From: Helicobacter pullorum NCTC 12824
GTDB taxonomy: Bacteria; Campylobacterota; Campylobacteria; Campylobacterales; Helicobacteraceae
Assembly: GCF_017979475.1 (NCBI RefSeq)
Contig: NZ_JAERIT010000004.1
Location: 1-64,000 of the forward strand
Length of the DNA stretch: 64,000 nucleotides
Direction of reading: 5' to 3'
Below, one piece after another: positions 1 through 64,000 of this stretch. The notes beneath the pieces were generated by a model. The model searched no databases, had not been told where the DNA came from, and saw nothing but the letters and a program-made list of their open reading frames with translations. Positions within the stretch are counted from its first letter, which is position 1. Each line of letters opens with the position of its first letter. Both the position numbers and the translations under genes were made by a program.

Positions 1-188
1 GAAGTGGTGTTATTGCTGGATTAAAACAATCTGCAGATATTAATGTAGAAGAACTCTATGGAACTACTCAAGTAGGAATAAGCTATGCTTTAGGAGAGAA
101 TGCTAACATTGCTTTAAATTATAGTGGTATCTTTGCAAATGGAGTTCAATCTCATGCAGGGTATATTAGATTAGGAGTGTGGTGGTAG
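1..188 (+). CDS. C-terminal end of an outer-membrane beta-barrel (autotransporter-like) protein, partial
   Basis: The first reading frame (codons from base 3, stop TAG at 186-188) encodes 61 residues that run in from outside the window. Alternating polar/hydrophobic strands rich in Gly, Ser, Asn and Tyr (for example VGISYALGENANIALNYSG) and a last residue that is aromatic (ends RLGVWW) are typical of the final strands of an outer-membrane beta-barrel, where the terminal aromatic serves in BAM recognition. An autotransporter translocator domain is the likeliest source, but only the tail is visible, so the passenger and function are unknown. The gene is followed by a long repeat-rich non-coding stretch. 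Confidence 0.6.
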   Translation, partial: SGVIAGLKQSADINVEELYGTTQVGISYALGENANIALNYSGIFANGVQSHAGYIRLGVWW

Positions 189-212
189 AACACTCACTCT
201 TAAAGTGAGAAA

Positions 213-492
213 TTCTTGTAAAAGACTTTAGAAACGAGATTAATCTATTCAAGATATTTTTATAGATAAACTTTATGCTAAATCTTTTGCAAGATAGACT
301 TAGAATTAATAAAGCTAAACTTTAATTTCTTAGATTTTTTAATTTCTTGTAAAAGATGAGATTTGATTTCTTGAAGATTCTTTTACAAGATAAAACCTTA
401 ATCTATAAAGTTCTTGTAATAGATGAGAATTAATTTATTCAAGATACTTTTATAGATAGGCTTTATACTAAATCTCTTACAAGATAAACTTT
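213..492. repeat. Imperfect direct repeat of about 85-90 bp in non-coding DNA
   Basis: Unit A (about 213-302) and unit B (about 411-492) share the same order of blocks: TTCTTGTAA-AGA, ATTCAAGATA-TTTTATAGATA, CTTTATNCTAAATCT and CAAGATA-ACTT, with scattered substitutions. A third partial copy of the first block begins at 343. No ORF of useful length runs through it. It lies between the autotransporter tail and the end of selD, both of which point into the region, so it may be decayed duplicated 3' flanking sequence. No function can be assigned. Confidence 0.6.
345..390. repeat. Perfect 12-bp inverted repeat
   Basis: TCTTGTAAAAGA at 345-356 is exactly complementary to TCTTTTACAAGA at 379-390, leaving a 22-nt loop. 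It sits between the two direct-repeat units and uses the same block that starts each unit, so the arms are probably inverted copies of the repeat block. It could form an RNA or DNA cruciform hairpin; it lacks a T-run, so a terminator role is uncertain. Confidence 0.6.
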
Positions 493-499
493 CATTTAT

Positions 500-524
500 C
501 AAAGATTCTTTTATAGAATCTTTG
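500..524 (+). terminator. Perfect 10-bp hairpin, possible terminator
   Basis: CAAAGATTCT (500-509) pairs with AGAATCTTTG (515-524) around a 5-nt loop and is followed by CTTCTCTTT. The stem is short-looped and the downstream side is pyrimidine-rich but not a pure T-run. It may end transcripts reading through from the autotransporter gene more than 300 bp upstream, or those leaving selD on the other strand. Confidence 0.4.
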
Positions 525-691
525 CTTCTCTTTAATATTGAATTGAATAATAAGCTAGGCATTATTTTTTGCTTGGCTTAGTTTGATTATAACTAATATC
601 TAACTACTATAATAAATAATTAATGCAAACAATATAATCAATAATCAATATCGCTAATGTAATGAATCAGTGTAGAGATTTGATTCTAGGA

Positions 692-783
692 TTTGGGGAT
701 TGAATTATTATCGTTGAAATTTGAATCTTTGCAATTCTTGAATCTAATCATTAGAAGATTTATCTAAACTTTGGGGATTGAAT
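692..783. repeat. 14-bp direct repeat pair downstream of selD
   Basis: TTTGGGGATTGAAT occurs exactly at 692-705 and 770-783, 78 bp apart. The second copy shares its ATTGAAT (777-783) with a 7-bp inverted repeat whose other arm is ATTCAAT at 800-806, just beyond the selD stop codon; that hairpin might help end selD transcription. The rest of 525-812 is AT-rich with no gene that I can support. Confidence 0.45.
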
Positions 784-812
784 CAAGAATCTTTAATCTA
801 TTCAATGGGAGG

Positions 813-1859
813 TTAGGAAATGTTTAGTGGGAAGTTGTCAGCTGGTAGAACTTCTCCGATGATTTGTGCATAGGTAACACCCTCATTTTTGAGTTCATTA
901 AGCAATTCTTGGGCTTGATTTTGTGGAGTGGCAAACACTAAACCGCCGGAAGTTTGTGCATCAAAAAGTAGAATTTCTAAATTTTGGTAGATTGAATTAG
1001 GAGTGAGTTTAAAATGGCAGTGTTTGGCAATGGCTTTTTGGTTAGAATGGCTGCCGCCGGGGATAATCCCCATTTGTGCAAACTCTATGGCTTCTTGTAA
1101 GAGGGGAATTTGATTAGAATAAAGATGAAGTGAAATAGAGGGGTTTGTCATTTCGTATAAATGCCCCAAAAGTCCATAGCCTGTAATATCGGTGCAAGCG
1201 TGAATGGTGTATTTGGAGGCGATTTTGGCGGCTTTTTGGTTGAGTGTTGCCATAATCTCTGAAATTTTGACTTGAGTTGGAGAATCTAGCATATCTGCTT
1301 TGAGGGCAGTTGTCAAAATACCCATTCCAATGGGTTTAGTCAAGATTAGCACATCGCCTATTTGAGCGGTATTGTTGTGCCAAATTTTTTGAGGGTGAAT
1401 GATGCCTGTAACGCTTAAACCATATTTTTGTTCTTTATCAGCAATTGTGTGCCCGCCAAGTAAGACACCGCCAGCTTCTTTGATTTTGGATAATCCCCCT
1501 TCTAAAATAGCTTCTATCATTTGAGAATCCAAATGGCAATTATCCCACATTAAGAGATTTAGAGCGGTTTTGACTTCTCCCCCCATTGCATAAATGTCGC
1601 TTAGGGAATTTGCTGCTGCAATTTGTCCATAAGTGTAAGGATCATTGACAAGTGGCGTAATGAAATCTGCACTTTGTACAATTGCAAGTTCATCGCTGAT
1701 TTTATAGATTCCGGCATCTTCGTTTCCGCTGAAACCAACAAGGATATTTGAATCTTTGTTGTTTTTGAGTTTGCAAGAGAGATGTGATAGGTCTTCCAGA
1801 CCTACTTTTGCAGCTCAACCAGCGGACTGGACAAAATGGGTGATTTTTATATTTTCCAT
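813..1859 (-). CDS. selD: Selenide, water dikinase SelD, selenocysteine-containing (UGA codon 15)
   Basis: SelD makes selenophosphate from selenide and ATP, the selenium donor for selenocysteine and tRNA selenouridine. The frame open from 1586 lacks the N-terminal ATP-binding part. Reading upstream through an in-frame TGA at 1815-1817 restores it: ATG at 1859, N-terminus MENIKITHFVQSAG, Sec15, then AAKVG, continuing to GFSGNEDAGIYKI, SADFITPLVNDPYTYGQIAAAN and SDIYAMGG. The TGA falls where SelD proteins carry the catalytic Cys/Sec, followed three residues later by the essential Lys (Lys18). Total length 348 residues, normal for SelD. A 7-bp hairpin follows the TGA directly. Selenoprotein SelD is known in Campylobacter relatives. 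MnmH, another selenophosphate consumer or partner, lies at 6291-7298. Conventional gene calling will give a 257-residue truncated product. Confidence 0.93.
1788..1804 (-). promoter_or_regulatory. Putative bacterial SECIS hairpin in selD
   Basis: In the selD mRNA, TAGGTCT and AGACCTA form a perfect 7-bp stem around a GGA loop, beginning 10 nt after the UGA codon (1815-1817). A stem-loop at this position, with a GGUCU-type sequence near its tip, fits the bacterial SECIS element bound by SelB. Sequence and placement are seen; SelB binding is inference, and alternative pairings that leave GGUCU unpaired are possible. Confidence 0.65.
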
Positions 1860-1891
1860 TTAGCTTTTTAGATTCTCCATAATTTTTGAAT

Positions 1892-1897
1892 ATTTTA
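1892..1897 (-). promoter_or_regulatory. Putative selD -10 box
   Basis: On the minus strand TGCTAAAATA precedes selD: TAAAAT with the extended TG element one base upstream. It lies 33 bp before the ATG at 1859. A GGAG occurs downstream but about 15 nt from the ATG, so the ribosome binding site is weak or start usage is uncertain. Confidence 0.4.
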
Positions 1898-1916
1898 GCA
1901 ATTTTTGACTTATTTT

Positions 1917-1922
1917 TATAAT
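1917..1922 (+). promoter_or_regulatory. Putative -10 box of the TauE/SafE gene
   Basis: TATAAT, 33 bp before the ATG at 1956, in a T-rich context typical of sigma-70/80 promoters in Helicobacter, which rely on the -10 box. An AAAGG ribosome binding site follows at 1944-1948, 7 nt before the ATG. Confidence 0.5.
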
Positions 1923-1955
1923 AAAATATAGCAATTCAAAATTAAAGGTTATTTT

Positions 1956-2727
1956 ATGGAATTTTTGGCATTAGAGCCTTTGAATATTCTCGGACTTTTG
2001 GGGGTTGGAATACTCTGGAATCTTGGCTGGGTTTTTTGGAATCGGGGGTGGAGCGATTATTGTGCCTATGATGATTTTGTTTGGGAATGATATTAAAATC
2101 GCTATTGGAATTTCAATTATGCAAATGATTTTTTCCTCCATTTATGGTTCTTATGTGAATTACAAAAAGAAAAATCTTGATTTTAAAGATGGGGTTTTTG
2201 TGGGGATAGGGGGATTAATAGGTGCTTCTTTTAGCGGAGTGATTGTTGATAATGTGCCTTCAAATATTTTGGAAATTGTTTTTACTTGTTTTATTGTTTA
2301 TAGTATTATAAAGTTTTTTAGAGCAAATGCTTATGGGGGAGAGCGGAGGATTGATGAGGGGAGAAATTCTGCGTTATTTTTGATTGCTGGGGGTTGTGTG
2401 GTTGGAATCTTTGCGATTTCTTTGGGAATTGGTGGTGGAATGATGCTAGCACCACTTTTGGCGTATTATTTGGGATATAGTTCCAAAAAAATCGTTCCTA
2501 TATCTTTGTTTTTTGTGATTTTCTCTTCTGTATCTGGCTTCACTTCTTTGGCAATGCATGGGTATGTGGATTATAAGCAAGGCTTTCTTGTGGGGATTGC
2601 CTCTTTGATTGGAGTTAGGATTGGGATTTGGATTTTGAGTGTAATTGATGCAAAAAAGCACAAATACGCACTTTTGGCGATGTATGTATTTGTGCTAGCA
2701 ATCATGCTTGAGAAAATGATTGTTTAG
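1956..2727 (+). CDS. TauE/SafE family sulfite/anion exporter, apparent N-terminal frameshift
   Basis: Multi-pass inner-membrane permease of the TauE/SafE (DUF81) family, implicated in export of sulfite or other small organosulfur anions. Two half repeats each begin with a glycine-rich helix: AGFFGIGGGAIIVPMM near the start and SLGIGGGMMLAPLLAYY around the middle. The good start (ATG 1956, AAAGG 7 nt upstream) reads MEFLALEPLNILGLLGVGIL and then leaves frame; the remainder is open from 2005 in the next frame. Removing one G from the G5 run at 2000-2004 joins the two parts as NILGLLGLEYSGILAGFFGI, a natural first helix. So either the gene is inactivated, translation starts weakly at a TTG (2005), or the base is an assembly error. 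The stop overlaps the convergent antiporter gene by 3 bp. Confidence 0.75.
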
Positions 2728-4421
2728 CTTTCTGGCTTCTCTTCTTGCTTTTCTTCCTCTTCTTTGATTGCTTCAAGGGCAAGATTTGAAAGGGTTGTAG
2801 CGATTTCTCGTGTGGAATTAATCACTCCATAAAGCCCCATTGCTTTAAGCTCGGCTTCTAGTGCATTATCTCTTGTTTGGACGATGATTTTGGTATAGCG
2901 GGATAGAGAGATGATGTGCCTGCAAGCTTTTTCTATTTCCACAGGGGATTCAATGCAAAGAATAATAGCAGTCACTTTTTCAATCTCAATTTCCCTAAAA
3001 ATCATCTTATCTGTAATGTTCCCATAAATGATTTTATCACCTTGAATAATGCCTTTTTCTACTCGTTCATAATTAGAATCTACCCCAAAAATTTCTATAT
3101 CATAATCTTTGAAAAATTGAAAGATTTTTTGTCCCACAAGTCCATAACCGCAAACTACAATGCGTTTTTTTGGATTTTCTTCTTGTTCTTGATTGTCTTC
3201 GGTTTGTTTTTTGGTAAATTTTTGTGGAATACGCATTAATTTTAGGGCAAATGCGGTGCATTTATCAAGATTATCCAAAATAAAAGGCGTGGCTATCATA
3301 GAGAAAATCACCATAAGGGTTAAGAATTGATGAATCTCAGTGGAGGTGATAGAGGCAAAAAATTCTGCGCCAAAAATATATTTTAAGATTCCGCCATCTA
3401 ATTGTAGATTGAGGATTTTGTGCTGACTTGCAAGCAAGAAAATAGCAAAAGAAAATTCCCCGATTTGTGAAAGAGAAAGGGCGATTTTCATAGCGATTTT
3501 TGCACCTCTAAAGAAGCTTAGGAAAATAAACATAATGAGGGTTTTGGCAAATAGGGTTAGGGCAACTAAGATAAGAATAATTGCAAAATATTTTACCAAA
3601 AATGCAATATCAACTTGCATTCCAATAGTGATGAAAAATATCCCCAACAAAAGGTCTCGGAAATACACCAAAACAGAAGCAACTTGGTATTTATAAGGAG
3701 TGCTTGAGATAATCATACCAGATAAAAATGCACCCAAAGTCAAAGAAAAACCAAAATATTGACTAAGATAAGCAGAACCTAAGACGATAAGAAACACAGT
3801 TCCTACGAAAATTTCATCAGTTTTCATTTTGGCAGAATATCTTAAGATGAGTTTTGCTAAGAATCTACCCGGCAATAAAAGCAAGATAACAACAATAACA
3901 GCAGAGATACCAGTGGTAATCATAAGGTCGCTTAAAGCAAGATTTTTGCTGCTTAGAAGCTTAATCATCAAAAGAATAGGAATAACAGCTAAATCTTGGA
4001 AAATCAAGATACCAACAGAAGCCACCCCATAAGAAGTTTTGGTTTGGTTGATTTCATTGAGATGCTTTAGGACAATAGCAGTAGAGGAGAGGCTAACTGC
4101 ACTTGCTACGATGATAGAAGTATCAAAATTGAAACCAAAAATAAAATAGCAAATTGAAAAAAAGGTAAGCATAGAAAGCCCGATTTGCAAACCACCAAAT
4201 AAGAAAACTTCCTGCTTGATAGAGGACATTTTTTTGAAACTAAAATCAAGCCCTATCATAAACATCAAAAAAACAATTCCTAATTCTGCAATACCATTTA
4301 AATCCGCAGAATCTTCAACGCGGAAGTGGAATACATAGGCGGTTAGAACCCCTGTAACAATATAACCAATAATGGTAGGTATTTTGAGTTTATTTAAAAT
4401 AATGCCAGAAACAACAGCCAT
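2724..4421 (-). CDS. CPA2-family cation:proton antiporter with C-terminal TrkA-N (RCK) domain
   Basis: Kef/NhaS-like monovalent cation/proton antiporter in the inner membrane. Residues 1 to about 390 form the multi-helix Na+/H+ exchanger domain (NKLKIPTIIGYIVTGVL, LGAFLSGMIISSTPYKYQ, ALSLSQIGEFSFAIFLL); about 415-530 hold a Rossmann-type TrkA-N domain with GYGLVGQKIFQFF for NAD(H)/nucleotide binding, followed by a charged Glu-rich tail. The first canonical start (4421) cuts into the first helix and has no Shine-Dalgarno sequence. The frame stays open upstream, with AAGGGA 6 nt before an ATC codon (4455-4457) that would add 12 residues (IDTLFVIVCVLA) and complete helix 1. Substrate (K+ or Na+) cannot be told from sequence. 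Confidence 0.88.
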   Translation of the reverse strand: MAVVSGIILNKLKIPTIIGYIVTGVLTAYVFHFRVEDSADLNGIAELGIVFLMFMIGLDFSFKKMSSIKQEVFLFGGLQIGLSMLTFFSICYFIFGFNFDTSIIVASAVSLSSTAIVLKHLNEINQTKTSYGVASVGILIFQDLAVIPILLMIKLLSSKNLALSDLMITTGISAVIVVILLLLPGRFLAKLILRYSAKMKTDEIFVGTVFLIVLGSAYLSQYFGFSLTLGAFLSGMIISSTPYKYQVASVLVYFRDLLLGIFFITIGMQVDIAFLVKYFAIILILVALTLFAKTLIMFIFLSFFRGAKIAMKIALSLSQIGEFSFAIFLLASQHKILNLQLDGGILKYIFGAEFFASITSTEIHQFLTLMVIFSMIATPFILDNLDKCTAFALKLMRIPQKFTKKQTEDNQEQEENPKKRIVVCGYGLVGQKIFQFFKDYDIEIFGVDSNYERVEKGIIQGDKIIYGNITDKMIFREIEIEKVTAIILCIESPVEIEKACRHIISLSRYTKIIVQTRDNALEAELKAMGLYGVINSTREIATTLSNLALEAIKEEEEKQEEKPES

Positions 4422-4490
4422 TGCAAGAACGCAAACAATAACAAATAAAGTATCGATGGAATATCCCTTATGTGAAAATTAAATTTTTGA

Positions 4491-4496
4491 ATTATA
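4491..4496 (-). promoter_or_regulatory. Putative -10 box of the CPA2 antiporter gene
   Basis: TATAAT on the minus strand. Transcription would begin near 4485, giving a leader of about 28 nt to the ATC codon at 4457 with AAGGGA well placed, or about 64 nt to the first ATG. Confidence 0.4.
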
Positions 4497-4591
4497 TAAA
4501 AAGTATAGTGAAGTTGCAAGGTTTTTGGCGGTTTTATTGTAGAAATTATGGCAGGTTTTAATGATTTGGGGAAATTAATATTTAATTATAT

Positions 4592-4609
4592 TAATAATAA
4601 GCATTATTA
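4592..4609 (+). promoter_or_regulatory. Possible Fur operator upstream of fldA
   Basis: TAATAAT (4592-4598) and ATTATTA (4603-4609) form a 7-4-7 inverted repeat. The H. pylori Fur box is TAATAATNATTATTA, which has the same arms with a 1-nt gap, so the match is suggestive but the spacing differs. It overlaps the upstream edge of the fldA -10 box. The local AT-richness raises the chance of coincidence. Confidence 0.4.
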
Positions 4610-4613
4610 TAAT
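4608..4613 (+). promoter_or_regulatory. Putative fldA -10 box
   Basis: TATAAT lies 61 bp before the fldA ATG, directly at the end of the TAATAAT/ATTATTA palindrome, so a repressor bound there would block polymerase. A TAGGAG ribosome binding site stands at 4661-4666. Confidence 0.45.
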
Positions 4614-4674
4614 TATTTTTTAAGAATTTTTATTTTAAACTCTCGCAAAAATTAGTTTAATAGGAGTTTAGATT

Positions 4675-5169
4675 ATGGAAAAAATCGGTTTATTTTATGG
4701 TAGTGATAGTGGAAATACTCAAAAAGTGGCAGAAAAGATTGCACAAAAATTGCAGAATGTAGAAATTTTTGATGTAGCTAAGGCAAATAAAGAGGAATTA
4801 AAAGGGTTTAAAAATCTTATTTTGGCTACACCTACTTATGGAAGTGGAGATATACAGGGAGATTGGGAGGATTTTCTAAGCTCTCTAAAAGAAGAAGATT
4901 TTGATGGGAAAGTAGTTGCATTAGTGGGGCTTGGTGATCAAGATACCTATGGTGATACATTTTGCAATGGGCTTTATGAGATTTATAAATTACTAAAAAA
5001 TGCAAAAATCATTGGGCAAACTAGCACAAAGGGCTATGAATATGAAGATTCGGATTCTGTGGTAGATGGTAAATTTGTGGGATTGATCTTAGATGAGGAT
5101 AATCAAGAGGATTTGACAGAGCAAAGGATTCAAGAATGGTGCGAGGAAATCAAAGGGCAATTTGCTTAA
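4675..5169 (+). CDS. fldA: Flavodoxin
   Basis: Soluble FMN electron carrier; in Helicobacter and Campylobacter flavodoxin accepts electrons from pyruvate:flavodoxin oxidoreductase and is essential. The 164-residue length fits a long-chain flavodoxin. Seen: FMN phosphate loop GSDSGNTQ at 9-16, the isoalloxazine-contacting loop TPTYGSGDIQGDW near 53-65, and GLGDQDTYGDTFCNGL near 95-110. TAGGAG lies 8 nt before the ATG. It is a single-gene unit between divergent and convergent neighbours, with its own -10 box and a possible Fur site. Confidence 0.95.
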   Translation: MEKIGLFYGSDSGNTQKVAEKIAQKLQNVEIFDVAKANKEELKGFKNLILATPTYGSGDIQGDWEDFLSSLKEEDFDGKVVALVGLGDQDTYGDTFCNGLYEIYKLLKNAKIIGQTSTKGYEYEDSDSVVDGKFVGLILDEDNQEDLTEQRIQEWCEEIKGQFA

Positions 5170-5184
5170 TTGAGGCAAATGCCC
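5155..5184 (+). terminator. fldA terminator hairpin spanning the stop codon
   Basis: GGGCAATTTGC (5155-5165) pairs with GCAAATGCCC (5175-5184) with one bulged A; the stop TAA lies in the loop. TCTTAGGCTTATTGTTT follows. It sits between the convergent fldA and prfB genes and may act in both directions. Confidence 0.55.
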
Positions 5185-5192
5185 TCTTAGGC

Positions 5193-6287
5193 TTATTGTT
5201 TGGAATTAATATGGATAAGCACACCTTCTAAAATCGCATCAATATCTCCATCCAAAATCGCTTCAACATTGCTATAAGCGATATTGGAGCGTAAATCTTT
5301 AATTTGCTGATAAGGTGCAAGCACATAAGAGCGGATTTGATGTCCCCAGCCAATCTCACTTTTGTCATCATTAGAGGTTTGCTCATTGCGTTTTTGTGCT
5401 TCAAGTTCATAGAGTTTGGATTTTAGCATTTTTAATGCAGTTGCTTTGTTTTTGTGCTGGCTTCTATCATTTTGGCATTGCACTACTATTCCTGTTGGGA
5501 TATGGGTAATACGGATTGCAGATTCTGTTTTGTTGATATGCTGTCCCCCAGCACCGCTAGCACGATAAGTATCAATGCGTAAATCTTTTTCTTCAATTTC
5601 AATTTCAATATTATCGTCAATTTCGGGTGTTACTTGCACGGATGCAAAGCTTGTGTGCCTTTTGGCATTAGAATCAAAAGGCGAGATTCGCACAAGCCTG
5701 TGTATTCCATTTTCGACTTTAGCATAACCATAAGCGTTTTCGCCCTTGATAATAAAGCTTGCATCTTTGATTCCTGCTTCATCGCCTTCTTGATAATCCA
5801 AAAGCTCTACTTTAAAACCTCTTCTTTCTGCCCATCTTAGATACATACGATAAAGCATACTTGCCCAATCTTGAGATTCTGTCCCCCCAGCTCCGGGAGT
5901 GATGGTAAAAATTGCATTATTAGAATCTAGCTCATCGCTCAACATAACTTCAATTTCAGCTTTTTTAATCTGCTCTTCTAGGGAATTTGCTTCACTAAAA
6001 AGCTCATTTAGGGTTTGTTCATCATCGCTTGAAATCTCAAAAAGCTCTTTTGCGTCATTTAATGCAAGATTAGCTTCTTGGAATTTTTCTAGTTGCCTCT
6101 CACAGCGTTTTTTTTCTTTTTGATATTCCCCTGCTTTTTTGGAATCTTCCCAAAATTCTTTTTGTTGCTCTAGGGTTTCAATCTCTTTTATTCTAGATTC
6201 AAGTTTGCTTGGTTGCATAATTTTTTCAATATTTTGTCGCTTTATTTCTAGCTCTTTGAGTAATTCTCCATATTCATAACTATCCAA
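5193..6287 (-). CDS. prfB: Peptide chain release factor 2
   Basis: Class I release factor recognising UGA and UAA. The 364-residue protein has an N-terminal coiled-coil domain (to about 110), the SPF stop-codon anticodon motif at 202-204 (RISPFDSN), which marks RF2 rather than RF1, and the catalytic GGQ at 247-249 in [13 protein letters not shown]. The frame is continuous from ATG 6287: there is no programmed +1 frameshift near codon 25 as in E. coli. This matters here because the genome also decodes a UGA as selenocysteine in selD. It starts 3 bp after mnmH and is probably cotranscribed with it. Confidence 0.96.
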
Positions 6288-6290
6288 GTT

Positions 6291-7298
6291 TTATTCCTTT
6301 ATTTTATAAAATTCTTTTGCAAATGCCTTGATTTCTTCGATAACTTGTGTGGTATTTTGGTAGTAAATCACACTTTTAAAAGATTCTTTTTTATACACTT
6401 TATCATAATATTCTACAAGCAAAATTTCTGCAACTTTTTGTAAATCTCTTCGCAAAAAGGCTTCTTGTGCTTCTTGCCAAAATTGTTTTTTCATAAAAGG
6501 TGCTATTTTTTGCATAGAATTTTTGAAAAAATCTTGTGAAATTTTACCATATTGTGCAACGATTCTTTGGATTCTTTGTTCTAGAGGCGAGAGTATTAGG
6601 ATTTTGGGTGCATTGTGGTAGGATTGATAAAGTGGGCTTGGCAAAATTAAATTTCCAAGTTTTTTGCTTTCTCCCTCTACTAAAACAAAAGGGGAATTTG
6701 TGAGGGATTTTAGGCGTTCAAATAATAGGTTTTGAAACATTTTAACACTGGGTTGCATTCCATAAATCCCACCAAAGCTTGAACCTAAATGTCTAGCAAT
6801 CCCCTCAATATCCAAAGAATCATCAAAGGCGTGGATTATTTCACTTTTGCCGCTGCCTGTTGGTCCTATGAGTGTGATGAAATTGTGGTTTGGCTTATCT
6901 TGCAGTGTTTGGGTTACTTCTGTGCGATAGGATTTGTAGCCACCTTTTAAAACAACTACACGATAACCGATATTTTTTAGGACGATTCCAAAAGAGTTGC
7001 TTCGCATTCCGCCTCTAGCACAATAAATGCCAAAAGGGCGGGCTGGAGTGATTTGATGTTTTAAATTTAAGAGGTGGTGAGAGATATTTTTGCAAACAAA
7101 ACTTGCTCCAAGGATTTTGGCATTAAAAGAATCTTTTTTGTAAAGTGTGCCAATTTGTTGGAATTCCTCATCATTTAAAACAGGGAAGTTTATAGCATTG
7201 GGGATATGAGAGTGTTCGTATTCTTTGGGTGAGCGAACATCAATGATAGTGGAAAATTTTTGTGCAAGAAAGTCATCAATGGGTAGGGTTTGATTCAA
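6291..7298 (-). CDS. mnmH: tRNA 2-selenouridine synthase
   Basis: Replaces sulfur by selenium at the wobble thiouridine of certain tRNAs through a geranylated intermediate, using selenophosphate from SelD. The 335-residue protein has an N-terminal rhodanese domain with the catalytic-loop motif IYCARGGMRS (Cys93) and a P-loop domain with GPTGSGKS at 145-152. The start is TTG at 7298: AAGGA lies 8 nt upstream, and the next ATG would remove the rhodanese N-terminus. Having both SelD and MnmH shows the cell makes selenophosphate. A divergent promoter region separates it from glnK. Confidence 0.93.
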   Translation of the reverse strand: MNQTLPIDDFLAQKFSTIIDVRSPKEYEHSHIPNAINFPVLNDEEFQQIGTLYKKDSFNAKILGASFVCKNISHHLLNLKHQITPARPFGIYCARGGMRSNSFGIVLKNIGYRVVVLKGGYKSYRTEVTQTLQDKPNHNFITLIGPTGSGKSEIIHAFDDSLDIEGIARHLGSSFGGIYGMQPSVKMFQNLLFERLKSLTNSPFVLVEGESKKLGNLILPSPLYQSYHNAPKILILSPLEQRIQRIVAQYGKISQDFFKNSMQKIAPFMKKQFWQEAQEAFLRRDLQKVAEILLVEYYDKVYKKESFKSVIYYQNTTQVIEEIKAFAKEFYKIKE

Positions 7299-7406
7299 AG
7301 TTAATATCCTTCATAAAATAAATTAGAGTATTGTACAAAAATAGTTTATAATTATAATTTTAAAAAAAAAATATAGTTTTTAAAATTAAGTTAATATTTA
7401 AGTTTG

Positions 7407-7412
7407 TATAAT
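7407..7412 (+). promoter_or_regulatory. glnK -10 box with upstream A10 tract
   Basis: TATAAT 35 bp before the glnK ATG, with AAAAGG at 7435-7440 as ribosome binding site. A run of ten A (7362-7371) ends 35 bp upstream of the box, where an UP element or curved DNA would act; a slippery A-run here could also alter promoter strength. Confidence 0.55.
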
Positions 7413-7446
7413 TCCAACTGCAATTTTAACAGCAAAAAGGATAAAT

Positions 7447-7794
7447 ATGGAAAAAATTTATAAGGTAGAGATTATTACGCGTTCTGAAAAGCTGAATATT
7501 TTAAAAGATTCGCTTTCACAAAAAGGAATCAAGGGAATGACAGTTAGCAATGTAATGGGAGCAGGGAATCAAAAAGGCAAAACTGAAGTGTATCGGGGGA
7601 ATGAAATGACGATTGATTTGCTGCCAAAAGTAAGAGTGGAGATTTTGAGCAAAGAAAGTATGGTAAATGAGATTGTAGAAGTGGCTAAAAAGTGCCTTAA
7701 TACCGGAAATGTTGGAGATGGAAAGATTATTATTTTGCCTGTGTCTAATGTGATTAGGATTCGCACTAATGAAGAGGGGACAGAGGCTATTTAA
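7447..7794 (+). CDS. glnK: PII-family nitrogen regulatory protein (GlnK-type), no uridylylation tyrosine
   Basis: Small trimeric signalling protein that reads ATP/ADP and 2-oxoglutarate and, in this gene pair, gates AmtB. At 115 residues it has the family layout: T-loop GNQKGKTEVYRGNEMTIDLLPKV (two stretches around 41-62), TGNVGDGKI as the ADP/ATP site and IRIRT near the end. Gln42 and Lys61, equivalents of the ligand residues Gln39 and Lys58, are present. The residue aligned with uridylylated Tyr51 of E. coli is Met54, so GlnD-type modification is not expected. amtB follows 26 bp downstream, which favours GlnK over GlnB. Confidence 0.93.
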   Translation: MEKIYKVEIITRSEKLNILKDSLSQKGIKGMTVSNVMGAGNQKGKTEVYRGNEMTIDLLPKVRVEILSKESMVNEIVEVAKKCLNTGNVGDGKIIILPVSNVIRIRTNEEGTEAI

Positions 7795-7820
7795 AGCATT
7801 AAAATGTATAGGGAGAGAAG

Positions 7821-9098
7821 ATGAAAAAAGTTTTGTTATTTTTGTTTTTTTGTGTTTTTGGATTTGGTGCTGAAAATGAAGTATCCGCAGTAGATACTTT
7901 GTTTTTGATTGCTTGTAGTGGATTGGTTTTGTTGATGACACCTGCTTTGGGTATGTTTTATTCTGGAATGGTCAATAGAAACAATGTGCTAAGCACGACA
8001 ATTAATAGCATTATGCTTTATGCACTTGTAGCGATTCAATGGGTGATTGTGGGCTATACTTTGGCTTTTGGTGATGATATTGGATTGGTCATTGGAAATT
8101 TGAATCATATATTTTTGGTAGGTATTGAGGGAGAAAGTATTGGAATGATTAGTGAGAATCTTTTTGTATTTTTTCAAATGCTTTTTGCAGTGATTGGAGC
8201 AGCGATTATTACGGGTTCTTTTGCGGAGAGAATGCGTTTTGGGGTGTTGTTGATTTTTATTTTGTGTTGGAGTACTTTTGTGTATGATATTTTGGCACAT
8301 TGGGTATGGGGTGGAGGCTGGCTTATGAAAATAGGCTCTTTGGATTTTGCAGGCGGTGGAGTTGTGCATATTGCAGCAGGAGTGGCTGGGCTTGTAGGGT
8401 GCATAATGCTTGGAAAAAGAAAGTATGCAAAAGGGATTGTGCCACATAATTTGCCCCTTTCATTTATTGGTGCAGTTTTTCTTTGGATTGGTTGGCTTGG
8501 ATTTAACACAGGTAGTGCTTTGAGTGTTAATTCTGTTGCGGTTAATGCGTTTTTGACAACTAACTTTGCTGTTGTTGGGGCAATGTTATCTTGGATGATG
8601 ATTGAATGGGTGAAATTTGGAAAACCAACATTGCTTGGTAGCATTACAGGGATTGTTGCTGGGCTTGTTTCTATCACGCCATCAGCGGGCTTTGTTACTC
8701 CATTTGTGGCGGTGTTGATTGGGTTTTTGGCTTCCCCTATTTGCTTTTTTGCGATTAGTTATTTGAAGTCTAAATTTGGCTATGATGATACTTTGGATGC
8801 TTTTGGATTGCATGGAGTAGGCGGAATTTGGGGAGGAATTGCCACAGGGCTTTTTGCTACAAGTTCAGTTAATGGCATTGTAAGCAAAGAAGCAGCAAGT
8901 GAAGGATTGTTTTATAGTGGAGACTTTGCTTTGCTTGGAGTGCAGATAGTGGCAATTTTGGCTTGTTTTGTTTTATCGGCTATAACAAGTTTTGTGATTT
9001 TGAAAGTTATTTCATTTTTTAGTCCGCTTAGAGTGGAGGAAGTGCAAGAAGTTAATGGCTTGGATCAATCTTTGCATGGAGAAATTGCTTATAGATAA
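7821..9098 (+). CDS. amtB: Ammonium transporter
   Basis: Trimeric inner-membrane ammonium channel of the Amt/Rh family, 425 residues. An N-terminal signal sequence (first 17 residues, ending near GFGAEN) is followed by 11 predicted helices. The pore twin histidines are His183 (FAGGGVVHIAAG) and His331 (AFGLHGVGGIWGG). TTNFAVVGAMLSWMMIEW is also typical. A cytoplasmic C-terminal tail, which contacts GlnK in homologues, is present. GGGAGAG precedes the ATG; it forms an operon with glnK. It converges on cca with only 6 bp between stop codons. Confidence 0.95.
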   Translation: MKKVLLFLFFCVFGFGAENEVSAVDTLFLIACSGLVLLMTPALGMFYSGMVNRNNVLSTTINSIMLYALVAIQWVIVGYTLAFGDDIGLVIGNLNHIFLVGIEGESIGMISENLFVFFQMLFAVIGAAIITGSFAERMRFGVLLIFILCWSTFVYDILAHWVWGGGWLMKIGSLDFAGGGVVHIAAGVAGLVGCIMLGKRKYAKGIVPHNLPLSFIGAVFLWIGWLGFNTGSALSVNSVAVNAFLTTNFAVVGAMLSWMMIEWVKFGKPTLLGSITGIVAGLVSITPSAGFVTPFVAVLIGFLASPICFFAISYLKSKFGYDDTLDAFGLHGVGGIWGGIATGLFATSSVNGIVSKEAASEGLFYSGDFALLGVQIVAILACFVLSAITSFVILKVISFFSPLRVEEVQEVNGLDQSLHGEIAYR

Positions 9099-9104
9099 TA
9101 AAAG

Positions 9105-10325
9105 TTATAGGCAATTTTCTTTTTGGAGAATGCTTTTGATAAGCTTTATTTTGGAGTTCAAAACATAGTTTTTGATGGTATTTCCTGATGGCTTATTAGC
9201 TTGGGAGATTATCCACTCTTGTGGTGAGTAATCTTGGAGTGCATAAAAGATTTTGAATATGAGTTTAAGAGGGAGAGAGGGGATTTGATAATCGCTGATT
9301 CTTCCTTTTTGGTCGGCATAAAAAAGCTTAATTTGTGCTTTTAGGAGCATTTTATCTTTATTAAAACTTTCAAAGAAATGAAGAATCTTGTTTGGACGCA
9401 TTTGGGACAAATGGGAAATTTTAATGTGATTGGCGATTAATATTAGCATTTGTTTTTTGATGTTTTTTGGAATTTGCATATCGATTAAGGATTCTACGAT
9501 TTTTGGGTTATCATGCCCATTGGAGTTACCAAAATGACGATAAGTATAGGGTTTTGCAATATCATGATAGAGGGCTGCGAGTTTGAGAAGTGTTGAATTT
9601 GAACAAAGCAATTTTAAAACCTCCATTGTATGGACAAAAACTGAGGATTCAAGATGATAGAGGCTACCTTCTTTGAGTGTTGTAAGTGCATAAATAGAAG
9701 GAAAAATTTCCTCTAAAACACCGAGTTCAAAAAGGGTTTCAAAAAACAAATGAGAGTTTTTGTAAGAAAGGGCGGTTATGGTTTCTTGGTAGATTCGATT
9801 GGGTTCTAAAAATTTCAATTCTTTTTTCATGGTGTAGATGAGGGCTTTTGTGCTTGGGTGGATTTTCCATTTAATGCCTAATTTGGCTCTAAACCTTGCA
9901 ATTCTTAAAACTCTCAAAGGGTCTTCGCAGAAAGCTTGTGAGGTATGGCGTAGGATTTTGTTTTGTAAATCTTTTTTGCCATTAAAGGGATCAATGATAT
10001 GATGGGTTTGTAAATCTAATGCCATAGAATTAATGGTTAAATCACGCCTTTTTAGATCTTGTGTGAGGGTGATATTTTTGGTTTGATAACTAAAGCCATT
10101 ATAGCCATTTGTGGTTTTGGTTTCTGTCCTTGCAAGGGCGATTTGAGTGTGAGAATCTATTAAAAAAACAGGAAATATTTTTCCAACTTTTGGATAATTG
10201 ATGAAATCGTCTTCATCAGAGCCTACTGCAACATAATCTTTATCTTTTGTGGGGAAACCTAGTAGATAATCTCTTATTGCCCCACCTACTAAATAAATTT
10301 TTTTAATAGAGTCCGTATTTGCCAT
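9105..10325 (-). CDS. cca: CCA tRNA nucleotidyltransferase / poly(A) polymerase family
   Basis: Class II nucleotidyltransferase that adds or repairs the 3' CCA of tRNA. Seen: KKIYLVGGAIRDYLLG and DKDYVAVG (catalytic aspartates), RRDLTINSMALD, GKKDLQNKILRHT with EDPLRVLRIARFRAK, and a C-terminal HD domain motif LYHDIAKPY. The frame is open to 10376, but ATG 10325 (MANTDSIKKIYLVGG) matches the family N-terminus, giving 406 residues and a 23-bp overlap with hpf. The HD domain suggests phosphatase/phosphodiesterase activity as in proteobacterial CCA enzymes. No separate pcnB is visible, so the poly(A) polymerase alternative cannot be excluded. Confidence 0.85.
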   Translation of the reverse strand: MANTDSIKKIYLVGGAIRDYLLGFPTKDKDYVAVGSDEDDFINYPKVGKIFPVFLIDSHTQIALARTETKTTNGYNGFSYQTKNITLTQDLKRRDLTINSMALDLQTHHIIDPFNGKKDLQNKILRHTSQAFCEDPLRVLRIARFRAKLGIKWKIHPSTKALIYTMKKELKFLEPNRIYQETITALSYKNSHLFFETLFELGVLEEIFPSIYALTTLKEGSLYHLESSVFVHTMEVLKLLCSNSTLLKLAALYHDIAKPYTYRHFGNSNGHDNPKIVESLIDMQIPKNIKKQMLILIANHIKISHLSQMRPNKILHFFESFNKDKMLLKAQIKLFYADQKGRISDYQIPSLPLKLIFKIFYALQDYSPQEWIISQANKPSGNTIKNYVLNSKIKLIKSILQKENCL

Positions 10326-10851
10326 CAATTCTTTTGTAAATAACACGCATTTTGGAATCTTTATCATTAAAAACAAAGAATTGCTGGGAGCTGCTTTTTA
10401 ACCTTTCTAGTGCGTCTTCTATATCTAGTGGTTTATGCAAGTCTAAATCCATTGGGACAATTTCATCTTCTTGATTAGAAGCAGTTGCTTCATTGCGTAA
10501 AATCTCTGCTGCCATAATTTCTTCACTTGGTATGGCTTGTTTGTAGTTTATTTTATCATGGTATCGACGCAAAATCTTGTGCATACGAGAAAAAGCCAAA
10601 TCAGCTGCTGCATATAAATCTTTGTCTTTTTGGCTAATAACTACGGTGTTTGCTTTTGCAATGGAGATAGTAATATCAATCATATAAGAGCGTTTTTTCT
10701 TTTCTTTGCCCTTTTTTTCTTGGTATGAGATAACCACTCGTGTGCTTAAAATGTCTAAGTTGTATTTTTCTAAACTTTGACTAAGGCGTAAAATGTAATC
10801 TTTGATAGAATCTGTTAATTCAAGATGGCGTGAAGTGATTGTAACATTCAT
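10303..10851 (-). CDS. hpf: Ribosome hibernation promoting factor, long form
   Basis: Binds the 30S decoding region and dimerises 70S ribosomes in stationary phase. Residues 1 to about 100 match the HPF/RaiA fold (MNVTITSRHLELTDSIKDYI, then DLYAAADLAFSRM); an acidic linker with EDEIVPMDLD follows; residues 130-182 form the C-terminal dimerisation domain (EDALERLKSSSQQFFVFNDK, MRVIYKRIDGKYGLY). The 182-residue length marks the long form. It overlaps cca by 23 bp and lies 38 bp downstream of aroE. AGGAGAGACA precedes the ATG. Confidence 0.93.
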   Translation of the reverse strand: MNVTITSRHLELTDSIKDYILRLSQSLEKYNLDILSTRVVISYQEKKGKEKKKRSYMIDITISIAKANTVVISQKDKDLYAAADLAFSRMHKILRRYHDKINYKQAIPSEEIMAAEILRNEATASNQEDEIVPMDLDLHKPLDIEDALERLKSSSQQFFVFNDKDSKMRVIYKRIDGKYGLY

Positions 10852-10889
10852 TGTCTCTCCTTTTCTTTTATTGTAGCATAAATAAGTTT

Positions 10890-11678
10890 TTAAAGAGCAT
10901 TTTGCATGCTTTTAATGAGGAGATTTTTATCAAAAGAAATATCCAGCGATTCCATAAAAATTTCAAAAGCAAGGATTGCTTGGTTGATAAGCATATTTTT
11001 GCCATCTTGGAATGGAATGTGTAGATTCTTAGCAAGTTGCAAAAAAGGCGTTTGGATACCATAAACTAAATCAAATGCAAGTTGAGAGCTTTCTAAAATG
11101 GAAGTAAGTTTTGTTTTATCTAATGGTAGAGAGTCATTAGTTAGCCCAGAAGGAGTTGTGTTGATAATGATGTCATAGGATTCTTTTTGGGTGAAATTTT
11201 CATAAGTTGAAGTGTGAAAACCAAGCTCGATAAAGGTATCAAGTCTAGCTTGTGAGCGGTTTAGAATGGTAGTGTGGATTCCTTTTTCTTGCAAAATACA
11301 AGCAACCGCTTTTGCAGAACCGCCAGCACCCAAAATCAAAGCATTTTTTAAAGGGTATTTTTCTATACATTGATAAAATCCGAGTGCATCGGTGTTGTAG
11401 CCAAAAATTTGATTATCTTTAAAAAGGATAGTATTTACTGCTTTGATTTGTTGTGCTATTCCAAAAACCTTTGTGCAGTGCAAGAAAGCTGTCTCTTTGA
11501 AAGGAATTGTGATATTTGCCCCTTTTAGATGAAGGGCTTTGAGGCAAAGAAAATCTTTTGAATCTTCTAAGCAGTAACGCCCATAAAAACCATTGATTTT
11601 TAGTGCTTTAAAAGCAGTGTTGTGCAAAATAGGTGAGAGGGAATGGGAGATTGGATTACCTATGACTGCAAATTGCAT
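10890..11678 (-). CDS. aroE: Shikimate dehydrogenase
   Basis: NADPH-dependent reduction of 3-dehydroshikimate in the chorismate pathway. Motifs: FAVIGNPISHSLSPILHN (substrate binding, residues 3-20), GANITIPFKE with the catalytic Lys, and the nucleotide-binding GAGGSAKAV. The frame opens with TTG at 11684, but ATG 11678 starts the expected MQFAVIGNP and lies 2 bp after the stop of the SH3 gene, giving 262 residues. AAAGAG serves as a ribosome binding site inside the upstream gene. Confidence 0.94.
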   Translation of the reverse strand: MQFAVIGNPISHSLSPILHNTAFKALKINGFYGRYCLEDSKDFLCLKALHLKGANITIPFKETAFLHCTKVFGIAQQIKAVNTILFKDNQIFGYNTDALGFYQCIEKYPLKNALILGAGGSAKAVACILQEKGIHTTILNRSQARLDTFIELGFHTSTYENFTQKESYDIIINTTPSGLTNDSLPLDKTKLTSILESSQLAFDLVYGIQTPFLQLAKNLHIPFQDGKNMLINQAILAFEIFMESLDISFDKNLLIKSMQNAL

Positions 11679-11680
11679 TA

Positions 11681-12397
11681 TCAAATCTCTTTGAGGAATC
11701 TACGCATAACCCAACCATTTTTTTGAGAGGAGGGATTAATATCTTGGAATCTCACCCAATCGCCCTTTGTCTCTAAAATTTCTATGCTATCATCGGGAGT
11801 TAAAGTGCCTAAAACATTGCTGGTTGTATTTGGTTCTTGACGAATATTGAGGCGAGGGACTTTGGAAGTGTAGTATTGAGGTATATGAATATCTAGTGTA
11901 ATCTCTTCCATATCGTGAATTATCGGTGTTTTGGGGAGGATTTTTGTATAATTTTTTAGGACCCAACCCAAAGTATTATTGTTTTGAGCAGCACCAATTA
12001 AGAGCCATTCCCCATTGTCTTCTAAGATTACAGCTTGCATATTAGAGGTTAATTTGCCTATTATAGGTGAGGTTGTATTTGGTTCTTGACGAATATTGAG
12101 GGCTCTCACTTTTGTTGTAATATAAGTTTTTGTATTTTGTGTAGGCGTTTCTTGTTTGGTGGGAATAGGTTTTTGGGGAATAGGGTTTTCATTTTTTTGT
12201 GTTTGAGTATTTTGCTGTGGTTGCAATGGTGCAACAAATTCATTTTGCATAGATTCTGCTTCTGTGATAGGTTGGGTAGAAACAATTTCTTGCTTTCTTA
12301 ATATTTCAAATACAGAATAATAAATGATAAATACCAACAAAAGCACAAAGATAGGAATGGGGTAAATTTTGAAAAAGCGTTTTATGCTATCTAGCAT
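11681..12397 (-). CDS. Membrane-anchored protein with two bacterial SH3 (SH3b) domains
   Basis: 238 residues: a single transmembrane helix near 13-31 (IYPIPIFVLLLVFIIYYSVF), a Gln/Pro/Thr-rich linker to about 90, then two SH3b repeats. Each repeat starts with LNIRQEPNTTS (about 100-110 and 178-188) and ends with GW (GWVLKNY, GWVMRRF). The two repeats are close copies, showing internal duplication. SH3b domains usually bind peptidoglycan or peptides, so a periplasmic cell-wall role is inferred. It is the first gene of the SH3-aroE-hpf-cca unit; a TATAAT lies 39 bp upstream and AAAAGG 11 nt before the ATG. Confidence 0.8.
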   Translation of the reverse strand: MLDSIKRFFKIYPIPIFVLLLVFIIYYSVFEILRKQEIVSTQPITEAESMQNEFVAPLQPQQNTQTQKNENPIPQKPIPTKQETPTQNTKTYITTKVRALNIRQEPNTTSPIIGKLTSNMQAVILEDNGEWLLIGAAQNNNTLGWVLKNYTKILPKTPIIHDMEEITLDIHIPQYYTSKVPRLNIRQEPNTTSNVLGTLTPDDSIEILETKGDWVRFQDINPSSQKNGWVMRRFLKEI

Positions 12398-12435
12398 ATA
12401 ATCAAATCCTTTTGATAATTTATAAATAATGTTTA

Positions 12436-12441
12436 ATTATA
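12436..12441 (-). promoter_or_regulatory. Putative -10 box of the SH3-aroE-hpf-cca unit
   Basis: Minus strand GGTATAATTAAAC holds a perfect TATAAT, 39 bp before the ATG at 12397. No intervening gene. Confidence 0.5.
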
Positions 12442-12455
12442 CCAAAAAAATAGCA

Positions 12456-13448
12456 TTAAACAAAAATTACTTTGTTATTCCCTTCTTTTAATTCCCCAAA
12501 AATATAACCACCTGATTCTTTTGCTACTAAATCTGCATTTTCTTGAGAGCAAACAAGCACCATTCCTACACCCATATTGAAAGTTCTGTATTTATCGGAT
12601 TCTTCGGTGTATTTGGAAAGTAGATTAAAAATAGGTGGAGTTTGAATCTTGCGTTCTTCTATTATTGCATCAATGTTGTTTGGCAAACATCTAGGGAGGT
12701 TTTCAATAAGCCCACCACCTGTAATATGAGCTAAGGCATTGATTTTGTCTTGAAGTTTTTTGAAGGTTTGAACATAGATTTTTGTAGGTGTTAAAAGTGT
12801 TTCAATGAGTGGTTTTCCTTCAAAAATACTTTCTAAGTCGATATTATTTTGGGTAAGAATCTTGCGGACTAAAGAATAGCCATTAGAGTGGATTCCGCTA
12901 CTTGGAAGTGCAATGAGGACATCTCCAACTTTAGCTTGACTTCCTCTTTGGATGATTTCTTTTTCTCCAATTCCAACTGCAAATCCCGCAAGGTCAAAAT
13001 CTTCTTTTTCATACATTCCCGGCATTTCTGCAGTTTCTCCGCCAATGAGAGCACATTGTGCTTCTAGGCAACCTTGAGTGATTCCTTTGATAACTTCTAA
13101 AGCTTTTGTTTTATCTAGCTTGCCTGTGGCATAATAATCTAAGAAAAATAATGGAGTAGCGAAGTTGCAAATAAGGTCATTGACACACATAGCAACTAAA
13201 TCAATCCCTACACCATTTAAGATTCCATAATCAATAGCTAAGCGAAGTTTTGTCCCTACACCATCAGTAGCAGCTAAAATCACTGGTTCTTTATATCCAC
13301 TAGGAAGTGCATAAGCACCACTAAAGGAGCCAATCCCACCTAATACATTAGCATTAAAAGTGGATTTAACAAGTCCTTTGAGGTTTTCAACTAGTGCATT
13401 TCCCTCTGCAATATCTACGCCCGAATCTTTGTAATTAAGCTTTTGCAT
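12456..13448 (-). CDS. purM: Phosphoribosylformylglycinamidine cyclo-ligase
   Basis: Fifth step of purine synthesis: ATP-dependent closure of FGAM to AIR. At 330 residues the length is normal. Motifs: NYKDSGVDIAEGNALV at the start, AATDGVGTKLRLA (substrate/ATP), GIDLVAMCVNDL, GGETAEMPGMY and the C-terminal HITGGGLIENLPRCLP. SelD and PurM share the same ATP-binding fold, but purM has no Sec/Cys motif. Monocistronic by context: the upstream gene is divergent; a TATGAT at 13478-13483 on the minus strand may be its -10 box. Confidence 0.96.
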   Translation of the reverse strand: MQKLNYKDSGVDIAEGNALVENLKGLVKSTFNANVLGGIGSFSGAYALPSGYKEPVILAATDGVGTKLRLAIDYGILNGVGIDLVAMCVNDLICNFATPLFFLDYYATGKLDKTKALEVIKGITQGCLEAQCALIGGETAEMPGMYEKEDFDLAGFAVGIGEKEIIQRGSQAKVGDVLIALPSSGIHSNGYSLVRKILTQNNIDLESIFEGKPLIETLLTPTKIYVQTFKKLQDKINALAHITGGGLIENLPRCLPNNIDAIIEERKIQTPPIFNLLSKYTEESDKYRTFNMGVGMVLVCSQENADLVAKESGGYIFGELKEGNNKVIFV

Positions 13449-13663
13449 AAAAACTTCCCAAGTTAAAATAATTTGAAATCATACAAAAATATAACTTAAA
13501 GCTTTAAATAAAATAATGATGTGTTATTGAAAAATCTTGCAATAATACAGTGGAGATTTTGCTAATGATTCTGTGATTATAGATTTGTTTTGCGGTATTT
13601 CAAAGTTGTTGTGTTTGCAATGAGAAAAGTGGCTTGATTTAATATTTTTAAGTAACGATTTAC

Positions 13664-13669
13664 TATAAT
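13664..13669 (+). promoter_or_regulatory. -10 box of the phase-variable gene
   Basis: TATAAT in ACTATAATTTCC. Transcription would start near 13676. That leaves only about 7 nt before the ATG at 13683, too few for a ribosome binding site, but places AAAAGG (13692-13697) 7 nt before the ATG at 13705. The promoter therefore supports the second start. Confidence 0.55.
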
Positions 13670-13704
13670 TTCCAAATTTGAAATGAAACTTAAAAGGCAA
13701 GTAA

Positions 13705-15128
13705 ATGATAGACAAATTAGCGGGGGGGGGGGGCAAAATAGCCCATTAGATATTACAAGCATTGTAGAAGTAACCATTCCCAATAAAACTACTATTTTTA
13801 TGGTTTGCGATGAGAAATATGATTTTGCTTTGGCAAATATGATTATTGGGCTTAAACGATACAATGAGGATTTAATCGATAAAATCTATGTAATGTATGA
13901 TGGGATTGATGAGGAAACTAGAGGAAAAATACAAAGTATTTGGCAAGATAAAATCATCTTTGAAAGATATAGCAATGAGGATTTTTTGAGGGATATTCAA
14001 GATAATGAAGTAGTTAAGAATGCTGTTTTTACCAAAAGATATTCCAAACTTATCTATTGTAAATACCATATTTTTGATATTTTAAGGAGAGCCAGAACCA
14101 ATAGTGCTGTTTTCCTTGATGTTGATATGCTTTGTTTGGATTCTTTGCAAGAGCTAATTAAGCAAGATGATGTGGATTATTTGGGGGCTTATTTGTTTGA
14201 GAGAGCTTTCACTAAGGAGTATTTGGAAAAATATAGAGGCAAAAAGGTTGATGGAGTGCAAGGGCATAATGCAGGCGTTTATTGTGTTTTTAAAAGAATC
14301 TTTGACAAAGCCCCAGCAAATCTCACTCAAGAATGTTTTGAAATGTTGATTGACTTTTGTGCAAAAGGAGGGAAATTATCAATTGATGAGGCAGTCATTG
14401 GAATGATAGCCACATTTTATGATTTTTCTTTTAGGGACGCTAGGGATTTGGGCTATAATGTTATCCCTTGGCATGATACATGTGATGCAATACCGCTTAA
14501 ACTTGTCCATACATGCGAAAATACGAAATTTTGGAGTAATCCTGCTAGTTTGCATGTTTTTGGTGAATGGGAGTTGAATCACAAAATTTGGATTAAGAAA
14601 TATGGTGGAAAAGATACGATAAATCTGCAAAATATTTCCTTTCAGAAATTGAAAAATAAAGGTCAAGTGTGGCATTTTCTCAATACTTTTGAAGTAAAAC
14701 AGCAAATTGCAAACGCATTGGTTTTGCTTTTTTATAATTTAAATTTAAGATTTAGAATCGAATACAAAGAGACAATGTTTATAATCTTATGCGATCACAT
14801 AAACTTTGGAGTAATATTTCCCCAAATATTTAGTAGATTGATTTTTGAAATAAGCCCCACAAAACCCATGCAAATATCCTATAAGCTTCAGAATTTATTA
14901 GAGCAATATGGATTTTTCATTACGAATAATATCTTGCAAAAAACTTATGAACAAAATCAGTACAATGCCTTCCTTAGTGAAATAGCAAGCGTTTTAAATG
15001 CTTTTTGCAATGAAAAAATTCTTATTAATCCTTATAGTGCTCAACAAGTTTTAGAGGCTAAGAGTCATGGGAATTGTGTGCAAAATGATTTGCCAAAACG
15101 GATTAAGGATTTAGAGTTTAAGTTATAA
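13705..15128 (+). CDS. Phase-variable glycosyltransferase-like protein (G12 tract near start; apparently OFF)
   Basis: Residues about 30-300 look like a GT-A-type glycosyltransferase (GT8-like): IFMVCDEKYDFALANMI, a DXD motif in SAVFLDVDMLCLDSL, GHNAGVYCVFKR and LHVFGEWELNHKIW with HVFGEW near the acceptor site. The C-terminal 170 residues have no family I recognise. Twelve G at 13722-13733 lie in the first codons. The frame open from ATG 13683 passes through the tract, but that ATG has no Shine-Dalgarno sequence. ATG 13705, with AAAAGG 7 nt upstream, reads MIDKLAGGGGKIAH and stops at 13747; with G13 or G10 it reads MIDKLAGGGGQNSPLD and stays open to 15128. Likely target: surface glycans. Substrate unknown. 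Confidence 0.75.
13722..13733 (+). repeat. Homopolymeric G12 tract (phase-variation switch)
   Basis: Twelve consecutive G, the only such tract in the window. In Helicobacter and Campylobacter, G runs of 8 or more inside the 5' part of surface-structure genes slip during replication and switch expression. Tract length may vary between cells and reads. Confidence 0.85.
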
Positions 15129-15189
15129 GGTGGCAGGTTTTGTGATGGGTTTATTTTTGATTTGCATGGATATTTTGGCAAGGTTAGGG

Positions 15190-15195
15190 TATAAT
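15190..15195 (+). promoter_or_regulatory. Putative trpB -10 box
   Basis: GGGTATAATC holds TATAAT 33 bp before the trpB ATG; AAAGGA (15216-15221) is the ribosome binding site. So trpB has its own promoter and does not depend on the phase-variable gene. Confidence 0.55.
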
Positions 15196-15227
15196 CTAAT
15201 ATAAAATTTAGCCACAAAGGATATAGT

Positions 15228-16430
15228 ATGCAAAAACCCTATCTTAAGCAATTCCCAGATAGCAATGGATATTTTGGCAAGTTTGGCGGGAGCTTTGTCC
15301 CAGAGCCGATAGCAAAGGCTATGAAAGAGATTGAGCAAGCATATAATTTAATCGCACAAAATAGTGATTTTATCGCCGAGCTACGCAAGATTCGCAAGCA
15401 CTTCCAAGGTCGCCCCACGCCTATTTATTTCGCACACAATCTCACTAAAGAATACGGCGGAGCGGGAATCTACCTCAAACGCGAAGATTTAAACCACACG
15501 GGAGCACACAAGCTCAATCATTGTATGGGTGAGGCACTACTAGCAAAATTTATGGGCAAAAAGAAATTAATTGCCGAGACGGGTGCGGGACAGCATGGAG
15601 TGGCTTTGGCGACTGCAGCAGCTTATTTTGGATTGGAATGTGAGATTCATATGGGGGAAGTAGATATTGCCAAAGAGCGTCCAAATGTCGTGAGAATGAA
15701 GATTTTGGGTGCAAAAGTCGTGAGTGTGAGTGCGGGAGCAAAGACGCTTAAAGAAGCGGTAGATTCAGCATTTGAGGCGTATTTGAGTGACCCGGTTAAT
15801 AGTATTTACGCCATTGGTTCGGTGGTGGGACCTCACCCCTTTCCTAAGATGGTGCGGGATTTTCAGGCTGTTGTGGGCGTTGAATCTAAAGAGCAGTTTT
15901 TGGAGATGACAGGAGAGCTGCCCGATATTGTCGCCGCGTGTGTAGGCGGTGGAAGCAATGCGATGGGGATTTTTAGCGGATTTATCGATGATGCGGTGGA
16001 GCTTGTGGGAGTGGAGCCTTTGGGGCGTGGAAGTAGCTTAGGAGAGCATGCTGCAAGCCTTAGCTATGGGAGTGAAGGTGTAATGCATGGGTTTAATAGC
16101 ATTATGCTAAAAGATTCTAGTGGAGAGCCTGCAGCGGTACATAGCGTGGCAAGTGGGCTTGACTATCCGAGTGTAGGACCAGAACATGCGTATTTGCATA
16201 GTATCGGACGCACCAAAGTCGCAGCTATAAATGATAAAGAGGCGATTAATGCGTTTTTTGAACTTAGCAAAAAAGAGGGCATAATCCCAGCTATTGAATC
16301 TAGCCATGCCCTAGCTTATGCACTCAAAATTGCCCCAGAGCTAAAGGGCAAAAAAATCCTTGTCAATCTTAGCGGACGGGGTGATAAAGATATTGATTTT
16401 GTGGTAGAAAAATATGGATATGGGGAGTGA
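15228..16430 (+). CDS. trpB: Tryptophan synthase beta chain, solitary and high-GC
   Basis: PLP enzyme condensing indole with serine. At 400 residues it is a TrpB1-type chain: [12 protein letters not shown] at the start, HTGAHKLNH with PLP-binding Lys95, [11 protein letters not shown], the phosphate loop [10 protein letters not shown], and GRGDKD near the end. No trpA or other trp gene is adjacent. Its base composition stands out: 32 of 60 bases are G or C in 15361-15420 and 35 of 60 in 15901-15960, against 17 of 60 in the gene upstream (14641-14700) and 22 of 60 in pdxA (16441-16500). This suggests recent acquisition. It may salvage indole or serve a trp operon elsewhere. It converges on pdxA with 3 bp between stops. 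Confidence 0.95.
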
Positions 16431-16433
16431 TTA

Positions 16434-17342
16434 TTATTTTTCTTTGGCGCGAAAAATCGCTTCTTTAATGGCATTCATATAACTTTTGGAATTGGCTTTG
16501 TTTTGATAAGCAATATCAAAGGCGGTTCCATGATCCACAGAGGTGCGTATAATTGGGAGGTTTAGAGTTAGGTTAATGCTTTCTTTGAAATAAAGTGTTT
16601 TGAGCGGGATTAATCCTTGGTCATGATACATCGCGACATAATATTTTAAGTGTTTTCCTATAAAGGCAGTATCAGGGACAAGTGGTCCTATAAAAATTTG
16701 TTTTTTGAAATTAGAATTGGCAGAATCTATGGCATTTTTTATCATTTTCTCTTCATTGCCTAAAACCCCAAAATCTCCAGCATGTGGATTAAGCCCTAAA
16801 ACTCCACAAGGTGTTTTGTGAATATGTGGAGCAAGAGCCAAAAGAAAAGAGGCTAGAGATTCTTGGGAGATTTTTGGGGGAACTTTTTTGAGCGGTATAT
16901 GATCTGTAAAAAGTGCTACATAGAGTTTGGGTGAGCCTAGCATCATAATGGCTTCTTTTTTGAAAATATCCCTAAAGGCTTCAGTATGCCCAGCATAAGG
17001 GATATTTGCAAGCTGCCATGCTTTTTTGTGGATAGGGAGGGTAACAAGTGCTTTTGAATTTTTTTCTTGGGTGAGTTTGATGGCTAAAAGAAAGCTTGCA
17101 TAAGAGTAAGCACCGCTTTGTGGGGTAATCTGTGCAGGAGTGATTTTTGGAATCTCAACATTTGGGGAAATGCAAAGAATATCTTTTGGCATTTTTAAGC
17201 AAAGAAGTTTAGCGGCTTTTTGGAGCAAGGGTTTGTCAATGCAATAAATGGGGGTGCAAAGCTTAGAAATTTTTTTGTGATTTTTTAGCAAGATTTCTAA
17301 TCCCACTCCATTGATGTCTCCAACGCTAATGGCAATTTTCAT
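16434..17342 (-). CDS. pdxA: 4-hydroxythreonine-4-phosphate dehydrogenase
   Basis: Oxidises 4-phosphohydroxy-threonine in DXP-dependent pyridoxal phosphate synthesis. Start ATG 17342 gives MKIAISVGDINGVGLEI (nucleotide/metal region) and 302 residues, the short epsilon-type length; it overlaps the stop of the upstream gene as TAATG. Other motifs: YAGHTEAFRD with the metal-binding His, LGLNPHAGDFGVLG, and YHDQGLIPLK with a metal His. Last gene of the ilvE-SPFH-hisIE-DUF2393-pdxA unit. PdxJ, its usual partner, is not in this window. Confidence 0.94.
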   Translation of the reverse strand: MKIAISVGDINGVGLEILLKNHKKISKLCTPIYCIDKPLLQKAAKLLCLKMPKDILCISPNVEIPKITPAQITPQSGAYSYASFLLAIKLTQEKNSKALVTLPIHKKAWQLANIPYAGHTEAFRDIFKKEAIMMLGSPKLYVALFTDHIPLKKVPPKISQESLASFLLALAPHIHKTPCGVLGLNPHAGDFGVLGNEEKMIKNAIDSANSNFKKQIFIGPLVPDTAFIGKHLKYYVAMYHDQGLIPLKTLYFKESINLTLNLPIIRTSVDHGTAFDIAYQNKANSKSYMNAIKEAIFRAKEK

Positions 17343-17890
17343 TAATAACAAGAACCTTTAGTTTCAAGTATGTATTTTGTGTTGGTATTAATGGTGCTTG
17401 GTGCTTGGAATAAAATTTCAAAATCAAGAGTTTCTTGTTTTTTGAGAGGTTGTTTATAGGTTTCTCTATGGGTAAAAATAGGCTTAATTTTGTATTTAAT
17501 AAGCTTGAATTTATCTGTATTTTGTGGGATAAAATTGGTAGAAATAATACAGCCTTTTAAATCAAAATAGCCGATGTTTTTAATGGTGCCTTTAATGTAA
17601 TAAGTATCATCATATTGAAGTTTGTCATTATTAGAGAGAGTAAGCTCGATTTTTTTGAGATGAGATTCCATAATATATTGATAAATAAAGGGGGAAGCCA
17701 CAAAGAAAGCCCCACTAATAAAAAGCATTAAAAAGCCTAGAATAAGGTTAAAACGCAATATGATACTCAAGAGAAAAAAGAGTAAAATAACTAGAAAAAT
17801 TGAAATAAGGATAAGATAATCTGGAAGTGAAAAATATTGAGTGATTTTATTGAGAAAGAGAAAATAATTTTGAAATGAGGTAATGTCCAT
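17342..17890 (-). CDS. DUF2393 family membrane protein
   Basis: 182 residues with two hydrophobic segments: about 22-46 (LPDYLILISIFLVILLFFLL) and about 48-70 (LILGFLMLFISGAFFVASPF). The remainder, about 75-182, is a soluble beta-rich domain with YYIKGTIKNIGYFDLKGC. Layout and motif fit DUF2393, a family I associate with Helicobacter and Campylobacter; function is unknown. It overlaps hisIE upstream and pdxA downstream by one base each (TAATG), so its translation is coupled to both. Confidence 0.7.
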   Translation of the reverse strand: MDITSFQNYFLFLNKITQYFSLPDYLILISIFLVILLFFLLSIILRFNLILGFLMLFISGAFFVASPFIYQYIMESHLKKIELTLSNNDKLQYDDTYYIKGTIKNIGYFDLKGCIISTNFIPQNTDKFKLIKYKIKPIFTHRETYKQPLKKQETLDFEILFQAPSTINTNTKYILETKGSCY

Positions 17891-18585
17891 TATTTGGCTT
17901 TTTTTCTGGAGTTTTTTTCATCAATTCCGCTTAAACCAAAGCGTCTAGCGATTTCTTGTTTGATTAAATCTGGATTAATATTGCTAAAGGCAAGACCAAC
18001 AAGGCTGTGATAGAGCAAATCTGCTGCTTCATAGATGATTTCTTTGGGGTTTTTATCTTTGATAGCAAAACCTAATTCTGCTGCTTCTTCTACGATTTTT
18101 TTGGCAATGGTATTTTCGCCTTTGTGGTATAAAGAGGCTGTATAAGAAGTATCTGGATTGGCATTTTTGCGTTCTAGCAATGTATGGTAGAGTGTATCTA
18201 TTACTCCATAAATTGCAGAAGTATCTAATGTATTTGATGAATCTGTATTAAGGGAATCTTTTGTGAGTTTATTAAAAAAACAAGTTTGATTGCCCGTGTG
18301 GCAGGCTACCCCTTTTTGTTTGACTTTTAGAAGCAAAGTATCTTTGTCGCAATCCAAAAGAAATTCGATAATTTCTTGAGTATGCCCACTTTGTTCGCCT
18401 TTCTTCCATAGGCGATTTTTGGTGCGTGAAAAATAATGTGCATAGCCAGTTTGCAAACTAACTTTTAAAGCTTCTTTGTCCATAAAAGCAAGCATTAAAA
18501 CTTCGTTTGTTTGATAATCTTGTGCAATAGCTGGGATAAGTCCATTTTGGAGTTTATCCCAAGCAATTTGTTCTAAAATTTGCAT
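17890..18585 (-). CDS. hisIE: Bifunctional phosphoribosyl-AMP cyclohydrolase / phosphoribosyl-ATP pyrophosphatase
   Basis: Steps 2 and 3 of histidine synthesis in one protein of 231 residues. HisI part (about 1-115): LMLAFMDKEALKVSL, HYFSRTKNRLWKKGE-type motif, DCDKDTLLLKV and the zinc-binding GVACHTGNQTCFF. HisE part (about 125-215): a helical MazG-like domain with GENTIAKKIVEEAAELGFAI and EAADLLYHSLVGL. No other his gene adjoins; it is coupled by TAATG overlaps to the SPFH gene before it and the DUF2393 gene after it. Confidence 0.94.
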   Translation of the reverse strand: MQILEQIAWDKLQNGLIPAIAQDYQTNEVLMLAFMDKEALKVSLQTGYAHYFSRTKNRLWKKGEQSGHTQEIIEFLLDCDKDTLLLKVKQKGVACHTGNQTCFFNKLTKDSLNTDSSNTLDTSAIYGVIDTLYHTLLERKNANPDTSYTASLYHKGENTIAKKIVEEAAELGFAIKDKNPKEIIYEAADLLYHSLVGLAFSNINPDLIKQEIARRFGLSGIDEKNSRKKAK

Positions 18586-19670
18586 TAATTACTCGCTGAA
18601 GTGGATCTTTGTAAATCTTTAGAATCAAGCCAAATATTTGGTGTAGAGCCACCGGGTGTTAGGAATATCTTTGCATCTTTGTTGTTTTGGAGTGCTTCAT
18701 TAAATTTACCTTGCACTTCTATTTGGCGGAGTTGCAAGAGATGACTGCTTAAGCTTTGGCTAATAATGCGATTGGCTTTAGCTTGTGCATCGGCTTGAAT
18801 GATAGTGGCATCTGCTGTTCCTTTTGCGAGTGCAGCTTGTTTTTCTGCTTCTTGCTTGGCTCTTTCTACCTCATATCTTGCTCTTTCTGCCTCTTGTCTT
18901 GCAACTTGTACGCGTTCAATTTGTTCTTTAATGGCAATAGGTAAAACAATTTCTGTAAGCTGAATGGATTCTAGCTGTACGGGACGATTTTCTAAACTAT
19001 TGATGTTTTCGCGGAATCTTTGGTCAATAAGTGTGGCAATTTCATTGCGTTTTGTGGGCAATTCTTCAGCGGGGAAACTCCCAACGACATTGCGGACAAT
19101 TTCTCTTATAACAGGGATGATGATTCTCTCTTCCCAGTTTTGTCCCCAAGTGGCAATAGTTTGGGGGACACCTAGTGGGTCAAGGCGGTATTGAACTGCT
19201 AATTCCACAGAAACAGATAAACCTCTAGAATCTAAAACACTAATAGCTTTATCGCGGATACTTCCTTCATCTCTATTGCGATAGTTTTGATTGTCCGCAC
19301 TCGTGAATTCAGCAATTCTAACTTTGGTATTGACGGGGATAATCTTTTGGATTCCGGGGATAAAGAAATGGATACCCGGTTGAAGTGGGGTTGGGTCAAA
19401 TTCCCCGGTTGTGATTTTTACTCCAACTTCACCGCTATTGATAATGGTAAAAGGTTTGAGTAAAAATAAAAGTGCAATGAGGATAATTAAAATATAAATT
19501 GCAGCCATTTTTTTGCCACTTGGCATATTTAAAGAAGGCATTTTGGGATAATTTTGAAAACCTTTATTGCGGTTATTTCCATTATTCCCACCACTATCAT
19601 TGTTGTTTTCATTTTGTGGTTTATAGTTTTTATTCTTTTGTCTTAAATGTTCATTTAAATCAATGGGCAT
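18585..19670 (-). CDS. SPFH/band 7 (prohibitin-like) membrane protein
   Basis: 361 residues: an Asn/Gly-rich cytoplasmic N-terminus to about 50, one transmembrane helix (MAAIYILIILIALLFLLKPF, about 54-73), then an SPFH domain (INSGEVGVKITTGEFDPTPL, VELAVQYRLDPL) and an Ala/Glu-rich coiled coil (AEKQAALAKGTADATIIQAD). HflC/prohibitin-like proteins form large membrane rings, often with FtsH; no HflK partner or NfeD protease is adjacent. ATG at 19670 is preceded by an AAAGG. It follows ilvE by 9 bp. Confidence 0.85.
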   Translation of the reverse strand: MPIDLNEHLRQKNKNYKPQNENNNDSGGNNGNNRNKGFQNYPKMPSLNMPSGKKMAAIYILIILIALLFLLKPFTIINSGEVGVKITTGEFDPTPLQPGIHFFIPGIQKIIPVNTKVRIAEFTSADNQNYRNRDEGSIRDKAISVLDSRGLSVSVELAVQYRLDPLGVPQTIATWGQNWEERIIIPVIREIVRNVVGSFPAEELPTKRNEIATLIDQRFRENINSLENRPVQLESIQLTEIVLPIAIKEQIERVQVARQEAERARYEVERAKQEAEKQAALAKGTADATIIQADAQAKANRIISQSLSSHLLQLRQIEVQGKFNEALQNNKDAKIFLTPGGSTPNIWLDSKDLQRSTSASN

Positions 19671-19679
19671 AAATCACCT

Positions 19680-20597
19680 TTATTGGATATAAGTTAGCCA
19701 GTGGCTGTATTTTGGATTGCGTCCATAGACAATATCAAAAAACGCATTTTGGAGTTTATGGGTAAGCTCCCCTCTCTTGCCATTTCCGATAATTCTTGCA
19801 TCTAAATCATAAATAGGGGTAATTTCAGCTGCAGTCCCTGTAAAAAAGGCTTCATCGGCAATATAAACTTCATCGCGTGTAATATTGCGTCTTATTACTT
19901 CAATTCCTAGATCATTTGCAAGAGTGATTACAGAATCTTGAGTAATAGATTCTAATGAGCTATCATTAGGGGGGGTGATGAGTTTGCCATTTCTTACAAT
20001 AAAAAAGCATTCTCCGCTACCTTCAGCAACCATTCCGCAATCATCCAAAAGTAAAGCTTCCTCGTATCCACATTCGATTGCTTCGTATTTTGCCATTTGG
20101 GAGTTGAGATAATTTGCAGCTGCCTTTGCTTTGCCAAAGAGTGATTTGGTAGAATTTCTAACAAAAGAGGAAGTTTTGACTCTAATTCCTTTTTCTAAGC
20201 CTTCATCACCCAAATAAGCTCCCCATTCCCAAGCAGCAATAGCAACTTTCACAGGAGAGTTTTTATGATAAACGCCCATTGCTCCATAACCAAGGTAAAT
20301 AAGAGGACGAAGGTAAGCATTGCTGGAGAAATTATTGTCTTTAATCACTTCAATTTGTGCTTTTTCTAGTTCTTCTTGAGAGAAAGGGCATTCTATGGCG
20401 ACGATTTTTGCGGAATTAAGAAGTCTTTTGGTGTGTTCTTTAAGTCTAAAAATAGCCATACCTTTGTCGGTTTTATAGGCTCTTGTTCCTTCAAAAACTC
20501 CATTTCCATAGTGTAGAGTATGTGTTAGGATATGGACATTTGCTTCATGCCAAGGGACTAGTTTCCCATCCATCCAAATTGATTTTGCTTCATTCAT
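19680..20597 (-). CDS. ilvE: Branched-chain amino acid aminotransferase
   Basis: PLP-dependent transamination of Leu, Ile and Val, fold type IV. Start ATG 20597 (MNEAKSIWMDGKLVPWHEA) has GGAG 11 nt upstream; the longer frame begins with the TTG just before that GGAG. 305 residues. Motifs: HTLHYGNGVFEGTRAY, RPLIYLGYGAMGV, SLFGKAKAAANYLNSQMAK with the PLP Lys region, and CGMVAEGSGECFFIV. First gene of a five-gene unit, with TATATT at 20631-20636 as likely -10. Confidence 0.95.
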   Translation of the reverse strand: MNEAKSIWMDGKLVPWHEANVHILTHTLHYGNGVFEGTRAYKTDKGMAIFRLKEHTKRLLNSAKIVAIECPFSQEELEKAQIEVIKDNNFSSNAYLRPLIYLGYGAMGVYHKNSPVKVAIAAWEWGAYLGDEGLEKGIRVKTSSFVRNSTKSLFGKAKAAANYLNSQMAKYEAIECGYEEALLLDDCGMVAEGSGECFFIVRNGKLITPPNDSSLESITQDSVITLANDLGIEVIRRNITRDEVYIADEAFFTGTAAEITPIYDLDARIIGNGKRGELTHKLQNAFFDIVYGRNPKYSHWLTYIQ

Positions 20598-20630
20598 TTT
20601 AATAAACTCCAATTAAAATATTGAGGCTAG

Positions 20631-20636
20631 AATATA
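20631..20636 (-). promoter_or_regulatory. Putative -10 box of the ilvE unit
   Basis: Minus strand GGTATATTCTAG contains TATATT, 34 bp before the ilvE ATG at 20597. It lies in the gap after the rluA-type gene. Confidence 0.4.
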
Positions 20637-20665
20637 CCAAAATGTTACTTAAAATTTTTTGTATT

Positions 20666-21439
20666 TTATTGAAAAATAAAATCTTTTGGGGGAGAATCTT
20701 GAAATTCATAGCCTAAAAGAGAGATTTTTTGTGCGTGAAGCAAAATACGATTAGCGGGTTTTCCTCCATAGAAAGTATCTCCGATAATAGGGTGTTTGAT
20801 GTGGGCTAGATGAGCTCTTATTTGATGAGTTTTTCCGGTTTTGATGATGATTTCTAATTTGGTTTTTTTGCCAATAATCTCTATGGGAGTAATTTTCGTA
20901 TAGGCTCTAATGCCTTCTTTTTTGCTAACTAATACTTTGGCAAAATTCCCTTTTTGAATAATCAATGGCGCTGTGATTTCTTGCTCTTCTTCTATGATGC
21001 CCTCAACAATGGCAATGTATTGTTTAAAGACTTGTTCTTTTTTGAATGCTTCTTTTGCTTTTAGGTGGAAAGGGCTATTTTCTTTAATGAGTAGCAAAAT
21101 CCCGCTTGTTTCTTTATCAAGGCGATGCAATAAAGCCCAGTTGGGATAGAGTTTTGCTATTTCTTCTGAAGTAAGAAAAGCGGGTTTGGAGAGTGCTAGA
21201 ATATTGTCATCTTGAAATAAAATTTTAATCTCTGGTATTTTTTGAATGTTGAATTTTGTGTGCGGACTAAGCAATGCGCGCGCGATTTTGAGCTTTTTGC
21301 CCTGTATGCTAACTAAGCCCCTATCAATAAGGCTTTTTGCTTCATTGTTGGAAATATTTTCTTGCAGTGCTAAGAGTTTATAGGCTTTTTGAGCATTAGG
21401 TGGGATTTTGTTTGAAGGGTTTTGAGGTTTTGTTTTCAT
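20666..21439 (-). CDS. RluA-family RNA pseudouridine synthase
   Basis: 257 residues. An N-terminal S4-like RNA-binding part (about 10-60, NEAKSLIDRGLVSIQGKKL) is followed by the catalytic domain with LLHRLDKETSGILLL (catalytic Asp in HRLD), IKTGKTHQIRAHLAHI and HPIIGDTFYGG. It modifies uridines in rRNA or tRNA; the exact site cannot be predicted. It overlaps waaA by 4 bp (ATGA). In H. pylori a gene of this class also neighbours waaA. Confidence 0.88.
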   Translation of the reverse strand: MKTKPQNPSNKIPPNAQKAYKLLALQENISNNEAKSLIDRGLVSIQGKKLKIARALLSPHTKFNIQKIPEIKILFQDDNILALSKPAFLTSEEIAKLYPNWALLHRLDKETSGILLLIKENSPFHLKAKEAFKKEQVFKQYIAIVEGIIEEEQEITAPLIIQKGNFAKVLVSKKEGIRAYTKITPIEIIGKKTKLEIIIKTGKTHQIRAHLAHIKHPIIGDTFYGGKPANRILLHAQKISLLGYEFQDSPPKDFIFQ

Positions 21440-22662
21440 TTTGTTCCTTTAATAGTGTTAATAATTTTTGAAATATCAAGCTTTTTTGTAATTTTAGTAG
21501 GTTCTAAAAGGTCGCTTTTGGCAAGAATCTCTGCAAGATTCTTTAAATCACTGATTGTATAATTTTGTAACGCCATAAAAAGCGATTTTTGATTAAAAAT
21601 ATAAGGTCCGCTAATAAGTTTTACTCCAAAAAACGCTGGTTCTATTGGGTTATGTCCGCCTATATTAGGCAAGAAACTTCCCCCTAAAATCACCAAAGAA
21701 GAAATTGAATAAAGATTATTCAGTTCCCCTAGAGTATCAATTAGTCCAAATGGTGCATTGATGGTTTCTTGGATACTGCTTTTAGACGCAATGGCTAGTG
21801 GTGGCAGTTTGTGTGCTTTTAAAGTTTGATTAAGCAATATTGCAATGGAATGGAATCTTTCTGGATGCCGTGGAGCAAATAAGATTCTAGGGGATTTTGA
21901 TAAATCTTTTGGAAGGATTTTTAAAATTTGTTCTAAAATTAAAATTTCTTCATATTGAGAATTTTTTTGGTGGGTGCTGGCAACTAGCCATAACTCTTGG
22001 TTTGGTTTTTGGTAATGTTTTGTGATTTGTGGAATCTCATTGAGCTTGAGATTTCCAAAGACTTTGATATTTTTTGCTCCCAAAGTTTTGAGGTGTTTTT
22101 TGTCAATTTTTCGTTGGCAAAAGATTTTGTCAATAAAGCTAAAAAGCCTTTTGTAAAAAAAAGCAAATTTTAGATATTTTGGATAGGAATTTGATGAGAT
22201 TCGTGCATTGATTAAAAGAGTGGTCGCACCCTTTTTCTTGGCACATACTAGGGGCATTAACCAAAGTTCTGCTTCTGTGAGTGTGAAGTTTTTGAGTTTG
22301 AGAGATTTTATCCAAAAAGGAATAAAACTTTCAAAAGGCAAAAAACAAACAATCGCATTTGGAAAGCTTGTTTTTGCGAGATTGTATCCTGTTTGAGTGG
22401 TGGTTGTAATGAGGATTTTTTCATCATTTGTAAGTTGCTCTTGAAGAGATAAAAGAATGTTTTGCAAAGATTTTATCTCCCCATAAGAGCAGGCATGAAA
22501 CCAATATAAAGTGGCAGATTCTTGAAAAAAGGTTGGGAAAAAGAAGCGTTTTTTGATTGAGGTTTTGTATTTTTGTTTGAAGCTTAAGGCTAATAAAAAA
22601 GGCATCGCACAAAGATGTGCAATGCAAATAAGCAAATAATAAAAGCTTATAAAAAAAGTCAT
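21436..22662 (-). CDS. waaA: 3-deoxy-D-manno-octulosonic acid (Kdo) transferase
   Basis: Transfers Kdo from CMP-Kdo to lipid IVA, joining lipid A to core. 408 residues: an N-terminal membrane anchor (about 1-27), a GT-B N-domain with YWFHACSYGEIKS and ITTTTQTGYNLA, and a C-domain with LNARISSNSYPK-type and APRHPERFHSIAILL motifs plus VILGGSFLPNIGGHNPIEPA, the family signature. The ATG is 6 bp downstream of flgZ. The region matches the H. pylori waaA-flgZ-nif3-glyQ order. Confidence 0.93.
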   Translation of the reverse strand: MTFFISFYYLLICIAHLCAMPFLLALSFKQKYKTSIKKRFFFPTFFQESATLYWFHACSYGEIKSLQNILLSLQEQLTNDEKILITTTTQTGYNLAKTSFPNAIVCFLPFESFIPFWIKSLKLKNFTLTEAELWLMPLVCAKKKGATTLLINARISSNSYPKYLKFAFFYKRLFSFIDKIFCQRKIDKKHLKTLGAKNIKVFGNLKLNEIPQITKHYQKPNQELWLVASTHQKNSQYEEILILEQILKILPKDLSKSPRILFAPRHPERFHSIAILLNQTLKAHKLPPLAIASKSSIQETINAPFGLIDTLGELNNLYSISSLVILGGSFLPNIGGHNPIEPAFFGVKLISGPYIFNQKSLFMALQNYTISDLKNLAEILAKSDLLEPTKITKKLDISKIINTIKGTK

Positions 22663-22668
22663 AGAATC

Positions 22669-23382
22669 TTAAGCATTTTCTTCTTGATTATAAAGGATTC
22701 TACCACAATGTGGGCAAGTAATAATATCATCAGAGCGAATAACATCAGAATAGATTTTGTCATTAATGCGGATAAAGCAACCACCACAAGCCTGTCTTGT
22801 AACCGGCACAACGCTAGTGTTTTTAGCCCATTTTCGAATCTTTTCATAAAAAGAAATAATTTTTTGGTCCATTTTTGCTACCAAAGATTCTTTTTTGGTA
22901 AAAATTTCTTGTTGTTCTTTTTTGATTTTTTGGACTTCTATTTCGGTTTCTTGGCTAATTTCTTTTTGTGATTCTTTTAAGGAATTAATCTTGTCTTCTA
23001 ATTCTTTAATATTTACATTTTTTGCCTCTAAAAGCGTGTTTAATCTAGCAATTTCTTCATTGGCAAAAGTAATTTGCTCTTTGGCTAATTCTTCTTCCAA
23101 ACTTAACGCTTTGCTTTCTTTTTCGGTTTTTATGAGTTTGGTTTTTTTGGCAATTTCTTCTAGCTTTAAGGATAAATCTTCTAGGTGATTTTCATTTTTT
23201 TGAATTGAGAGTGAAATATCCTTTGCAACGCCTTTGATTTCTTCAACTTCGCTTTGTAGGGCTTTTTCTTGTGATAAGATTGCGTCTAATTCTTTGTTTG
23301 CTTCTTTGATTCTTGGTTCAAAAGAATCGATTTCTTTGTCAAGATTTGCAATTTCTATAAGTTGGGTTAAGTGTTTATTCAT
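22669..23382 (-). CDS. flgZ: FlgZ-like zinc-ribbon coiled-coil protein (RpoN chaperone family)
   Basis: 237 residues from ATG 23382 (MNKHLTQLIEIANLDKEID; GGAG 6 nt upstream). Residues about 10-165 form a long coiled coil, and the C-terminus holds a C4 zinc ribbon: CGGC (in RQACGGCFIRI) and CPHC (TCPHCGRILY). The H. pylori homologue HP0958/FlgZ binds RpoN and flaA mRNA and is needed for flagella. A sigma-54 promoter precedes flgH 3.9 kb away. Frames opening further upstream (23415) would add [11 protein letters not shown] without support. Confidence 0.88.
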   Translation of the reverse strand: MNKHLTQLIEIANLDKEIDSFEPRIKEANKELDAILSQEKALQSEVEEIKGVAKDISLSIQKNENHLEDLSLKLEEIAKKTKLIKTEKESKALSLEEELAKEQITFANEEIARLNTLLEAKNVNIKELEDKINSLKESQKEISQETEIEVQKIKKEQQEIFTKKESLVAKMDQKIISFYEKIRKWAKNTSVVPVTRQACGGCFIRINDKIYSDVIRSDDIITCPHCGRILYNQEENA

Positions 23383-23407
23383 ATTTTTCTCCAAAAGTTT
23401 AATATTC

Positions 23408-24151
23408 TCAAACAAAACAAAAGGGATTTTGTGAATCCAAAATTATAGCTTTATAGCCGAGATTTGTCAAAAGAGGTGAGAGGATTTCCCCAAAATAGCG
23501 TTCTAATTCATAATGCCCACAATCAATTAAATGTATATTTTTTTGCAAAGATTCCATTGCTTGGTGGTATTTAATATCCCCAGTAATTAAACAATCAATG
23601 TCTTGAAGTGTGCGGATAAAGTCTCCCCCGCTGCCGGTTATAAGTGCGATATTTTTGCATTTTGGGTTGGGAGAGTGAGTGATTTTTAGATTTTGGAGAT
23701 TCATTTTGGTTTTTATTAATTCACAAAGGGAGGCAAAATCGCTATCCCATTGGAATTTAATGGCAAAATCTTCTTGAATGTAAGTTTTGATTCCTAAAAT
23801 TTTTTCTACAAGATATTTCCCAAAATGTGTCTTATCAAAATTTGTGTGCATAGCAATAAGTTGGATATTTTTGCAAATAGCAAGATTTAATAGGGCAGTT
23901 GGATAGGTCTCATCAATAAGGGTTTTAAGTGGAGAGAAAATCAAAGGGTGGTGAGTAATAAGAAGTGAATTTTCTTCCATTTGCTCTAAAATGCTTTGAG
24001 TAACTTCTAAAGCAAGGTAGATTTTTTGAAAATTTCTTGATTTGCTACCTAAAATTAATCCAGAGTTATCCCATGATTCTTGCAAGGCAAAAGGGCTTAG
24101 AGTGTCTAATTTTTCTAAGATTTCAGCAATGTTATTTTTTGGATTTGACAT
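23408..24151 (-). CDS. Nif3-like dinuclear metal-centre protein
   Basis: 247 residues of the Nif3/YbgI (GTP cyclohydrolase I type 2) family. Seen: [14 protein letters not shown] near the start, [14 protein letters not shown] with paired metal-binding His, [16 protein letters not shown] and the late metal motif [13 protein letters not shown]. Nif3 proteins form toroidal hexamers with a two-metal site; their cellular role is unsettled. It overlaps glyQ by 20 bp and precedes flgZ by 25 bp, as in H. pylori. Confidence 0.9.
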
Positions 24152-25016
24152 TTTCTAATCTTTGAATGCGTGTGGATTCTTGTTCTTTGTAGAGTGTTGC
24201 ACAAGCTTTTGAAAGTTCTCGAATCTTTAAAATATAGTTTTGTCTCTCAGTTGCTGAAATTGCCTTCCTTGCATCAAGGATATTAAAAAGATGGCTAGAG
24301 AGCATTGCACAATCATAAGCAGGGAGTGGCAATCCAGCCTCTAAAGCACGATAACCTTCTTCTTGCATTTTTGTAAAAAAATCAAAAAGCATTTTAGTAT
24401 CAGCAATTTCAAAGTGATATTTTGAGAATTCATACTCACCTTCTAAATGCACATCTGCATAGGTGTAGTTTTCATTCCAAGCAATATCAAAAACATTCTC
24501 TACACCTTGTAAATACATTGCTAATCTTTCTGTGCCATAGGTGATTTCTACTGCCACAGGATCACAAGGGATCCCGCCTACTTGTTGAAAATAGGTAAAT
24601 TGTGTAACCTCCATTCCATCTAGCCAAACTTCCCAGCCAAGTCCCCACGCTCCAAGTGTTGGAGATTCCCAGTTGTCTTCAATGAATCTTACATCATGAT
24701 TTTTCAAATCAAGCCCTAGAAATTCCAAGCTTTTAAGATAGAGTTCTTGAATATTATTAGGGTTTGGTTTGATTAAAACTTGAAATTGATAGTAGCTTCC
24801 CAAGCGATTTGGATTTTCTCCATATCTTCCATCAGTTGGGCGGCGAGAGGGTGCGACATAAGCGACACTCCAAGGTTTAGAATCTAGGCTTCTAAGCAAT
24901 GTTGCGGGGTGGAATGTCCCTGCACCTGCTGGAATATCATAAGGCTGGATAATTAAGCAACCTTGCTCTTTCCAAAATTGTTGGAGTTTCAATAAAAGTT
25001 CTGAAAAATATAGCAT
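24132..25016 (-). CDS. glyQ: Glycine-tRNA ligase alpha subunit
   Basis: Catalytic subunit of the bacterial alpha2beta2 glycyl-tRNA synthetase, 294 residues, normal length. The start [17 protein letters not shown], then [39 protein letters not shown] and [19 protein letters not shown] are highly characteristic. glyS, the beta subunit, is not adjacent. It follows thrC by 10 bp and overlaps nif3. Confidence 0.97.
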
Positions 25017-25026
25017 TAAACTTCCT

Positions 25027-26487
25027 TTATAACCATTCTAAAATGGCTTGATAAATTTTGTCTTTATCCATTGTTTGTGTATGGATTTCCTTTTGTGTAA
25101 ATAAATTCAAGATTTGTTCTGGGATTTTGAGTGAGAAATTTTTGGCTAAGGTTTGCAAGGCTTGTTCATCACTTAAGTTGCCTAGATTTAGGGCTTTGGC
25201 TAATGTGGGAGCAAATTTTGTCCATTCTGCGGTGGAACATAATACACAAGGGGTATTTGGCGTTTCTTTTTGGATTTCTTCATAGGCTTTGAAACCACAA
25301 GCGGTATGTGGGTCTATGATTAGCCCATTTAATGCGTTTTGATTGATAGTTTCTAGGCAGTATGAATCATCACAAAAAGTTGCATTAAAATATTCTTGAA
25401 TCTTTTGAAGTTCCATTTGGGTGAGAGAATATTTTTTGTCTTTTTCTAAGCTTTCCATTAACTCTTTAGTGCGGTTGCTGCCAAAAAGTGCAAAAAGTAC
25501 GCGTTCGACATTGGAGCTTTTTAGAATATCCATTGCTGGAGAATAAGTTTTTTGTAATCTCTTTTGGGAGATATCATAGATTCCAGTTTGGATAAATTCT
25601 GTTAGGATATTGTTTTGATTGGAGGCAATCCAAATTTTTTGGATAGGGAATCCCATAAGTTTGGCATAAAATGCCCCTAGTGCATTACCAAAGTTTCCAC
25701 TTGGGACGATGATATTGATAGGCTCTTTGGTTGTCTGATAAATTTGCAAACTAGAATAAATATGATAAATAATTTGAAAGGCTATTCTTCCAAAATTTAC
25801 AGAGTTAGCAGCACTTAGGGAGATGTTTTTTTCTTGTAATTTTTGGCTGAAGGTTTTATCTTTGAGGAGCTGTTTTAAAAGGCTTTGTGCATCATCAAAA
25901 TCCCCATTAATCCCTATAACTTTGAGATTTTTGGCATTTAGAGTGGTCATTTGGAGGCGTTGGACATCACTTGTGCCACCTTTTGGATAAATGCAAACAA
26001 CTTTGATATTGGGTTTATTAGCAAAACTTTGGAGTGTGGCAGGTCCTGTATCTCCGCTTGTTGCGGTTAAAATAAGATATTCTTTAGAAGAATCTTCTAC
26101 AAATTTGCTAAAAATCATTCCAAAAGGTTGCAATGCCATATCTTTGAAAGCACGAGTAGGACCGCAATAAAGCTTTTGGAGAAAAAGATTTTGATTGATT
26201 TTTACAAGCGGTGCTGGGGTTGTAGAATCATCAAAATCTTGATAAAGATTTAAAGCTTTTTGCAAAGTAGATTCTTCAATCCCTAATCCCAAAGCATCAA
26301 AAATAGTTTTGGTTAAAGTCGCATAATCAAAATGGCTAAGAGATTCTATTTGTTCTTTAGAAAAATGAGGTATATTTTCTAAAGTATAAAGCCCACCATA
26401 AGCAGCATTAGGATTTAAAACCGCATCTTTAAAAGCGATAGAAGCGGAATCTCCACCCCTTGTCCCTATAAAATATTGTTTTTGCAC
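25027..26487 (-). CDS. thrC: Threonine synthase
   Basis: PLP enzyme converting O-phosphohomoserine to threonine; 486 residues, matching the longer proteobacterial type. Motifs: [18 protein letters not shown] at the start, the PLP-Lys region [41 protein letters not shown], and [17 protein letters not shown]. Start codon is GTG (26485-26487), with AAAGGA 5 nt before it. The ribosome binding site and start fall inside a hairpin. First gene of the thrC-glyQ-nif3-flgZ-waaA-rluA run. Confidence 0.95.
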
Positions 26488-26513
26488 ACAAATCCTTTGT
26501 AAAGAAATTTGTG
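26487..26513 (-). promoter_or_regulatory. Hairpin enclosing the thrC ribosome binding site
   Basis: CACAAAT and ATTTGTG form a perfect 7-bp stem; AAAGGA is partly in the 13-nt loop and the GTG start lies at the 3' edge. A TAAAAT (26515-26520) just upstream may be the -10 box, which would put part of the stem close to the transcript start. Confidence 0.3.
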
Positions 26514-26544
26514 TATTTTACCTTAGAGTTTCATAAAGTAGTCT

Positions 26545-27279
26545 TTAAAATGGCCAAATTGATTCAATAAGTTTTGTTCCCCAACCTTTTTCTGTATTCT
26601 TTTTGAGCTCCCCTTGTGTATCATACATGATTTTCGCATCTGCAATGTATTGAGATTCTATAGTATTGTTTCTTGCAATATCTGTTGGACGCACAACTCC
26701 GCTTAGATGAATAATTTGCTTTTCGCCATTGATAAGCACTTCGCGACTACCTTCAATGAAATAATTGCCATTTTGTAAAACTTTGATGATTCTAGCTGCA
26801 ATAGTAGTCGTGAAAGTTTCTTGGCGGTTTTGTGTTCCTGTGCCTGTGTAAGTGGAAGTATTATTACCTAAATTAATTCCAAAACCTGTGGCATTATTGA
26901 TACCATTTACGATGCTATTTATGCTAGAGCTGGAGCCTGCGTAAGTTAGGCTTGGTCCTCCAAAAGTTCCGCTAGAATTTTCATTAAGATTTTTGTTGGC
27001 ACTAGAGCTTGCTTGAGCTGTTTGGTTGATAATTACTGTAACAAGATCATTGAGTTGCATAGCACGTCTATCAGAAAAGAGCAGGTTATCACCTCTACCA
27101 AAGATACTGCCGGGATTCCCAAAGTTATCTTCTTCTTCTTTTGGGGGTAATTCTTCTACATAAGCTGGTGGTTTAAAAGAGATTTGTGGGTCAGTATTTG
27201 CACAACCATTGAATAAAAATCCACCACTAATAAAGCTTCCTAATATTGCTATTTTTGCAAAAACTCTAAGTTTTTTCAT
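26545..27279 (-). CDS. flgH: Flagellar L-ring lipoprotein FlgH
   Basis: Forms the outer-membrane L-ring of the flagellar basal body. ATG 27279 (MKKLRVFAKIAILGSFISGG) has AAAGG 8 nt upstream, giving 244 residues. A lipoprotein signal peptide ends in FLFNGCANTD, with the Cys as lipid attachment site. Family motifs: SIFGRGDNLLFSDRRAMQLNDLVTVII (two parts), GNYFIEGSREVLINGEKQ, LSGVVRPTDI and the end WGTKLIESIWPF. A sigma-54 promoter lies upstream; FlgI and other rod/ring genes are not adjacent. Confidence 0.95.
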   Translation of the reverse strand: MKKLRVFAKIAILGSFISGGFLFNGCANTDPQISFKPPAYVEELPPKEEEDNFGNPGSIFGRGDNLLFSDRRAMQLNDLVTVIINQTAQASSSANKNLNENSSGTFGGPSLTYAGSSSSINSIVNGINNATGFGINLGNNTSTYTGTGTQNRQETFTTTIAARIIKVLQNGNYFIEGSREVLINGEKQIIHLSGVVRPTDIARNNTIESQYIADAKIMYDTQGELKKNTEKGWGTKLIESIWPF

Positions 27280-27314
27280 CTGCATATCCTTTGCACTGAT
27301 TTTGATTGTGATGA

Positions 27315-27330
27315 AGCAAACTTCATTCCA
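27315..27330 (-). promoter_or_regulatory. Sigma-54 (RpoN) promoter of flgH
   Basis: Minus strand TGGAATGAAGTTTGCT matches TGGCAC-N5-TTGCW, with GG and GC ten bases apart as required. Transcription would start near 27304, 25 bp before the flgH ATG, with AAAGG in between. Rod, ring and hook genes are RpoN-dependent in Campylobacter and Helicobacter, so the site makes biological sense. Confidence 0.7.
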
Positions 27331-27382
27331 TATTTTTAATCAAACTCTATGAAGTTAAAGGAAGGCTTATAAAAAATTTTTG

Positions 27383-27388
27383 TAGAAT
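27383..27388 (+). promoter_or_regulatory. Putative -10 box of the phosphate permease gene
   Basis: TGTAGAATAC contains TAGAAT, 40 bp before the GTG at 27423; AAGGGA at 27411-27416 is the ribosome binding site. Confidence 0.4.
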
Positions 27389-27422
27389 ACTTTATTTTAG
27401 AAATTAAAATAAGGGATTGCTG

Positions 27423-29006
27423 GTGAATATTAAGGATTTTTTACGATATGAGAATGCGTTGCGTCTTAATTATGGGGATGTGCAAAAAGTAGGTGTAATT
27501 ACTTTATTTGTGTTGTTGATTATTGCGATGGTTGTGTGGAATAATGATGGGATTGAAAACTCATTATTGCTCGGATTTGCAGCCATTGTTGGTGGATATA
27601 TGGCACTAAATATCGGGGCAAATGATGTGGCAAACAATGTTGGTCCTGCTGTTGGCTCTAAGGCGCTTAGTATGTTTGGAGCAATTAGTATTGCAGCAGT
27701 CTGTGAGATTTCTGGAGCTTTGATTGCTGGAGGGGAAGTAGTAGATACAGTACGTTCTGGGATTATTTCAATGGAAGCTATTGGGGATTCTAAGGCTTTT
27801 ATTACTTTAATGTTGGCAGCATTATTATCTGGTGCTATTTGGTTACATTTTGCAACGGCTATTGGAGCACCTGTTTCAACAACTCATGCTATTGTGGGTG
27901 GAATCTTGGGAGCTGGGATAGCAGCAGGTGGCTTTGGGGTTGCAAATTGGAGGGAGCTTGGAAATATTGCTATGAGCTGGGTTATTTCCCCATTAGCTGG
28001 AGGCGTGATAGCCGCACTTTTGTTGTATTTTATTAAAAATGCTATTACTTATAAGCAAAATAAAAAACAAGCCGCTAGACGAGTGGTACCTTATTTGATT
28101 GCCTTTATGACTTGGGCTTTTAGCTTGTATCTTATTAATAAAGGACTTAAGAAGATTATTGTATTGGATAATATGATAGTTTTTGGGATTAGCCTGGTGA
28201 TTGCGGTGGTGGTGTTTTTGGCTGTTAAACCGATGATTGCTGAAGCTTTGGAAAATATGGAGAACAAAAAAGAAGAAATTAATAAGCTTTTTACAATCCC
28301 CCTTATTTTTTCAGCAGCACTTTTGAGTTTTGCACATGGGGCAAATGATGTGGCGAATGCTATTGGTCCATTAGCGGCAATTTATGATGCGCTTAAGAGT
28401 GGATTTAGCGGAGGGGCTGAAGCAGCTGTGCCTTTTTGGATTATGTTGCTAGGTGGGCTTGGAATCTCTATTGGTTTGGCATTGTTTGGACCAAAATTGA
28501 TTAAAACGGTGGGAAGTGAGATTACAGAGCTTGATCAGATTCGTGCATTTTGTATCGCAATGAGTGCGGCTTTGACTGTGCTTGTTGCTAGTGAGCTTGG
28601 AATGCCTGTTAGTTCTACGCATATTGCAGTGGGAGCGGTTTTTGGGGTAGGATTTTTGCGAGAGTATCTTAAAAAACGATACAAAGAAATGGAGTTAAAG
28701 ATTTTAGAAACTCATAAAGATAGAGATAGTGAGCAGATTAAAAAGTTTTTGGAATATTTTAGAAAAGCCTCTATTAAGAAAAAAGCTGCGATTCTAAAAA
28801 GCATTGATAGAAAAAAAGCAAAAAAACAAGAAGGGATTCCAGAGCTTAAGAAAAAAGGGCAAAAACAGCTTAAAAAAGTTTATCAAGAGGAGCTAGTAAA
28901 ACGCTCGGCTATTAATAAGATTGTGGCAGCATGGTTGATAACTGTGCCTTTCTCTGCGGCATTGGGGGCATTGAGTTTTTTTATTTTGAAATGGTTGGGA
29001 ATTTAA
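27423..29006 (+). CDS. Inorganic phosphate transporter, PiT family
   Basis: Inner-membrane phosphate/cation symporter, 527 residues from GTG 27423 (AAGGGA 6 nt upstream; a TTG at 27417 is too close to it). The two family signature repeats are GANDVANNVGPAVGSKAL (about 65-82) and HGANDVANAIGPLAAIYD (about 305-322), with STTHAIVGGILGAG and SSTHIAVGAVFGVG as the matching partners. A basic, Lys-rich cytoplasmic loop of about 95 residues precedes the last helix, an unusual insertion of unknown use. The phosphoesterase gene starts at the base after its stop. Confidence 0.92.
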   Translation: MNIKDFLRYENALRLNYGDVQKVGVITLFVLLIIAMVVWNNDGIENSLLLGFAAIVGGYMALNIGANDVANNVGPAVGSKALSMFGAISIAAVCEISGALIAGGEVVDTVRSGIISMEAIGDSKAFITLMLAALLSGAIWLHFATAIGAPVSTTHAIVGGILGAGIAAGGFGVANWRELGNIAMSWVISPLAGGVIAALLLYFIKNAITYKQNKKQAARRVVPYLIAFMTWAFSLYLINKGLKKIIVLDNMIVFGISLVIAVVVFLAVKPMIAEALENMENKKEEINKLFTIPLIFSAALLSFAHGANDVANAIGPLAAIYDALKSGFSGGAEAAVPFWIMLLGGLGISIGLALFGPKLIKTVGSEITELDQIRAFCIAMSAALTVLVASELGMPVSSTHIAVGAVFGVGFLREYLKKRYKEMELKILETHKDRDSEQIKKFLEYFRKASIKKKAAILKSIDRKKAKKQEGIPELKKKGQKQLKKVYQEELVKRSAINKIVAAWLITVPFSAALGALSFFILKWLGI

Positions 29007-29702
29007 GTGGATTATTCAAAACCTCTTTATATTATCGGTGATGTGCATGGGTGTTTGGATACCTTGTGTGCATTGATTGAAAAGTTGCCACAAAAATGGG
29101 ATTCACAGATTATTTTTACCGGGGATTTGATAGATAGGGGTAGTAAATCTTGTGAAGTGGTGGATTTGGTAAAGGAGCATAATTATGCTTGTGTTTTGGG
29201 GAATCATGAGGAGTTAATGCTTGAATATTACCATGCAATTCCTCCAAGAGGCTATAATAAAGTGTGGATTAACAATGGTGGTTATGAGGCAATGGAGAGC
29301 TACCAAAAAAATGGTGGATTTGAAAAGATACACGAGCATTTAGAATGGTTTTTGGGATTGCCTAGATTTTTGGAAATACCTATTTATGATGAAAAAGGAC
29401 AGAGGCTTTTTGTAACACATGGTTTTGGATTGCCTTATTACAAAGAGAAAGAAAAAAAGGCGGAGATGATTACTTGGAGTAGGCTAAAATCGCATAACTG
29501 GGAAAAGGAAACAAAGAAAAAATATGGGGTTTTTAATGTTTTTGGGCATGATGTGCGGCTGGTGCCTATGATTATGGATAATTTTGCAGCAATTGATACA
29601 GGTTGTGTGTATATCAATGATGATTCCAAAAGTGCGGTTTTGACTGCATTAGAATGGCCTAGCAAAAGAATCTATCAGCAAAGCTATTGTGAAAGTGAGT
29701 GA
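29007..29702 (+). CDS. Metallophosphoesterase (PrpA/ApaH-like serine/threonine phosphatase fold)
   Basis: 231 residues with calcineurin-like motifs in order: GDVHGC (about 12-17), GDLIDRGSKS, LGNHEEL (40s to 70s), and late THGFG and FGHDV. The layout resembles small PPP-type phosphatases such as lambda phosphatase, PrpA or ApaH; substrate unknown. The start is GTG directly after the phosphate permease stop (TAAGTG), so translation is coupled; linkage with phosphate uptake is suggestive only. Confidence 0.85.
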   Translation: MDYSKPLYIIGDVHGCLDTLCALIEKLPQKWDSQIIFTGDLIDRGSKSCEVVDLVKEHNYACVLGNHEELMLEYYHAIPPRGYNKVWINNGGYEAMESYQKNGGFEKIHEHLEWFLGLPRFLEIPIYDEKGQRLFVTHGFGLPYYKEKEKKAEMITWSRLKSHNWEKETKKKYGVFNVFGHDVRLVPMIMDNFAAIDTGCVYINDDSKSAVLTALEWPSKRIYQQSYCESE

Positions 29703-29761
29703 TTTAAAAATATCTGATGAGGTTATTTTGAGAGACTCTGTTTTTAGGGATTTAAGAGCAG

Positions 29762-29793
29762 TTCCAAAGAAATTTGATTGATTTTCTTTGGAA
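29762..29793. terminator. Perfect 11-bp hairpin between convergent genes
   Basis: TTCCAAAGAAA (29762-29772) pairs with TTTCTTTGGAA (29783-29793) around a 10-nt loop, between the phosphoesterase and the P-type ATPase. Neither side has a strong T-run, so terminator function in either direction is likely by position rather than by signature. Confidence 0.45.
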
Positions 29794-29822
29794 GTTGCTT
29801 GAGGGATTTTGTATTTAAAGCG

Positions 29823-32483
29823 TCATTTTATCTTATTTAAAATAAAACGCATTAGCTCTCCGATAATAATAACACTAAAGCCAACAAACAATATTTTTCC
29901 CCACATTTCAAGGCTTAGCGGTGTTGTTTGGAATGCTTCGCCCCCAAATTCTACAATTAAAACTTGCAAGGCAAAAGTGATAATAAAAACTCCAAGCATA
30001 AGATGATTGCTTGCAAAATTTTTGAAAATACTTTGGTTGTTTAACTCTCTTGCATTAAAGGCATTGAAAAGCTGAAAAACAACAAATAAAGTGAAAAGCA
30101 CAGAGGTTTTTTCTTCTTCTTTTGCACCCAAAAAGTTCGTAAAATATTGCAAAAGGCACATAAAGGCTATAAAAATACCATTGATAATGATAAGGCTTAG
30201 CATATTTTTGGTAATGATATTTGCATTTCTTTGGATAGGCTTTTGCTTTAAAAGATTTTTAGAAATCGGCTCTAAACCTAAAGTTAGGGCAGGTGGTCCA
30301 TCCATAATGAGATTCACCCATAAAAGTTGTAAGGCACTAAATGGAGCAGTAAATCCCATAATGACAGCACTTAAGACGATAATAACAGAAGAGAGATTGA
30401 CGGTGAGTTGGAATTGTATGAATCTTTGAAAATTTTGGTAGATTCCTCGCCCCCATTCAATGGCTTTGACAATGGTTGCAAAGCTATCATTTAATAGCAC
30501 AATATCGCTAGCTTCTTTGGAGACTTCTGTCCCGCTAATTCCCATAGCTATTCCAACATCTGCATTTTTGAGTGCTGGAGCATCATTGATGCCATCTCCT
30601 GTTAGAGCTACAACATTCCCTTGAGATTTTAGGGCATTGACAATTTGCATTTTGGTATGCGGAGTAGAGCGGGCAATGATTTTGACTTTTGGTAGTATTT
30701 TTAATAGCTCTTGTTGGCTTAAATTTTCTAGTTGGCTTGCTTCAAGTATGATTGAATGATCATCTAATAAATGGAGTTGATTGCCAATAGCTTTGGCAGT
30801 TGTTAGATTGTCGCCAGTTAAGATTTTAATATCAATGCCCGCATTTTTGCAATCTTGAATCGCCTCATAGACTTCTTCTCTTAATGGATCAGCAATAGCC
30901 ACAAAACCATCAAAAACCATTTGGCTCTCTAAGAAATCTCTATCTTGCAGGTTTGTATTGCTAGGCAATTCTTTGTGTGCAAATGCAATCACGCGATAAG
31001 CTAAACTTTGATAATAGAGAATTTGTTTGTGGATTTTTTGCACATCTTGGCAGGGCATCATAGAGCAAATATCAAGGATTTTTTCAGGAGATCCTTTGCT
31101 AAAGCAAATCATCTTATCTTGGATTTGTGCGATACTTGTCATATTTTTGGTTTGTGATGAAAAGGGGAAAGAATGGAGAATTTGGAAATTTTTTCTTATT
31201 TTGTGGTAGTCAAATCCTATTTTATCGCCCCATACTAGAAGCGCACATTCTGTTGGATTTCCAATGAAATTGTAAGAATTATCCTTTTTTGTAATATCTG
31301 CTGTGGAATTTAATGCGGCATTGTGGAGTAAAAAGAATGATGAATCTTTGATAGGGCTAGATTGCAGGGCTGTATAGGATTCTTTAACCTCAATGATCCT
31401 ATCTTGAATAAAAGAATATTCCACACTCATTTGATTTTGTGTGAGTGTCCCAGTTTTATCCGAACAGATAATATTAACACAACCAATGGTTTCACAAGCG
31501 ATAAGTTTTTTGACTAACGCATTTTGTTTGGACATTTTGATGATATTGAGTGCTAGAGAAATTGCTACAATAGTTGGCAAACCTTCTGGTACGGAAGCTA
31601 CAATTAATACAATGCTAGAAATAAAGGCTTGAGCAATGTTTTCAAAGCCTGCATTATCCCTAAAAATAAAAAAACACACTTGAATAATAAAAGCCAAAAA
31701 GGCAGCACTTGCTCCAAAAATAGTAATTTTACTGCTTAATTTTTGAAGTTTTTCTTGTAGTGGGGTTGTGGTTTTTATGGAGCTATCAAGGGCTTTGGCG
31801 ATTTTTCCAAACTCTGTATTGTTGCCAGTAGCGACACAAAGCGCCTTTGCATTGCCTTGTGTGATAAAACAGCCGCTATAAAGCATATTTTCATAAGTGT
31901 TGCTAGAATCTTGATGGGATAAAATAGCACTTTTGGTATTTGGCATACTTTCGCCAGTCAAGCTTGATTCATTGCACATTAGACTTTGAGAGTTTAGAAT
32001 CCTGCAATCACAGGGGATTTTATTGCCTGTTTCTAAAAATACAATATCGCCTGCAACGATATTTTCTTGCGTAATGAGTTGAATCTCTCCATTTCTTAAG
32101 ACCTTTATTTTATTGTCTTGTGTGATGGCATTGAGGGCTTCAAAAGCCTTTTGGCTACGATTTTCCATTATAAGAGTGATAGCCACAGAGAGAAAAATTG
32201 CAATAAATATACCAACGCATTCCAAAAAATTAGCTTTTTGGTGATAGAGGTATTCATAGGTATTGATACCCAAAGCCAAAAAGGCTGCAAAAATCAAAAG
32301 TAAAACCATAGGTTCTTTGAGTGCTTCAATGAGTTGTTTTAAAAAAGGTGGAGGAGGGGATTTTTCAAAAACATTCGCACCAAAGTTGGCTTGATTTTCT
32401 AAAACTTGTTGGGAGGTTAATCCTAGCTCTTGATTGCTATGATATTTTGAAATAAGTTCTTCTAAGGGTGTATTGTGAAACAA
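29823..32483 (-). CDS. Cation-transporting P-type ATPase, calcium-pump type (P2)
   Basis: 886-residue ATP-driven cation pump in the inner membrane. In order: cation-ATPase N domain, actuator loop SLTGES (174-179), M4 motif VASVPEGLPT (PEGL 299-302), phosphorylation site SDKTGTLTQN (Asp342), nucleotide-domain motifs ILTGDNLTTAKAIG and VALTGDGINDAPALKNADVGIA, then M5-M10 with NLIMDGPPALTLGLEP in M6. The N and D of that M6 motif match Ca2+ pumps of the PMCA/SERCA group; no heavy-metal CPC or N-terminal CXXC is present. Ca2+ is therefore likeliest, Mn2+ or others possible. Convergent with the phosphoesterase gene. Confidence 0.9.
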   Translation of the reverse strand: MFHNTPLEELISKYHSNQELGLTSQQVLENQANFGANVFEKSPPPPFLKQLIEALKEPMVLLLIFAAFLALGINTYEYLYHQKANFLECVGIFIAIFLSVAITLIMENRSQKAFEALNAITQDNKIKVLRNGEIQLITQENIVAGDIVFLETGNKIPCDCRILNSQSLMCNESSLTGESMPNTKSAILSHQDSSNTYENMLYSGCFITQGNAKALCVATGNNTEFGKIAKALDSSIKTTTPLQEKLQKLSSKITIFGASAAFLAFIIQVCFFIFRDNAGFENIAQAFISSIVLIVASVPEGLPTIVAISLALNIIKMSKQNALVKKLIACETIGCVNIICSDKTGTLTQNQMSVEYSFIQDRIIEVKESYTALQSSPIKDSSFFLLHNAALNSTADITKKDNSYNFIGNPTECALLVWGDKIGFDYHKIRKNFQILHSFPFSSQTKNMTSIAQIQDKMICFSKGSPEKILDICSMMPCQDVQKIHKQILYYQSLAYRVIAFAHKELPSNTNLQDRDFLESQMVFDGFVAIADPLREEVYEAIQDCKNAGIDIKILTGDNLTTAKAIGNQLHLLDDHSIILEASQLENLSQQELLKILPKVKIIARSTPHTKMQIVNALKSQGNVVALTGDGINDAPALKNADVGIAMGISGTEVSKEASDIVLLNDSFATIVKAIEWGRGIYQNFQRFIQFQLTVNLSSVIIVLSAVIMGFTAPFSALQLLWVNLIMDGPPALTLGLEPISKNLLKQKPIQRNANIITKNMLSLIIINGIFIAFMCLLQYFTNFLGAKEEEKTSVLFTLFVVFQLFNAFNARELNNQSIFKNFASNHLMLGVFIITFALQVLIVEFGGEAFQTTPLSLEMWGKILFVGFSVIIIGELMRFILNKIK

Positions 32484-32512
32484 TTTAGCTCCTTTGTGCT
32501 ATACATGAAGCT

Positions 32513-32584
32513 AAATTTAAGACAAAAAGAGATTCATATATAGCTATATTTAGTTATATATGAGTCTCATAATTTAAGACAAAA
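32513..32584. repeat. 14-bp direct repeats flanking a long hairpin
   Basis: AATTTAAGACAAAA is present at 32514-32527 and 32571-32584. Between them, 32531-32546 pairs with 32551-32566 (core TCATATATA/TATATATGA at 32534-32542 and 32555-32563, extended by GCTA/TAGT and the outer GA/TC, two wobbles) around a 4-nt loop. It lies upstream of the P-type ATPase on the minus strand. The remaining bases of the 238-bp gap hold no ORF I can support. Confidence 0.5.
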
Positions 32585-32697
32585 CCAGATGAAAATTCAT
32601 CAGTATGTTGGTTTGCCACAAGTTGCCTTGCTTACTACTCCCTCATAAAATCAAAATTATAATGAAAAGAAGTTGAAAATTATTTTAAAGTGGTAGA

Positions 32698-32718
32698 AAA
32701 CAGCCAAAAAGGCTGCTT
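32698..32718 (-). terminator. sodB terminator
   Basis: On the minus strand AAGCAGCC-TTTTT-GGCTGTTTTC: CAGCC/GGCTG stem (32701-32715), extendable by A-T and G-T pairs, followed by TTTTCT. It starts 4 bp after the sodB stop codon. Confidence 0.7.
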
Positions 32719-32721
32719 GTT

Positions 32722-33348
32722 CTATGAATGAAGGGAATTCATATAAAAATTAACAGAATTTAAACCTTCTTTTTTTGCCCATTCAAGAGATTTTGAAACA
32801 AAATCCCAATGGATATGATTAAAGAATTTTTCTAAATAGCTAGGTCTAGCATTTCTGTAATCTACATAATAAGCATGTTCCCAAACATCAACAACCAATA
32901 CAGGAATTAATCCTTGAGTAATCGGAGTTTGTGCGTTGCTTGTTTGAGTGATTTCTAGTTTTTTGGAGTTTGGATTATAAACAACCCAGCACCAACCAGA
33001 GCCAAAAAGTGTAGTAGCAGCTTGCAAATAAGATTCTTTGAATTTTTCAAAACTTCCAAAGCTATCATTGATGGCTTCTTGCAATTCAGTACTCAATGGA
33101 GTTTCTTTTGGTGCAATGCAATCCCAATAAAAATCGTGATTATAAACTTGAGCAGCGTTATTGAAGATTCCACCTTGAGATTTGGTCACAATTTCAAATA
33201 AAGATGAATTTTCAAATTCTGTGCCTTTAATGAGATTGTTTAGGTTATTAACATAAGTTTGATGATGTTTTCCATAATGGAATTCACAGGTTTCTTTGCT
33301 AATAAAGTCTTGGATTTCATTAAATGGTAATTCTCGTAGTTTAAACAT
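32722..33348 (-). CDS. sodB: Superoxide dismutase [Fe]
   Basis: Cytoplasmic Fe-superoxide dismutase. ATG 33348 (MFKLRELPFNEIQDFIS) has AAAAGGA 5 nt upstream and gives 208 residues; the longer frame to 33393 is unsupported. Metal ligands: His24 in FHYGKHHQTYV, His in VYNHDFYWDC, and Asp/His in VVDVWEHAYYVDYRN. GSGWCWVVYNP is characteristic. TATAAT at 33400-33405 gives its own promoter; the terminator follows directly. Confidence 0.96.
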   Translation of the reverse strand: MFKLRELPFNEIQDFISKETCEFHYGKHHQTYVNNLNNLIKGTEFENSSLFEIVTKSQGGIFNNAAQVYNHDFYWDCIAPKETPLSTELQEAINDSFGSFEKFKESYLQAATTLFGSGWCWVVYNPNSKKLEITQTSNAQTPITQGLIPVLVVDVWEHAYYVDYRNARPSYLEKFFNHIHWDFVSKSLEWAKKEGLNSVNFYMNSLHS

Positions 33349-33399
33349 ATTTTTCCTTTTTTGATATTTTGGACTTAAAAAGTCACGCGACAATTTTAC

Positions 33400-33405
33400 A
33401 TTATA
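33400..33405 (-). promoter_or_regulatory. Putative sodB -10 box
   Basis: TATAAT on the minus strand, 52 bp before the sodB ATG. A small hairpin, GACTT/AAGTC (33372-33384), would fall early in the leader. Confidence 0.5.
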
Positions 33406-33421
33406 AAAATAAAAAAATGGA

Positions 33422-33742
33422 TTAAACAGAAATATTTAAATGTTGGATTGTCCCATCTTCCCCTAGTTGTATTTCATCTTGTGAATCTTTTTGGGATTTT
33501 TTTTGATTTTGGTTTTGATTTCCTTCTTGGTCGCGTTTGCCATTGCCTTCTTTATCCTCATCTGTTTTGAGTGTTTCTTCTGTTGGTCGCACTTCTTGAA
33601 TCTCTTCTTGTCTATCTTGCATTTCTTGGAGATTAACCATAGTTTGAAAGTCGAGCTTAACTTGCGCATTGGCTTGTTGGACAGAGCTAACTTGCGAGTT
33701 TTGATTGATGTAATTAACATTGCTAATTGGAGAAACTGCCAT
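33422..33742 (-). CDS. Small, largely disordered protein of unknown function
   Basis: 106 residues: an N-terminal stretch MAVSPISNVNYINQNSQVSS that resembles a short conserved motif, a helical part with VNLQEMQDRQEEIQEV, and a highly charged low-complexity Gln/Asn/Lys/Glu region (about 60-92) before DEIQLGEDGTIQHLNISV. No signal peptide, membrane segment or catalytic motif. ATG 33742 is preceded by AAGGGG. It starts 9 bp after the NFACT gene and is probably cotranscribed with it. I do not recognise its family. Confidence 0.65.
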   Translation of the reverse strand: MAVSPISNVNYINQNSQVSSVQQANAQVKLDFQTMVNLQEMQDRQEEIQEVRPTEETLKTDEDKEGNGKRDQEGNQNQNQKKSQKDSQDEIQLGEDGTIQHLNISV

Positions 33743-33751
33743 TTTATCCCC

Positions 33752-35068
33752 TTAATTTTTTGCTATTTGTAGCGTTTGTTCCTTAGCATAAGTAACATTA
33801 GCGCCTTGCGTGATTTTTACAAATTTCCTTTTTGTATAATCCACTTCATAATTTCCATTAAAGCTTTTAAGAAAGCCTACAAGAATCTTAGCAGCTTTTT
33901 GTAAAATTATTTCTGGAATTTTATTTTTTCCACAATGAATGATTAAATGTGAGCTTGGAATATTGCGGATATGCATCCATATATCATCGGCTTTTGCTTC
34001 TTTGAGTAAAGCGATATTTTCTCTTTGGTTTTTCCCGATAGAAACTTTGAAGCCTTCAATAAAGAAGTTTTCAAAGCTTTTAGAGGTTTTGTTTTTGTTT
34101 TCTTTTTGGGAGTGTGAATCTAAAATTTGCAAATCGTTTAGATTTGTTACATTTTGAACCATTTTTAAGAGGCTGGTATAAAATGCAATTCTTTCTTGCA
34201 AGTTTTCTTCTTGGAGGTGAATATTTTGTGCTTTTTTGCTAAGTTTTTTGGAGTTTTCAAAAAAGATTTGTGCGGCGTGGCTTAGAGAAGTTGCTTTGCT
34301 AGGCAGAGTAATTGTGGTATTTTCTAGTGTAATTTCTTTGCCTTTGAAGTTTGGGTGAAGATAGAGATTTTGCAAAATGAGTTTGCCAAATAAGGATTCT
34401 TGTTTGGCGTTGGTTTCTAATACCTTTTTGTCTTCTAGTGATTCTAAGAAATGTTGTAATTGTTTGATTTTGTGGTTAATTTGTGTGCTTGATTTGATGA
34501 TTTTTTGTTGGAGCGTCTTTGTTTTGAGGTCTAAGAAGTTTGTTTTGAGAATCTCAAATAAATCCCCTTGTTCTTTCAAAAGAGGTTTTTTTGTTGGTTG
34601 GGGTAGGGGAAGTAGTGGTTTTCCGATTTTTACTTCGCGGAAAGATTGTTCTTGGGTAATATGCCTTAGTGCATCAAGAACAATAAAATTTGTGGTAAGC
34701 AAAATAAGATTGGTATAACAACCTGTAAATTCAGCTTGTAAGATAACTTGATTGGTTTTGTAACTATTTTGTGTTTCCAAAAAAAGCTGCAAGATTCGGT
34801 TATCGCCATCAATTTTTGAATCTTTGATTTGTGCGTTATAACAAAGCTTTTGCAAACTTTTATCAAAAGGTGCATTGTAAATTTTGGGAGAAATGAGCAA
34901 TTCATCAGTAATGTAAATAGTGCTTTTGGATTTGGTTAAATCAAAATAAAAAATCTCTGCATTGATGTCAAGCCTAAAGAGATTGTCCCCTATGCGTTTG
35001 ATAGAGCGAAGTTTCTTGGGTGTGGCATTTAAAAATGTGGAGAATTGTTTGAGTGTGCTAAGATTCAT
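33752..35068 (-). CDS. NFACT family protein (Rqc2/RqcH-related, fibronectin-binding-like)
   Basis: 438 residues from ATG 35068, which overlaps the recN stop as ATGA. The N-terminal part (NFACT-N, about 1-170) is followed by a coiled coil and the C-terminal NFACT-R domain with ADDIWMHIRNIPSSHLIIHC. NFACT proteins such as RqcH act on stalled 50S subunits; the older name is fibronectin-binding protein. Compared with full RqcH (about 570 residues) this is short and the N-domain is divergent, so C-terminal tailing activity is uncertain. H. pylori has the same neighbour order (HP1392 next to recN and nadK). Confidence 0.85.
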   Translation of the reverse strand: MNLSTLKQFSTFLNATPKKLRSIKRIGDNLFRLDINAEIFYFDLTKSKSTIYITDELLISPKIYNAPFDKSLQKLCYNAQIKDSKIDGDNRILQLFLETQNSYKTNQVILQAEFTGCYTNLILLTTNFIVLDALRHITQEQSFREVKIGKPLLPLPQPTKKPLLKEQGDLFEILKTNFLDLKTKTLQQKIIKSSTQINHKIKQLQHFLESLEDKKVLETNAKQESLFGKLILQNLYLHPNFKGKEITLENTTITLPSKATSLSHAAQIFFENSKKLSKKAQNIHLQEENLQERIAFYTSLLKMVQNVTNLNDLQILDSHSQKENKNKTSKSFENFFIEGFKVSIGKNQRENIALLKEAKADDIWMHIRNIPSSHLIIHCGKNKIPEIILQKAAKILVGFLKSFNGNYEVDYTKRKFVKITQGANVTYAKEQTLQIAKN

Positions 35069-36618
35069 TGTAAATTTTCTATACATTTAGCGGCAAAGTC
35101 TAATGCCTCTTTTGTGATTTTGTTTCCGCTTATCATGCGTGCAATTTCTTGAATCCTGCCATTTTTATCAAGCGGTATGATTTGTGAGCCTTCAAGGTGT
35201 TTTTGGACTAGAAAATGAGAGTTTGAGAGGCTTGGCATATGGGGTTGGTGTGAAATGGCAAAAATTTGATAGTTGGTAGAGAGTTGGTTTAGAATTTCTG
35301 CTACCCCTTGAGATTCTTCACCACTTAAATTAGCATCAATTTCATCTAAAATAATAATAGCTTGGTTTTTTTCTTGCGTGCTTTGGGTGAGAAGTAGGGC
35401 TAGTAAAAAGCGGTTAAATTCACCAGCACTAAGATTTTTTAATTCGGTATTTAGGGTGATAATAAAATTTGCATTGCCTAAAATATTGTAAGAATCTAAA
35501 GGTAATTCTTGGAGTGTAATAGTAGCTGGAGGCATTTTGAGTTTTTTTAAAGTGGCGTTGAGGGATTGCTGGAAGGCTTGCAAATGTGAATTTCGAGAAT
35601 CCAAAAGGGCTTTGGCGGTTTGTTGGAGGGAATTTTGGCTTTGATTAAAAGCGTTTTTGGCTTCTTTTAGGAATGTTTCAAGATTTTCGTATTTTTGTAA
35701 CTCTTCTTTTTTGTTTTTTAAAGCCTCTATGGCTTCATCGATTCCTCCATATCTATGTTTTAGACTGCTTAAAGCCTCGATACGATTTAAGATTTCTTCG
35801 GGATTTAGGTTGTCTATCTCGTTTAAGTGCTCGCTTTCTTGTTGGCATAGCGATTCTAATTCACTAAAAGCGTTGAGTATAGAATCGTTTTCGTAATTGA
35901 TAAGGTTTAAAAAATTGGAAATTTTATGAGAGTGATTAAGAATCTCTTGGACTTCTTGGAGGCTTTGGGAGATTTTTTCTTTTTTGGAGATTTCTTTTTT
36001 GAGCGCCAAAAGCTCTTCATATTCGCCTTTTTTTGGGTTGAGAGTTTCTAATTTTTGGATTTCAAATTGTAAGAATTCTTTTAGCTCATTGACTTTTAGG
36101 GATTCTTCTTGGAGTTTGTTGAGGTTGGATTTGGCATTTTGATAGGTATTGAAAGCCTTTTGGTAGGAAGTTAAGAGATTTTGATGCTGAGAATTTTGCG
36201 TAACACAGAAATTATCAAGTGCAAAAAAGAGATTTTCTTCTTTGAAAGAAGCATAGGTTTTGGTGCCTAGGTATTTTAAAAAGGGGGCAAAAATTTCTGT
36301 AATTTTCTTTTTTGGAATATTTTGTGCGTTGAGAAAATAGCGGATTTTATCCTTTTTAGTAAGGGTTAAAGTTACCTCGCCTTCATCTATTAATCCTTTT
36401 AATTCTTCTGGAATCCCATATAATTCTAAAGTGGCTTCTAAAATCTCTGCATTGCTTTCTTTTAATCCAAAAAGCGCAAGAATAGATTCCATCAAAACGG
36501 ATTTTCCTGCACCACTTGCACCACTAAAAACATTGAAATTAGGAGTAGGTTCAAAGGAAGCTTCTTTGAAGGCAGGAGAGTTTTTGATAACGACTTTTTG
36601 GAGTAGGATTTTTTGCAT
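35065..36618 (-). CDS. recN: DNA repair protein RecN
   Basis: SMC-like ATPase for double-strand-break repair. ATG 36618 (MQKILLQKVVIKNSPAF) overlaps the nadK stop as TAATG, giving 517 residues; the extra 18 codons upstream are unsupported. Walker A is FSGASGAGKSVLM (about 28-40), a long coiled coil spans about 130-370, and the ABC signature/Walker B region has LSAGEFNRFLLALLL and AIIILDEIDANLSGEES. Shorter than E. coli RecN (553), as in related species. Confidence 0.93.
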   Translation of the reverse strand: MQKILLQKVVIKNSPAFKEASFEPTPNFNVFSGASGAGKSVLMESILALFGLKESNAEILEATLELYGIPEELKGLIDEGEVTLTLTKKDKIRYFLNAQNIPKKKITEIFAPFLKYLGTKTYASFKEENLFFALDNFCVTQNSQHQNLLTSYQKAFNTYQNAKSNLNKLQEESLKVNELKEFLQFEIQKLETLNPKKGEYEELLALKKEISKKEKISQSLQEVQEILNHSHKISNFLNLINYENDSILNAFSELESLCQQESEHLNEIDNLNPEEILNRIEALSSLKHRYGGIDEAIEALKNKKEELQKYENLETFLKEAKNAFNQSQNSLQQTAKALLDSRNSHLQAFQQSLNATLKKLKMPPATITLQELPLDSYNILGNANFIITLNTELKNLSAGEFNRFLLALLLTQSTQEKNQAIIILDEIDANLSGEESQGVAEILNQLSTNYQIFAISHQPHMPSLSNSHFLVQKHLEGSQIIPLDKNGRIQEIARMISGNKITKEALDFAAKCIENLQ

Positions 36619-37472
36619 TATTCGTAATCCCCCCAGTGGAATTTTTGTTTGAGGATTTTGAAATAATCCCAATGAGGATTGTGAATTAGTTTTGCACCAT
36701 TTTTTTGAGCAACGATAGAAATTTGTTGTTTGAATTTAAGGGTTTTGTTTTCTTGTCCATCTATGATGATATTGCAAAGCCCTTGTTCTCCGAGTTCGAC
36801 TTTGATAGTAAAAGTAGAAGGCAAAATCAAGGGTCTTTGTGTGAGTGAATGCGCACAAATTGGTGTTAGAAGTAAATTGTGGGAGAAAGGATAAACAACA
36901 GCACCGCCTGCGCTAATATTGTAAGCAGTAGAGCCTGTTGGTGTGGCAATAATTAGCCCATCCCCATAATATGAATTAAAATAATTTTCATCAATATAAG
37001 CCTTAAGGTGTATCATAGAAGTATTATGAGGACGAGTTAAGATGATGTCATTGAGGGCAAAAAAGCTTGTTTGGTTGTCAATTTTGCCTTCTAGCATCAT
37101 ATGATTGGTAATATTATAATCTCCATTTTTGAGATTGGGGAGAAAAGAGCTTACTTCATCTTTTTGCAAATCAGTTAAAAAACCTAAATGCCCCATATTG
37201 ATTCCTAAAATGGGCTTTTGGTGTGAAAAAGAGCGTCTAGCTGTGGAGATAAGTGTGCCATCACCGCCTATTGATATAAGTGCATCACATTGTTTGCAGA
37301 GTTCTTCGAAGTTTAGCCCATTCATATTAATCATACCTGCACTAATAGAATCTAAAATCACTTCAAAGCCCAAAGAATGTGCAAGACTTTGGAAATCTAA
37401 AAAATATTCTTTTAGTGCTGGGGTAGAGGGGCGTAAAATAACGCCTAGGGTGTTAATGGCTGGATTTTTCAT
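36618..37472 (-). CDS. nadK: NAD kinase
   Basis: Phosphorylates NAD to NADP. 284 residues. Motifs: ALISIGGDGTLISTAR (GGDGT with catalytic Asp), GINMGHLGFLTDL, DGLIIATPTGSTAYNISAGG and IIDGQENK. It sits between the membrane protein (3 bp downstream of its stop) and recN (1-bp overlap), matching H. pylori HP1393-HP1394 order. Confidence 0.95.
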   Translation of the reverse strand: MKNPAINTLGVILRPSTPALKEYFLDFQSLAHSLGFEVILDSISAGMINMNGLNFEELCKQCDALISIGGDGTLISTARRSFSHQKPILGINMGHLGFLTDLQKDEVSSFLPNLKNGDYNITNHMMLEGKIDNQTSFFALNDIILTRPHNTSMIHLKAYIDENYFNSYYGDGLIIATPTGSTAYNISAGGAVVYPFSHNLLLTPICAHSLTQRPLILPSTFTIKVELGEQGLCNIIIDGQENKTLKFKQQISIVAQKNGAKLIHNPHWDYFKILKQKFHWGDYE

Positions 37473-37475
37473 AAC

Positions 37476-38192
37476 TCACTCTACAAAATATGCCTTAATT
37501 CTATAACCGCGTTTATCTTTGAGTTGGAGGCTTGGACCTTCAAAGGCAGTGGCATTAGGAATTTTTTTGTTAATTTCTCTAATAGCACTCCATGCTCTAA
37601 AACTCGCTAATCCTTCTTGCTTGAGTTCTGGAGAGAGTCCTTTGTAGGGATTATTATCTACAATCCCTTGTATTTCAAATGCGACGACTTTTTTGTCTTT
37701 TTCTAATTCATTTCCGATTTTAGTAGCAAGAGAAAGTAGGCAGCCTTGAGGAATATCCCATTTGCCTATTTGCATTGAAAAGCATTCAGCAATAATTTGT
37801 TTTTTGGGTTTTATGGTGTAGCGTAAATTAGTGGTGTTGGTTTGCTGTATTTCTTGCATAGATATATTTAATCCTTCCACAGATTGTGCAAGATTTAGAA
37901 GTTCTTTTTCTTTTTGCATTAATGCTTCTTGCAAGCGTCTAATTTCTTCTTCTTTGGCGTATTCTGTGCTGGTGGTTTCTTGGGTAATTCCTAAGGTGTT
38001 TTGTAAGCTTTGGATTGCAGATTGGCTATTTTTGTGGTTTAAAAAATAGTATCCTACCCCAAAGATAACGATGATAAGGGTGATAAGAATACTTAAAAAG
38101 AGCCAAAAATGACTTTTTTTTGTCTCCTCATCAAAATTGAGTTGGATAATAGGTTCTTCTGGGGATTGCGTGTTTTTGTTGTTTTCTTCCAT
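37476..38192 (-). CDS. Single-pass membrane protein of unknown function
   Basis: 238 residues from ATG 38192 (AAGGAG 6 nt upstream). Residues 1-30 are acidic and cytoplasmic, a transmembrane helix covers about 33-52 (LFLSILITLIIVIFGVGYYF), a coiled coil follows (EEEIRRLQEALMQKEKELL), then a C-terminal domain (about 125-238) with KVVAFEIQGIVDNNPYKGLS and ASFRAWSAIREINKKIPN. This domain recalls OmpA/MotB-like folds (positions of a short-turn AxRA-type helix) but lacks the standard signature, so that is a guess. Periplasmic location is inferred. Cotranscribed with nadK and recN. Confidence 0.7.
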   Translation of the reverse strand: MEENNKNTQSPEEPIIQLNFDEETKKSHFWLFLSILITLIIVIFGVGYYFLNHKNSQSAIQSLQNTLGITQETTSTEYAKEEEIRRLQEALMQKEKELLNLAQSVEGLNISMQEIQQTNTTNLRYTIKPKKQIIAECFSMQIGKWDIPQGCLLSLATKIGNELEKDKKVVAFEIQGIVDNNPYKGLSPELKQEGLASFRAWSAIREINKKIPNATAFEGPSLQLKDKRGYRIKAYFVE

Positions 38193-38194
38193 TT

Positions 38195-39010
38195 TTAACT
38201 CCTTATGTAACATTTAAAGTTGGATTTGATATTTTCATAGGCTTCTTTAATAATACGAAATTTTTCAGCATAGCCTTCAATGATTTTTTGATCTTGTCCA
38301 TAGACATTATCGGGGTGGTAAATTTTAGCAAGTTCGATATAGCGATTTTTGACATTTTCAAAGTCGTCATCATCATTGCAACCAAGAATCTTATAGCTTT
38401 TTTTAAGCAATCTTTCTTCTTTGGTTGTATATTCTCCAAAACATTCAAAGGTATTATTGGTTTTAAATGTTTCATAATCAAAATCTAAAACGATGTTGTA
38501 GATGATTTTTTGGGATAGCATAGAGACGAGTTTTTCCCAAAAATATGGGCTACTAGAATCAAGAAAAATTTCTTGTTTGGTGTAGCTAATAAGAAAATTT
38601 TGAAAAAGGGATTGCAAATAGCGTTTTGCAAGTCGATTTGGACGATTGAGACGCAAACAAACTTGGGTGTTTAAGCTACTAGTATGAAGGATTTGCAAAG
38701 AAACGATAATATGCTCCAAAACCGCCTTATTTTCTACCATTTTGATGCGGATTGGAAGGTGGCTGCTATCAATGATGGTTTGGAAGTTTGGAGTATGTTT
38801 TTTGTTTTCTTCTTGCATCGCAACATGATAAGCCCAGTTTAGAAAATAGTCTTTTTTGTAGCGTTCTCCATCATCTAAAATTAAAACAGAGCTTGAAAGG
38901 CGATAAGCTTTGGAAAAATGCTTATAGGCAAAATCAACAGCACGCTTTAAAAAGCGAGATTCTTTTTCAATGCTAATTTGAATGTATGGCTCTAAGAGCT
39001 CAACTTTCAT
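38195..39010 (-). CDS. J-domain protein with novel N-terminal region
   Basis: 271 residues. The C-terminal 65-70 residues are a DnaJ domain: KKSYKILGCNDDDDFENVKN and YIELAKIYHPDNVYG, with the HPD tripeptide that stimulates DnaK. The first 200 residues have no zinc-finger, G/F region or other DnaJ feature and no family I recognise. It is probably a specialised DnaK co-chaperone. Similar C-terminal J-domain proteins occur in Campylobacter. AAGGAAGTTTAAAAG precedes the ATG, and the next gene starts 3 bp after its stop. Confidence 0.82.
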   Translation of the reverse strand: MKVELLEPYIQISIEKESRFLKRAVDFAYKHFSKAYRLSSSVLILDDGERYKKDYFLNWAYHVAMQEENKKHTPNFQTIIDSSHLPIRIKMVENKAVLEHIIVSLQILHTSSLNTQVCLRLNRPNRLAKRYLQSLFQNFLISYTKQEIFLDSSSPYFWEKLVSMLSQKIIYNIVLDFDYETFKTNNTFECFGEYTTKEERLLKKSYKILGCNDDDDFENVKNRYIELAKIYHPDNVYGQDQKIIEGYAEKFRIIKEAYENIKSNFKCYIRS

Positions 39011-39079
39011 CTTTTAAACTTCCTTGTTTAATGGTGTTTTGATTGCTTAAATATTTGAATTTTAAATATTAAAGCAACT

Positions 39080-41101
39080 TTAGTTCCATTTTTTGAATTG
39101 TTTGATATTGTGTAAATTTTTTGTAATTTTATCTATTTCTATCTTAAGAGTTGCAATTTTGGAATTAATTAATGAAATTTTTGCTTGAGTGGTTTTTTCT
39201 AGTTGAGTGAGAAATTGCGAATAAGATTTTTTGAGAAGATTCATAGGTCCAAAGAGTTTGGTTTGGAAATGTTCAAAACAAAAAGTTTCATTTAAAGAAT
39301 CGCGTATATTTTCTAAGCTTGGAATGAAAATTGGAAAATCTGGATTTTCTCTGTGTTTTGCTAGGGAATTTTTGATTTTTAAATCAATTTTATTGAGAGT
39401 GGATTCAATGGCGTTGTCATAATAAAAGACAATAAAATTACTAAGGAAAATTAATTCGCTTTGCAAGTTTGAGATGATTTTTTGATTGGTGGTATTGAAA
39501 TCAACAAAGAGGTTTTCATAATATTGCTGGGAAAAATTTTGCAGTTCTTTTAGGCTTTGATTGTTGGGTGCGTATTTGTAAAATTCTTGTTTTTCTATTT
39601 GGGTATTTTGCCATTGCTTGATTTGCAAATGTAATAGAGTAGAAAATTCTTCCATGGTATTTGCAAATAAGTTGCAGAAATTTTTGATTTGAGCACTAAG
39701 GGATTTGAAGTCTTTAATAATAGGTGAATCTGGGTTTTGTAGAGAAATTTTGATTTTCTCTAAAGGAAGGGTGGTGATATTTTTTGTGTGCGTGGTTGTT
39801 TTTGGTATAAAGAGCCTTTTTTGTTGTTTGGGGAAATTTGTGGGGGTTTGTTCTAGGGAATTAAAAATAAATTGTGCTAATGAATCTAAAAGCAAGTCAA
39901 GGTTGGTATAAAGTTCATTGAATTTTTTTTGTTCATTTTCTTGGTGTTTGTGGTGTTGTAGGGTAATGTCTGTGAGGTGGTTTTTGAAAATTTGAATAAG
40001 CTGTGTGTAGCATTGATAAATCTTGTGGTATTGATAATGGAGCAAAATGTGCATTTCTTTGAGTTTTTTGAGGGCGGAATATTCTTTGGAGAGTTTAGCC
40101 TTTGGTTTGATAGAATGATTGAGAAAATCAAATATCAAAGGCATACCTGATTTTTGCATTAAATCATTATAATAGCTATTTTGAGAATTGTTTAGCTGAG
40201 TGTTTAGGGTATTTTTAAAGTTTTGGTAAGAAGATTCAAGGGTTTGCAAAAAACTATTCTCATCGGTTTTGGTGGTGGAGGTTTGGTGAATGAAGTTTTG
40301 GACTTCAAAAGAGAAATTTGAAAACAAAGTTTCAATTATTTTTTGTGGGGTATTAAGTTGTGCTTGGAGTGCCATTTTTGCAGAGATGGGGATAATTTGA
40401 CTAAAGATTTCTTTAAAAGATTCATTGGCATATTGGAGGCTAGTTTGGATTTCTTCTTCATTTTTGAGGCGGTCTTTTTGATTGAGGATACAAAGTGTTT
40501 TTTGGGAGTAATGTTTGATGAAATCTTGCAATAGTTTTTTTTCGCTGTTTTTTCCTGCATTATCAATGAGTGTAAGCCAAATAATGCCATCAACATTTTT
40601 AAGGATATCAAGAGTGGTTTTGGTATCATCGTGATTTTGAGAATTAAAGCCCGGCGTGTCTAAAAAATTGATTTCTTTTAGCATTAAAATGGGGGCATAT
40701 AGGCATAAAGAATCGATGTTTTTTGAGTTTTGACGGGTGAGCTGTTTTAAAAAATGAATATTTTGCAAAACTTTGTTCCCATCTTTGTAGAGGACTTCTA
40801 AGATAAAATCTTCTCCATAGCAAATTTTGCATACTTTAGAAGTGATGGGTGTGATGCCTGTTGGAAGGATATCTTGCCCCAAAAGAGCGTTTAAAAAGGT
40901 GCTTTTCCCGCTAGAGAATTGTCCGATAATTGCAATTTGCATGGGTTCTTTGGTTTTGTTTTGGAGAGATTCAAAAAAATCTTGGGAATAATCATTGGGA
41001 TTGAGATTGTTTTGGCAGTCTATAATGAATTTTTGCAGCTCTGTTTTTTGGGAATTTTTGTCCAAAATTTCTAAGCATTCTTGGAGATATTGTTTAAGCA
41101 T
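39080..41101 (-). CDS. Dynamin-like GTPase, second of a pair (DLP2-like)
   Basis: 673 residues. GTPase domain at the N-terminus: P-loop GQFSSGKS (60-67), switch Thr in PTGITPITSK, LDTPGF (G3) and NQKDRL (G4, N-K-x-D type). The rest is long alpha-helical stalk, with hydrophobic stretches such as LIFLSNFIVFYYDNA that might touch membrane. It overlaps the upstream dynamin gene by 8 bp. Paired bacterial dynamin-like proteins (Campylobacter jejuni Cj0411/Cj0412) form heterotetramers that tether membranes; this pair matches that arrangement. Confidence 0.88.
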   Translation of the reverse strand: MLKQYLQECLEILDKNSQKTELQKFIIDCQNNLNPNDYSQDFFESLQNKTKEPMQIAIIGQFSSGKSTFLNALLGQDILPTGITPITSKVCKICYGEDFILEVLYKDGNKVLQNIHFLKQLTRQNSKNIDSLCLYAPILMLKEINFLDTPGFNSQNHDDTKTTLDILKNVDGIIWLTLIDNAGKNSEKKLLQDFIKHYSQKTLCILNQKDRLKNEEEIQTSLQYANESFKEIFSQIIPISAKMALQAQLNTPQKIIETLFSNFSFEVQNFIHQTSTTKTDENSFLQTLESSYQNFKNTLNTQLNNSQNSYYNDLMQKSGMPLIFDFLNHSIKPKAKLSKEYSALKKLKEMHILLHYQYHKIYQCYTQLIQIFKNHLTDITLQHHKHQENEQKKFNELYTNLDLLLDSLAQFIFNSLEQTPTNFPKQQKRLFIPKTTTHTKNITTLPLEKIKISLQNPDSPIIKDFKSLSAQIKNFCNLFANTMEEFSTLLHLQIKQWQNTQIEKQEFYKYAPNNQSLKELQNFSQQYYENLFVDFNTTNQKIISNLQSELIFLSNFIVFYYDNAIESTLNKIDLKIKNSLAKHRENPDFPIFIPSLENIRDSLNETFCFEHFQTKLFGPMNLLKKSYSQFLTQLEKTTQAKISLINSKIATLKIEIDKITKNLHNIKQFKKWN

Positions 41102-43385
41102 CGTTGTTCCTTGTAGCGTATTCTTGGAGTTCTTGCAATAAGATTTGAATTTCTTTTAGGGAGGAGATAGAGTGCATAATTTGCGATTCTTTTTGCTGTT
41201 TTTGTGTGGAATTGGATTTATCTAGGCTTTTTTGGAGGATTTGTTTTTTGGTTTCTAGGTTTTGACTAGATTGTTGCATCATTTCTTCAAAGCTGGTTTT
41301 AAGATCATTGAGAAATGCGGAAGCTATTTCTTGGCTTTGGTGATAAATGGTATTGTCAAAATTAGCAAAACCATTTTGAAAAGCTTGTTGCAAAGCTTCT
41401 TTGAGTTTGTTTTCTTGATTTTTATAAGAATGCAAAGAAAGCGAGTTTAGGTGATTTAGAATTTGTATTTTGGTTTTTGTAATAGTGCTTTTGTGGAGTT
41501 GCATTTGTGGCGTTTTTAATGTGGGTAAAAGGGTATTTTGGAGTTGGGAGATTTTTTGGGCAAGATTTTGACGATATGTCCTTAAAATATCGATTAGAAA
41601 ATCTTCTAATCCTTGAGTGAGAATCCTTTCTATCCTCTCTTTGCTTGGGGAAGAGTGTTTTTGGTAATCATAGAGAATATCTTCAAAGATTCTTTGGATA
41701 AGGATATTTTGAGCTTCATTGAGTTTTTGCGTTAATGTGTTTTTTGTGCTTTTTAGGTATTCTTGGAAATGTGTTTGGGTGTTTTGGAGGTTGAATTTTA
41801 GGGTTTCAAATTCTTTGTTTGCTTCATTGATTTCTTGTTTGTTTTTTTGGATAAGCATTGCAATTTCTTCTTGTGTGCTAAAGAGTAATTTTAGCTCCAA
41901 ATCCAAATATTCTTTGAGAATCTCGATATTTTTATGAAATCCTTGAGCGGTAAGGTAGATGATGTCTTTTGCCTTGGTGCTATTATTTCCTAATAAAGTT
42001 TTTTGTAAATATTCTAAAAAGGTGTTGAAATTAGAAGATTCTAGGGTATAGCCTAATTCTTTTGCCTGCTTGGGATTATTTTGGCACAAAAGTGCTGGGT
42101 AGCTAGCAATGTGGATAAAATCTAAACGCTCTAAGAAAAGTTTTGCTTGGCTTGGAGGTAGGTTTTGTTGGAACTTGGCTTGTATGCTTTCTTTTGTGTA
42201 ATTTAGGGCTTGGTGGAGTTCTTCTTGGGTGAGTAAATCTGCATGGGTGAGGATAATAAGAAGTCTTGAAATATTGGAAGTTTGCAGTGTTTCTAATAAA
42301 AATTCTAAATCAATTTGTGTGGCACTTTGGGAAGCATTCATTGCATGGATTAGTAAATCACATTTTGTAAGATAGTTTTTAGTGATTTCTTCTCTTTGGA
42401 TGATTGGGTCATCAAGCCCGGGAGTATCGACGATTTCTACTTTGTTTTTGAGGAAATTTAAGGGAGTAAAAAGAATGGTTTTTTGGACAAGATTGCAAAG
42501 TTTGCTTGGGTGGTTTGCTGAAGTGAATTTTGGTAAGTCTTGTAGCGGTATTTCTAGGCTTTGTTCTGACTTTTGAATATAGTTTTTAAGAAAATCTGAA
42601 AATTCTTGATTTTCTAATAGATTTTCAAGCAATTTTGAATCTAGAGTGCTTTTTAATTCTTGCCATTGTTCTTGATTCCAAAAAATAATTTTTGCATAAG
42701 ATTTGGGGCTGTATTTGAGAATTGTTAGGCTTGCTGTTTCTGGTATAGTTGAGCTACCTAAGATTTCTTGCCCTAAGAGTGCATTTAAAAGTGTGCTTTT
42801 GCCTGAGCTTAAAACGCCCGTGATTCCGATAGAGAAATGTTGGGATTGTGCTTTGGTAATGAGATTTTGGAGATTTTCAAAGATGTTTTTTGGGGCAATA
42901 GAAGAGAGGGAATTTAATTCTTTGGTAAGAATTTTGAGGCTTTCATCAAAAAAATTTTCTAAAAGATTTTTGGGTAATTGAGTGGTTTTTTCTAGGTGGG
43001 TTGTTGGGTGGTTTGGGTGGTTTTGAAAGTGCGAGGTTAGAAATGATTTGAGGTTATTGTAGTGGGATTCTTCTAATAAATTATGATGACGCATAAAATC
43101 AAGATTTTGCAAAATTTCTTGTAATTTTTGAGAATCTTTTTGGTTTTGTAGGGTTAAGAGGATTTGGTATTGTGCTTGTTGGATAGTTTTAAAATAGGTG
43201 GTATTATAGAGGTATTCTTTGCAGATATTTTTAAGTGTTTGGGATTGCCAAAAGAGATTAAAAGTTTTGGGTGTAAGACTTAGAAGGATGGCTAAAATTT
43301 CATTGCAAGAATCTTTTGGCAAATCTGCAATATGAAAGCTCTCTAAAGGTAAAATATCTTTGAAAGTCTCTTTAAACCATTCCAT
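41094..43385 (-). CDS. Dynamin-like GTPase, first of a pair (DLP1-like)
   Basis: 763 residues. Unlike its partner it has an N-terminal helical extension of about 180 residues before the GTPase domain: P-loop GVLSSGKS (190-197), SSTIPETASLT (switch I), VDTPGLDDP (G3) and LTHADLL (G4). Long helical stalk follows, with coiled coils to the C-terminus. In C. jejuni the N-terminal segment of DLP1 holds the partner together, so this extension probably mediates assembly with the downstream protein. The MFS gene ends 3 bp upstream, suggesting one transcript. Confidence 0.88.
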   Translation of the reverse strand: MEWFKETFKDILPLESFHIADLPKDSCNEILAILLSLTPKTFNLFWQSQTLKNICKEYLYNTTYFKTIQQAQYQILLTLQNQKDSQKLQEILQNLDFMRHHNLLEESHYNNLKSFLTSHFQNHPNHPTTHLEKTTQLPKNLLENFFDESLKILTKELNSLSSIAPKNIFENLQNLITKAQSQHFSIGITGVLSSGKSTLLNALLGQEILGSSTIPETASLTILKYSPKSYAKIIFWNQEQWQELKSTLDSKLLENLLENQEFSDFLKNYIQKSEQSLEIPLQDLPKFTSANHPSKLCNLVQKTILFTPLNFLKNKVEIVDTPGLDDPIIQREEITKNYLTKCDLLIHAMNASQSATQIDLEFLLETLQTSNISRLLIILTHADLLTQEELHQALNYTKESIQAKFQQNLPPSQAKLFLERLDFIHIASYPALLCQNNPKQAKELGYTLESSNFNTFLEYLQKTLLGNNSTKAKDIIYLTAQGFHKNIEILKEYLDLELKLLFSTQEEIAMLIQKNKQEINEANKEFETLKFNLQNTQTHFQEYLKSTKNTLTQKLNEAQNILIQRIFEDILYDYQKHSSPSKERIERILTQGLEDFLIDILRTYRQNLAQKISQLQNTLLPTLKTPQMQLHKSTITKTKIQILNHLNSLSLHSYKNQENKLKEALQQAFQNGFANFDNTIYHQSQEIASAFLNDLKTSFEEMMQQSSQNLETKKQILQKSLDKSNSTQKQQKESQIMHSISSLKEIQILLQELQEYATRNNDA

Positions 43386-43388
43386 TAG

Positions 43389-44534
43389 TTATCCTTGCCA
43401 AAAAAGTTTTTGTGATTGATAAAAAACCAACGCACTTACAAATAAGATTCCGCCCAAAAGTAGGCAAAGAGTGTTCCAGCCAAATGGATGGTAAATATAA
43501 GTGGGTAATGTCGTTCCTAGTGTGCCTCCAGCGTAATAAAAAGCTAAATACAAACCATTAGTGATCCCTTTTTTGTTTTTTGAGATAGTGTTGATAAAAG
43601 AGGAAAGCACAGAATTGATAATAAACATTCCAAAACAGAGTGTGAAAATCGCAAAGAAAAGTTGCCAAAAGTCCCCAAAAAGCATCATCCAACAAGATGC
43701 ACCAAAGATAAAGAATCCTAAGGCAATCGTTTTGATTTCGCCTTTGAAGAATCTTGTGATTTTTTTAGATAGGATTGCAGTGATAATTCCCACAATATAG
43801 CCAAAATACATAAAACCAATTTGTGCAGGTGTAATTTGGGGGTTGAGCGAGGTAATGTAGTGGGGCATAAAGTTTAGTACGCCTTGAAAACAAAAGAGTA
43901 TCAAAAAAGCACCACTATAAAGCAATAAAAAGCGTTTATCTTTTAAGAAATCCAAAATGATGGCAAAAGTGATTTTGCTGCTTTGGATTTTGGTGTTGGT
44001 GTGAGGGAGTTTGAATGCAAGAAAGGCAATAAGAAGTGTTGAGATTCCAAGTGCTATGAAAGTAAAACGCCAAGAAAAAAGAGTCGTGAGAAATCCACCG
44101 CCAACGCGTGATAAAACCCCTCCAAAAACGGTAGAGGCAACATAAAGCCCTATGTATTTGTTTTTGCTATCAATGCGTGTTAGTGAAGTCATTGTGGCTG
44201 TAAGAGCTGCTGGAATCATCAAAGCTTCGCAGATTCTAAGGATTAAAAAGGTGCTGTATTGTTGGGTAAAACTTAAAAGGCATTGAAATACGCCAAGTAG
44301 CATCAAAGAGGCAATTAAGATAAGCTTTGTATCAAATTTTTCTAATAAATATCCATAAAAAATAGGGGCAATGGCTAATGCAAAAAGAATCACGGAAGTA
44401 AAAAGCGTGACTTGTGTGGTTGAGATTTGGAATTCATTAATCAATAAAGGCTGTATGGGCTGGGTTATATAAAGTGTAGAGATGATAACAATCGCACTAA
44501 ACATAATAGTTGTTAAATTGTATTTTTGCTGCAT
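43389..44534 (-). CDS. MFS transporter
   Basis: 381 residues, about 12 helices, no signal peptide. The first half has TLYITQPIQPLLINEFQIS and the loop 2-3 region GYLLEKFDTKLILIASL (motif A variant lacking the usual GRR); the second half GEIKTIALGFFIFG. Sequence type fits the YnfM/arabinose-efflux-like drug/sugar exporters, but substrate is unknown. The ATG follows a TATAAT directly (TTTTATAATGC) and has no clear ribosome binding site. Confidence 0.82.
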   Translation of the reverse strand: MQQKYNLTTIMFSAIVIISTLYITQPIQPLLINEFQISTTQVTLFTSVILFALAIAPIFYGYLLEKFDTKLILIASLMLLGVFQCLLSFTQQYSTFLILRICEALMIPAALTATMTSLTRIDSKNKYIGLYVASTVFGGVLSRVGGGFLTTLFSWRFTFIALGISTLLIAFLAFKLPHTNTKIQSSKITFAIILDFLKDKRFLLLYSGAFLILFCFQGVLNFMPHYITSLNPQITPAQIGFMYFGYIVGIITAILSKKITRFFKGEIKTIALGFFIFGASCWMMLFGDFWQLFFAIFTLCFGMFIINSVLSSFINTISKNKKGITNGLYLAFYYAGGTLGTTLPTYIYHPFGWNTLCLLLGGILFVSALVFYQSQKLFWQG

Positions 44535-44699
44535 TATAAAATTATCTTTGATTTTGGATTTAGAGCTTTTATAAAATTATCTTATTCTTAGAAACTTTAA
44601 AAGTTAATAAATTTTTTTATTTTTAAAGTTGATTTTCAAAAATTTGTAAAATTATATTTTTGATTAAAGGTTGTTATTTTAATGTTTGCCAAAAAATGC

Positions 44700-44705
44700 T
44701 AAAAT
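44700..44705 (+). promoter_or_regulatory. Putative -10 box of the rplI operon
   Basis: ATGCTAAAATTCC contains TAAAAT with a TG one base upstream, 26 bp before the rplI ATG; TAGGAG (44718-44723) is the ribosome binding site. Confidence 0.5.
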
Positions 44706-44730
44706 TCCAAAAATTAATAGGAGTATTTTA

Positions 44731-45177
44731 ATGAAAGTATTATTGCTACAAGATGTAAAAGGACTAGGCAAAAAGGGTGAAATCTGCGAAGTAAAAGATG
44801 GATATGGAAAAAATTTTTTAATTGCAAAGAAAATGGCAGATTTTGCTACTAATGAAGTTATCAATCGTTATAAGGCCGAACAAAAAAGAGCAGCTGAACA
44901 AGCCGCTGAAAATCAAGCATTGATGGAAATGGCAGCTAAAAAAATAGAAGCAATTACTCTAAAGATTCAACAAAAGGTTGGTGCAAATGGCTCACTTTAT
45001 GGTGCAATCACAAAAGAGGATATTGCAAAAGAGTTGGCACAGAAGCATCGTTTGGAAATTGATAAAAAAACTATTGAGCTAAAAAACCCTATTAAATCAA
45101 CAGGAATGTATGAAGTAGAAGTGAAACTTGGACATGGAATCCATGCTATTTTGAAGATTGATGTGGAGGCATTGTGA
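44731..45177 (+). CDS. rplI: 50S ribosomal protein L9
   Basis: 148 residues from ATG 44731 ([21 protein letters not shown]); the frame open from 44686 adds only leader. The N-domain has the invariant [21 protein letters not shown], a long connecting helix ([20 protein letters not shown]) and a C-domain ending [14 protein letters not shown]. First gene of rplI-hslV-hslU-era-csd6, the same order as H. pylori HP0514-HP0518. Confidence 0.97.
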
Positions 45178-45713
45178 TGTTTGAAGCAACTACAATTTTG
45201 GCTTATAAGACAGAAAAAGGGGCGGTGATTGGAGGAGATGGGCAGGTAACCTTTGGAAATTGCGTATTAAAGGGTAATGCAACTAAGATTCGGACGCTTT
45301 ATCATGGCAAGATTCTAAGTGGATTTGCAGGAAGCACAGCTGATGCTTTTACGCTTTTTGATATGTTTGAGGGGATTTTAGAGAACAAAAAGGGCGATTT
45401 GTTAAAGTCGGTTATGGAGTTTTCTAAAGAATGGCGTAAAGATAAGTATTTGAGGCGTTTAGAAGCAATGATGATTGTTTTGGATAAAGAAAAAATTTTT
45501 ATTTTAAGTGGAACAGGAGATGTGGTAGAGCCTGAAGATGGCAAAATTGCTGCTATTGGTAGCGGTGGGAATTATGCGTTATCTGCTGCAAGGGCTTTGG
45601 ATAGATTTGGCAAGGGAGATATGGAGCCACGAGATTTGGTGCTAGAATCTCTTAAAATTGCTGGCGAGCTTTGTATTTATACTAATCAAAATATCAAAAT
45701 TTTAGAACTTTAA
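45177..45713 (+). CDS. hslV: ATP-dependent protease peptidase subunit HslV
   Basis: Threonine peptidase of the HslUV (ClpYQ) protease. ATG 45177 overlaps the rplI stop as TGATG. The precursor begins [11 protein letters not shown]: removal of MFEA exposes Thr as the N-terminal nucleophile. Typical: [35 protein letters not shown], and [12 protein letters not shown] with [14 protein letters not shown]. 178 residues. hslU follows after 14 bp. Confidence 0.96.
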
Positions 45714-45727
45714 AAAATAGGAAGACA

Positions 45728-47068
45728 ATGGAAAATTATATTGCGATGACACCAAAAGAAATTGTTGCTTACTTAGATGAATATATTATTGGACAAAATG
45801 ATGCAAAAAAGATTGTTGCTATTGCACTTAGGAATCGCTATCGTCGTTTGCAGTTGCCAAAAGAGATTCAAGAAGAGGTAATGCCAAAAAATATTTTAAT
45901 GATTGGTTCTACTGGAGTTGGGAAAACCGAAATTGCAAGGCGTATGGCAAAGATGATGGGATTGCCTTTTGTCAAAGTAGAAGCAAGTAAATATACAGAA
46001 GTGGGTTTTGTAGGAAGAGATGTAGAATCTATGGTGCGTGATTTGGTAATAGCTTCAATTAATCTAGTCAAAGAAGAACATAGACAAAAAAATAGAGCAG
46101 GGATTGAGAAATATGTGTTGGATAAAATTGTAGAAAAGCTAATCCCTCCACTCCCTAAAGGTGCAAGTGAGCAGAAAATAGAAGAATATGAAAACGCAGC
46201 AGAAAAAATGCGTCAAAAAGTTAAAAATGGAGAAATGGATCATCTTAAAATCGAGATTGAAATTCCAAAACGCACTTTTGAAATAGAAGATGGCAATATG
46301 CCAGCAGAATTTGCTAAGGTGCAAGAGACAATTGCAAGAGTGTTTATTGCATCTCCAAAAGATAATCCCAAAAAAGAAGTAACAATTAAGGAAGCAAAAG
46401 AGATTTTAAAAGTGGAGGCAAGCGAAGTTTTATTGGATTTGGAAAGCATCAAGCAAGAAGGTTTAAAGAGGGCAGAGAATAGCGGGATTATCTTTATTGA
46501 TGAGATAGATAAGGTCGCTGTTAGTTCAAACTCGCAAGGTAGGCAAGATCCTAGCAAAGAAGGAGTGCAGAGGGATTTATTGCCTATTGTAGAGGGAAGT
46601 ATTGTCAATACAAAATATGGAAGCATTAAGACAGACCATATTTTATTTATCGCAGCAGGGGCATTTAGCTTGAGCAAGCCTAGTGATTTGATTGCGGAAT
46701 TGCAGGGTAGATTCCCTTTGCGTGTGGAGCTTAATAGCCTTGATGAAGAAGTGCTTTATAAGATATTAACACAAACTAAAAATTCGATTTTAAAGCAATA
46801 TGAAGCATTAATGGCAGTAGAAGAAGTTTCTTTGAAGTTTAGCGATGAGGCAATTAGGGCTTTGGCACATTATTCGCAATTAGCTAATGAAAAAACAGAG
46901 GATATTGGTGCGAGGCGATTGCATACGGTTGTGGAGCAGGTGATTGAAGAGATTAGCTTTGAGGCAGAAAACTATAAGGGACAAGAAGTAGAGATTACAG
47001 AATCTCTAGTAAAAGAAAAGCTGGAAACTTTGGTAGCTGATAGCGATGTCGCACGATATATTTTGTAG
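45728..47068 (+). CDS. hslU: ATP-dependent protease ATPase subunit HslU
   Basis: AAA+ unfoldase partner of HslV, 446 residues. Seen: MTPKEIVAYLDEYIIGQ start, Walker A GSTGVGKT at 60-67, pore loop KYTEVGFVGRDVESM, I-domain insert about 110-240, Walker B GIIFIDEIDKVA, sensor region FIAAGAFSLSKPSDL and sensor-2 KTEDIGARRLHTVVE. The C-terminal YIL tail ends the protein as expected for HslV binding. AGGAAG precedes the ATG. Confidence 0.97.
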   Translation: MENYIAMTPKEIVAYLDEYIIGQNDAKKIVAIALRNRYRRLQLPKEIQEEVMPKNILMIGSTGVGKTEIARRMAKMMGLPFVKVEASKYTEVGFVGRDVESMVRDLVIASINLVKEEHRQKNRAGIEKYVLDKIVEKLIPPLPKGASEQKIEEYENAAEKMRQKVKNGEMDHLKIEIEIPKRTFEIEDGNMPAEFAKVQETIARVFIASPKDNPKKEVTIKEAKEILKVEASEVLLDLESIKQEGLKRAENSGIIFIDEIDKVAVSSNSQGRQDPSKEGVQRDLLPIVEGSIVNTKYGSIKTDHILFIAAGAFSLSKPSDLIAELQGRFPLRVELNSLDEEVLYKILTQTKNSILKQYEALMAVEEVSLKFSDEAIRALAHYSQLANEKTEDIGARRLHTVVEQVIEEISFEAENYKGQEVEITESLVKEKLETLVADSDVARYIL

Positions 47069-47076
47069 GTAGTTTT

Positions 47077-47961
47077 TTGGAAAGTAAAGCAGGATTTGTA
47101 GCGGTTTTAGGCAGACCAAATGCAGGAAAGAGCACATTTTTAAATACGCTTTTGGGCGAGAGGTTGGCACTTATTTCGCATAAAGCTAATGCTACTAGGA
47201 AGCGTATGAATCTCGTTGTGATGGTTGAGGAAACGCAAATTGTTTTTGTAGATACGCCCGGCATTCACAAGCAAGAAAAGCTTTTAAACCAGTATATGCT
47301 AAAAGAAGCAATGAAGGCAATGCAAGATTGTGATTTTCTACTCTTTTTAGCACCAGCAAGCGATAAAATAGATTTTTATATAGATTTTTTGGAGAGTGCT
47401 AAGGGAAAGCCTCATTTTTTATTGCTCACTAAAATAGATTGTGTGAGCAAAGAAAAATTATTCCAAAAAATCAAAGAATATGAAAAATTTCAAGATTCTT
47501 ATCAAGCACTCATTCCGATTTCTTGCAAAGATATTAAGAGTTTGGAATATGTAGCAAAAGAGCTTGCAAAAATAATGCCTAAGAATCCTTACTATTATGA
47601 TCCAGAGATTTTAAGCCCAAATAGCACCAAAGAAATTGTAAAAGAAATGATAAGGGAATCTTGTTTTGAAAATTTAAGCGATGAGCTACCTTATGAAAGT
47701 GATGTGGTGATCAATGTTTATAAAGAAAAGGCTATGCTTGATTATATTAAGGCATCTATTATTGTGCAAAAAGAAAGTCAAAAGGCTATGGTGATTGGCA
47801 AAGAGGGCAAAACATTGAAGCGAATTGGCAAGAATGCAAGAGAGAGAATCGAGCAGTTTGTGAGAAAAAAAGTATATTTGGAAATTTTGGTGAAAGTGGT
47901 TTCTAGCTGGAGTAAAGACAAAGAAAGCTTAAAGAAAATCGGTTATAATTTCGAAGATTAA
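47077..47961 (+). CDS. era: GTPase Era
   Basis: Essential GTPase for 16S rRNA maturation and 30S assembly. 294 residues; G1 GRPNAGKS (about 12-19), G2/G3 VDTPGIH, G4 TKID, and a C-terminal KH domain with VIGKEGKTLKRIGKNARE. The start is TTG at 47077 with TAGG close upstream; the second residue onward (ESKAGFVAVLGRPNAG) matches Era. It is 8 bp downstream of hslU and 14 bp upstream of the peptidase gene. Confidence 0.95.
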   Translation: MESKAGFVAVLGRPNAGKSTFLNTLLGERLALISHKANATRKRMNLVVMVEETQIVFVDTPGIHKQEKLLNQYMLKEAMKAMQDCDFLLFLAPASDKIDFYIDFLESAKGKPHFLLLTKIDCVSKEKLFQKIKEYEKFQDSYQALIPISCKDIKSLEYVAKELAKIMPKNPYYYDPEILSPNSTKEIVKEMIRESCFENLSDELPYESDVVINVYKEKAMLDYIKASIIVQKESQKAMVIGKEGKTLKRIGKNARERIEQFVRKKVYLEILVKVVSSWSKDKESLKKIGYNFED

Positions 47962-47975
47962 AAAATGGAGAAAAG

Positions 47976-48971
47976 ATGAAAATTATTTGGTTATTGTTAA
48001 TTGCGATTTTTAGTTATGCTAATGAATATGAATGGATTGGAATTTATCGTAGCGGTGGAGTGCAGGCATTAGAGCAAAAAATCAATGAAGTTTTGCAAAC
48101 AAAAAATTATTGGCAAGAGGTTTTAAAAAATCAAGATACGCGTTTTGGGTATTATGAGAATCTTAAATACCTCTTTGTGGCGACAAAAGATGCGCCTACT
48201 TTGGAATCCCCAAATCTTAAACTTTATGCCCTAGAAAATAATCAGTGGGTAGAAAAGCTAAATACAAAAAGTTTAGTGGGGTCTAAAGGGGGTCATAAGC
48301 AAAAAGAGGGTGATTTGGCAACCCCTATTGGTGTTTATTCGCTTCAAGCGAGATTGAGCAATCTAGATCAATATTATGGACCTTTGGCTTTTAGCACTTC
48401 TTATCCTAATCTTTATGATAAATTGCAAAAAAGAACAGGCTATGGAATTTGGATTCATGGTATGCCGCTTAATGGAAATAGAGAAGAGTTAAATACGCGT
48501 GGCTGTATTGCAATTGAAAATAATCTTTTAACTTCGGTGGATAGGATAATTGATTATCGTAATACGCTTTTAATTACTTTTGCTGATGATGTGGAACAAA
48601 CCAAAAAGGAAGATTTAGCAACGATTTTGGCAGATTTATTTCAATGGAAAGAAGCTTGGGCAAAAAATGATATTGAGGCTTATTTAGCGTTTTATGATAA
48701 GGATTTTATACGCTATGATGGGCAAAAGTTTGAGGCATTTGAGGATACCAAACGCAGAATTTTCCAAAAAGGCGAAGAGAAAGAGATTAAATTTACAAAA
48801 ATCAATGTCTCCCCTTATCCTAATGAAGAAAATAAGAAATTATTTAAAATTGGTTATCATCAAGATTATAAAGCCTTTTTGAAAGGCACATTAAACTATT
48901 ATTCTAATGGAAACAAAGAGCTTTATGTAGAATTAAAAAATGGCAAAATGCAGATTTTAGTAGAGCAATAA
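47976..48971 (+). CDS. csd6: YkuD-fold murein L,D-carboxypeptidase (Csd6/Pgp2-like)
   Basis: Trims tetrapeptides to tripeptides in peptidoglycan in H. pylori (Csd6) and C. jejuni (Pgp2), setting helical cell shape. 331 residues: signal peptide (MKIIWLLLIAIFSYA), N-terminal helical part, YkuD catalytic domain with VGSKGGHKQKEGDLATPIGVY and the catalytic His/Cys pair IWIHGMP and TRGC, then a C-terminal NTF2-like domain (about 215-331, FQWKEAWAKNDIEAYLAFY). Same place as HP0518 after era. L,D-transpeptidase activity is a fold alternative, but the NTF2 tail favours Csd6. Confidence 0.9.
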   Translation: MKIIWLLLIAIFSYANEYEWIGIYRSGGVQALEQKINEVLQTKNYWQEVLKNQDTRFGYYENLKYLFVATKDAPTLESPNLKLYALENNQWVEKLNTKSLVGSKGGHKQKEGDLATPIGVYSLQARLSNLDQYYGPLAFSTSYPNLYDKLQKRTGYGIWIHGMPLNGNREELNTRGCIAIENNLLTSVDRIIDYRNTLLITFADDVEQTKKEDLATILADLFQWKEAWAKNDIEAYLAFYDKDFIRYDGQKFEAFEDTKRRIFQKGEEKEIKFTKINVSPYPNEENKKLFKIGYHQDYKAFLKGTLNYYSNGNKELYVELKNGKMQILVEQ

Positions 48972-48979
48972 GGATAGGA

Positions 48980-49606
48980 TTATTTAAAAGCCTTAAATAA
49001 AGCCCTTAAAATATATTTGGCTCTATTGAGTGCAATATATCTATGAGAAATGGCATTTTTCTCTTCTTTGGTAAGCTCTGCAAGTGTTTGTGTGAAACCT
49101 TGTGGAATAAACATTGGATCATAGCCAAAGCCATTTTTGCCGCGTTGATTGGCAATCACCTTGCCATACATAAATCCATGTGTGCTAAAATCTCCATAAA
49201 AACTACTAATTCCTATACTTGCACAATAATGTGCTTTGGAAGTTTGGTTTGGAAGTTTGGCTACTTCACATAAAAGCTTTTCTAAATTTGCCTTAGAATC
49301 TCCACCGCTATATCTAGCGCTATGGATTCCGGGTTTTCCATTGAGTGCATCAACGCATATTCCACTATCATCAGAAAGTATAATATCATTTTGTGAGAGT
49401 AGATTTTTTGCATGGAGGGTATTAAAAACAGCTTTAGATTTAATTAGTGCATTTTCTTGAAATGTTTTGCCATTTTCATCGATTTCAAAAGGATCGCACA
49501 AATCGCTCCATGCTAGTATTTCTAAAGCATTTTGCTCAAATGGTTTGTAGATTTCTTGGATTTCTATGATTTTATCTTGGTTTGAAGTTGCTAAAATTAG
49601 ACGCAT
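48980..49606 (-). CDS. rdgB: XTP/dITP pyrophosphatase (RdgB/HAM1)
   Basis: Removes non-canonical purine nucleotides. 208 residues: LATSNQDKIIEIQEIYK at the start, SDDSGICVDALNGKPGIHSARYSG, and FGYDPMFIPQG with SHRYIALNRAK at the end. Convergent with csd6 (8 bp between stops) and divergent from the MFS gene. Confidence 0.95.
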   Translation of the reverse strand: MRLILATSNQDKIIEIQEIYKPFEQNALEILAWSDLCDPFEIDENGKTFQENALIKSKAVFNTLHAKNLLSQNDIILSDDSGICVDALNGKPGIHSARYSGGDSKANLEKLLCEVAKLPNQTSKAHYCASIGISSFYGDFSTHGFMYGKVIANQRGKNGFGYDPMFIPQGFTQTLAELTKEEKNAISHRYIALNRAKYILRALFKAFK

Positions 49607-49681
49607 TATTATTGCCTTGTTGAATGTATTTTGGATAAAATTAACTTCTTGTTTGGAATTTTAGCAAAAATTGGAGAATCT

Positions 49682-51049
49682 ATGATAAAAAAAGAATCCT
49701 TAATCAAACAAACTATTCCACTAAGCCTTATTTTGGCTGGGCGATTTTTTGGTTTGTTTGTTGTTATGCCTGTTTTATCCTTATATGCCTTATCTATGGA
49801 GGGTATGAGTCCGATTTTGGTTGGGATTGCCATAGGGGGATATGCACTCACTCAAGTATTGTTTCAAATTCCTTTTGGTTTTTTAAGTGATAAATTTGGA
49901 CGCAAAAGCATTATTGCCCTTGGACTTATTATTTTTATTATTGGTTCAGCTGTGTGTGCGATGAGTGATGATATTTATATGCTAATTTTGGGTAGATTTT
50001 TGCAAGGGGCAGGAGCTATTGGAGGAGTGGTTAGCGCGATGATAGCTGATTTGGTAAAAGAAGAGAAACGCACAAAAGCAATGGCATTAATGGGGGCTAC
50101 CATTTCTCTTAGTTTTACAACAGCTTTGATTTTGGGACCTATTTTGAGTGCTTATTTTGGAGTGGCAAGTTTATTTTGGATTACCTGTTTTTTGGGGGTG
50201 CTTAGCTTAGGGATTTTGCTTTTATTTGTCCCTGAAGCACCAAAGATACAGTATAGTTTTATTTCTAGTTCTGATAAATATAGTTTTATTTTAAAAAATA
50301 AAAATCTTCAAATTATGAATCTTACAAATTTCTTGCAAAAAGGTTTTATGACTTTGACATTTTTGATTATTCCTATTGCACTTGTAAAGGGCTTTGAGAT
50401 GCCTAAAGAGAATTTGTATCAAGTGTATGTTCCTGCAAGTTTGCTTGGGCTTATCGCAATAGCACCTGCGGCGATTTTTGCAGAGAAAAAGGGCAAGTTT
50501 AAAAGTGTATTGGTGGTGGGAATATTGTTTTTTGTTGTGGCATATCTTTTGATGCTTAGTCAAAATTTGTGGGTGTTTGTCGCTGGAATTTTGGTGTTTT
50601 TTGTCGGTTTTTCTGTGCATGAGCCTATTATGCAAAGTCTTGCTAGTCGCTATTGCAAGGCGCATCAAAAAGGAAGCGCTTTGGGTGTTTTTACTGCTTT
50701 TGGATATTTTGGTTCATTTGTGGGAGCACTTGTAGGTGGGCATTTGTATGAATATTTTGGAATGCTTTCTATTAGCCTTTTTGTTGTGGTTGTTTCATTT
50801 TTGTGGATTTTGGCTTTAGGGTTTTTGGCAAATCCAACTTTTCAAAAGAATCTTTATTTGCCACTTAGAGAAAACATTGTAAATGAGGATTTAGAAAAAT
50901 TGGTGGAGCTTAGAGGAATTTTGGAGTGGTTTATTAATGAGAATGAAAGAGTTGTGGTTATTAAATATGATAAACATTTAGTATTAGAACAAGAAGTGAA
51001 GGAATTTTTGAAAGAAAATTTGGCAGATAAATTTGAAGAATTAAAGTGA
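49682..51049 (+). CDS. MFS efflux transporter with C-terminal YajR-like domain
   Basis: 455 residues from ATG 49682 (GGAG 7 nt upstream; the open frame extends 17 codons before). Twelve helices with motif A as GFLSDKFGRKSII in loop 2-3 and LGRFLQGAGAIGGVVSA in helix 4-5 are typical drug-proton antiporters. The last about 65 residues (LVELRGILEWFINENERVVV to the end) form a small soluble domain that matches YajR's ferredoxin-like YAM domain in position and length. Drug substrate unknown. Overlaps the ttcA frame. Confidence 0.85.
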   Translation: MIKKESLIKQTIPLSLILAGRFFGLFVVMPVLSLYALSMEGMSPILVGIAIGGYALTQVLFQIPFGFLSDKFGRKSIIALGLIIFIIGSAVCAMSDDIYMLILGRFLQGAGAIGGVVSAMIADLVKEEKRTKAMALMGATISLSFTTALILGPILSAYFGVASLFWITCFLGVLSLGILLLFVPEAPKIQYSFISSSDKYSFILKNKNLQIMNLTNFLQKGFMTLTFLIIPIALVKGFEMPKENLYQVYVPASLLGLIAIAPAAIFAEKKGKFKSVLVVGILFFVVAYLLMLSQNLWVFVAGILVFFVGFSVHEPIMQSLASRYCKAHQKGSALGVFTAFGYFGSFVGALVGGHLYEYFGMLSISLFVVVVSFLWILALGFLANPTFQKNLYLPLRENIVNEDLEKLVELRGILEWFINENERVVVIKYDKHLVLEQEVKEFLKENLADKFEELK

Positions 51050-51054
51050 GAAAA

Positions 51055-51822
51055 ATGGAAGAGAAAATAGAAATTAGCAAAAAGATTCTAAGAATCACAG
51101 GAAGCACAAATGCAGAGTTTGGGCTAATCAAAGAGGGCGATAAAATACTTTTGGGATTGAGTGGAGGGAAAGATTCTATTTTGCTAGCGACTTTATTGGC
51201 AAGATTGAAAAAATACGCACCTTTTGATTTTGAATTTAAAGCTTTGACAGTGGATTATGGGAGGGGTGGTGAATATGAGTATATTTTTGAGTATTGTGAA
51301 AAATTAGGGATACCTTATGAACTTTATCGCACAGACATTTATAAGATTTTAGAAGAAAATCGTAGAGAAGGGACGGTGTATTGTAGTTTTTGTTCGCGTA
51401 TGAGACGAGGGGCTTTGTATTCTAAGGCTTTAGAGGGTGGATTTAATAAAATTGCATTAGCACATCATTTGGATGATGCAGCTGAAAGCTTTATGATGAA
51501 TCTCACTTATAATGGTGCTTTGCGTTCTATGCCTCCAATTTATAAAGCAGAAAATGGTTTGTATGTGATTCGTCCATTGATTTTTGTGCGGGAGAGGCAA
51601 ATTATTGATTTTATTGCAAAAAACGATATTTATATTGCACCAGATTGTAATTGTCCAATTATGTGGCAAAGCGATGATAAGCGACCTTTTGCTAGAGAAA
51701 AAACAAAGCAAATGCTAAAGGAAATGGAAATGAATAATCCTGATTTTTTTACTTCTTTGAAAGTAGCACTTGGAAATGTGCATTTAAACAGCCTTTTTGA
51801 CAAAAGGTATTTGGATAAGTAG
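51055..51822 (+). CDS. ttcA: tRNA 2-thiocytidine synthetase TtcA family
   Basis: Fe-S-dependent thiolation of tRNA C32. 255 residues from ATG 51055; a GTG at 51046 overlapping the previous stop could add MRK. PP-loop LSGGKDS (about 36-42), CSFC (YCSFCSRMRRGALY) and CNC (PDCNCPIMW) cysteines for a 4Fe-4S cluster, and LAHHLDDAAESFMMNL. Shorter than E. coli TtcA (311). Convergent with ackA. Confidence 0.9.
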   Translation: MEEKIEISKKILRITGSTNAEFGLIKEGDKILLGLSGGKDSILLATLLARLKKYAPFDFEFKALTVDYGRGGEYEYIFEYCEKLGIPYELYRTDIYKILEENRREGTVYCSFCSRMRRGALYSKALEGGFNKIALAHHLDDAAESFMMNLTYNGALRSMPPIYKAENGLYVIRPLIFVRERQIIDFIAKNDIYIAPDCNCPIMWQSDDKRPFAREKTKQMLKEMEMNNPDFFTSLKVALGNVHLNSLFDKRYLDK

Positions 51823-51845
51823 CCTATATCTAAAGATTATAGGCT
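51821..51845. terminator. Bidirectional terminator between ttcA and ackA
   Basis: AGCCTATA (51821-51828) pairs exactly with TATAGGCT (51838-51845) around a 9-nt loop. The ttcA stop overlaps its first arm and the ackA stop lies in the loop, so it can end both convergent transcripts; TTTGCTT follows on the plus strand. Confidence 0.65.
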
Positions 51846-53041
51846 TTGCTTACGAGGGCTTTTGTATCCCTTGCTATCATTAATTCTTCATTGGTTGGGA
51901 TTACACACACTTTGACTTTGGAATCAGAAGTGGAAATAATACCTTCTCTTCCTATGGTTTCTAAGTTTGCTTTTTCATCAAGTGTGATACCTAGGAATTG
52001 TAAGTGAGAGACAATTTTACCGCGGATAAATTTCGCATTTTCGCCTACTCCAGCACAGAATGAAATTGCATCAACACCGGTTAATGCGGCTGTATAAGAG
52101 CCGATGTATTTTGCCACACGATAAGCAAAAACTTCTCTTGCAAAACGCGCCTTTAAGTCTCCCTTCTCATCAGCTGCTAATAAATCCCTAAAATCACTTG
52201 ATAAGCCAGAGATTCCTAAGACTCCAGATTTTTTATTTAAAATATTCATAATTTCTTTGGTACTTAAATTTTCTTTTTGGGCTATATAATCAATTACAGC
52301 AGGATCAATATCTCCGCTTCTTGTCCCCATTACCAAGCCTTCAAGTGGAGTTAATCCCATACTTGTATCAATGCTTTTGCCATTTTCAACAGCACAAATA
52401 CTAGAACCATTTCCCAAATGACAAGTGATAATTTTTGAATTTTCTAATGGAATACCCAAAAACTCCGCTGTGCGTTTGGAAACATAGCTATGACTTGTGC
52501 CATGGAATCCATACCGACGAATTTTATATTTTGTGTAATATTCATAGGGTAAGCCATAGATGAAAGCCTTTGGTGGCATTGTTTGGTGGAATGCAGTATC
52601 AAAAACAGCTACCATTGGGGTATTTGGCATTAAATGCTGACAGGCTCGGATTCCAAGTAAATGCGCAGGATTGTGTAGAGGGGCTAAATCTGCACATTCC
52701 TCAATATTATAAATTACCTCTTCTGTGATAATTGCTGAATGGGTAAAATGCTCTCCACCATGAACAATTCTATGTCCGATGGCTTTGATGGTTTCAAGGG
52801 ATTTCACTGCACCATTAAAAGGGTTTGTGAGTGCGCCTAAAACAAGCTTGATTGCAACCTCATGGTCTTTGATTTCAATATTTTGTGTGGATTTTTCTCC
52901 ATCTTTTGGTTTGTAACTAAATTGTCCTCCATCAATACCTATTCTATCGCAAATCCCAGAAGCTAAAACCTCCTCGGTATCAGTATTGATAAGTTGATAT
53001 TTGAGAGATGAACTTCCGCAATTAATAACTAAAATGTCCAT
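51830..53041 (-). CDS. ackA: Acetate kinase
   Basis: Interconverts acetyl phosphate and acetate with ATP/ADP. 403 residues: VINCGSSSLKYQLI at the start, GHRIVHGGEHFT, FDTAFHQTMPPKAF, RYGFHGTSHSYVS, CHLGNGSSICAV and the late FCAGVGENAKFIRGK. It begins at the base after the pta stop and is in an operon with pta, which carries the promoter. Confidence 0.97.
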   Translation of the reverse strand: MDILVINCGSSSLKYQLINTDTEEVLASGICDRIGIDGGQFSYKPKDGEKSTQNIEIKDHEVAIKLVLGALTNPFNGAVKSLETIKAIGHRIVHGGEHFTHSAIITEEVIYNIEECADLAPLHNPAHLLGIRACQHLMPNTPMVAVFDTAFHQTMPPKAFIYGLPYEYYTKYKIRRYGFHGTSHSYVSKRTAEFLGIPLENSKIITCHLGNGSSICAVENGKSIDTSMGLTPLEGLVMGTRSGDIDPAVIDYIAQKENLSTKEIMNILNKKSGVLGISGLSSDFRDLLAADEKGDLKARFAREVFAYRVAKYIGSYTAALTGVDAISFCAGVGENAKFIRGKIVSHLQFLGITLDEKANLETIGREGIISTSDSKVKVCVIPTNEELMIARDTKALVSKAYNL

Positions 53042-54061
53042 TTATGCTCCTTTTGTTTCTTTTTGTTGTTGTGCTTGGAGGGCTGTAATGGCAACAACAC
53101 CAACAATATCTTCACTGCTACAACCTCTTGATAAATCATTAATAGGTGCAGCAATGCCTTGGGTAATAGGCCCATAAGCTTCAGCTTTTGCAAGTCTTTG
53201 AGTGAGCTTGTATCCGATATTTCCAGAATCTAAATCAGGAAAAACAAGCACATTAGCATACCCTGCTATTTTGCTATCTGGGGCTTTGGACTTTCCTACA
53301 CTTGGGACAATAGCGGCATCTAATTGAAATTCTCCATCTATGGCTATTTGCGGTGCTAGACTTTGTGCGATTTTGGTAGCTTCTATAACTTTATCTACAT
53401 CAGGGTGTTTAGCACTTCCTTTGGTAGAATGTGAAAGCATAGCAACAATGGGTTCTTTGCCCACTAGAGTTTGGAAGCTTTTAGCAGAATCAATAGCTAT
53501 GGAAGCAAGCTCTTGTGCATTTGGGTTTTGCACTAAGCCACTATCTGCAAAGATAAAAGTTCCATTTTCTCCATATTCGCAATTAGGGACTACCATTAAG
53601 AAAAATGCAGATACGAGTTTAGAATCTTGCTTTGTGCCCAAAATTTGCAAAGAAGCTCTTAAGACATCAGCAGTAGAGTTGATAGCGCCTGCTACCATTC
53701 CATCGGCTTTTTTGGATTTTACTAGGGCTACTCCAAAATAAAGAGGATTTTCCAAAAGTAAAGTTCTAGCGGATTTTTCACTCAAGCCTTTGTGCGCTCT
53801 AAGCTTAACAAAAAGTTCTACATAATCTTCTAATTCATCACATGATGCAGGATTAATAAAAGTTGCTTTTTGAAGGTCAAGATTGGCTTTTTTGGCTTGT
53901 TTTTGGATACTTAGCTCATCCCCGATTAAAATAAGATTCGCAATGCCTTCTTTTAAGATAGTGTGTGCGGCTTCTAGGGTTCGCATATCATTGGTTTCAG
54001 GCAAAACAATGGTTTGCAAAAAAGACTTTGCTTTTTCTTTGATGTTTTCAATAAGACTCAT
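53042..54061 (-). CDS. pta: Phosphate acetyltransferase
   Basis: Converts acetyl-CoA and phosphate to acetyl phosphate. 339 residues, the short Pta lacking the N-terminal regulatory domains of the E. coli type. Motifs: VLPETNDMRTLEAAHTI, KKADGMVAGAINSTADVLR, GTFIFADSGLVQNPNAQELA and YANVLVFPDLDSGNIGYKL with GPITQGIAAPINDLSRGCS. A TATAAT at 54086-54091 and AAGGAG 7 nt before the ATG precede it. Confidence 0.95.
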   Translation of the reverse strand: MSLIENIKEKAKSFLQTIVLPETNDMRTLEAAHTILKEGIANLILIGDELSIQKQAKKANLDLQKATFINPASCDELEDYVELFVKLRAHKGLSEKSARTLLLENPLYFGVALVKSKKADGMVAGAINSTADVLRASLQILGTKQDSKLVSAFFLMVVPNCEYGENGTFIFADSGLVQNPNAQELASIAIDSAKSFQTLVGKEPIVAMLSHSTKGSAKHPDVDKVIEATKIAQSLAPQIAIDGEFQLDAAIVPSVGKSKAPDSKIAGYANVLVFPDLDSGNIGYKLTQRLAKAEAYGPITQGIAAPINDLSRGCSSEDIVGVVAITALQAQQQKETKGA

Positions 54062-54085
54062 AGATACTCCTTGCTTTTTAGAAAT

Positions 54086-54091
54086 ATTATA
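54086..54091 (-). promoter_or_regulatory. Putative -10 box of the pta-ackA operon
   Basis: TATAATATTTC on the minus strand, 25-30 bp before the pta ATG. A8 (54123-54130) and A9 (54134-54142) runs lie just upstream, next to the pgi stop. Confidence 0.5.
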
Positions 54092-54142
54092 AGACTTTTT
54101 GAAATATAAAAGTATAAAATAGAAAAAAAAGTGAAAAAAAAA

Positions 54143-55411
54143 TTAAATATGTGTAAATTTTTCTCTCAAGATTTTTTTGCCAAATTCAACCCCGGGTTGA
54201 TTATATGTATCTATTTGTAACAAAACCCCCACACAAGAAGTGAGTAGCTCATAATAAAAAATCAATTCTCCAACACTTTCTTCGCATAAGGAAGCTAAAA
54301 CCAAGGAATCCACAGGCACATTTTGGGCAATAATGCTTGCTTTGGTAGCTACACATTGCAATTTAAGAAGATTATTAAATGAAGTGTTATTGACAAAATC
54401 GGTAGCTTCAAGTCCTTTTAGACTAATATTTGGTATGTAAAGTGATTTTTGTGAAAGTTTTTCAACGCTCAAAAAAGTTACACTTTTATTTTGAGGACCT
54501 TGCATAATGAGCTGCAAAAAAGAATGTTGGTCAATGCTGCCAATTAAGGCAATGGGTGTTAAGCCTCTTTTGTTTTGTTGATAATCGAGTTTTCCAAGAG
54601 ATTCTCCCCAAAGCTGCACATACCAAGAATTAAAATGCCTAAAAACGCTGCTATAAGAAAAAAGCACATTAATAGGGTAGGTTGTTTCATTTTTGGCTAG
54701 GAAAATTGCTTTTTTGAGAATTTCACTTTTCTTTTCTATGAAAAACTGAGTAGCGATGTTTTGTGCACCTTTTAGAATATTGCAAATATCATAGCCTAAA
54801 ATTGCAAGGGGTAGCAGTCCAACTGCACTCAAGACAGAGAATCTACCGCCGATATTTGGTTTAATGGTAAAAGATTGAATATTTTCTGTCTTGCTCCATT
54901 GGAAGAGTGGAGAGTCTTCATCGGTAATTGTGATGAGGCGTTTTTTGTTTTTTGTTTCTAATAAACAAAAGCGTTTGAGGACATATTTAAAAAGTGAAGT
55001 GGTTTCGATGGTTAATCCAGATTTTGAAATGACAATAAAAAGCGATTCTTCACATTTTACGCGTTGTAAATCTTTGTGTATCATAATAGGATCTGTGTGC
55101 TCTAAAAAGCGTATTTTGATATTTTTGCGATTGTTTTGGTGAGAGAGGAGGGCATCAATAGCTTTTGTCCCAAGGGAACTTCCACCAATTCCGATAATAA
55201 CTAGGGTTTTAATGTTTTGTAGAAAAGCTTGATTGGTGTGAATATAATCAAATATAGCCCGGTTATCTTCATAGGGTAAATTGTAATAACCGCTTGTGCC
55301 ATTTGCTTTTTCGGTTAGAATTTTTTGAAAGCAAGATTCTATATTTTCTTTAGAGAAAAGATGAGAATCTTTTGGAATAAATTTTTCATAAGTATTGCTG
55401 AGGTGTATCAT
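54143..55411 (-). CDS. pgi: Glucose-6-phosphate isomerase
   Basis: Isomerises glucose-6-P and fructose-6-P. 422 residues, shorter than the E. coli enzyme (549) but like other compact epsilon types. Motifs: VIIGIGGSSLGTKAIDALL, FIVISKSGLTIETTSL, PNIGGRFSVLSAVGLLPLAI (family signature), and LTSCVGVLLQIDTYNQPGVEFGK in two parts at the end. It overlaps gap by 4 bp (ATGA) as an operon. Confidence 0.94.
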   Translation of the reverse strand: MIHLSNTYEKFIPKDSHLFSKENIESCFQKILTEKANGTSGYYNLPYEDNRAIFDYIHTNQAFLQNIKTLVIIGIGGSSLGTKAIDALLSHQNNRKNIKIRFLEHTDPIMIHKDLQRVKCEESLFIVISKSGLTIETTSLFKYVLKRFCLLETKNKKRLITITDEDSPLFQWSKTENIQSFTIKPNIGGRFSVLSAVGLLPLAILGYDICNILKGAQNIATQFFIEKKSEILKKAIFLAKNETTYPINVLFSYSSVFRHFNSWYVQLWGESLGKLDYQQNKRGLTPIALIGSIDQHSFLQLIMQGPQNKSVTFLSVEKLSQKSLYIPNISLKGLEATDFVNNTSFNNLLKLQCVATKASIIAQNVPVDSLVLASLCEESVGELIFYYELLTSCVGVLLQIDTYNQPGVEFGKKILREKFTHI

Positions 55412-56406
55412 ATAAGACTTCTACCTACAAATGCTGTCATATCAACTAAACGGGTAGAATATCCCCATTCATTGTCATACCAAGCTACAATTTTAACTTG
55501 ATTATTATTGACTACATTGGTGCAATCAGGAATGAAAATTGAACTATACGAAGAGCCAATAAAATCGCTAGATACAAGCTTTTCTTCATCGATGAAAATA
55601 AGATTTTTCATTGATTCTTCTGAAGCTTTTTTGAAGGTTTCATTAATGAGTTCTTTTGTAACATTTTTTTCTACCACACAAGTAAGATCTACTAGGCTAA
55701 CATCTGGTGTTGGGACACGCACTGCAAATCCATTGAGTTTGCCTTTGAGTTCTGGCATAACCAGTCCGATTGCTTTTGCAGCACCCGTTGATGTGGGTAT
55801 CATATTGAGTGCAGCTGCTCTTGCACGACGCAAATCTTTGTGTTTGGAATCTAAAAGATTTTGGTCATTTGTATAGCTGTGGATAGTAGTCATCAAACCG
55901 CTTAAGATTTTGAAATTTTCATGCAATACTTTTGTGAGGGGGGCTAAAGCATTGGTGGTGCAACTCGCATTAGAAATAATAGATTCGCCATTATAGGTTA
56001 AATGATTGACACCATAAACAAAAGTGGGTGTATCTGTGGCTGGAGCAGAGATAACTACACGCTTGATTCCACCATAAAGATGTGCAGAGGCTTTGTGAAT
56101 ATCATTAAAAGCCCCTGTGCATTCTATTACAATTTCTGCACCATAATTTCCAAAATTGATTTCTTGAATGTTTCTAGTGCTGATGATTTGGATATTTTGT
56201 TGTTTTCCAATACGGATTTGGTTTTCGCTAATCTTGGTAATTTCGCTTTTTTTGTGAATAGAATCGTATTTTAGTAAATGGATTAAAGTATCAATAGGCA
56301 TTGTGGTGTTGATGGCAACTAGCTCCAAATCATCTCTTTCTCCAAGAATCTTGCAAACACATAAACCAATTCTACCTGTTCCATTGATTGCTACTTTTAT
56401 GGACAT
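55408..56406 (-). CDS. gap: Glyceraldehyde-3-phosphate dehydrogenase
   Basis: NAD-binding start IKVAINGTGRIGLCVCKIL, catalytic Cys in NASCTTNALAPLTKVLH (Cys about 152), GLMTTIHSYTNDQNLLD, RAAALNMIPTSTGAAKAIG and WYDNEWGYSTRLVD. 332 residues. AAGGAGAG precedes the ATG. With pgi it gives two reactions of glycolysis or gluconeogenesis, convenient because Helicobacter lacks phosphofructokinase and typically runs this section toward gluconeogenesis. Confidence 0.96.
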   Translation of the reverse strand: MSIKVAINGTGRIGLCVCKILGERDDLELVAINTTMPIDTLIHLLKYDSIHKKSEITKISENQIRIGKQQNIQIISTRNIQEINFGNYGAEIVIECTGAFNDIHKASAHLYGGIKRVVISAPATDTPTFVYGVNHLTYNGESIISNASCTTNALAPLTKVLHENFKILSGLMTTIHSYTNDQNLLDSKHKDLRRARAAALNMIPTSTGAAKAIGLVMPELKGKLNGFAVRVPTPDVSLVDLTCVVEKNVTKELINETFKKASEESMKNLIFIDEEKLVSSDFIGSSYSSIFIPDCTNVVNNNQVKIVAWYDNEWGYSTRLVDMTAFVGRSLI

Positions 56407-56597
56407 TTTATTCTCTCCTTACTATACCAAAATTTTTAAATTATTTATCAATATTTTTGAGTGAATTTTATTCTTTAATTTTTATGAAATGTTGCTATAT
56501 TATTAAAAAAAACCTTAAAAAACAAATATAAAAGGCTTGAGGTGTGTTAATGGCAAATGTTAGTTTTATTGTTTAAAGGGAGGTGAGAATTTAAGTG

Positions 56598-56666
56598 ATG
56601 AAGCAAAAATATTCAATAAAACTTCAGAAATTCCCTATTTTTTGCATTAAAAGTCTTGAAAAGTAA
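56598..56666 (+). CDS. Possible 22-residue peptide with strong ribosome binding site
   Basis: ATG at 56598, stop TAA at 56664-56666, 10 nt after AAAGGGAGGTGAG, one of the best Shine-Dalgarno matches in the window. The peptide is basic with a small hydrophobic centre (FPIFCI), the general character of AapA-type membrane toxins of Helicobacter, though it lacks their conserved sequence as I know it. No antisense promoter was identified with confidence. Could be chance. Confidence 0.25.
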   Translation: MKQKYSIKLQKFPIFCIKSLEK

Positions 56667-56677
56667 ATATTTTATGC

Positions 56678-56683
56678 TAAAAT
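56678..56683 (+). promoter_or_regulatory. Putative -10 box of the HU gene
   Basis: TATGCTAAAATATG contains TAAAAT with extended TG one base upstream, 37 bp before the ATG at 56720. The same TGCTAAAAT occurs before rplI and selD. Confidence 0.5.
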
Positions 56684-56719
56684 ATGTTGTTCAAAATAAA
56701 AATATGGAGGTTTCCAAAG

Positions 56720-57010
56720 ATGAACAAATCAGAATTTGTTGACTTAGTAAAACAAGTCGGTGAGTATGAAACAAAAAAAGAAGCTGAAAAAGCAATTAGT
56801 GCATTCGTTGCTGCAATTGAAAAAGCTCTTTCCAAAAAAGATGGTAGTGTTGAACTTGTAGGTTTTGGTAAATTTGAAACTGTGCTTCAAAAAGGAAAAG
56901 AAGGAACAGTTCCAGGAACAAATAAAAAATATAAAACAAAAGATAAATTTGTTCCTAAATTTAAAGCAGGTAAAGGTCTTAAAGACGCTGTTGCAGCTGC
57001 AAAAAAATAA
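56720..57010 (+). CDS. hup: HU family DNA-binding protein
   Basis: 96-residue nucleoid protein from ATG 56720 (GGAGG 9 nt upstream). MNKSEFVDLVKQVGEYETKK begins the helical dimerisation part, followed by VELVGFGKFETVLQKGKEG with GFGKF, and the DNA-binding arm GTNKKYKTKDKFVPKFKAGK; the usual Pro of the RNP motif in the arm tip is replaced (TVPGTNKKYKT), a common epsilon variant. Single HU genes are typical of Helicobacter, and the protein binds DNA broadly. A tRNA follows 50 bp downstream. Confidence 0.95.
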   Translation: MNKSEFVDLVKQVGEYETKKEAEKAISAFVAAIEKALSKKDGSVELVGFGKFETVLQKGKEGTVPGTNKKYKTKDKFVPKFKAGKGLKDAVAAAKK

Positions 57011-57060
57011 CTTCTTTGCTCCCTTTGGGGAGCCTTCTTGTGTAAATTCAATAACTTTTT

Positions 57061-57137
57061 GTCCTCGTAGCTCAGCTGGATAGAGCACACGATTCCTAAT
57101 CGTGAGGCCATGCGTTCGAATCGCATCGTGGACACCA
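57061..57137 (+). tRNA. tRNA-Arg (anticodon CCT)
   Basis: 77-nt cloverleaf with encoded CCA. D-stem GCTC/GAGC, anticodon stem CACGA/TCGTG with loop TTCCTAA (anticodon CCT, reads AGG), T-stem ATGCG/CGCAT with TTCGAAT loop, discriminator A. The acceptor stem GTCCTCG/CGTGGAC has a U-U mismatch at the fifth pair. Located 50 bp after the HU gene, possibly on the same transcript. Confidence 0.97.
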
Positions 57138-57175
57138 CTCCAAAAAATGTAGAATTTTAAATATGAGGTAAAGTG

Positions 57176-57880
57176 ATGAGCAAAATAAGTGTAACCATTT
57201 TGGGGATATTTTTTGTGGTATGTAGTATAGTTTTGGGTTATGGGTTTATGCAAGGAATCATGGCTTTTAAATCAATGGATAGAAGTGTTGTAGTCAAAGG
57301 ATTGAGCGAAAGAGAAGTGCAAGCTGATGTGATGATTTTTCCAGTAAGTTTTACGCGAGCTAATAATGATTTGAATCTTTTGTATAGAGATTTGGCAGAA
57401 GATTCTAAAAAGATTTTGATGTTTTTGGAGAAAGAGGGAATTAAAAAAGAGGAAATTACATTAAAAGCTCTAAGGATTACTGACAAAGTGGGAAATTCTT
57501 ATAGCGAAGTTCAAAATATTGCTTATCGCTATAATGGGCAAGGTGAAGTGTTGGTTTATACAAAAGAAGTGGATTTGGGGCGAAAAATATTAGAGAAAAT
57601 CGCAGAACTTGGCAAAGATGGTTTGATTGTCAAGGTTGAGGATTATGAGATTGAATATCTTTATACAAAGCTAAATGATATAAAGCCTCAAATGATAGAG
57701 GAAGCGACTTTTAATGCAAGGGAAGTGGCGAAGAAATTTGCACAAGATTCTCAAAGCAGTTTAGGTAAAATCAAAAAGGCTTCTCAAGGGCAGTTTAGCA
57801 TTTCTAATCGAGATAGGAATACTTCACATATTAAAAAAGTGCGTGTAGTTTCTACTATTGAATATTATTTGAAAGATTAA
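57176..57880 (+). CDS. SIMPL (DUF541) domain membrane-anchored protein
   Basis: 234 residues: an N-terminal signal/anchor helix (about 5-26, TILGIFFVVCSIVLGYGFMQ), then the SIMPL domain with RSVVVKGLSEREVQADVMIF and the C-terminal part VRVVSTIEYYLKD. DUF541 proteins (BP26/OMP28-like) are periplasmic and form rings in Brucella; function unknown. ATG 57176 with GAGG 7 nt upstream is preferred over GTG 57173. Confidence 0.85.
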   Translation: MSKISVTILGIFFVVCSIVLGYGFMQGIMAFKSMDRSVVVKGLSEREVQADVMIFPVSFTRANNDLNLLYRDLAEDSKKILMFLEKEGIKKEEITLKALRITDKVGNSYSEVQNIAYRYNGQGEVLVYTKEVDLGRKILEKIAELGKDGLIVKVEDYEIEYLYTKLNDIKPQMIEEATFNAREVAKKFAQDSQSSLGKIKKASQGQFSISNRDRNTSHIKKVRVVSTIEYYLKD

Positions 57881-58449
57881 TATTTCGCATCGCTTAAGAC
57901 AAATGCCATTAAAACATTAGCGCCATTTGCATAGAGGTATTTTTGTGCCTCTTTGAGCGTGGAGCCTGTAGTGATGATGTCATCTATTAAAATAATTTCT
58001 TTTTTCTCTACATTTTGAGTGAGGTAAAAATTTCGGGGATTGTTTTGGCGAAATTTCAAATCTTTGCCCGCATAAGATACCGGATTTTTGGCTAATAGTG
58101 TGTGGTAGAGTGGCGTAATACCCAAACTTTTTAGATTCTTAAGAAAAATAGCATTATGGGCATAACCTTTTTGGCTGATTTTATCATCAATCCCAATCCC
58201 ATAAGCTTGCAGTGGTTGGTTTAGAATCTCTTTTAGATAAAGATTGATTTTGGAGGTTAAAATTTTATAAATTTTGCTACCGATAATATGGTATTTAGCA
58301 TGGAGTAAATATTCGATATCTTGATAATCATAAAAGCTATAAACTTTAAGATTATCTATTTTTCTAATCTTTGGCTGGATTTTAATATCTTCAAAGCATG
58401 CTTTGCAAAGAGTAAAAAAAGTAAGGTTTCCACATAGCAAACACCGCAA
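57877..58449 (-). CDS. comF: ComF family phosphoribosyltransferase-like protein
   Basis: 190 residues: an N-terminal CxxC zinc-ribbon-like motif (CLLCGN, CKACFED), then a PRTase fold with EIILIDDIITTGSTLKEA, the PRPP loop. ComF homologues are implicated in natural transformation (DNA uptake to cytoplasm), with Helicobacter evidence for HP1473. It follows tmk by 3 bp and overlaps the SIMPL gene's end by 4 bp in convergence. Confidence 0.9.
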   Translation of the reverse strand: MRCLLCGNLTFFTLCKACFEDIKIQPKIRKIDNLKVYSFYDYQDIEYLLHAKYHIIGSKIYKILTSKINLYLKEILNQPLQAYGIGIDDKISQKGYAHNAIFLKNLKSLGITPLYHTLLAKNPVSYAGKDLKFRQNNPRNFYLTQNVEKKEIILIDDIITTGSTLKEAQKYLYANGANVLMAFVLSDAKY

Positions 58450-58452
58450 ATT

Positions 58453-59022
58453 TTACTCTTTGATAAAGTTGATAATTTGTTGAGTGATTGTTGTTTTTGG
58501 AAGATTGGCATTGATAGAAATGTAAGGAAGTTGTAGCTTTTTTATAATGGCTTTTGTTCTTTGTTGGAGTTCCAAAAGATACTCTAGCCCTCTTTGTTCT
58601 ATTTTGTCTTCATTTTTTGATTGGAGGCGTTGTTGTAAATCTTCTTTTTGCAATTCCAAAAATATAACTTTTTGCGGCAATATTCCCTGTGTAGCAAAGA
58701 GATTAAAGGCTTTAAGAGTTTCAAAATCAAAGTCTTTTGCATAAGCCATTCCAGAAATTAAACTTCTATCAGAAATGATTAATTTATCGGGGTTGGCTTT
58801 GAGTATTTCATGGGTGTGTTGTGCCCTATCTGCCAAAAATAGCAACATTTCTGCCCTTGAATCTAATTCAATGGAATCTTCTAATAAGATTTTTCGGAGC
58901 TTTTTTCCAAGAGGGGTAGCACCCGGCTCAAAAGTAAAGATTGCTTCTTGGAGGGCAAGTTTAAGTTCTTGAATCTGTGTGCTTTTGCCGCTAGTATCAA
59001 TTCCTTCAATGACTACATACAT
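58453..59022 (-). CDS. tmk: Thymidylate kinase
   Basis: Phosphorylates dTMP to dTDP. 189 residues: EGIDTSGKSTQIQEL (P-loop), FEPGATPLGKKLRKILL, LLFLADRAQHTHE, and ISDRSLISGMAYAK (DR-Y-type motif). Overlaps coaD by 17 bp; the order comF-tmk-coaD is the H. pylori HP1473-HP1475 order. Confidence 0.95.
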   Translation of the reverse strand: MYVVIEGIDTSGKSTQIQELKLALQEAIFTFEPGATPLGKKLRKILLEDSIELDSRAEMLLFLADRAQHTHEILKANPDKLIISDRSLISGMAYAKDFDFETLKAFNLFATQGILPQKVIFLELQKEDLQQRLQSKNEDKIEQRGLEYLLELQQRTKAIIKKLQLPYISINANLPKTTITQQIINFIKE

Positions 59023-59506
59023 TGCTTTCCTTTATGAAATTGCTTACACTTTTTGGGGTTAAATGCTTGATTTCTCCTCCATGGGATAAGATAGAGCGAA
59101 CAACACTTGAGCTAATAAACGCATTTTGCAAAGAAGGCATAAGATAAATGGTTTCTAGCTTTGGATTTAAAGAGGCATTGGCATAGCCCATTTGCAATTC
59201 ATATTCAAAATCACTCACCGCTCTAAGTCCTCTTATAAGAATATTGGAATTTTGCTCTTTGGCAAAATCAGCTACCAAATTGTCAAAGCCATAGACATAA
59301 AGGGAGGGGAAACTCAATTGAAGTTCTTTGATAGCAAGTTTTGCCATTTCTATGCGTTGTTCTTGACTAAAAAGAGGTTTTTTATTTTCACTTTTTGCCA
59401 CAGCAATGATTAGCCCATCAAAAAGTTTGCAAGCTCTTTGGACAATATCAAGATGCCCATTTGTGATAGGGTCAAAAGTCCCGGGATAAATTGCGATTTT
59501 TGACAT
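59006..59506 (-). CDS. coaD: Phosphopantetheine adenylyltransferase
   Basis: Penultimate step of coenzyme A synthesis. ATG 59506 overlaps the pyrC stop as TAATG, giving 166 residues; the frame before it is unsupported. IYPGTFDPITNGHLDIVQRA contains the TxGH motif; ILIRGLRAVSDFEYELQM and SSSVVRSI are the other family motifs. Confidence 0.95.
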   Translation of the reverse strand: MSKIAIYPGTFDPITNGHLDIVQRACKLFDGLIIAVAKSENKKPLFSQEQRIEMAKLAIKELQLSFPSLYVYGFDNLVADFAKEQNSNILIRGLRAVSDFEYELQMGYANASLNPKLETIYLMPSLQNAFISSSVVRSILSHGGEIKHLTPKSVSNFIKESNVCSH

Positions 59507-60510
59507 TATGCTAAACTCCATTGCAGTGTTTGTCCAGCAAACATCGGGACAATGCCTGCGTATTCTTGTGGGACTTGAAAAGGCTTTTTTGTGAGCATGA
59601 TTTGTTTGCTTGTGCGAGTTAAACCATAAATTTTGCTAGCATTAATGCTAATAAAAGATTCAAGGCTTTCTAATGCGTTATGGGCTTCAAAAGTTTGTGT
59701 GAGTGCTTGAAGCAAAATAGGGGCACTAAAGATTCCAGCAGAGCCTTTTTGGGATTCTTTGTTGCTTTTTAAGTGTGGAGCAGAATCGCTACCAAAAGAG
59801 AATTTTTGATGTGCTTGCAATGCAGTTTGTAATAGAGATTCTTGGTCCTTTTTTGTTTTTAAAATAGGCTTGCAAAAATAATGTGGATTTAGCATTCCCC
59901 CAATCACATCATCTAAGCTTAATAAAATGTGGTGCAAAGTCAAAGTTGCAAAGAGGTTATCATATTTTTCTACCAAAGGAATAGAGCGTCTATCGCTTAA
60001 GTGTTCAAAGATGATTTTTAGCTTAGGAAAATTTTTGGCAAGGTATTCAAAAATGGAATGAAATTCTACTTCTCTATCCAAAACAAAGCCATTTGTTTCT
60101 CCATGAATGCTTAGAATCATTCCCAAATTTTGTGCAATTTCTAAAATTTCTAAAATTTTATCGCTTAAGATTTCGCTTACACCATTTTCGCTTCCTGTGG
60201 TTGCACCTTTTGGGTAGAGTTTTAGTATAAAGATTCCATTATCTTTGGCTTCTTGCAAGTCATCAAGCCCTAAATTTTCATTGAGATATAACGACATTAT
60301 TGGAGTGAAATTGTTTCCTTGTGTGGCTTGTAGGATTCTTTGTTGGTAAGCTAAGGCAGATTTTGTATCTAAGATGGGTGGATTAAGATTTGGCATAATA
60401 AGTGCATAAGAAAAGCTTTTAGCGGTATGTTGTGCGACATTTTGCAGTATCTCTCCATCGCGTAGATGCAAGTGCATATCAAAAGGGGATTGTAGGGTGA
60501 TTTCTTCCAT
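59506..60510 (-). CDS. pyrC: Dihydroorotase
   Basis: Pyrimidine synthesis, cyclisation of carbamoyl-aspartate. 334 residues, class II size. DMHLHLRDG gives the HxH metal site, LKLYPKGATTGSENG the carboxylated Lys, then IHGETN and FEHLSDRRS (metal His), and FSFGSDSAPHLK (Asp). Starts 3 bp after the pgm stop. Confidence 0.94.
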   Translation of the reverse strand: MEEITLQSPFDMHLHLRDGEILQNVAQHTAKSFSYALIMPNLNPPILDTKSALAYQQRILQATQGNNFTPIMSLYLNENLGLDDLQEAKDNGIFILKLYPKGATTGSENGVSEILSDKILEILEIAQNLGMILSIHGETNGFVLDREVEFHSIFEYLAKNFPKLKIIFEHLSDRRSIPLVEKYDNLFATLTLHHILLSLDDVIGGMLNPHYFCKPILKTKKDQESLLQTALQAHQKFSFGSDSAPHLKSNKESQKGSAGIFSAPILLQALTQTFEAHNALESLESFISINASKIYGLTRTSKQIMLTKKPFQVPQEYAGIVPMFAGQTLQWSLA

Positions 60511-60513
60511 TCT

Positions 60514-61881
60514 CTATCCTTTAAAATTAAGTAAATCTAAGAGTGCTTTTTGGTAAGTTTCTTTGGCATATTCGCTTTTGGCTTCAAAGCGAGTTACAAG
60601 CATTGGGGTAGTGTTGCTAGCTCTAATCAATCCCCAACCCTCTTCAAAAATAACTCTCAAACCATCAATATCAATAATTTCTACAATTTTAGGGAAGTTT
60701 GCAGGTGGATTTTTTAGGATTTGTTGTAATTCTTGGATAATTGCAAACTTTTGATTTTCAGTAGTTGGAATCTTGATTTCATCTGTGGAGTAGAGTTTGG
60801 GTAGAGTTTGTAGGATTCTATCAAATTCTAATCCATCTTCTTTGATGAGTTCTAAAACACGTAAAGCTGCATAAATAGCATCATCAAAACCAAAATATCT
60901 ATCATTAAAGAAAATATGCCCACTCACTTCAAATGCAAGATGAGCATTGGTTTCTTTGAGTTTGACTTTGAGATTGCTATGCCCTGTTTTATACATAATG
61001 GCTTTACCGATTTTGTTGATAGATTCAAACATATTTAAAGAGCATTTTACTTCGCCGATGATGATAGGATTTGGAATCTTTTGTGCAAAAATAATAGCTA
61101 ATTCATCACCTTTATAGACTTTATTTTCTTTGATGACTGCTAATCTATCACCATCTCCATCAAAGGCAAATCCAATACCGCCATTTTTTGTTACCAAAGC
61201 TTTAATATCTTTTAGATTTTTTTCTTCGCTTGGATCTGGATGATGGTTTGGGAAAGTCCCATCAGGATTAAGATACAAGCCCTCAAAGTGCAATTCTAGT
61301 CTTTTTAGGATTTCTGTAATCCCAACTCCTGCTATGCCATTGCCACAATCAATGTTAATAGGAATTTTCAAGCCTTTTAAACTTTGAAATTCTTTGGTTA
61401 AAAATTCAATATATTTTTCTAACACATTGAGTTTTTTGGGGTTAGCAGGTTTGGTGTTGATAGAATCTAAAGCATAAAATTTTTGCTCTAGCTGGTAAAT
61501 ATCCTTGCCAAAAAAAGGTTCTTTTAGAAGTGTAATTTTAAAACCATTGTATTGTGGTGGATTGTGTGAGCCTGTAATCATAATGCTACCATCAAGCTTT
61601 AATCCATCAAAATCTGTAAAAAGAGCAAAATATCCTACAGGGGTTGGAATCTGTCCTAAATTGTAAGTGATGATTCCACTTGCTTCAATTCCGCTACAAA
61701 GCCACTGGAAGATGATTTCTGAATGCACTCTTGCATCATAACCAATCCCAAGCGTTTTGCCCCCTCGTTTTTTGAGTTCTTCTCCGATTAGAAAACCAAT
61801 TTTGATTACATTTTCTTCTGTGAGATCTTGATTGTAGATTCCGCGTATATCATATTCTCTAAAAATTGCTAGTTTTTCCAT
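60514..61881 (-). CDS. Phosphomannomutase/phosphoglucomutase
   Basis: Alpha-D-phosphohexomutase, 455 residues. Catalytic phosphoserine in IMITGSHNPPQYNGFK, metal loop AFDGDGDRLAVI, sugar loop FEVSGHIFFN and phosphate-binding ASNTTPMLVTRFEA. The sequence type is the dual PMM/PGM (AlgC-like; ManB) rather than GlmM, which has a longer RGKRE-type start. Supplies mannose-1-P or glucose-1-P for surface glycans. Confidence 0.9.
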   Translation of the reverse strand: MEKLAIFREYDIRGIYNQDLTEENVIKIGFLIGEELKKRGGKTLGIGYDARVHSEIIFQWLCSGIEASGIITYNLGQIPTPVGYFALFTDFDGLKLDGSIMITGSHNPPQYNGFKITLLKEPFFGKDIYQLEQKFYALDSINTKPANPKKLNVLEKYIEFLTKEFQSLKGLKIPINIDCGNGIAGVGITEILKRLELHFEGLYLNPDGTFPNHHPDPSEEKNLKDIKALVTKNGGIGFAFDGDGDRLAVIKENKVYKGDELAIIFAQKIPNPIIIGEVKCSLNMFESINKIGKAIMYKTGHSNLKVKLKETNAHLAFEVSGHIFFNDRYFGFDDAIYAALRVLELIKEDGLEFDRILQTLPKLYSTDEIKIPTTENQKFAIIQELQQILKNPPANFPKIVEIIDIDGLRVIFEEGWGLIRASNTTPMLVTRFEAKSEYAKETYQKALLDLLNFKG

Positions 61882-61889
61882 AAAAATCC

Positions 61890-63113
61890 TTAAATAATTT
61901 GTTTTCCGCCAATATAAAGAGCTTCGGCTTTTTTGGTGTATAATAGCAACATGAGTGCAAGTTGCTCTTTGGCTTTGGTTTTGAAAACTGCAAAGTCTGG
62001 CAAAAATCCCTTTTTTAAGCTTCCTGCTTTGATGCCTAGGGGATTATCTTTGTGGGCATAGTAGGTAACTCCAAGCAACAAATCTTTTGCCAAAGATTCA
62101 AGATCATAATCCATATAGGCATACAAGGCAGTGCGTAATTCATCAAGCAAAGAGAGCGAATCATTAGAACTTTTGCCATCGGTTGCAAAAATAGGGTGGA
62201 TTTGAGATTGTTTGCAGAGATTTAAATCTAAAATTTTGTTGTTTAATAAGCGATTTGATTTGGGGCAAGAGATAATTTTCCCTTGCATTTTTGCAATCAT
62301 TTCTAAGTCTTTGTGTGTGGCTTCTAAACAATGGACAAAATAAGGTTTTAGCCCTCTAAAAGAATTTAAAAAGTCAGAAATGGTATAAAAGGGTTGCATT
62401 TTTGTGTGGAAAAATCTTTCAAAAAAGCCTTGAAAATAGCCCTTTTTGGTTTCTAGCCACTCTCTTTCTTCTTTGGATTCTAAAAAATGCACACTAAGGG
62501 GCAGAGATTGAGTTTTGGCAAGATTTAAAACTTTTTGTAGCATTTTAGAATGCACAGAATAGGGCGAGTGAATGGCTAATGCGGGGAAGAAATGATGAGA
62601 AGAGAATTGCTGTGAATCTTGCAATCTTGTAAGTAGATTTTGGTAGAGCATATCCAAAGCTTCTACTTTAGAACCGATGGCTTCATTGAAATACAAAACG
62701 CGTAAAGGGCTATTTGCTAAAGCTTCTAAATCATACCCATAGCTAGAGATTGCCCCTACAAAACCTACGCCACTTTGCAAAAGAGTTTGGATAGTATTTT
62801 GCATTTGTAATTGAAGTGAAGAATCCATGAGGGATTCTCGATTTTCTATCACACTATCAAGCCATTTTCCAAAATTGCCAAACTTCAAACTTCCTTCATT
62901 TTGGCTAAATTCTAAATGAATATGTAAGTTTGTTAGTGCAGGGGTAATTACGCAGTTTTGGTAATATTTTTGGGATTTTGCAGGCTTGTTTTGGAGATTT
63001 TCATAGGTATCAATTTCTAAAATTTCATTTTCATTGAAGTAGATTCCACCATTTTTAATGATAGAAAAATCCTCATTGCAAAGCAATAAATAATCAGCCC
63101 CAATAAGATACAT
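61890..63113 (-). CDS. Amidohydrolase, probable aminofutalosine deaminase
   Basis: 407 residues of the TrzA/AtzB-type metal-dependent hydrolase family: NLHIHLEFS with the HxH metal site, AIHSPYSVHSKML, HFLESKEEREWLE, YFVHCLEATHKD and PIFATDGKSSNDSLSLLDEL with Asp. In Campylobacter/Helicobacter such proteins are annotated as aminofutalosine deaminase of the futalosine menaquinone pathway, used by this group. Helicobacter MTAN also acts on aminofutalosine directly, so exact substrate is unsettled. Overlaps the mscS stop by 1 bp. Confidence 0.78.
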   Translation of the reverse strand: MYLIGADYLLLCNEDFSIIKNGGIYFNENEILEIDTYENLQNKPAKSQKYYQNCVITPALTNLHIHLEFSQNEGSLKFGNFGKWLDSVIENRESLMDSSLQLQMQNTIQTLLQSGVGFVGAISSYGYDLEALANSPLRVLYFNEAIGSKVEALDMLYQNLLTRLQDSQQFSSHHFFPALAIHSPYSVHSKMLQKVLNLAKTQSLPLSVHFLESKEEREWLETKKGYFQGFFERFFHTKMQPFYTISDFLNSFRGLKPYFVHCLEATHKDLEMIAKMQGKIISCPKSNRLLNNKILDLNLCKQSQIHPIFATDGKSSNDSLSLLDELRTALYAYMDYDLESLAKDLLLGVTYYAHKDNPLGIKAGSLKKGFLPDFAVFKTKAKEQLALMLLLYTKKAEALYIGGKQII

Positions 63114-63970
63114 TATTTATCTCCCCTAAGCAATGGAGTTTGGGTGGGATTGATATTAATATCAAGCTTGTTGTAAGGTATTTCAATGCCCTTTTGTTCA
63201 AAGGTTGCTTTAACTTTTTGGGGAAGAGTAATGTTGGCTTGAAAATAATCTGCTGTATTAACCCAAAACCTCACAAGCAAATCCACACTGCTAGTATTTA
63301 GTGCATTTACACCTATAACAGGTGCGGGATCTTTTAGTACCAAAGAATCTTCGTTGAAAATTTCTTCTAAAATTTCCTTTGCTTTGGCAATGTCGCTACC
63401 ATAATCAATTCCAAAGATTAAATCCATTCTTCGTGTTGGATTGATATTGATATTGATAATGGGTGTAGAAACAAGAAGGGAATTTGGCATAATGATGACT
63501 TGATTGTCTAGTGTTGTGAGTTTGGTTTCAAAAAGGTTGATAGAATCAACTTTGCCTACCATAGAATTTACGCTAATGACATCCCCGCGATTAAATCTTC
63601 TTAAAACAACCAAAATAATTCCGCTTGCAAGATTAGATAAAGAATCCTTTAGTGACAAAGCAATTGCCAAACCAGCAGTTCCTAAGACAGCTATAATTGA
63701 GGTTGTTTTAACGCCAAGATTGCTTAAGGCGGTGATAAAGGTTAAAAGCAAGATTCCAGCAAAAACAACATTTTTTAAAAAAACTCCCAAAGTTTCATCT
63801 TTGGTTGCTTTGATGATTGCTTTTGAGGTGTATTTAGAGAGGATTCTAGCAAGATAGTATCCAAAAAGTAGGATTAAGATAGCACTGATTAGATGAGGGG
63901 TAAAATTGATTGCCCATTCAAAAAATTTATCCATCAATAATAAAAGTTTTTCTTCTATTTTTGCATTCAT
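63113..63970 (-). CDS. MscS-family mechanosensitive ion channel
   Basis: 285 residues from ATG 63970 (ATG 63973 just before is possible; AAGGA lies 3-6 nt upstream). Three helices: about 18-40, 61-80 and the pore helix about 88-112 (VLGTAGLAIALSLKDSLSNLASGI, in two parts), with the TM3 Gly/Ala pattern of MscS. The beta domain follows (RFNRGDVISVNSMVGKVDSI), ending in a short tail. Osmotic release valve in the inner membrane. First visible gene of the downstream operon. Confidence 0.92.
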   Translation of the reverse strand: MNAKIEEKLLLLMDKFFEWAINFTPHLISAILILLFGYYLARILSKYTSKAIIKATKDETLGVFLKNVVFAGILLLTFITALSNLGVKTTSIIAVLGTAGLAIALSLKDSLSNLASGIILVVLRRFNRGDVISVNSMVGKVDSINLFETKLTTLDNQVIIMPNSLLVSTPIINININPTRRMDLIFGIDYGSDIAKAKEILEEIFNEDSLVLKDPAPVIGVNALNTSSVDLLVRFWVNTADYFQANITLPQKVKATFEQKGIEIPYNKLDININPTQTPLLRGDK

Positions 63971-64000
63971 CATTAGTCCTTAAAAGATTTTTTTGCCTTT

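Follow-up and report, generated by a model that had tools for sequence, protein, structure and literature searches.

An in-frame UGA in the selD gene of Helicobacter pullorum NCTC 12824 and its predicted reading as selenocysteine

The selD locus and its in-frame TGA

The window analysed here is a stretch of 64,000 nucleotides from Helicobacter pullorum NCTC 12824 (contig NZ_JAERIT010000004.1, positions 1 to 64,000), and all plain positions below refer to it. On its minus strand, at 813-1859, lies a selD gene for selenide, water dikinase (selenophosphate synthetase), with a product of 348 amino acids when a UGA is taken as selenocysteine (Sec). The frame opens with an ATG at 1859, runs through 14 sense codons to a TGA at 1815-1817, continues for 333 sense codons and closes with a TAA ending at 813, which is the layout given by the first-pass annotation. 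Since a TAA also stands in frame immediately 5' of the ATG, no start further upstream in that frame is possible. The TGA is codon 15, the predicted selenocysteine of the motif A-G-U-A-A-K; the N-terminus reads MENIKITHFVQSAG, then the TGA, then AAKVGLEDL, so that the third residue past the TGA is Lys. A standard frame finder applied to this region returned only a 257-residue open reading frame (ORF) (813-1586, minus strand), the product to be expected from a standard gene caller if UGA is a stop, and this agrees with the earlier prediction that automatic annotation would report a truncated protein of that length.

With the UGA read through, the protein matches the equivalog model TIGR00476 from profile position 2 to 310 (of 311) at 355 bits, over its curated cut-off of 125; its score for another SelD model, NF002098, lies just below the cut-off (296.2 against 299). 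The 257-residue ORF scores 233.1 bits against TIGR00476 and covers positions 91-310 only. The whole SelD profile is thus spanned only when the UGA is read through, which supports the reading of the gene as a Sec-type selD, and the N-terminal segment is indeed recovered in no other way, as had been claimed. A phmmer search against solved SelD chains matched 2yye (1.8e-63) and 3u0o (1.1e-59), which we take to come from Aquifex and Escherichia coli, respectively. U15 and K18 of the segment U15-A-A-K18 align with a Cys and a Lys in both chains, presumably the catalytic residues, and this places the TGA where the first reading had put it. Because U was entered in the search as Cys, the alignment is carried by the flanking residues and not by U15 itself. 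The protein resembles the Cys-type 3u0o as a member of the same enzyme family by sequence, and differs from it in having a predicted Sec in place of the catalytic Cys, followed by A-A-K here and by G-C-K there.

Adjoining selD on the plus strand (1956-2727) is a transporter gene that we assign, as an assumption, to the TauE/SafE family. It appears frameshifted near its start, at about 2005: in the present assembly the ATG at 1956 is out of frame with the remainder of the coding sequence, while the matching 150 bases form an open frame in all five relatives checked. Further along the window, mnmH (6291-7298, minus strand) encodes a tRNA 2-selenouridine synthase, a second enzyme that uses selenophosphate, with 359.5 bits against NF008750 (cut-off 241) and 312.8 bits against TIGR03167 (cut-off 219.75). 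Beside it, the ORF at 5193-6287 on the minus strand may encode peptide chain release factor 2, to judge by resemblance. This factor competes with Sec insertion at UGA.

Selenocysteine machinery, conservation of the TGA and the downstream hairpin

The first-pass annotation had named the absence of selA, selB and selC as the result that would overturn its reading, and all three were found in the genome. A selA gene (430.4 bits) lies on contig C20 at 89943-91013, selB (319.7 bits, cut-off 242.25) follows at 91081-92883 of the same contig, and a tRNA-Sec with a UCA anticodon, recognized by ARAGORN and scoring 49.9 bits (gathering score 47), is located at 2060-2151 of C20. It is the only tRNA-Sec among the five matches examined by ARAGORN, out of nine in this genome, the other four being below the cut-off. 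The remaining four examined were rejected as a tRNA-Leu (L008), two clusters of Gly, Leu, Cys and Ser tRNAs (L009, L010) and a tRNA-Trp (L011). A missing Sec machinery is therefore ruled out, and the genome is confirmed to hold the complete Sec gene set (selA, selB, selC and selD) together with mnmH.

The TGA is widely conserved in the family. At a threshold of E <= 1e-30, 83 of the 121 family genomes sampled have a SelD match, and a TGA occurs in 82 of these 83, its exact position having been read in 34 (the present genome included; 29 aligned loci plus G010, G030, G034, G085 and G088) and its presence taken from the count of TGA codons in the other 48. Exactly one TGA lies inside the match in 79 of the 83. 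Four relatives appeared to have none, and three of them (G034, G085 and G088) carry it on direct reading of the DNA, their matches starting 3' of the site; only G120 has a TGT (Cys) there. The three closest full-length relatives, 86-87% identical, have the TGA, and TGA-bearing relatives extend down to 46% protein identity. A contig scan with SelD gave two distant relatives at 45-46% identity, which enter none of these comparisons. In the 29 sequences read at this site, conservation extends to the codons 5' of the TGA. A UGA at the site of a Cys in homologues, as expected of a bacterial selenoprotein, is thus what we observe, given the TGT of G120 and the Cys of 3u0o.

A selA match (E <= 1e-30) was found in 79 of the 82 genomes with a TGA-bearing selD, including two poor ones, a fragment in G004 (positions 53-187) and an interrupted gene in G010. 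The three others, G030, G116 and G119, have completeness values of 89, 61 and 58%; tRNA-Sec is present in G030 and G116 and selB is over its cut-off in G030, while in the 58% complete G119 none of selA, selB and tRNA-Sec was found. The converse, a selA match with no selD match at these thresholds, occurs in 15 of the 121 genomes, and selA without selD has been reported for H. pylori and H. acinonychis (PMC4607533).

Three relatives deserve separate mention. In G120, which we would guess to be a Wolinella, hairpin-capable letters (AGGTCC-GGG-GGACCT) can still be seen by eye downstream of the TGT (L042 / L066), the minimum-energy fold of a 58-nt stretch favours another structure (z -0.11), and selA, selB, tRNA-Sec and a TGA-bearing formate dehydrogenase copy are retained. 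In G010 (L063, L064) the selD TGA and tRNA-Sec are present, selA is in two pieces in different frames, the selB match is confined to positions 2-199 of 581, and SelD seems to be frameshifted at its C-terminus; either the Sec trait is decaying in this genome or the assembly is rich in errors. The selD of G034 (L062) has the TGA and shows a frame change near the conserved AKGGA segment.

Closely 3' of the selD UGA lies a SECIS-like hairpin, AGGUCU-GGA-AGACCU (1789-1803, minus strand), with a stem of six pairs and a GGA loop beginning 17 nt past the UGA. Its anatomy, with a G in the loop, is that of a bacterial SECIS element, and SelB is predicted to bind it. All 29 aligned sequences have G as the first letter of the loop (column 27), and RNAalifold selects the identical stem. 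Across the 29 sequences, 97.7% of the 174 stem cells are paired, a share that falls to 27-55% when the partner strand is slid by one to three columns. Shuffling letters within columns leaves 96.3% paired, with 2 of 500 shuffles reaching the observed value. Double-sided changes occur in two of the six pairs, in one cell each (2/174), a level attained by 9 of 500 shuffles; the covariation score was reached by none of 500, and further pair types were not exceptional in number (173/500). Single-sequence folding energies are mildly better than those of shuffles (z -1.0 to -2.5), and searching the window against Rfam, at gathering thresholds, gave a tRNA only. As the stem lies within strongly conserved codons, mostly those for G-L-E-D, its conservation may be largely driven by the protein. 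The hairpin is therefore good but not independent support for the Sec reading.

A probable selenocysteine-type SelD and the alternatives

What the sequence itself shows is the TGA and where it stands, the genes of the Sec machinery, and the hairpin together with its conservation. On these grounds we are nearly certain that this selD encodes a SelD with selenocysteine as catalytic residue 15, and the proposal that it is a selenoprotein is well supported at the sequence level by the TGA in 82 of the 83 family genomes with a SelD match, the Sec machinery, the Cys of G120 and the SECIS-like hairpin. Judging from the known pathway, SelB carrying Sec-tRNA(Sec) would bind the hairpin just 3' of the UGA, so that Sec would be inserted there instead of termination. 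The resulting Sec-SelD would make selenophosphate, used in turn by SelA to produce the Sec-tRNA required for SelD itself, for a formate dehydrogenase and for a DUF466 protein, and by MnmH to produce 2-selenouridine in tRNA. SelD synthesis would accordingly depend on its own product: SelD needs Sec and Sec needs SelD, as follows from the logic of the pathway. The self-dependence loop of the first-pass annotation thus holds as logic; it is neither new nor absolute. The dependence need not be strict, because natural Cys-SelD exists in G120 and in the chain 3u0o, and SelD can function with Cys (PMC4607533).

Three other readings of the UGA were weighed. A nonsense mutation could have turned the gene into a pseudogene, or the TGA could be a sequencing error for TGC or TGT; the apparent frameshift of the adjoining transporter gene shows that local errors or decay exist, and the completeness of the genome is estimated at 93.25%. 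Against this, the remainder of the selD frame is open, the Sec machinery is present, and the same codon recurs in 82 of the 83 genomes with a SelD match, among them the three closest full-length relatives and others down to 46% identity, which makes chance or error very unlikely; we give this reading next to no credence. It is equally hard to credit that translation truly stops at the UGA and that the 257-residue ORF gives a working product devoid of the catalytic segment. That ORF does have an ATG start and its 233.1-bit match to TIGR00476, but its product would be without the catalytic residue and the Lys, the stretch from the UGA to 1586 is conserved as SelD protein, and so are the codons 5' of the TGA in the 29 sequences read.

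Insertion of an amino acid other than Sec, by natural suppression or by reassignment of UGA, for example to Trp, is extremely improbable as well. We found no point in its favour, and the tRNA-Sec (UCA), SelA and SelB are present, while the solved chains, like G120, have Cys at the homologous residue. The Sec reading of selD leaves room for a further idea, that the UGA has been kept in nearly the whole family as a selenium-sensing switch, with which the evidence is compatible and which we consider unlikely. If it were true, selenium shortage would lead to a stop at codon 15, SelD would fall, and Sec and selenouridine synthesis would both shut down, whereas in the presence of selenium the loop would be self-reinforcing.

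Sec-type SelD proteins, with SECIS hairpins, have been described in Epsilonproteobacteria including Helicobacter (Cravedi et al. 2015, PMC4607533), and their publication for both Helicobacter and Campylobacter there bears out the earlier remark that SelD selenoproteins are known among Campylobacter relatives. The present gene shares with them, as they are described in that work, the UGA-encoded Sec, a SECIS a few nucleotides downstream with the invariant G in its apical loop, and the co-occurrence with selA, selB, selC and often mnmH; relative to that description it differs in nothing of substance and adds one more species. Campylobacter jejuni likewise has a Sec-type SelD (Shaw et al. 2012 as cited in PMC4607533); its selD is cited as starting at a rare CUG codon, whereas an ATG (1859) is available here. 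Sec-SelD is listed for 383 organisms, second to FdhA (PMC5029168, Table 3), and among bacterial selenoprotein families SelD ranks second in frequency (PMC5029168, PMC13188914). The finding is thus correct but ordinary, the trait being published and widespread among bacterial relatives. Its practical weight lies in annotation: if the UGA is not recoded, selD is cut short, the catalytic segment is lost, and an enzyme of selenium metabolism looks broken. Such truncation extends beyond SelD, for PMC4607533 reports 40 additional selenoprotein genes, most of them truncated in GenBank.

UGA genes beyond selD

The genome has at least three UGA genes, namely selD, a formate dehydrogenase and a DUF466 gene. 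In this it differs from H. mustelae, for which SelD is given as the sole selenoprotein (PMC4607533). The formate dehydrogenase is a molybdopterin oxidoreductase (PF00384, 160.9 bits) whose one in-frame TGA is flanked as DHCARV-TGA-HSPTVAG. Against TIGR01553, the model for formate dehydrogenase alpha, it scores 221.7 bits over positions 3-306, short of the cut-off of 814.2, and we take it to be FdhA from this match and from its motif. The stretch 3' of its TGA folds no better than shuffled sequences (z 0.69 and -1.28). At a threshold of 1e-60, TIGR01553 matched 60 of the 121 family genomes, each with at least one TGA copy, and TGA is present in 61 of the 65 matches, none of which attains the curated cut-off and which extend over roughly the first 300 of 1009 positions. 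Genomes missed by this search say nothing about absence, because the score of the H. pullorum gene itself (4.6e-66) is too near the threshold.

The third gene encodes a DUF466/Sel_put protein (L059, 1474-1720; contig C21, about 178,010-178,260; PF04328, 72.8 bits, cut-off 25), whose coding sequence ends in K-C-TGA-TAA. Its 3' untranslated region contains a hairpin, CATAA-GGT-TTATG, with the loop 17 nt past the TGA, the same distance as in selD, and a folding z of -1.60. Of 19 genus genomes, 17 have Cys as the last sense codon, with TGA and a further stop behind it; in two of the 17 (L081, L090) that further stop is another TGA. The hairpin pattern was matched in 16 of these 17, with the loop 15-17 nt past the UGA, and the seventeenth (L093) has a similar 3' sequence missed by the pattern. 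Only the outer and second pairs constitute a test, as the inner letters are fixed by the pattern; among the 16, C-G forms the outer pair in 15 and the second pair in 11, T-A replaces it in one and five, respectively, and neither pair is ever unpaired. The protein is likely to carry a C-terminal selenocysteine, and as a third UGA gene it supports Sec decoding in the genus. DUF466 as a selenoprotein with a terminal Sec has already been published (PMC4607533; "KCU-star" in PMC13188914).

In two genomes of the genus, G072 and G065 (L096, L097), the DUF466 protein ends in Cys-Cys-TAA, with TGT in place of TGA. A non-coding 3' hairpin, CGATAA-GT-TTATCG, persists in both and has its own compensatory change; it is either what remains of a SECIS or a structure with a different role. 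The survival of this hairpin beyond the change from UGA to UGU is, in our view, more striking than the Sec-SelD itself.
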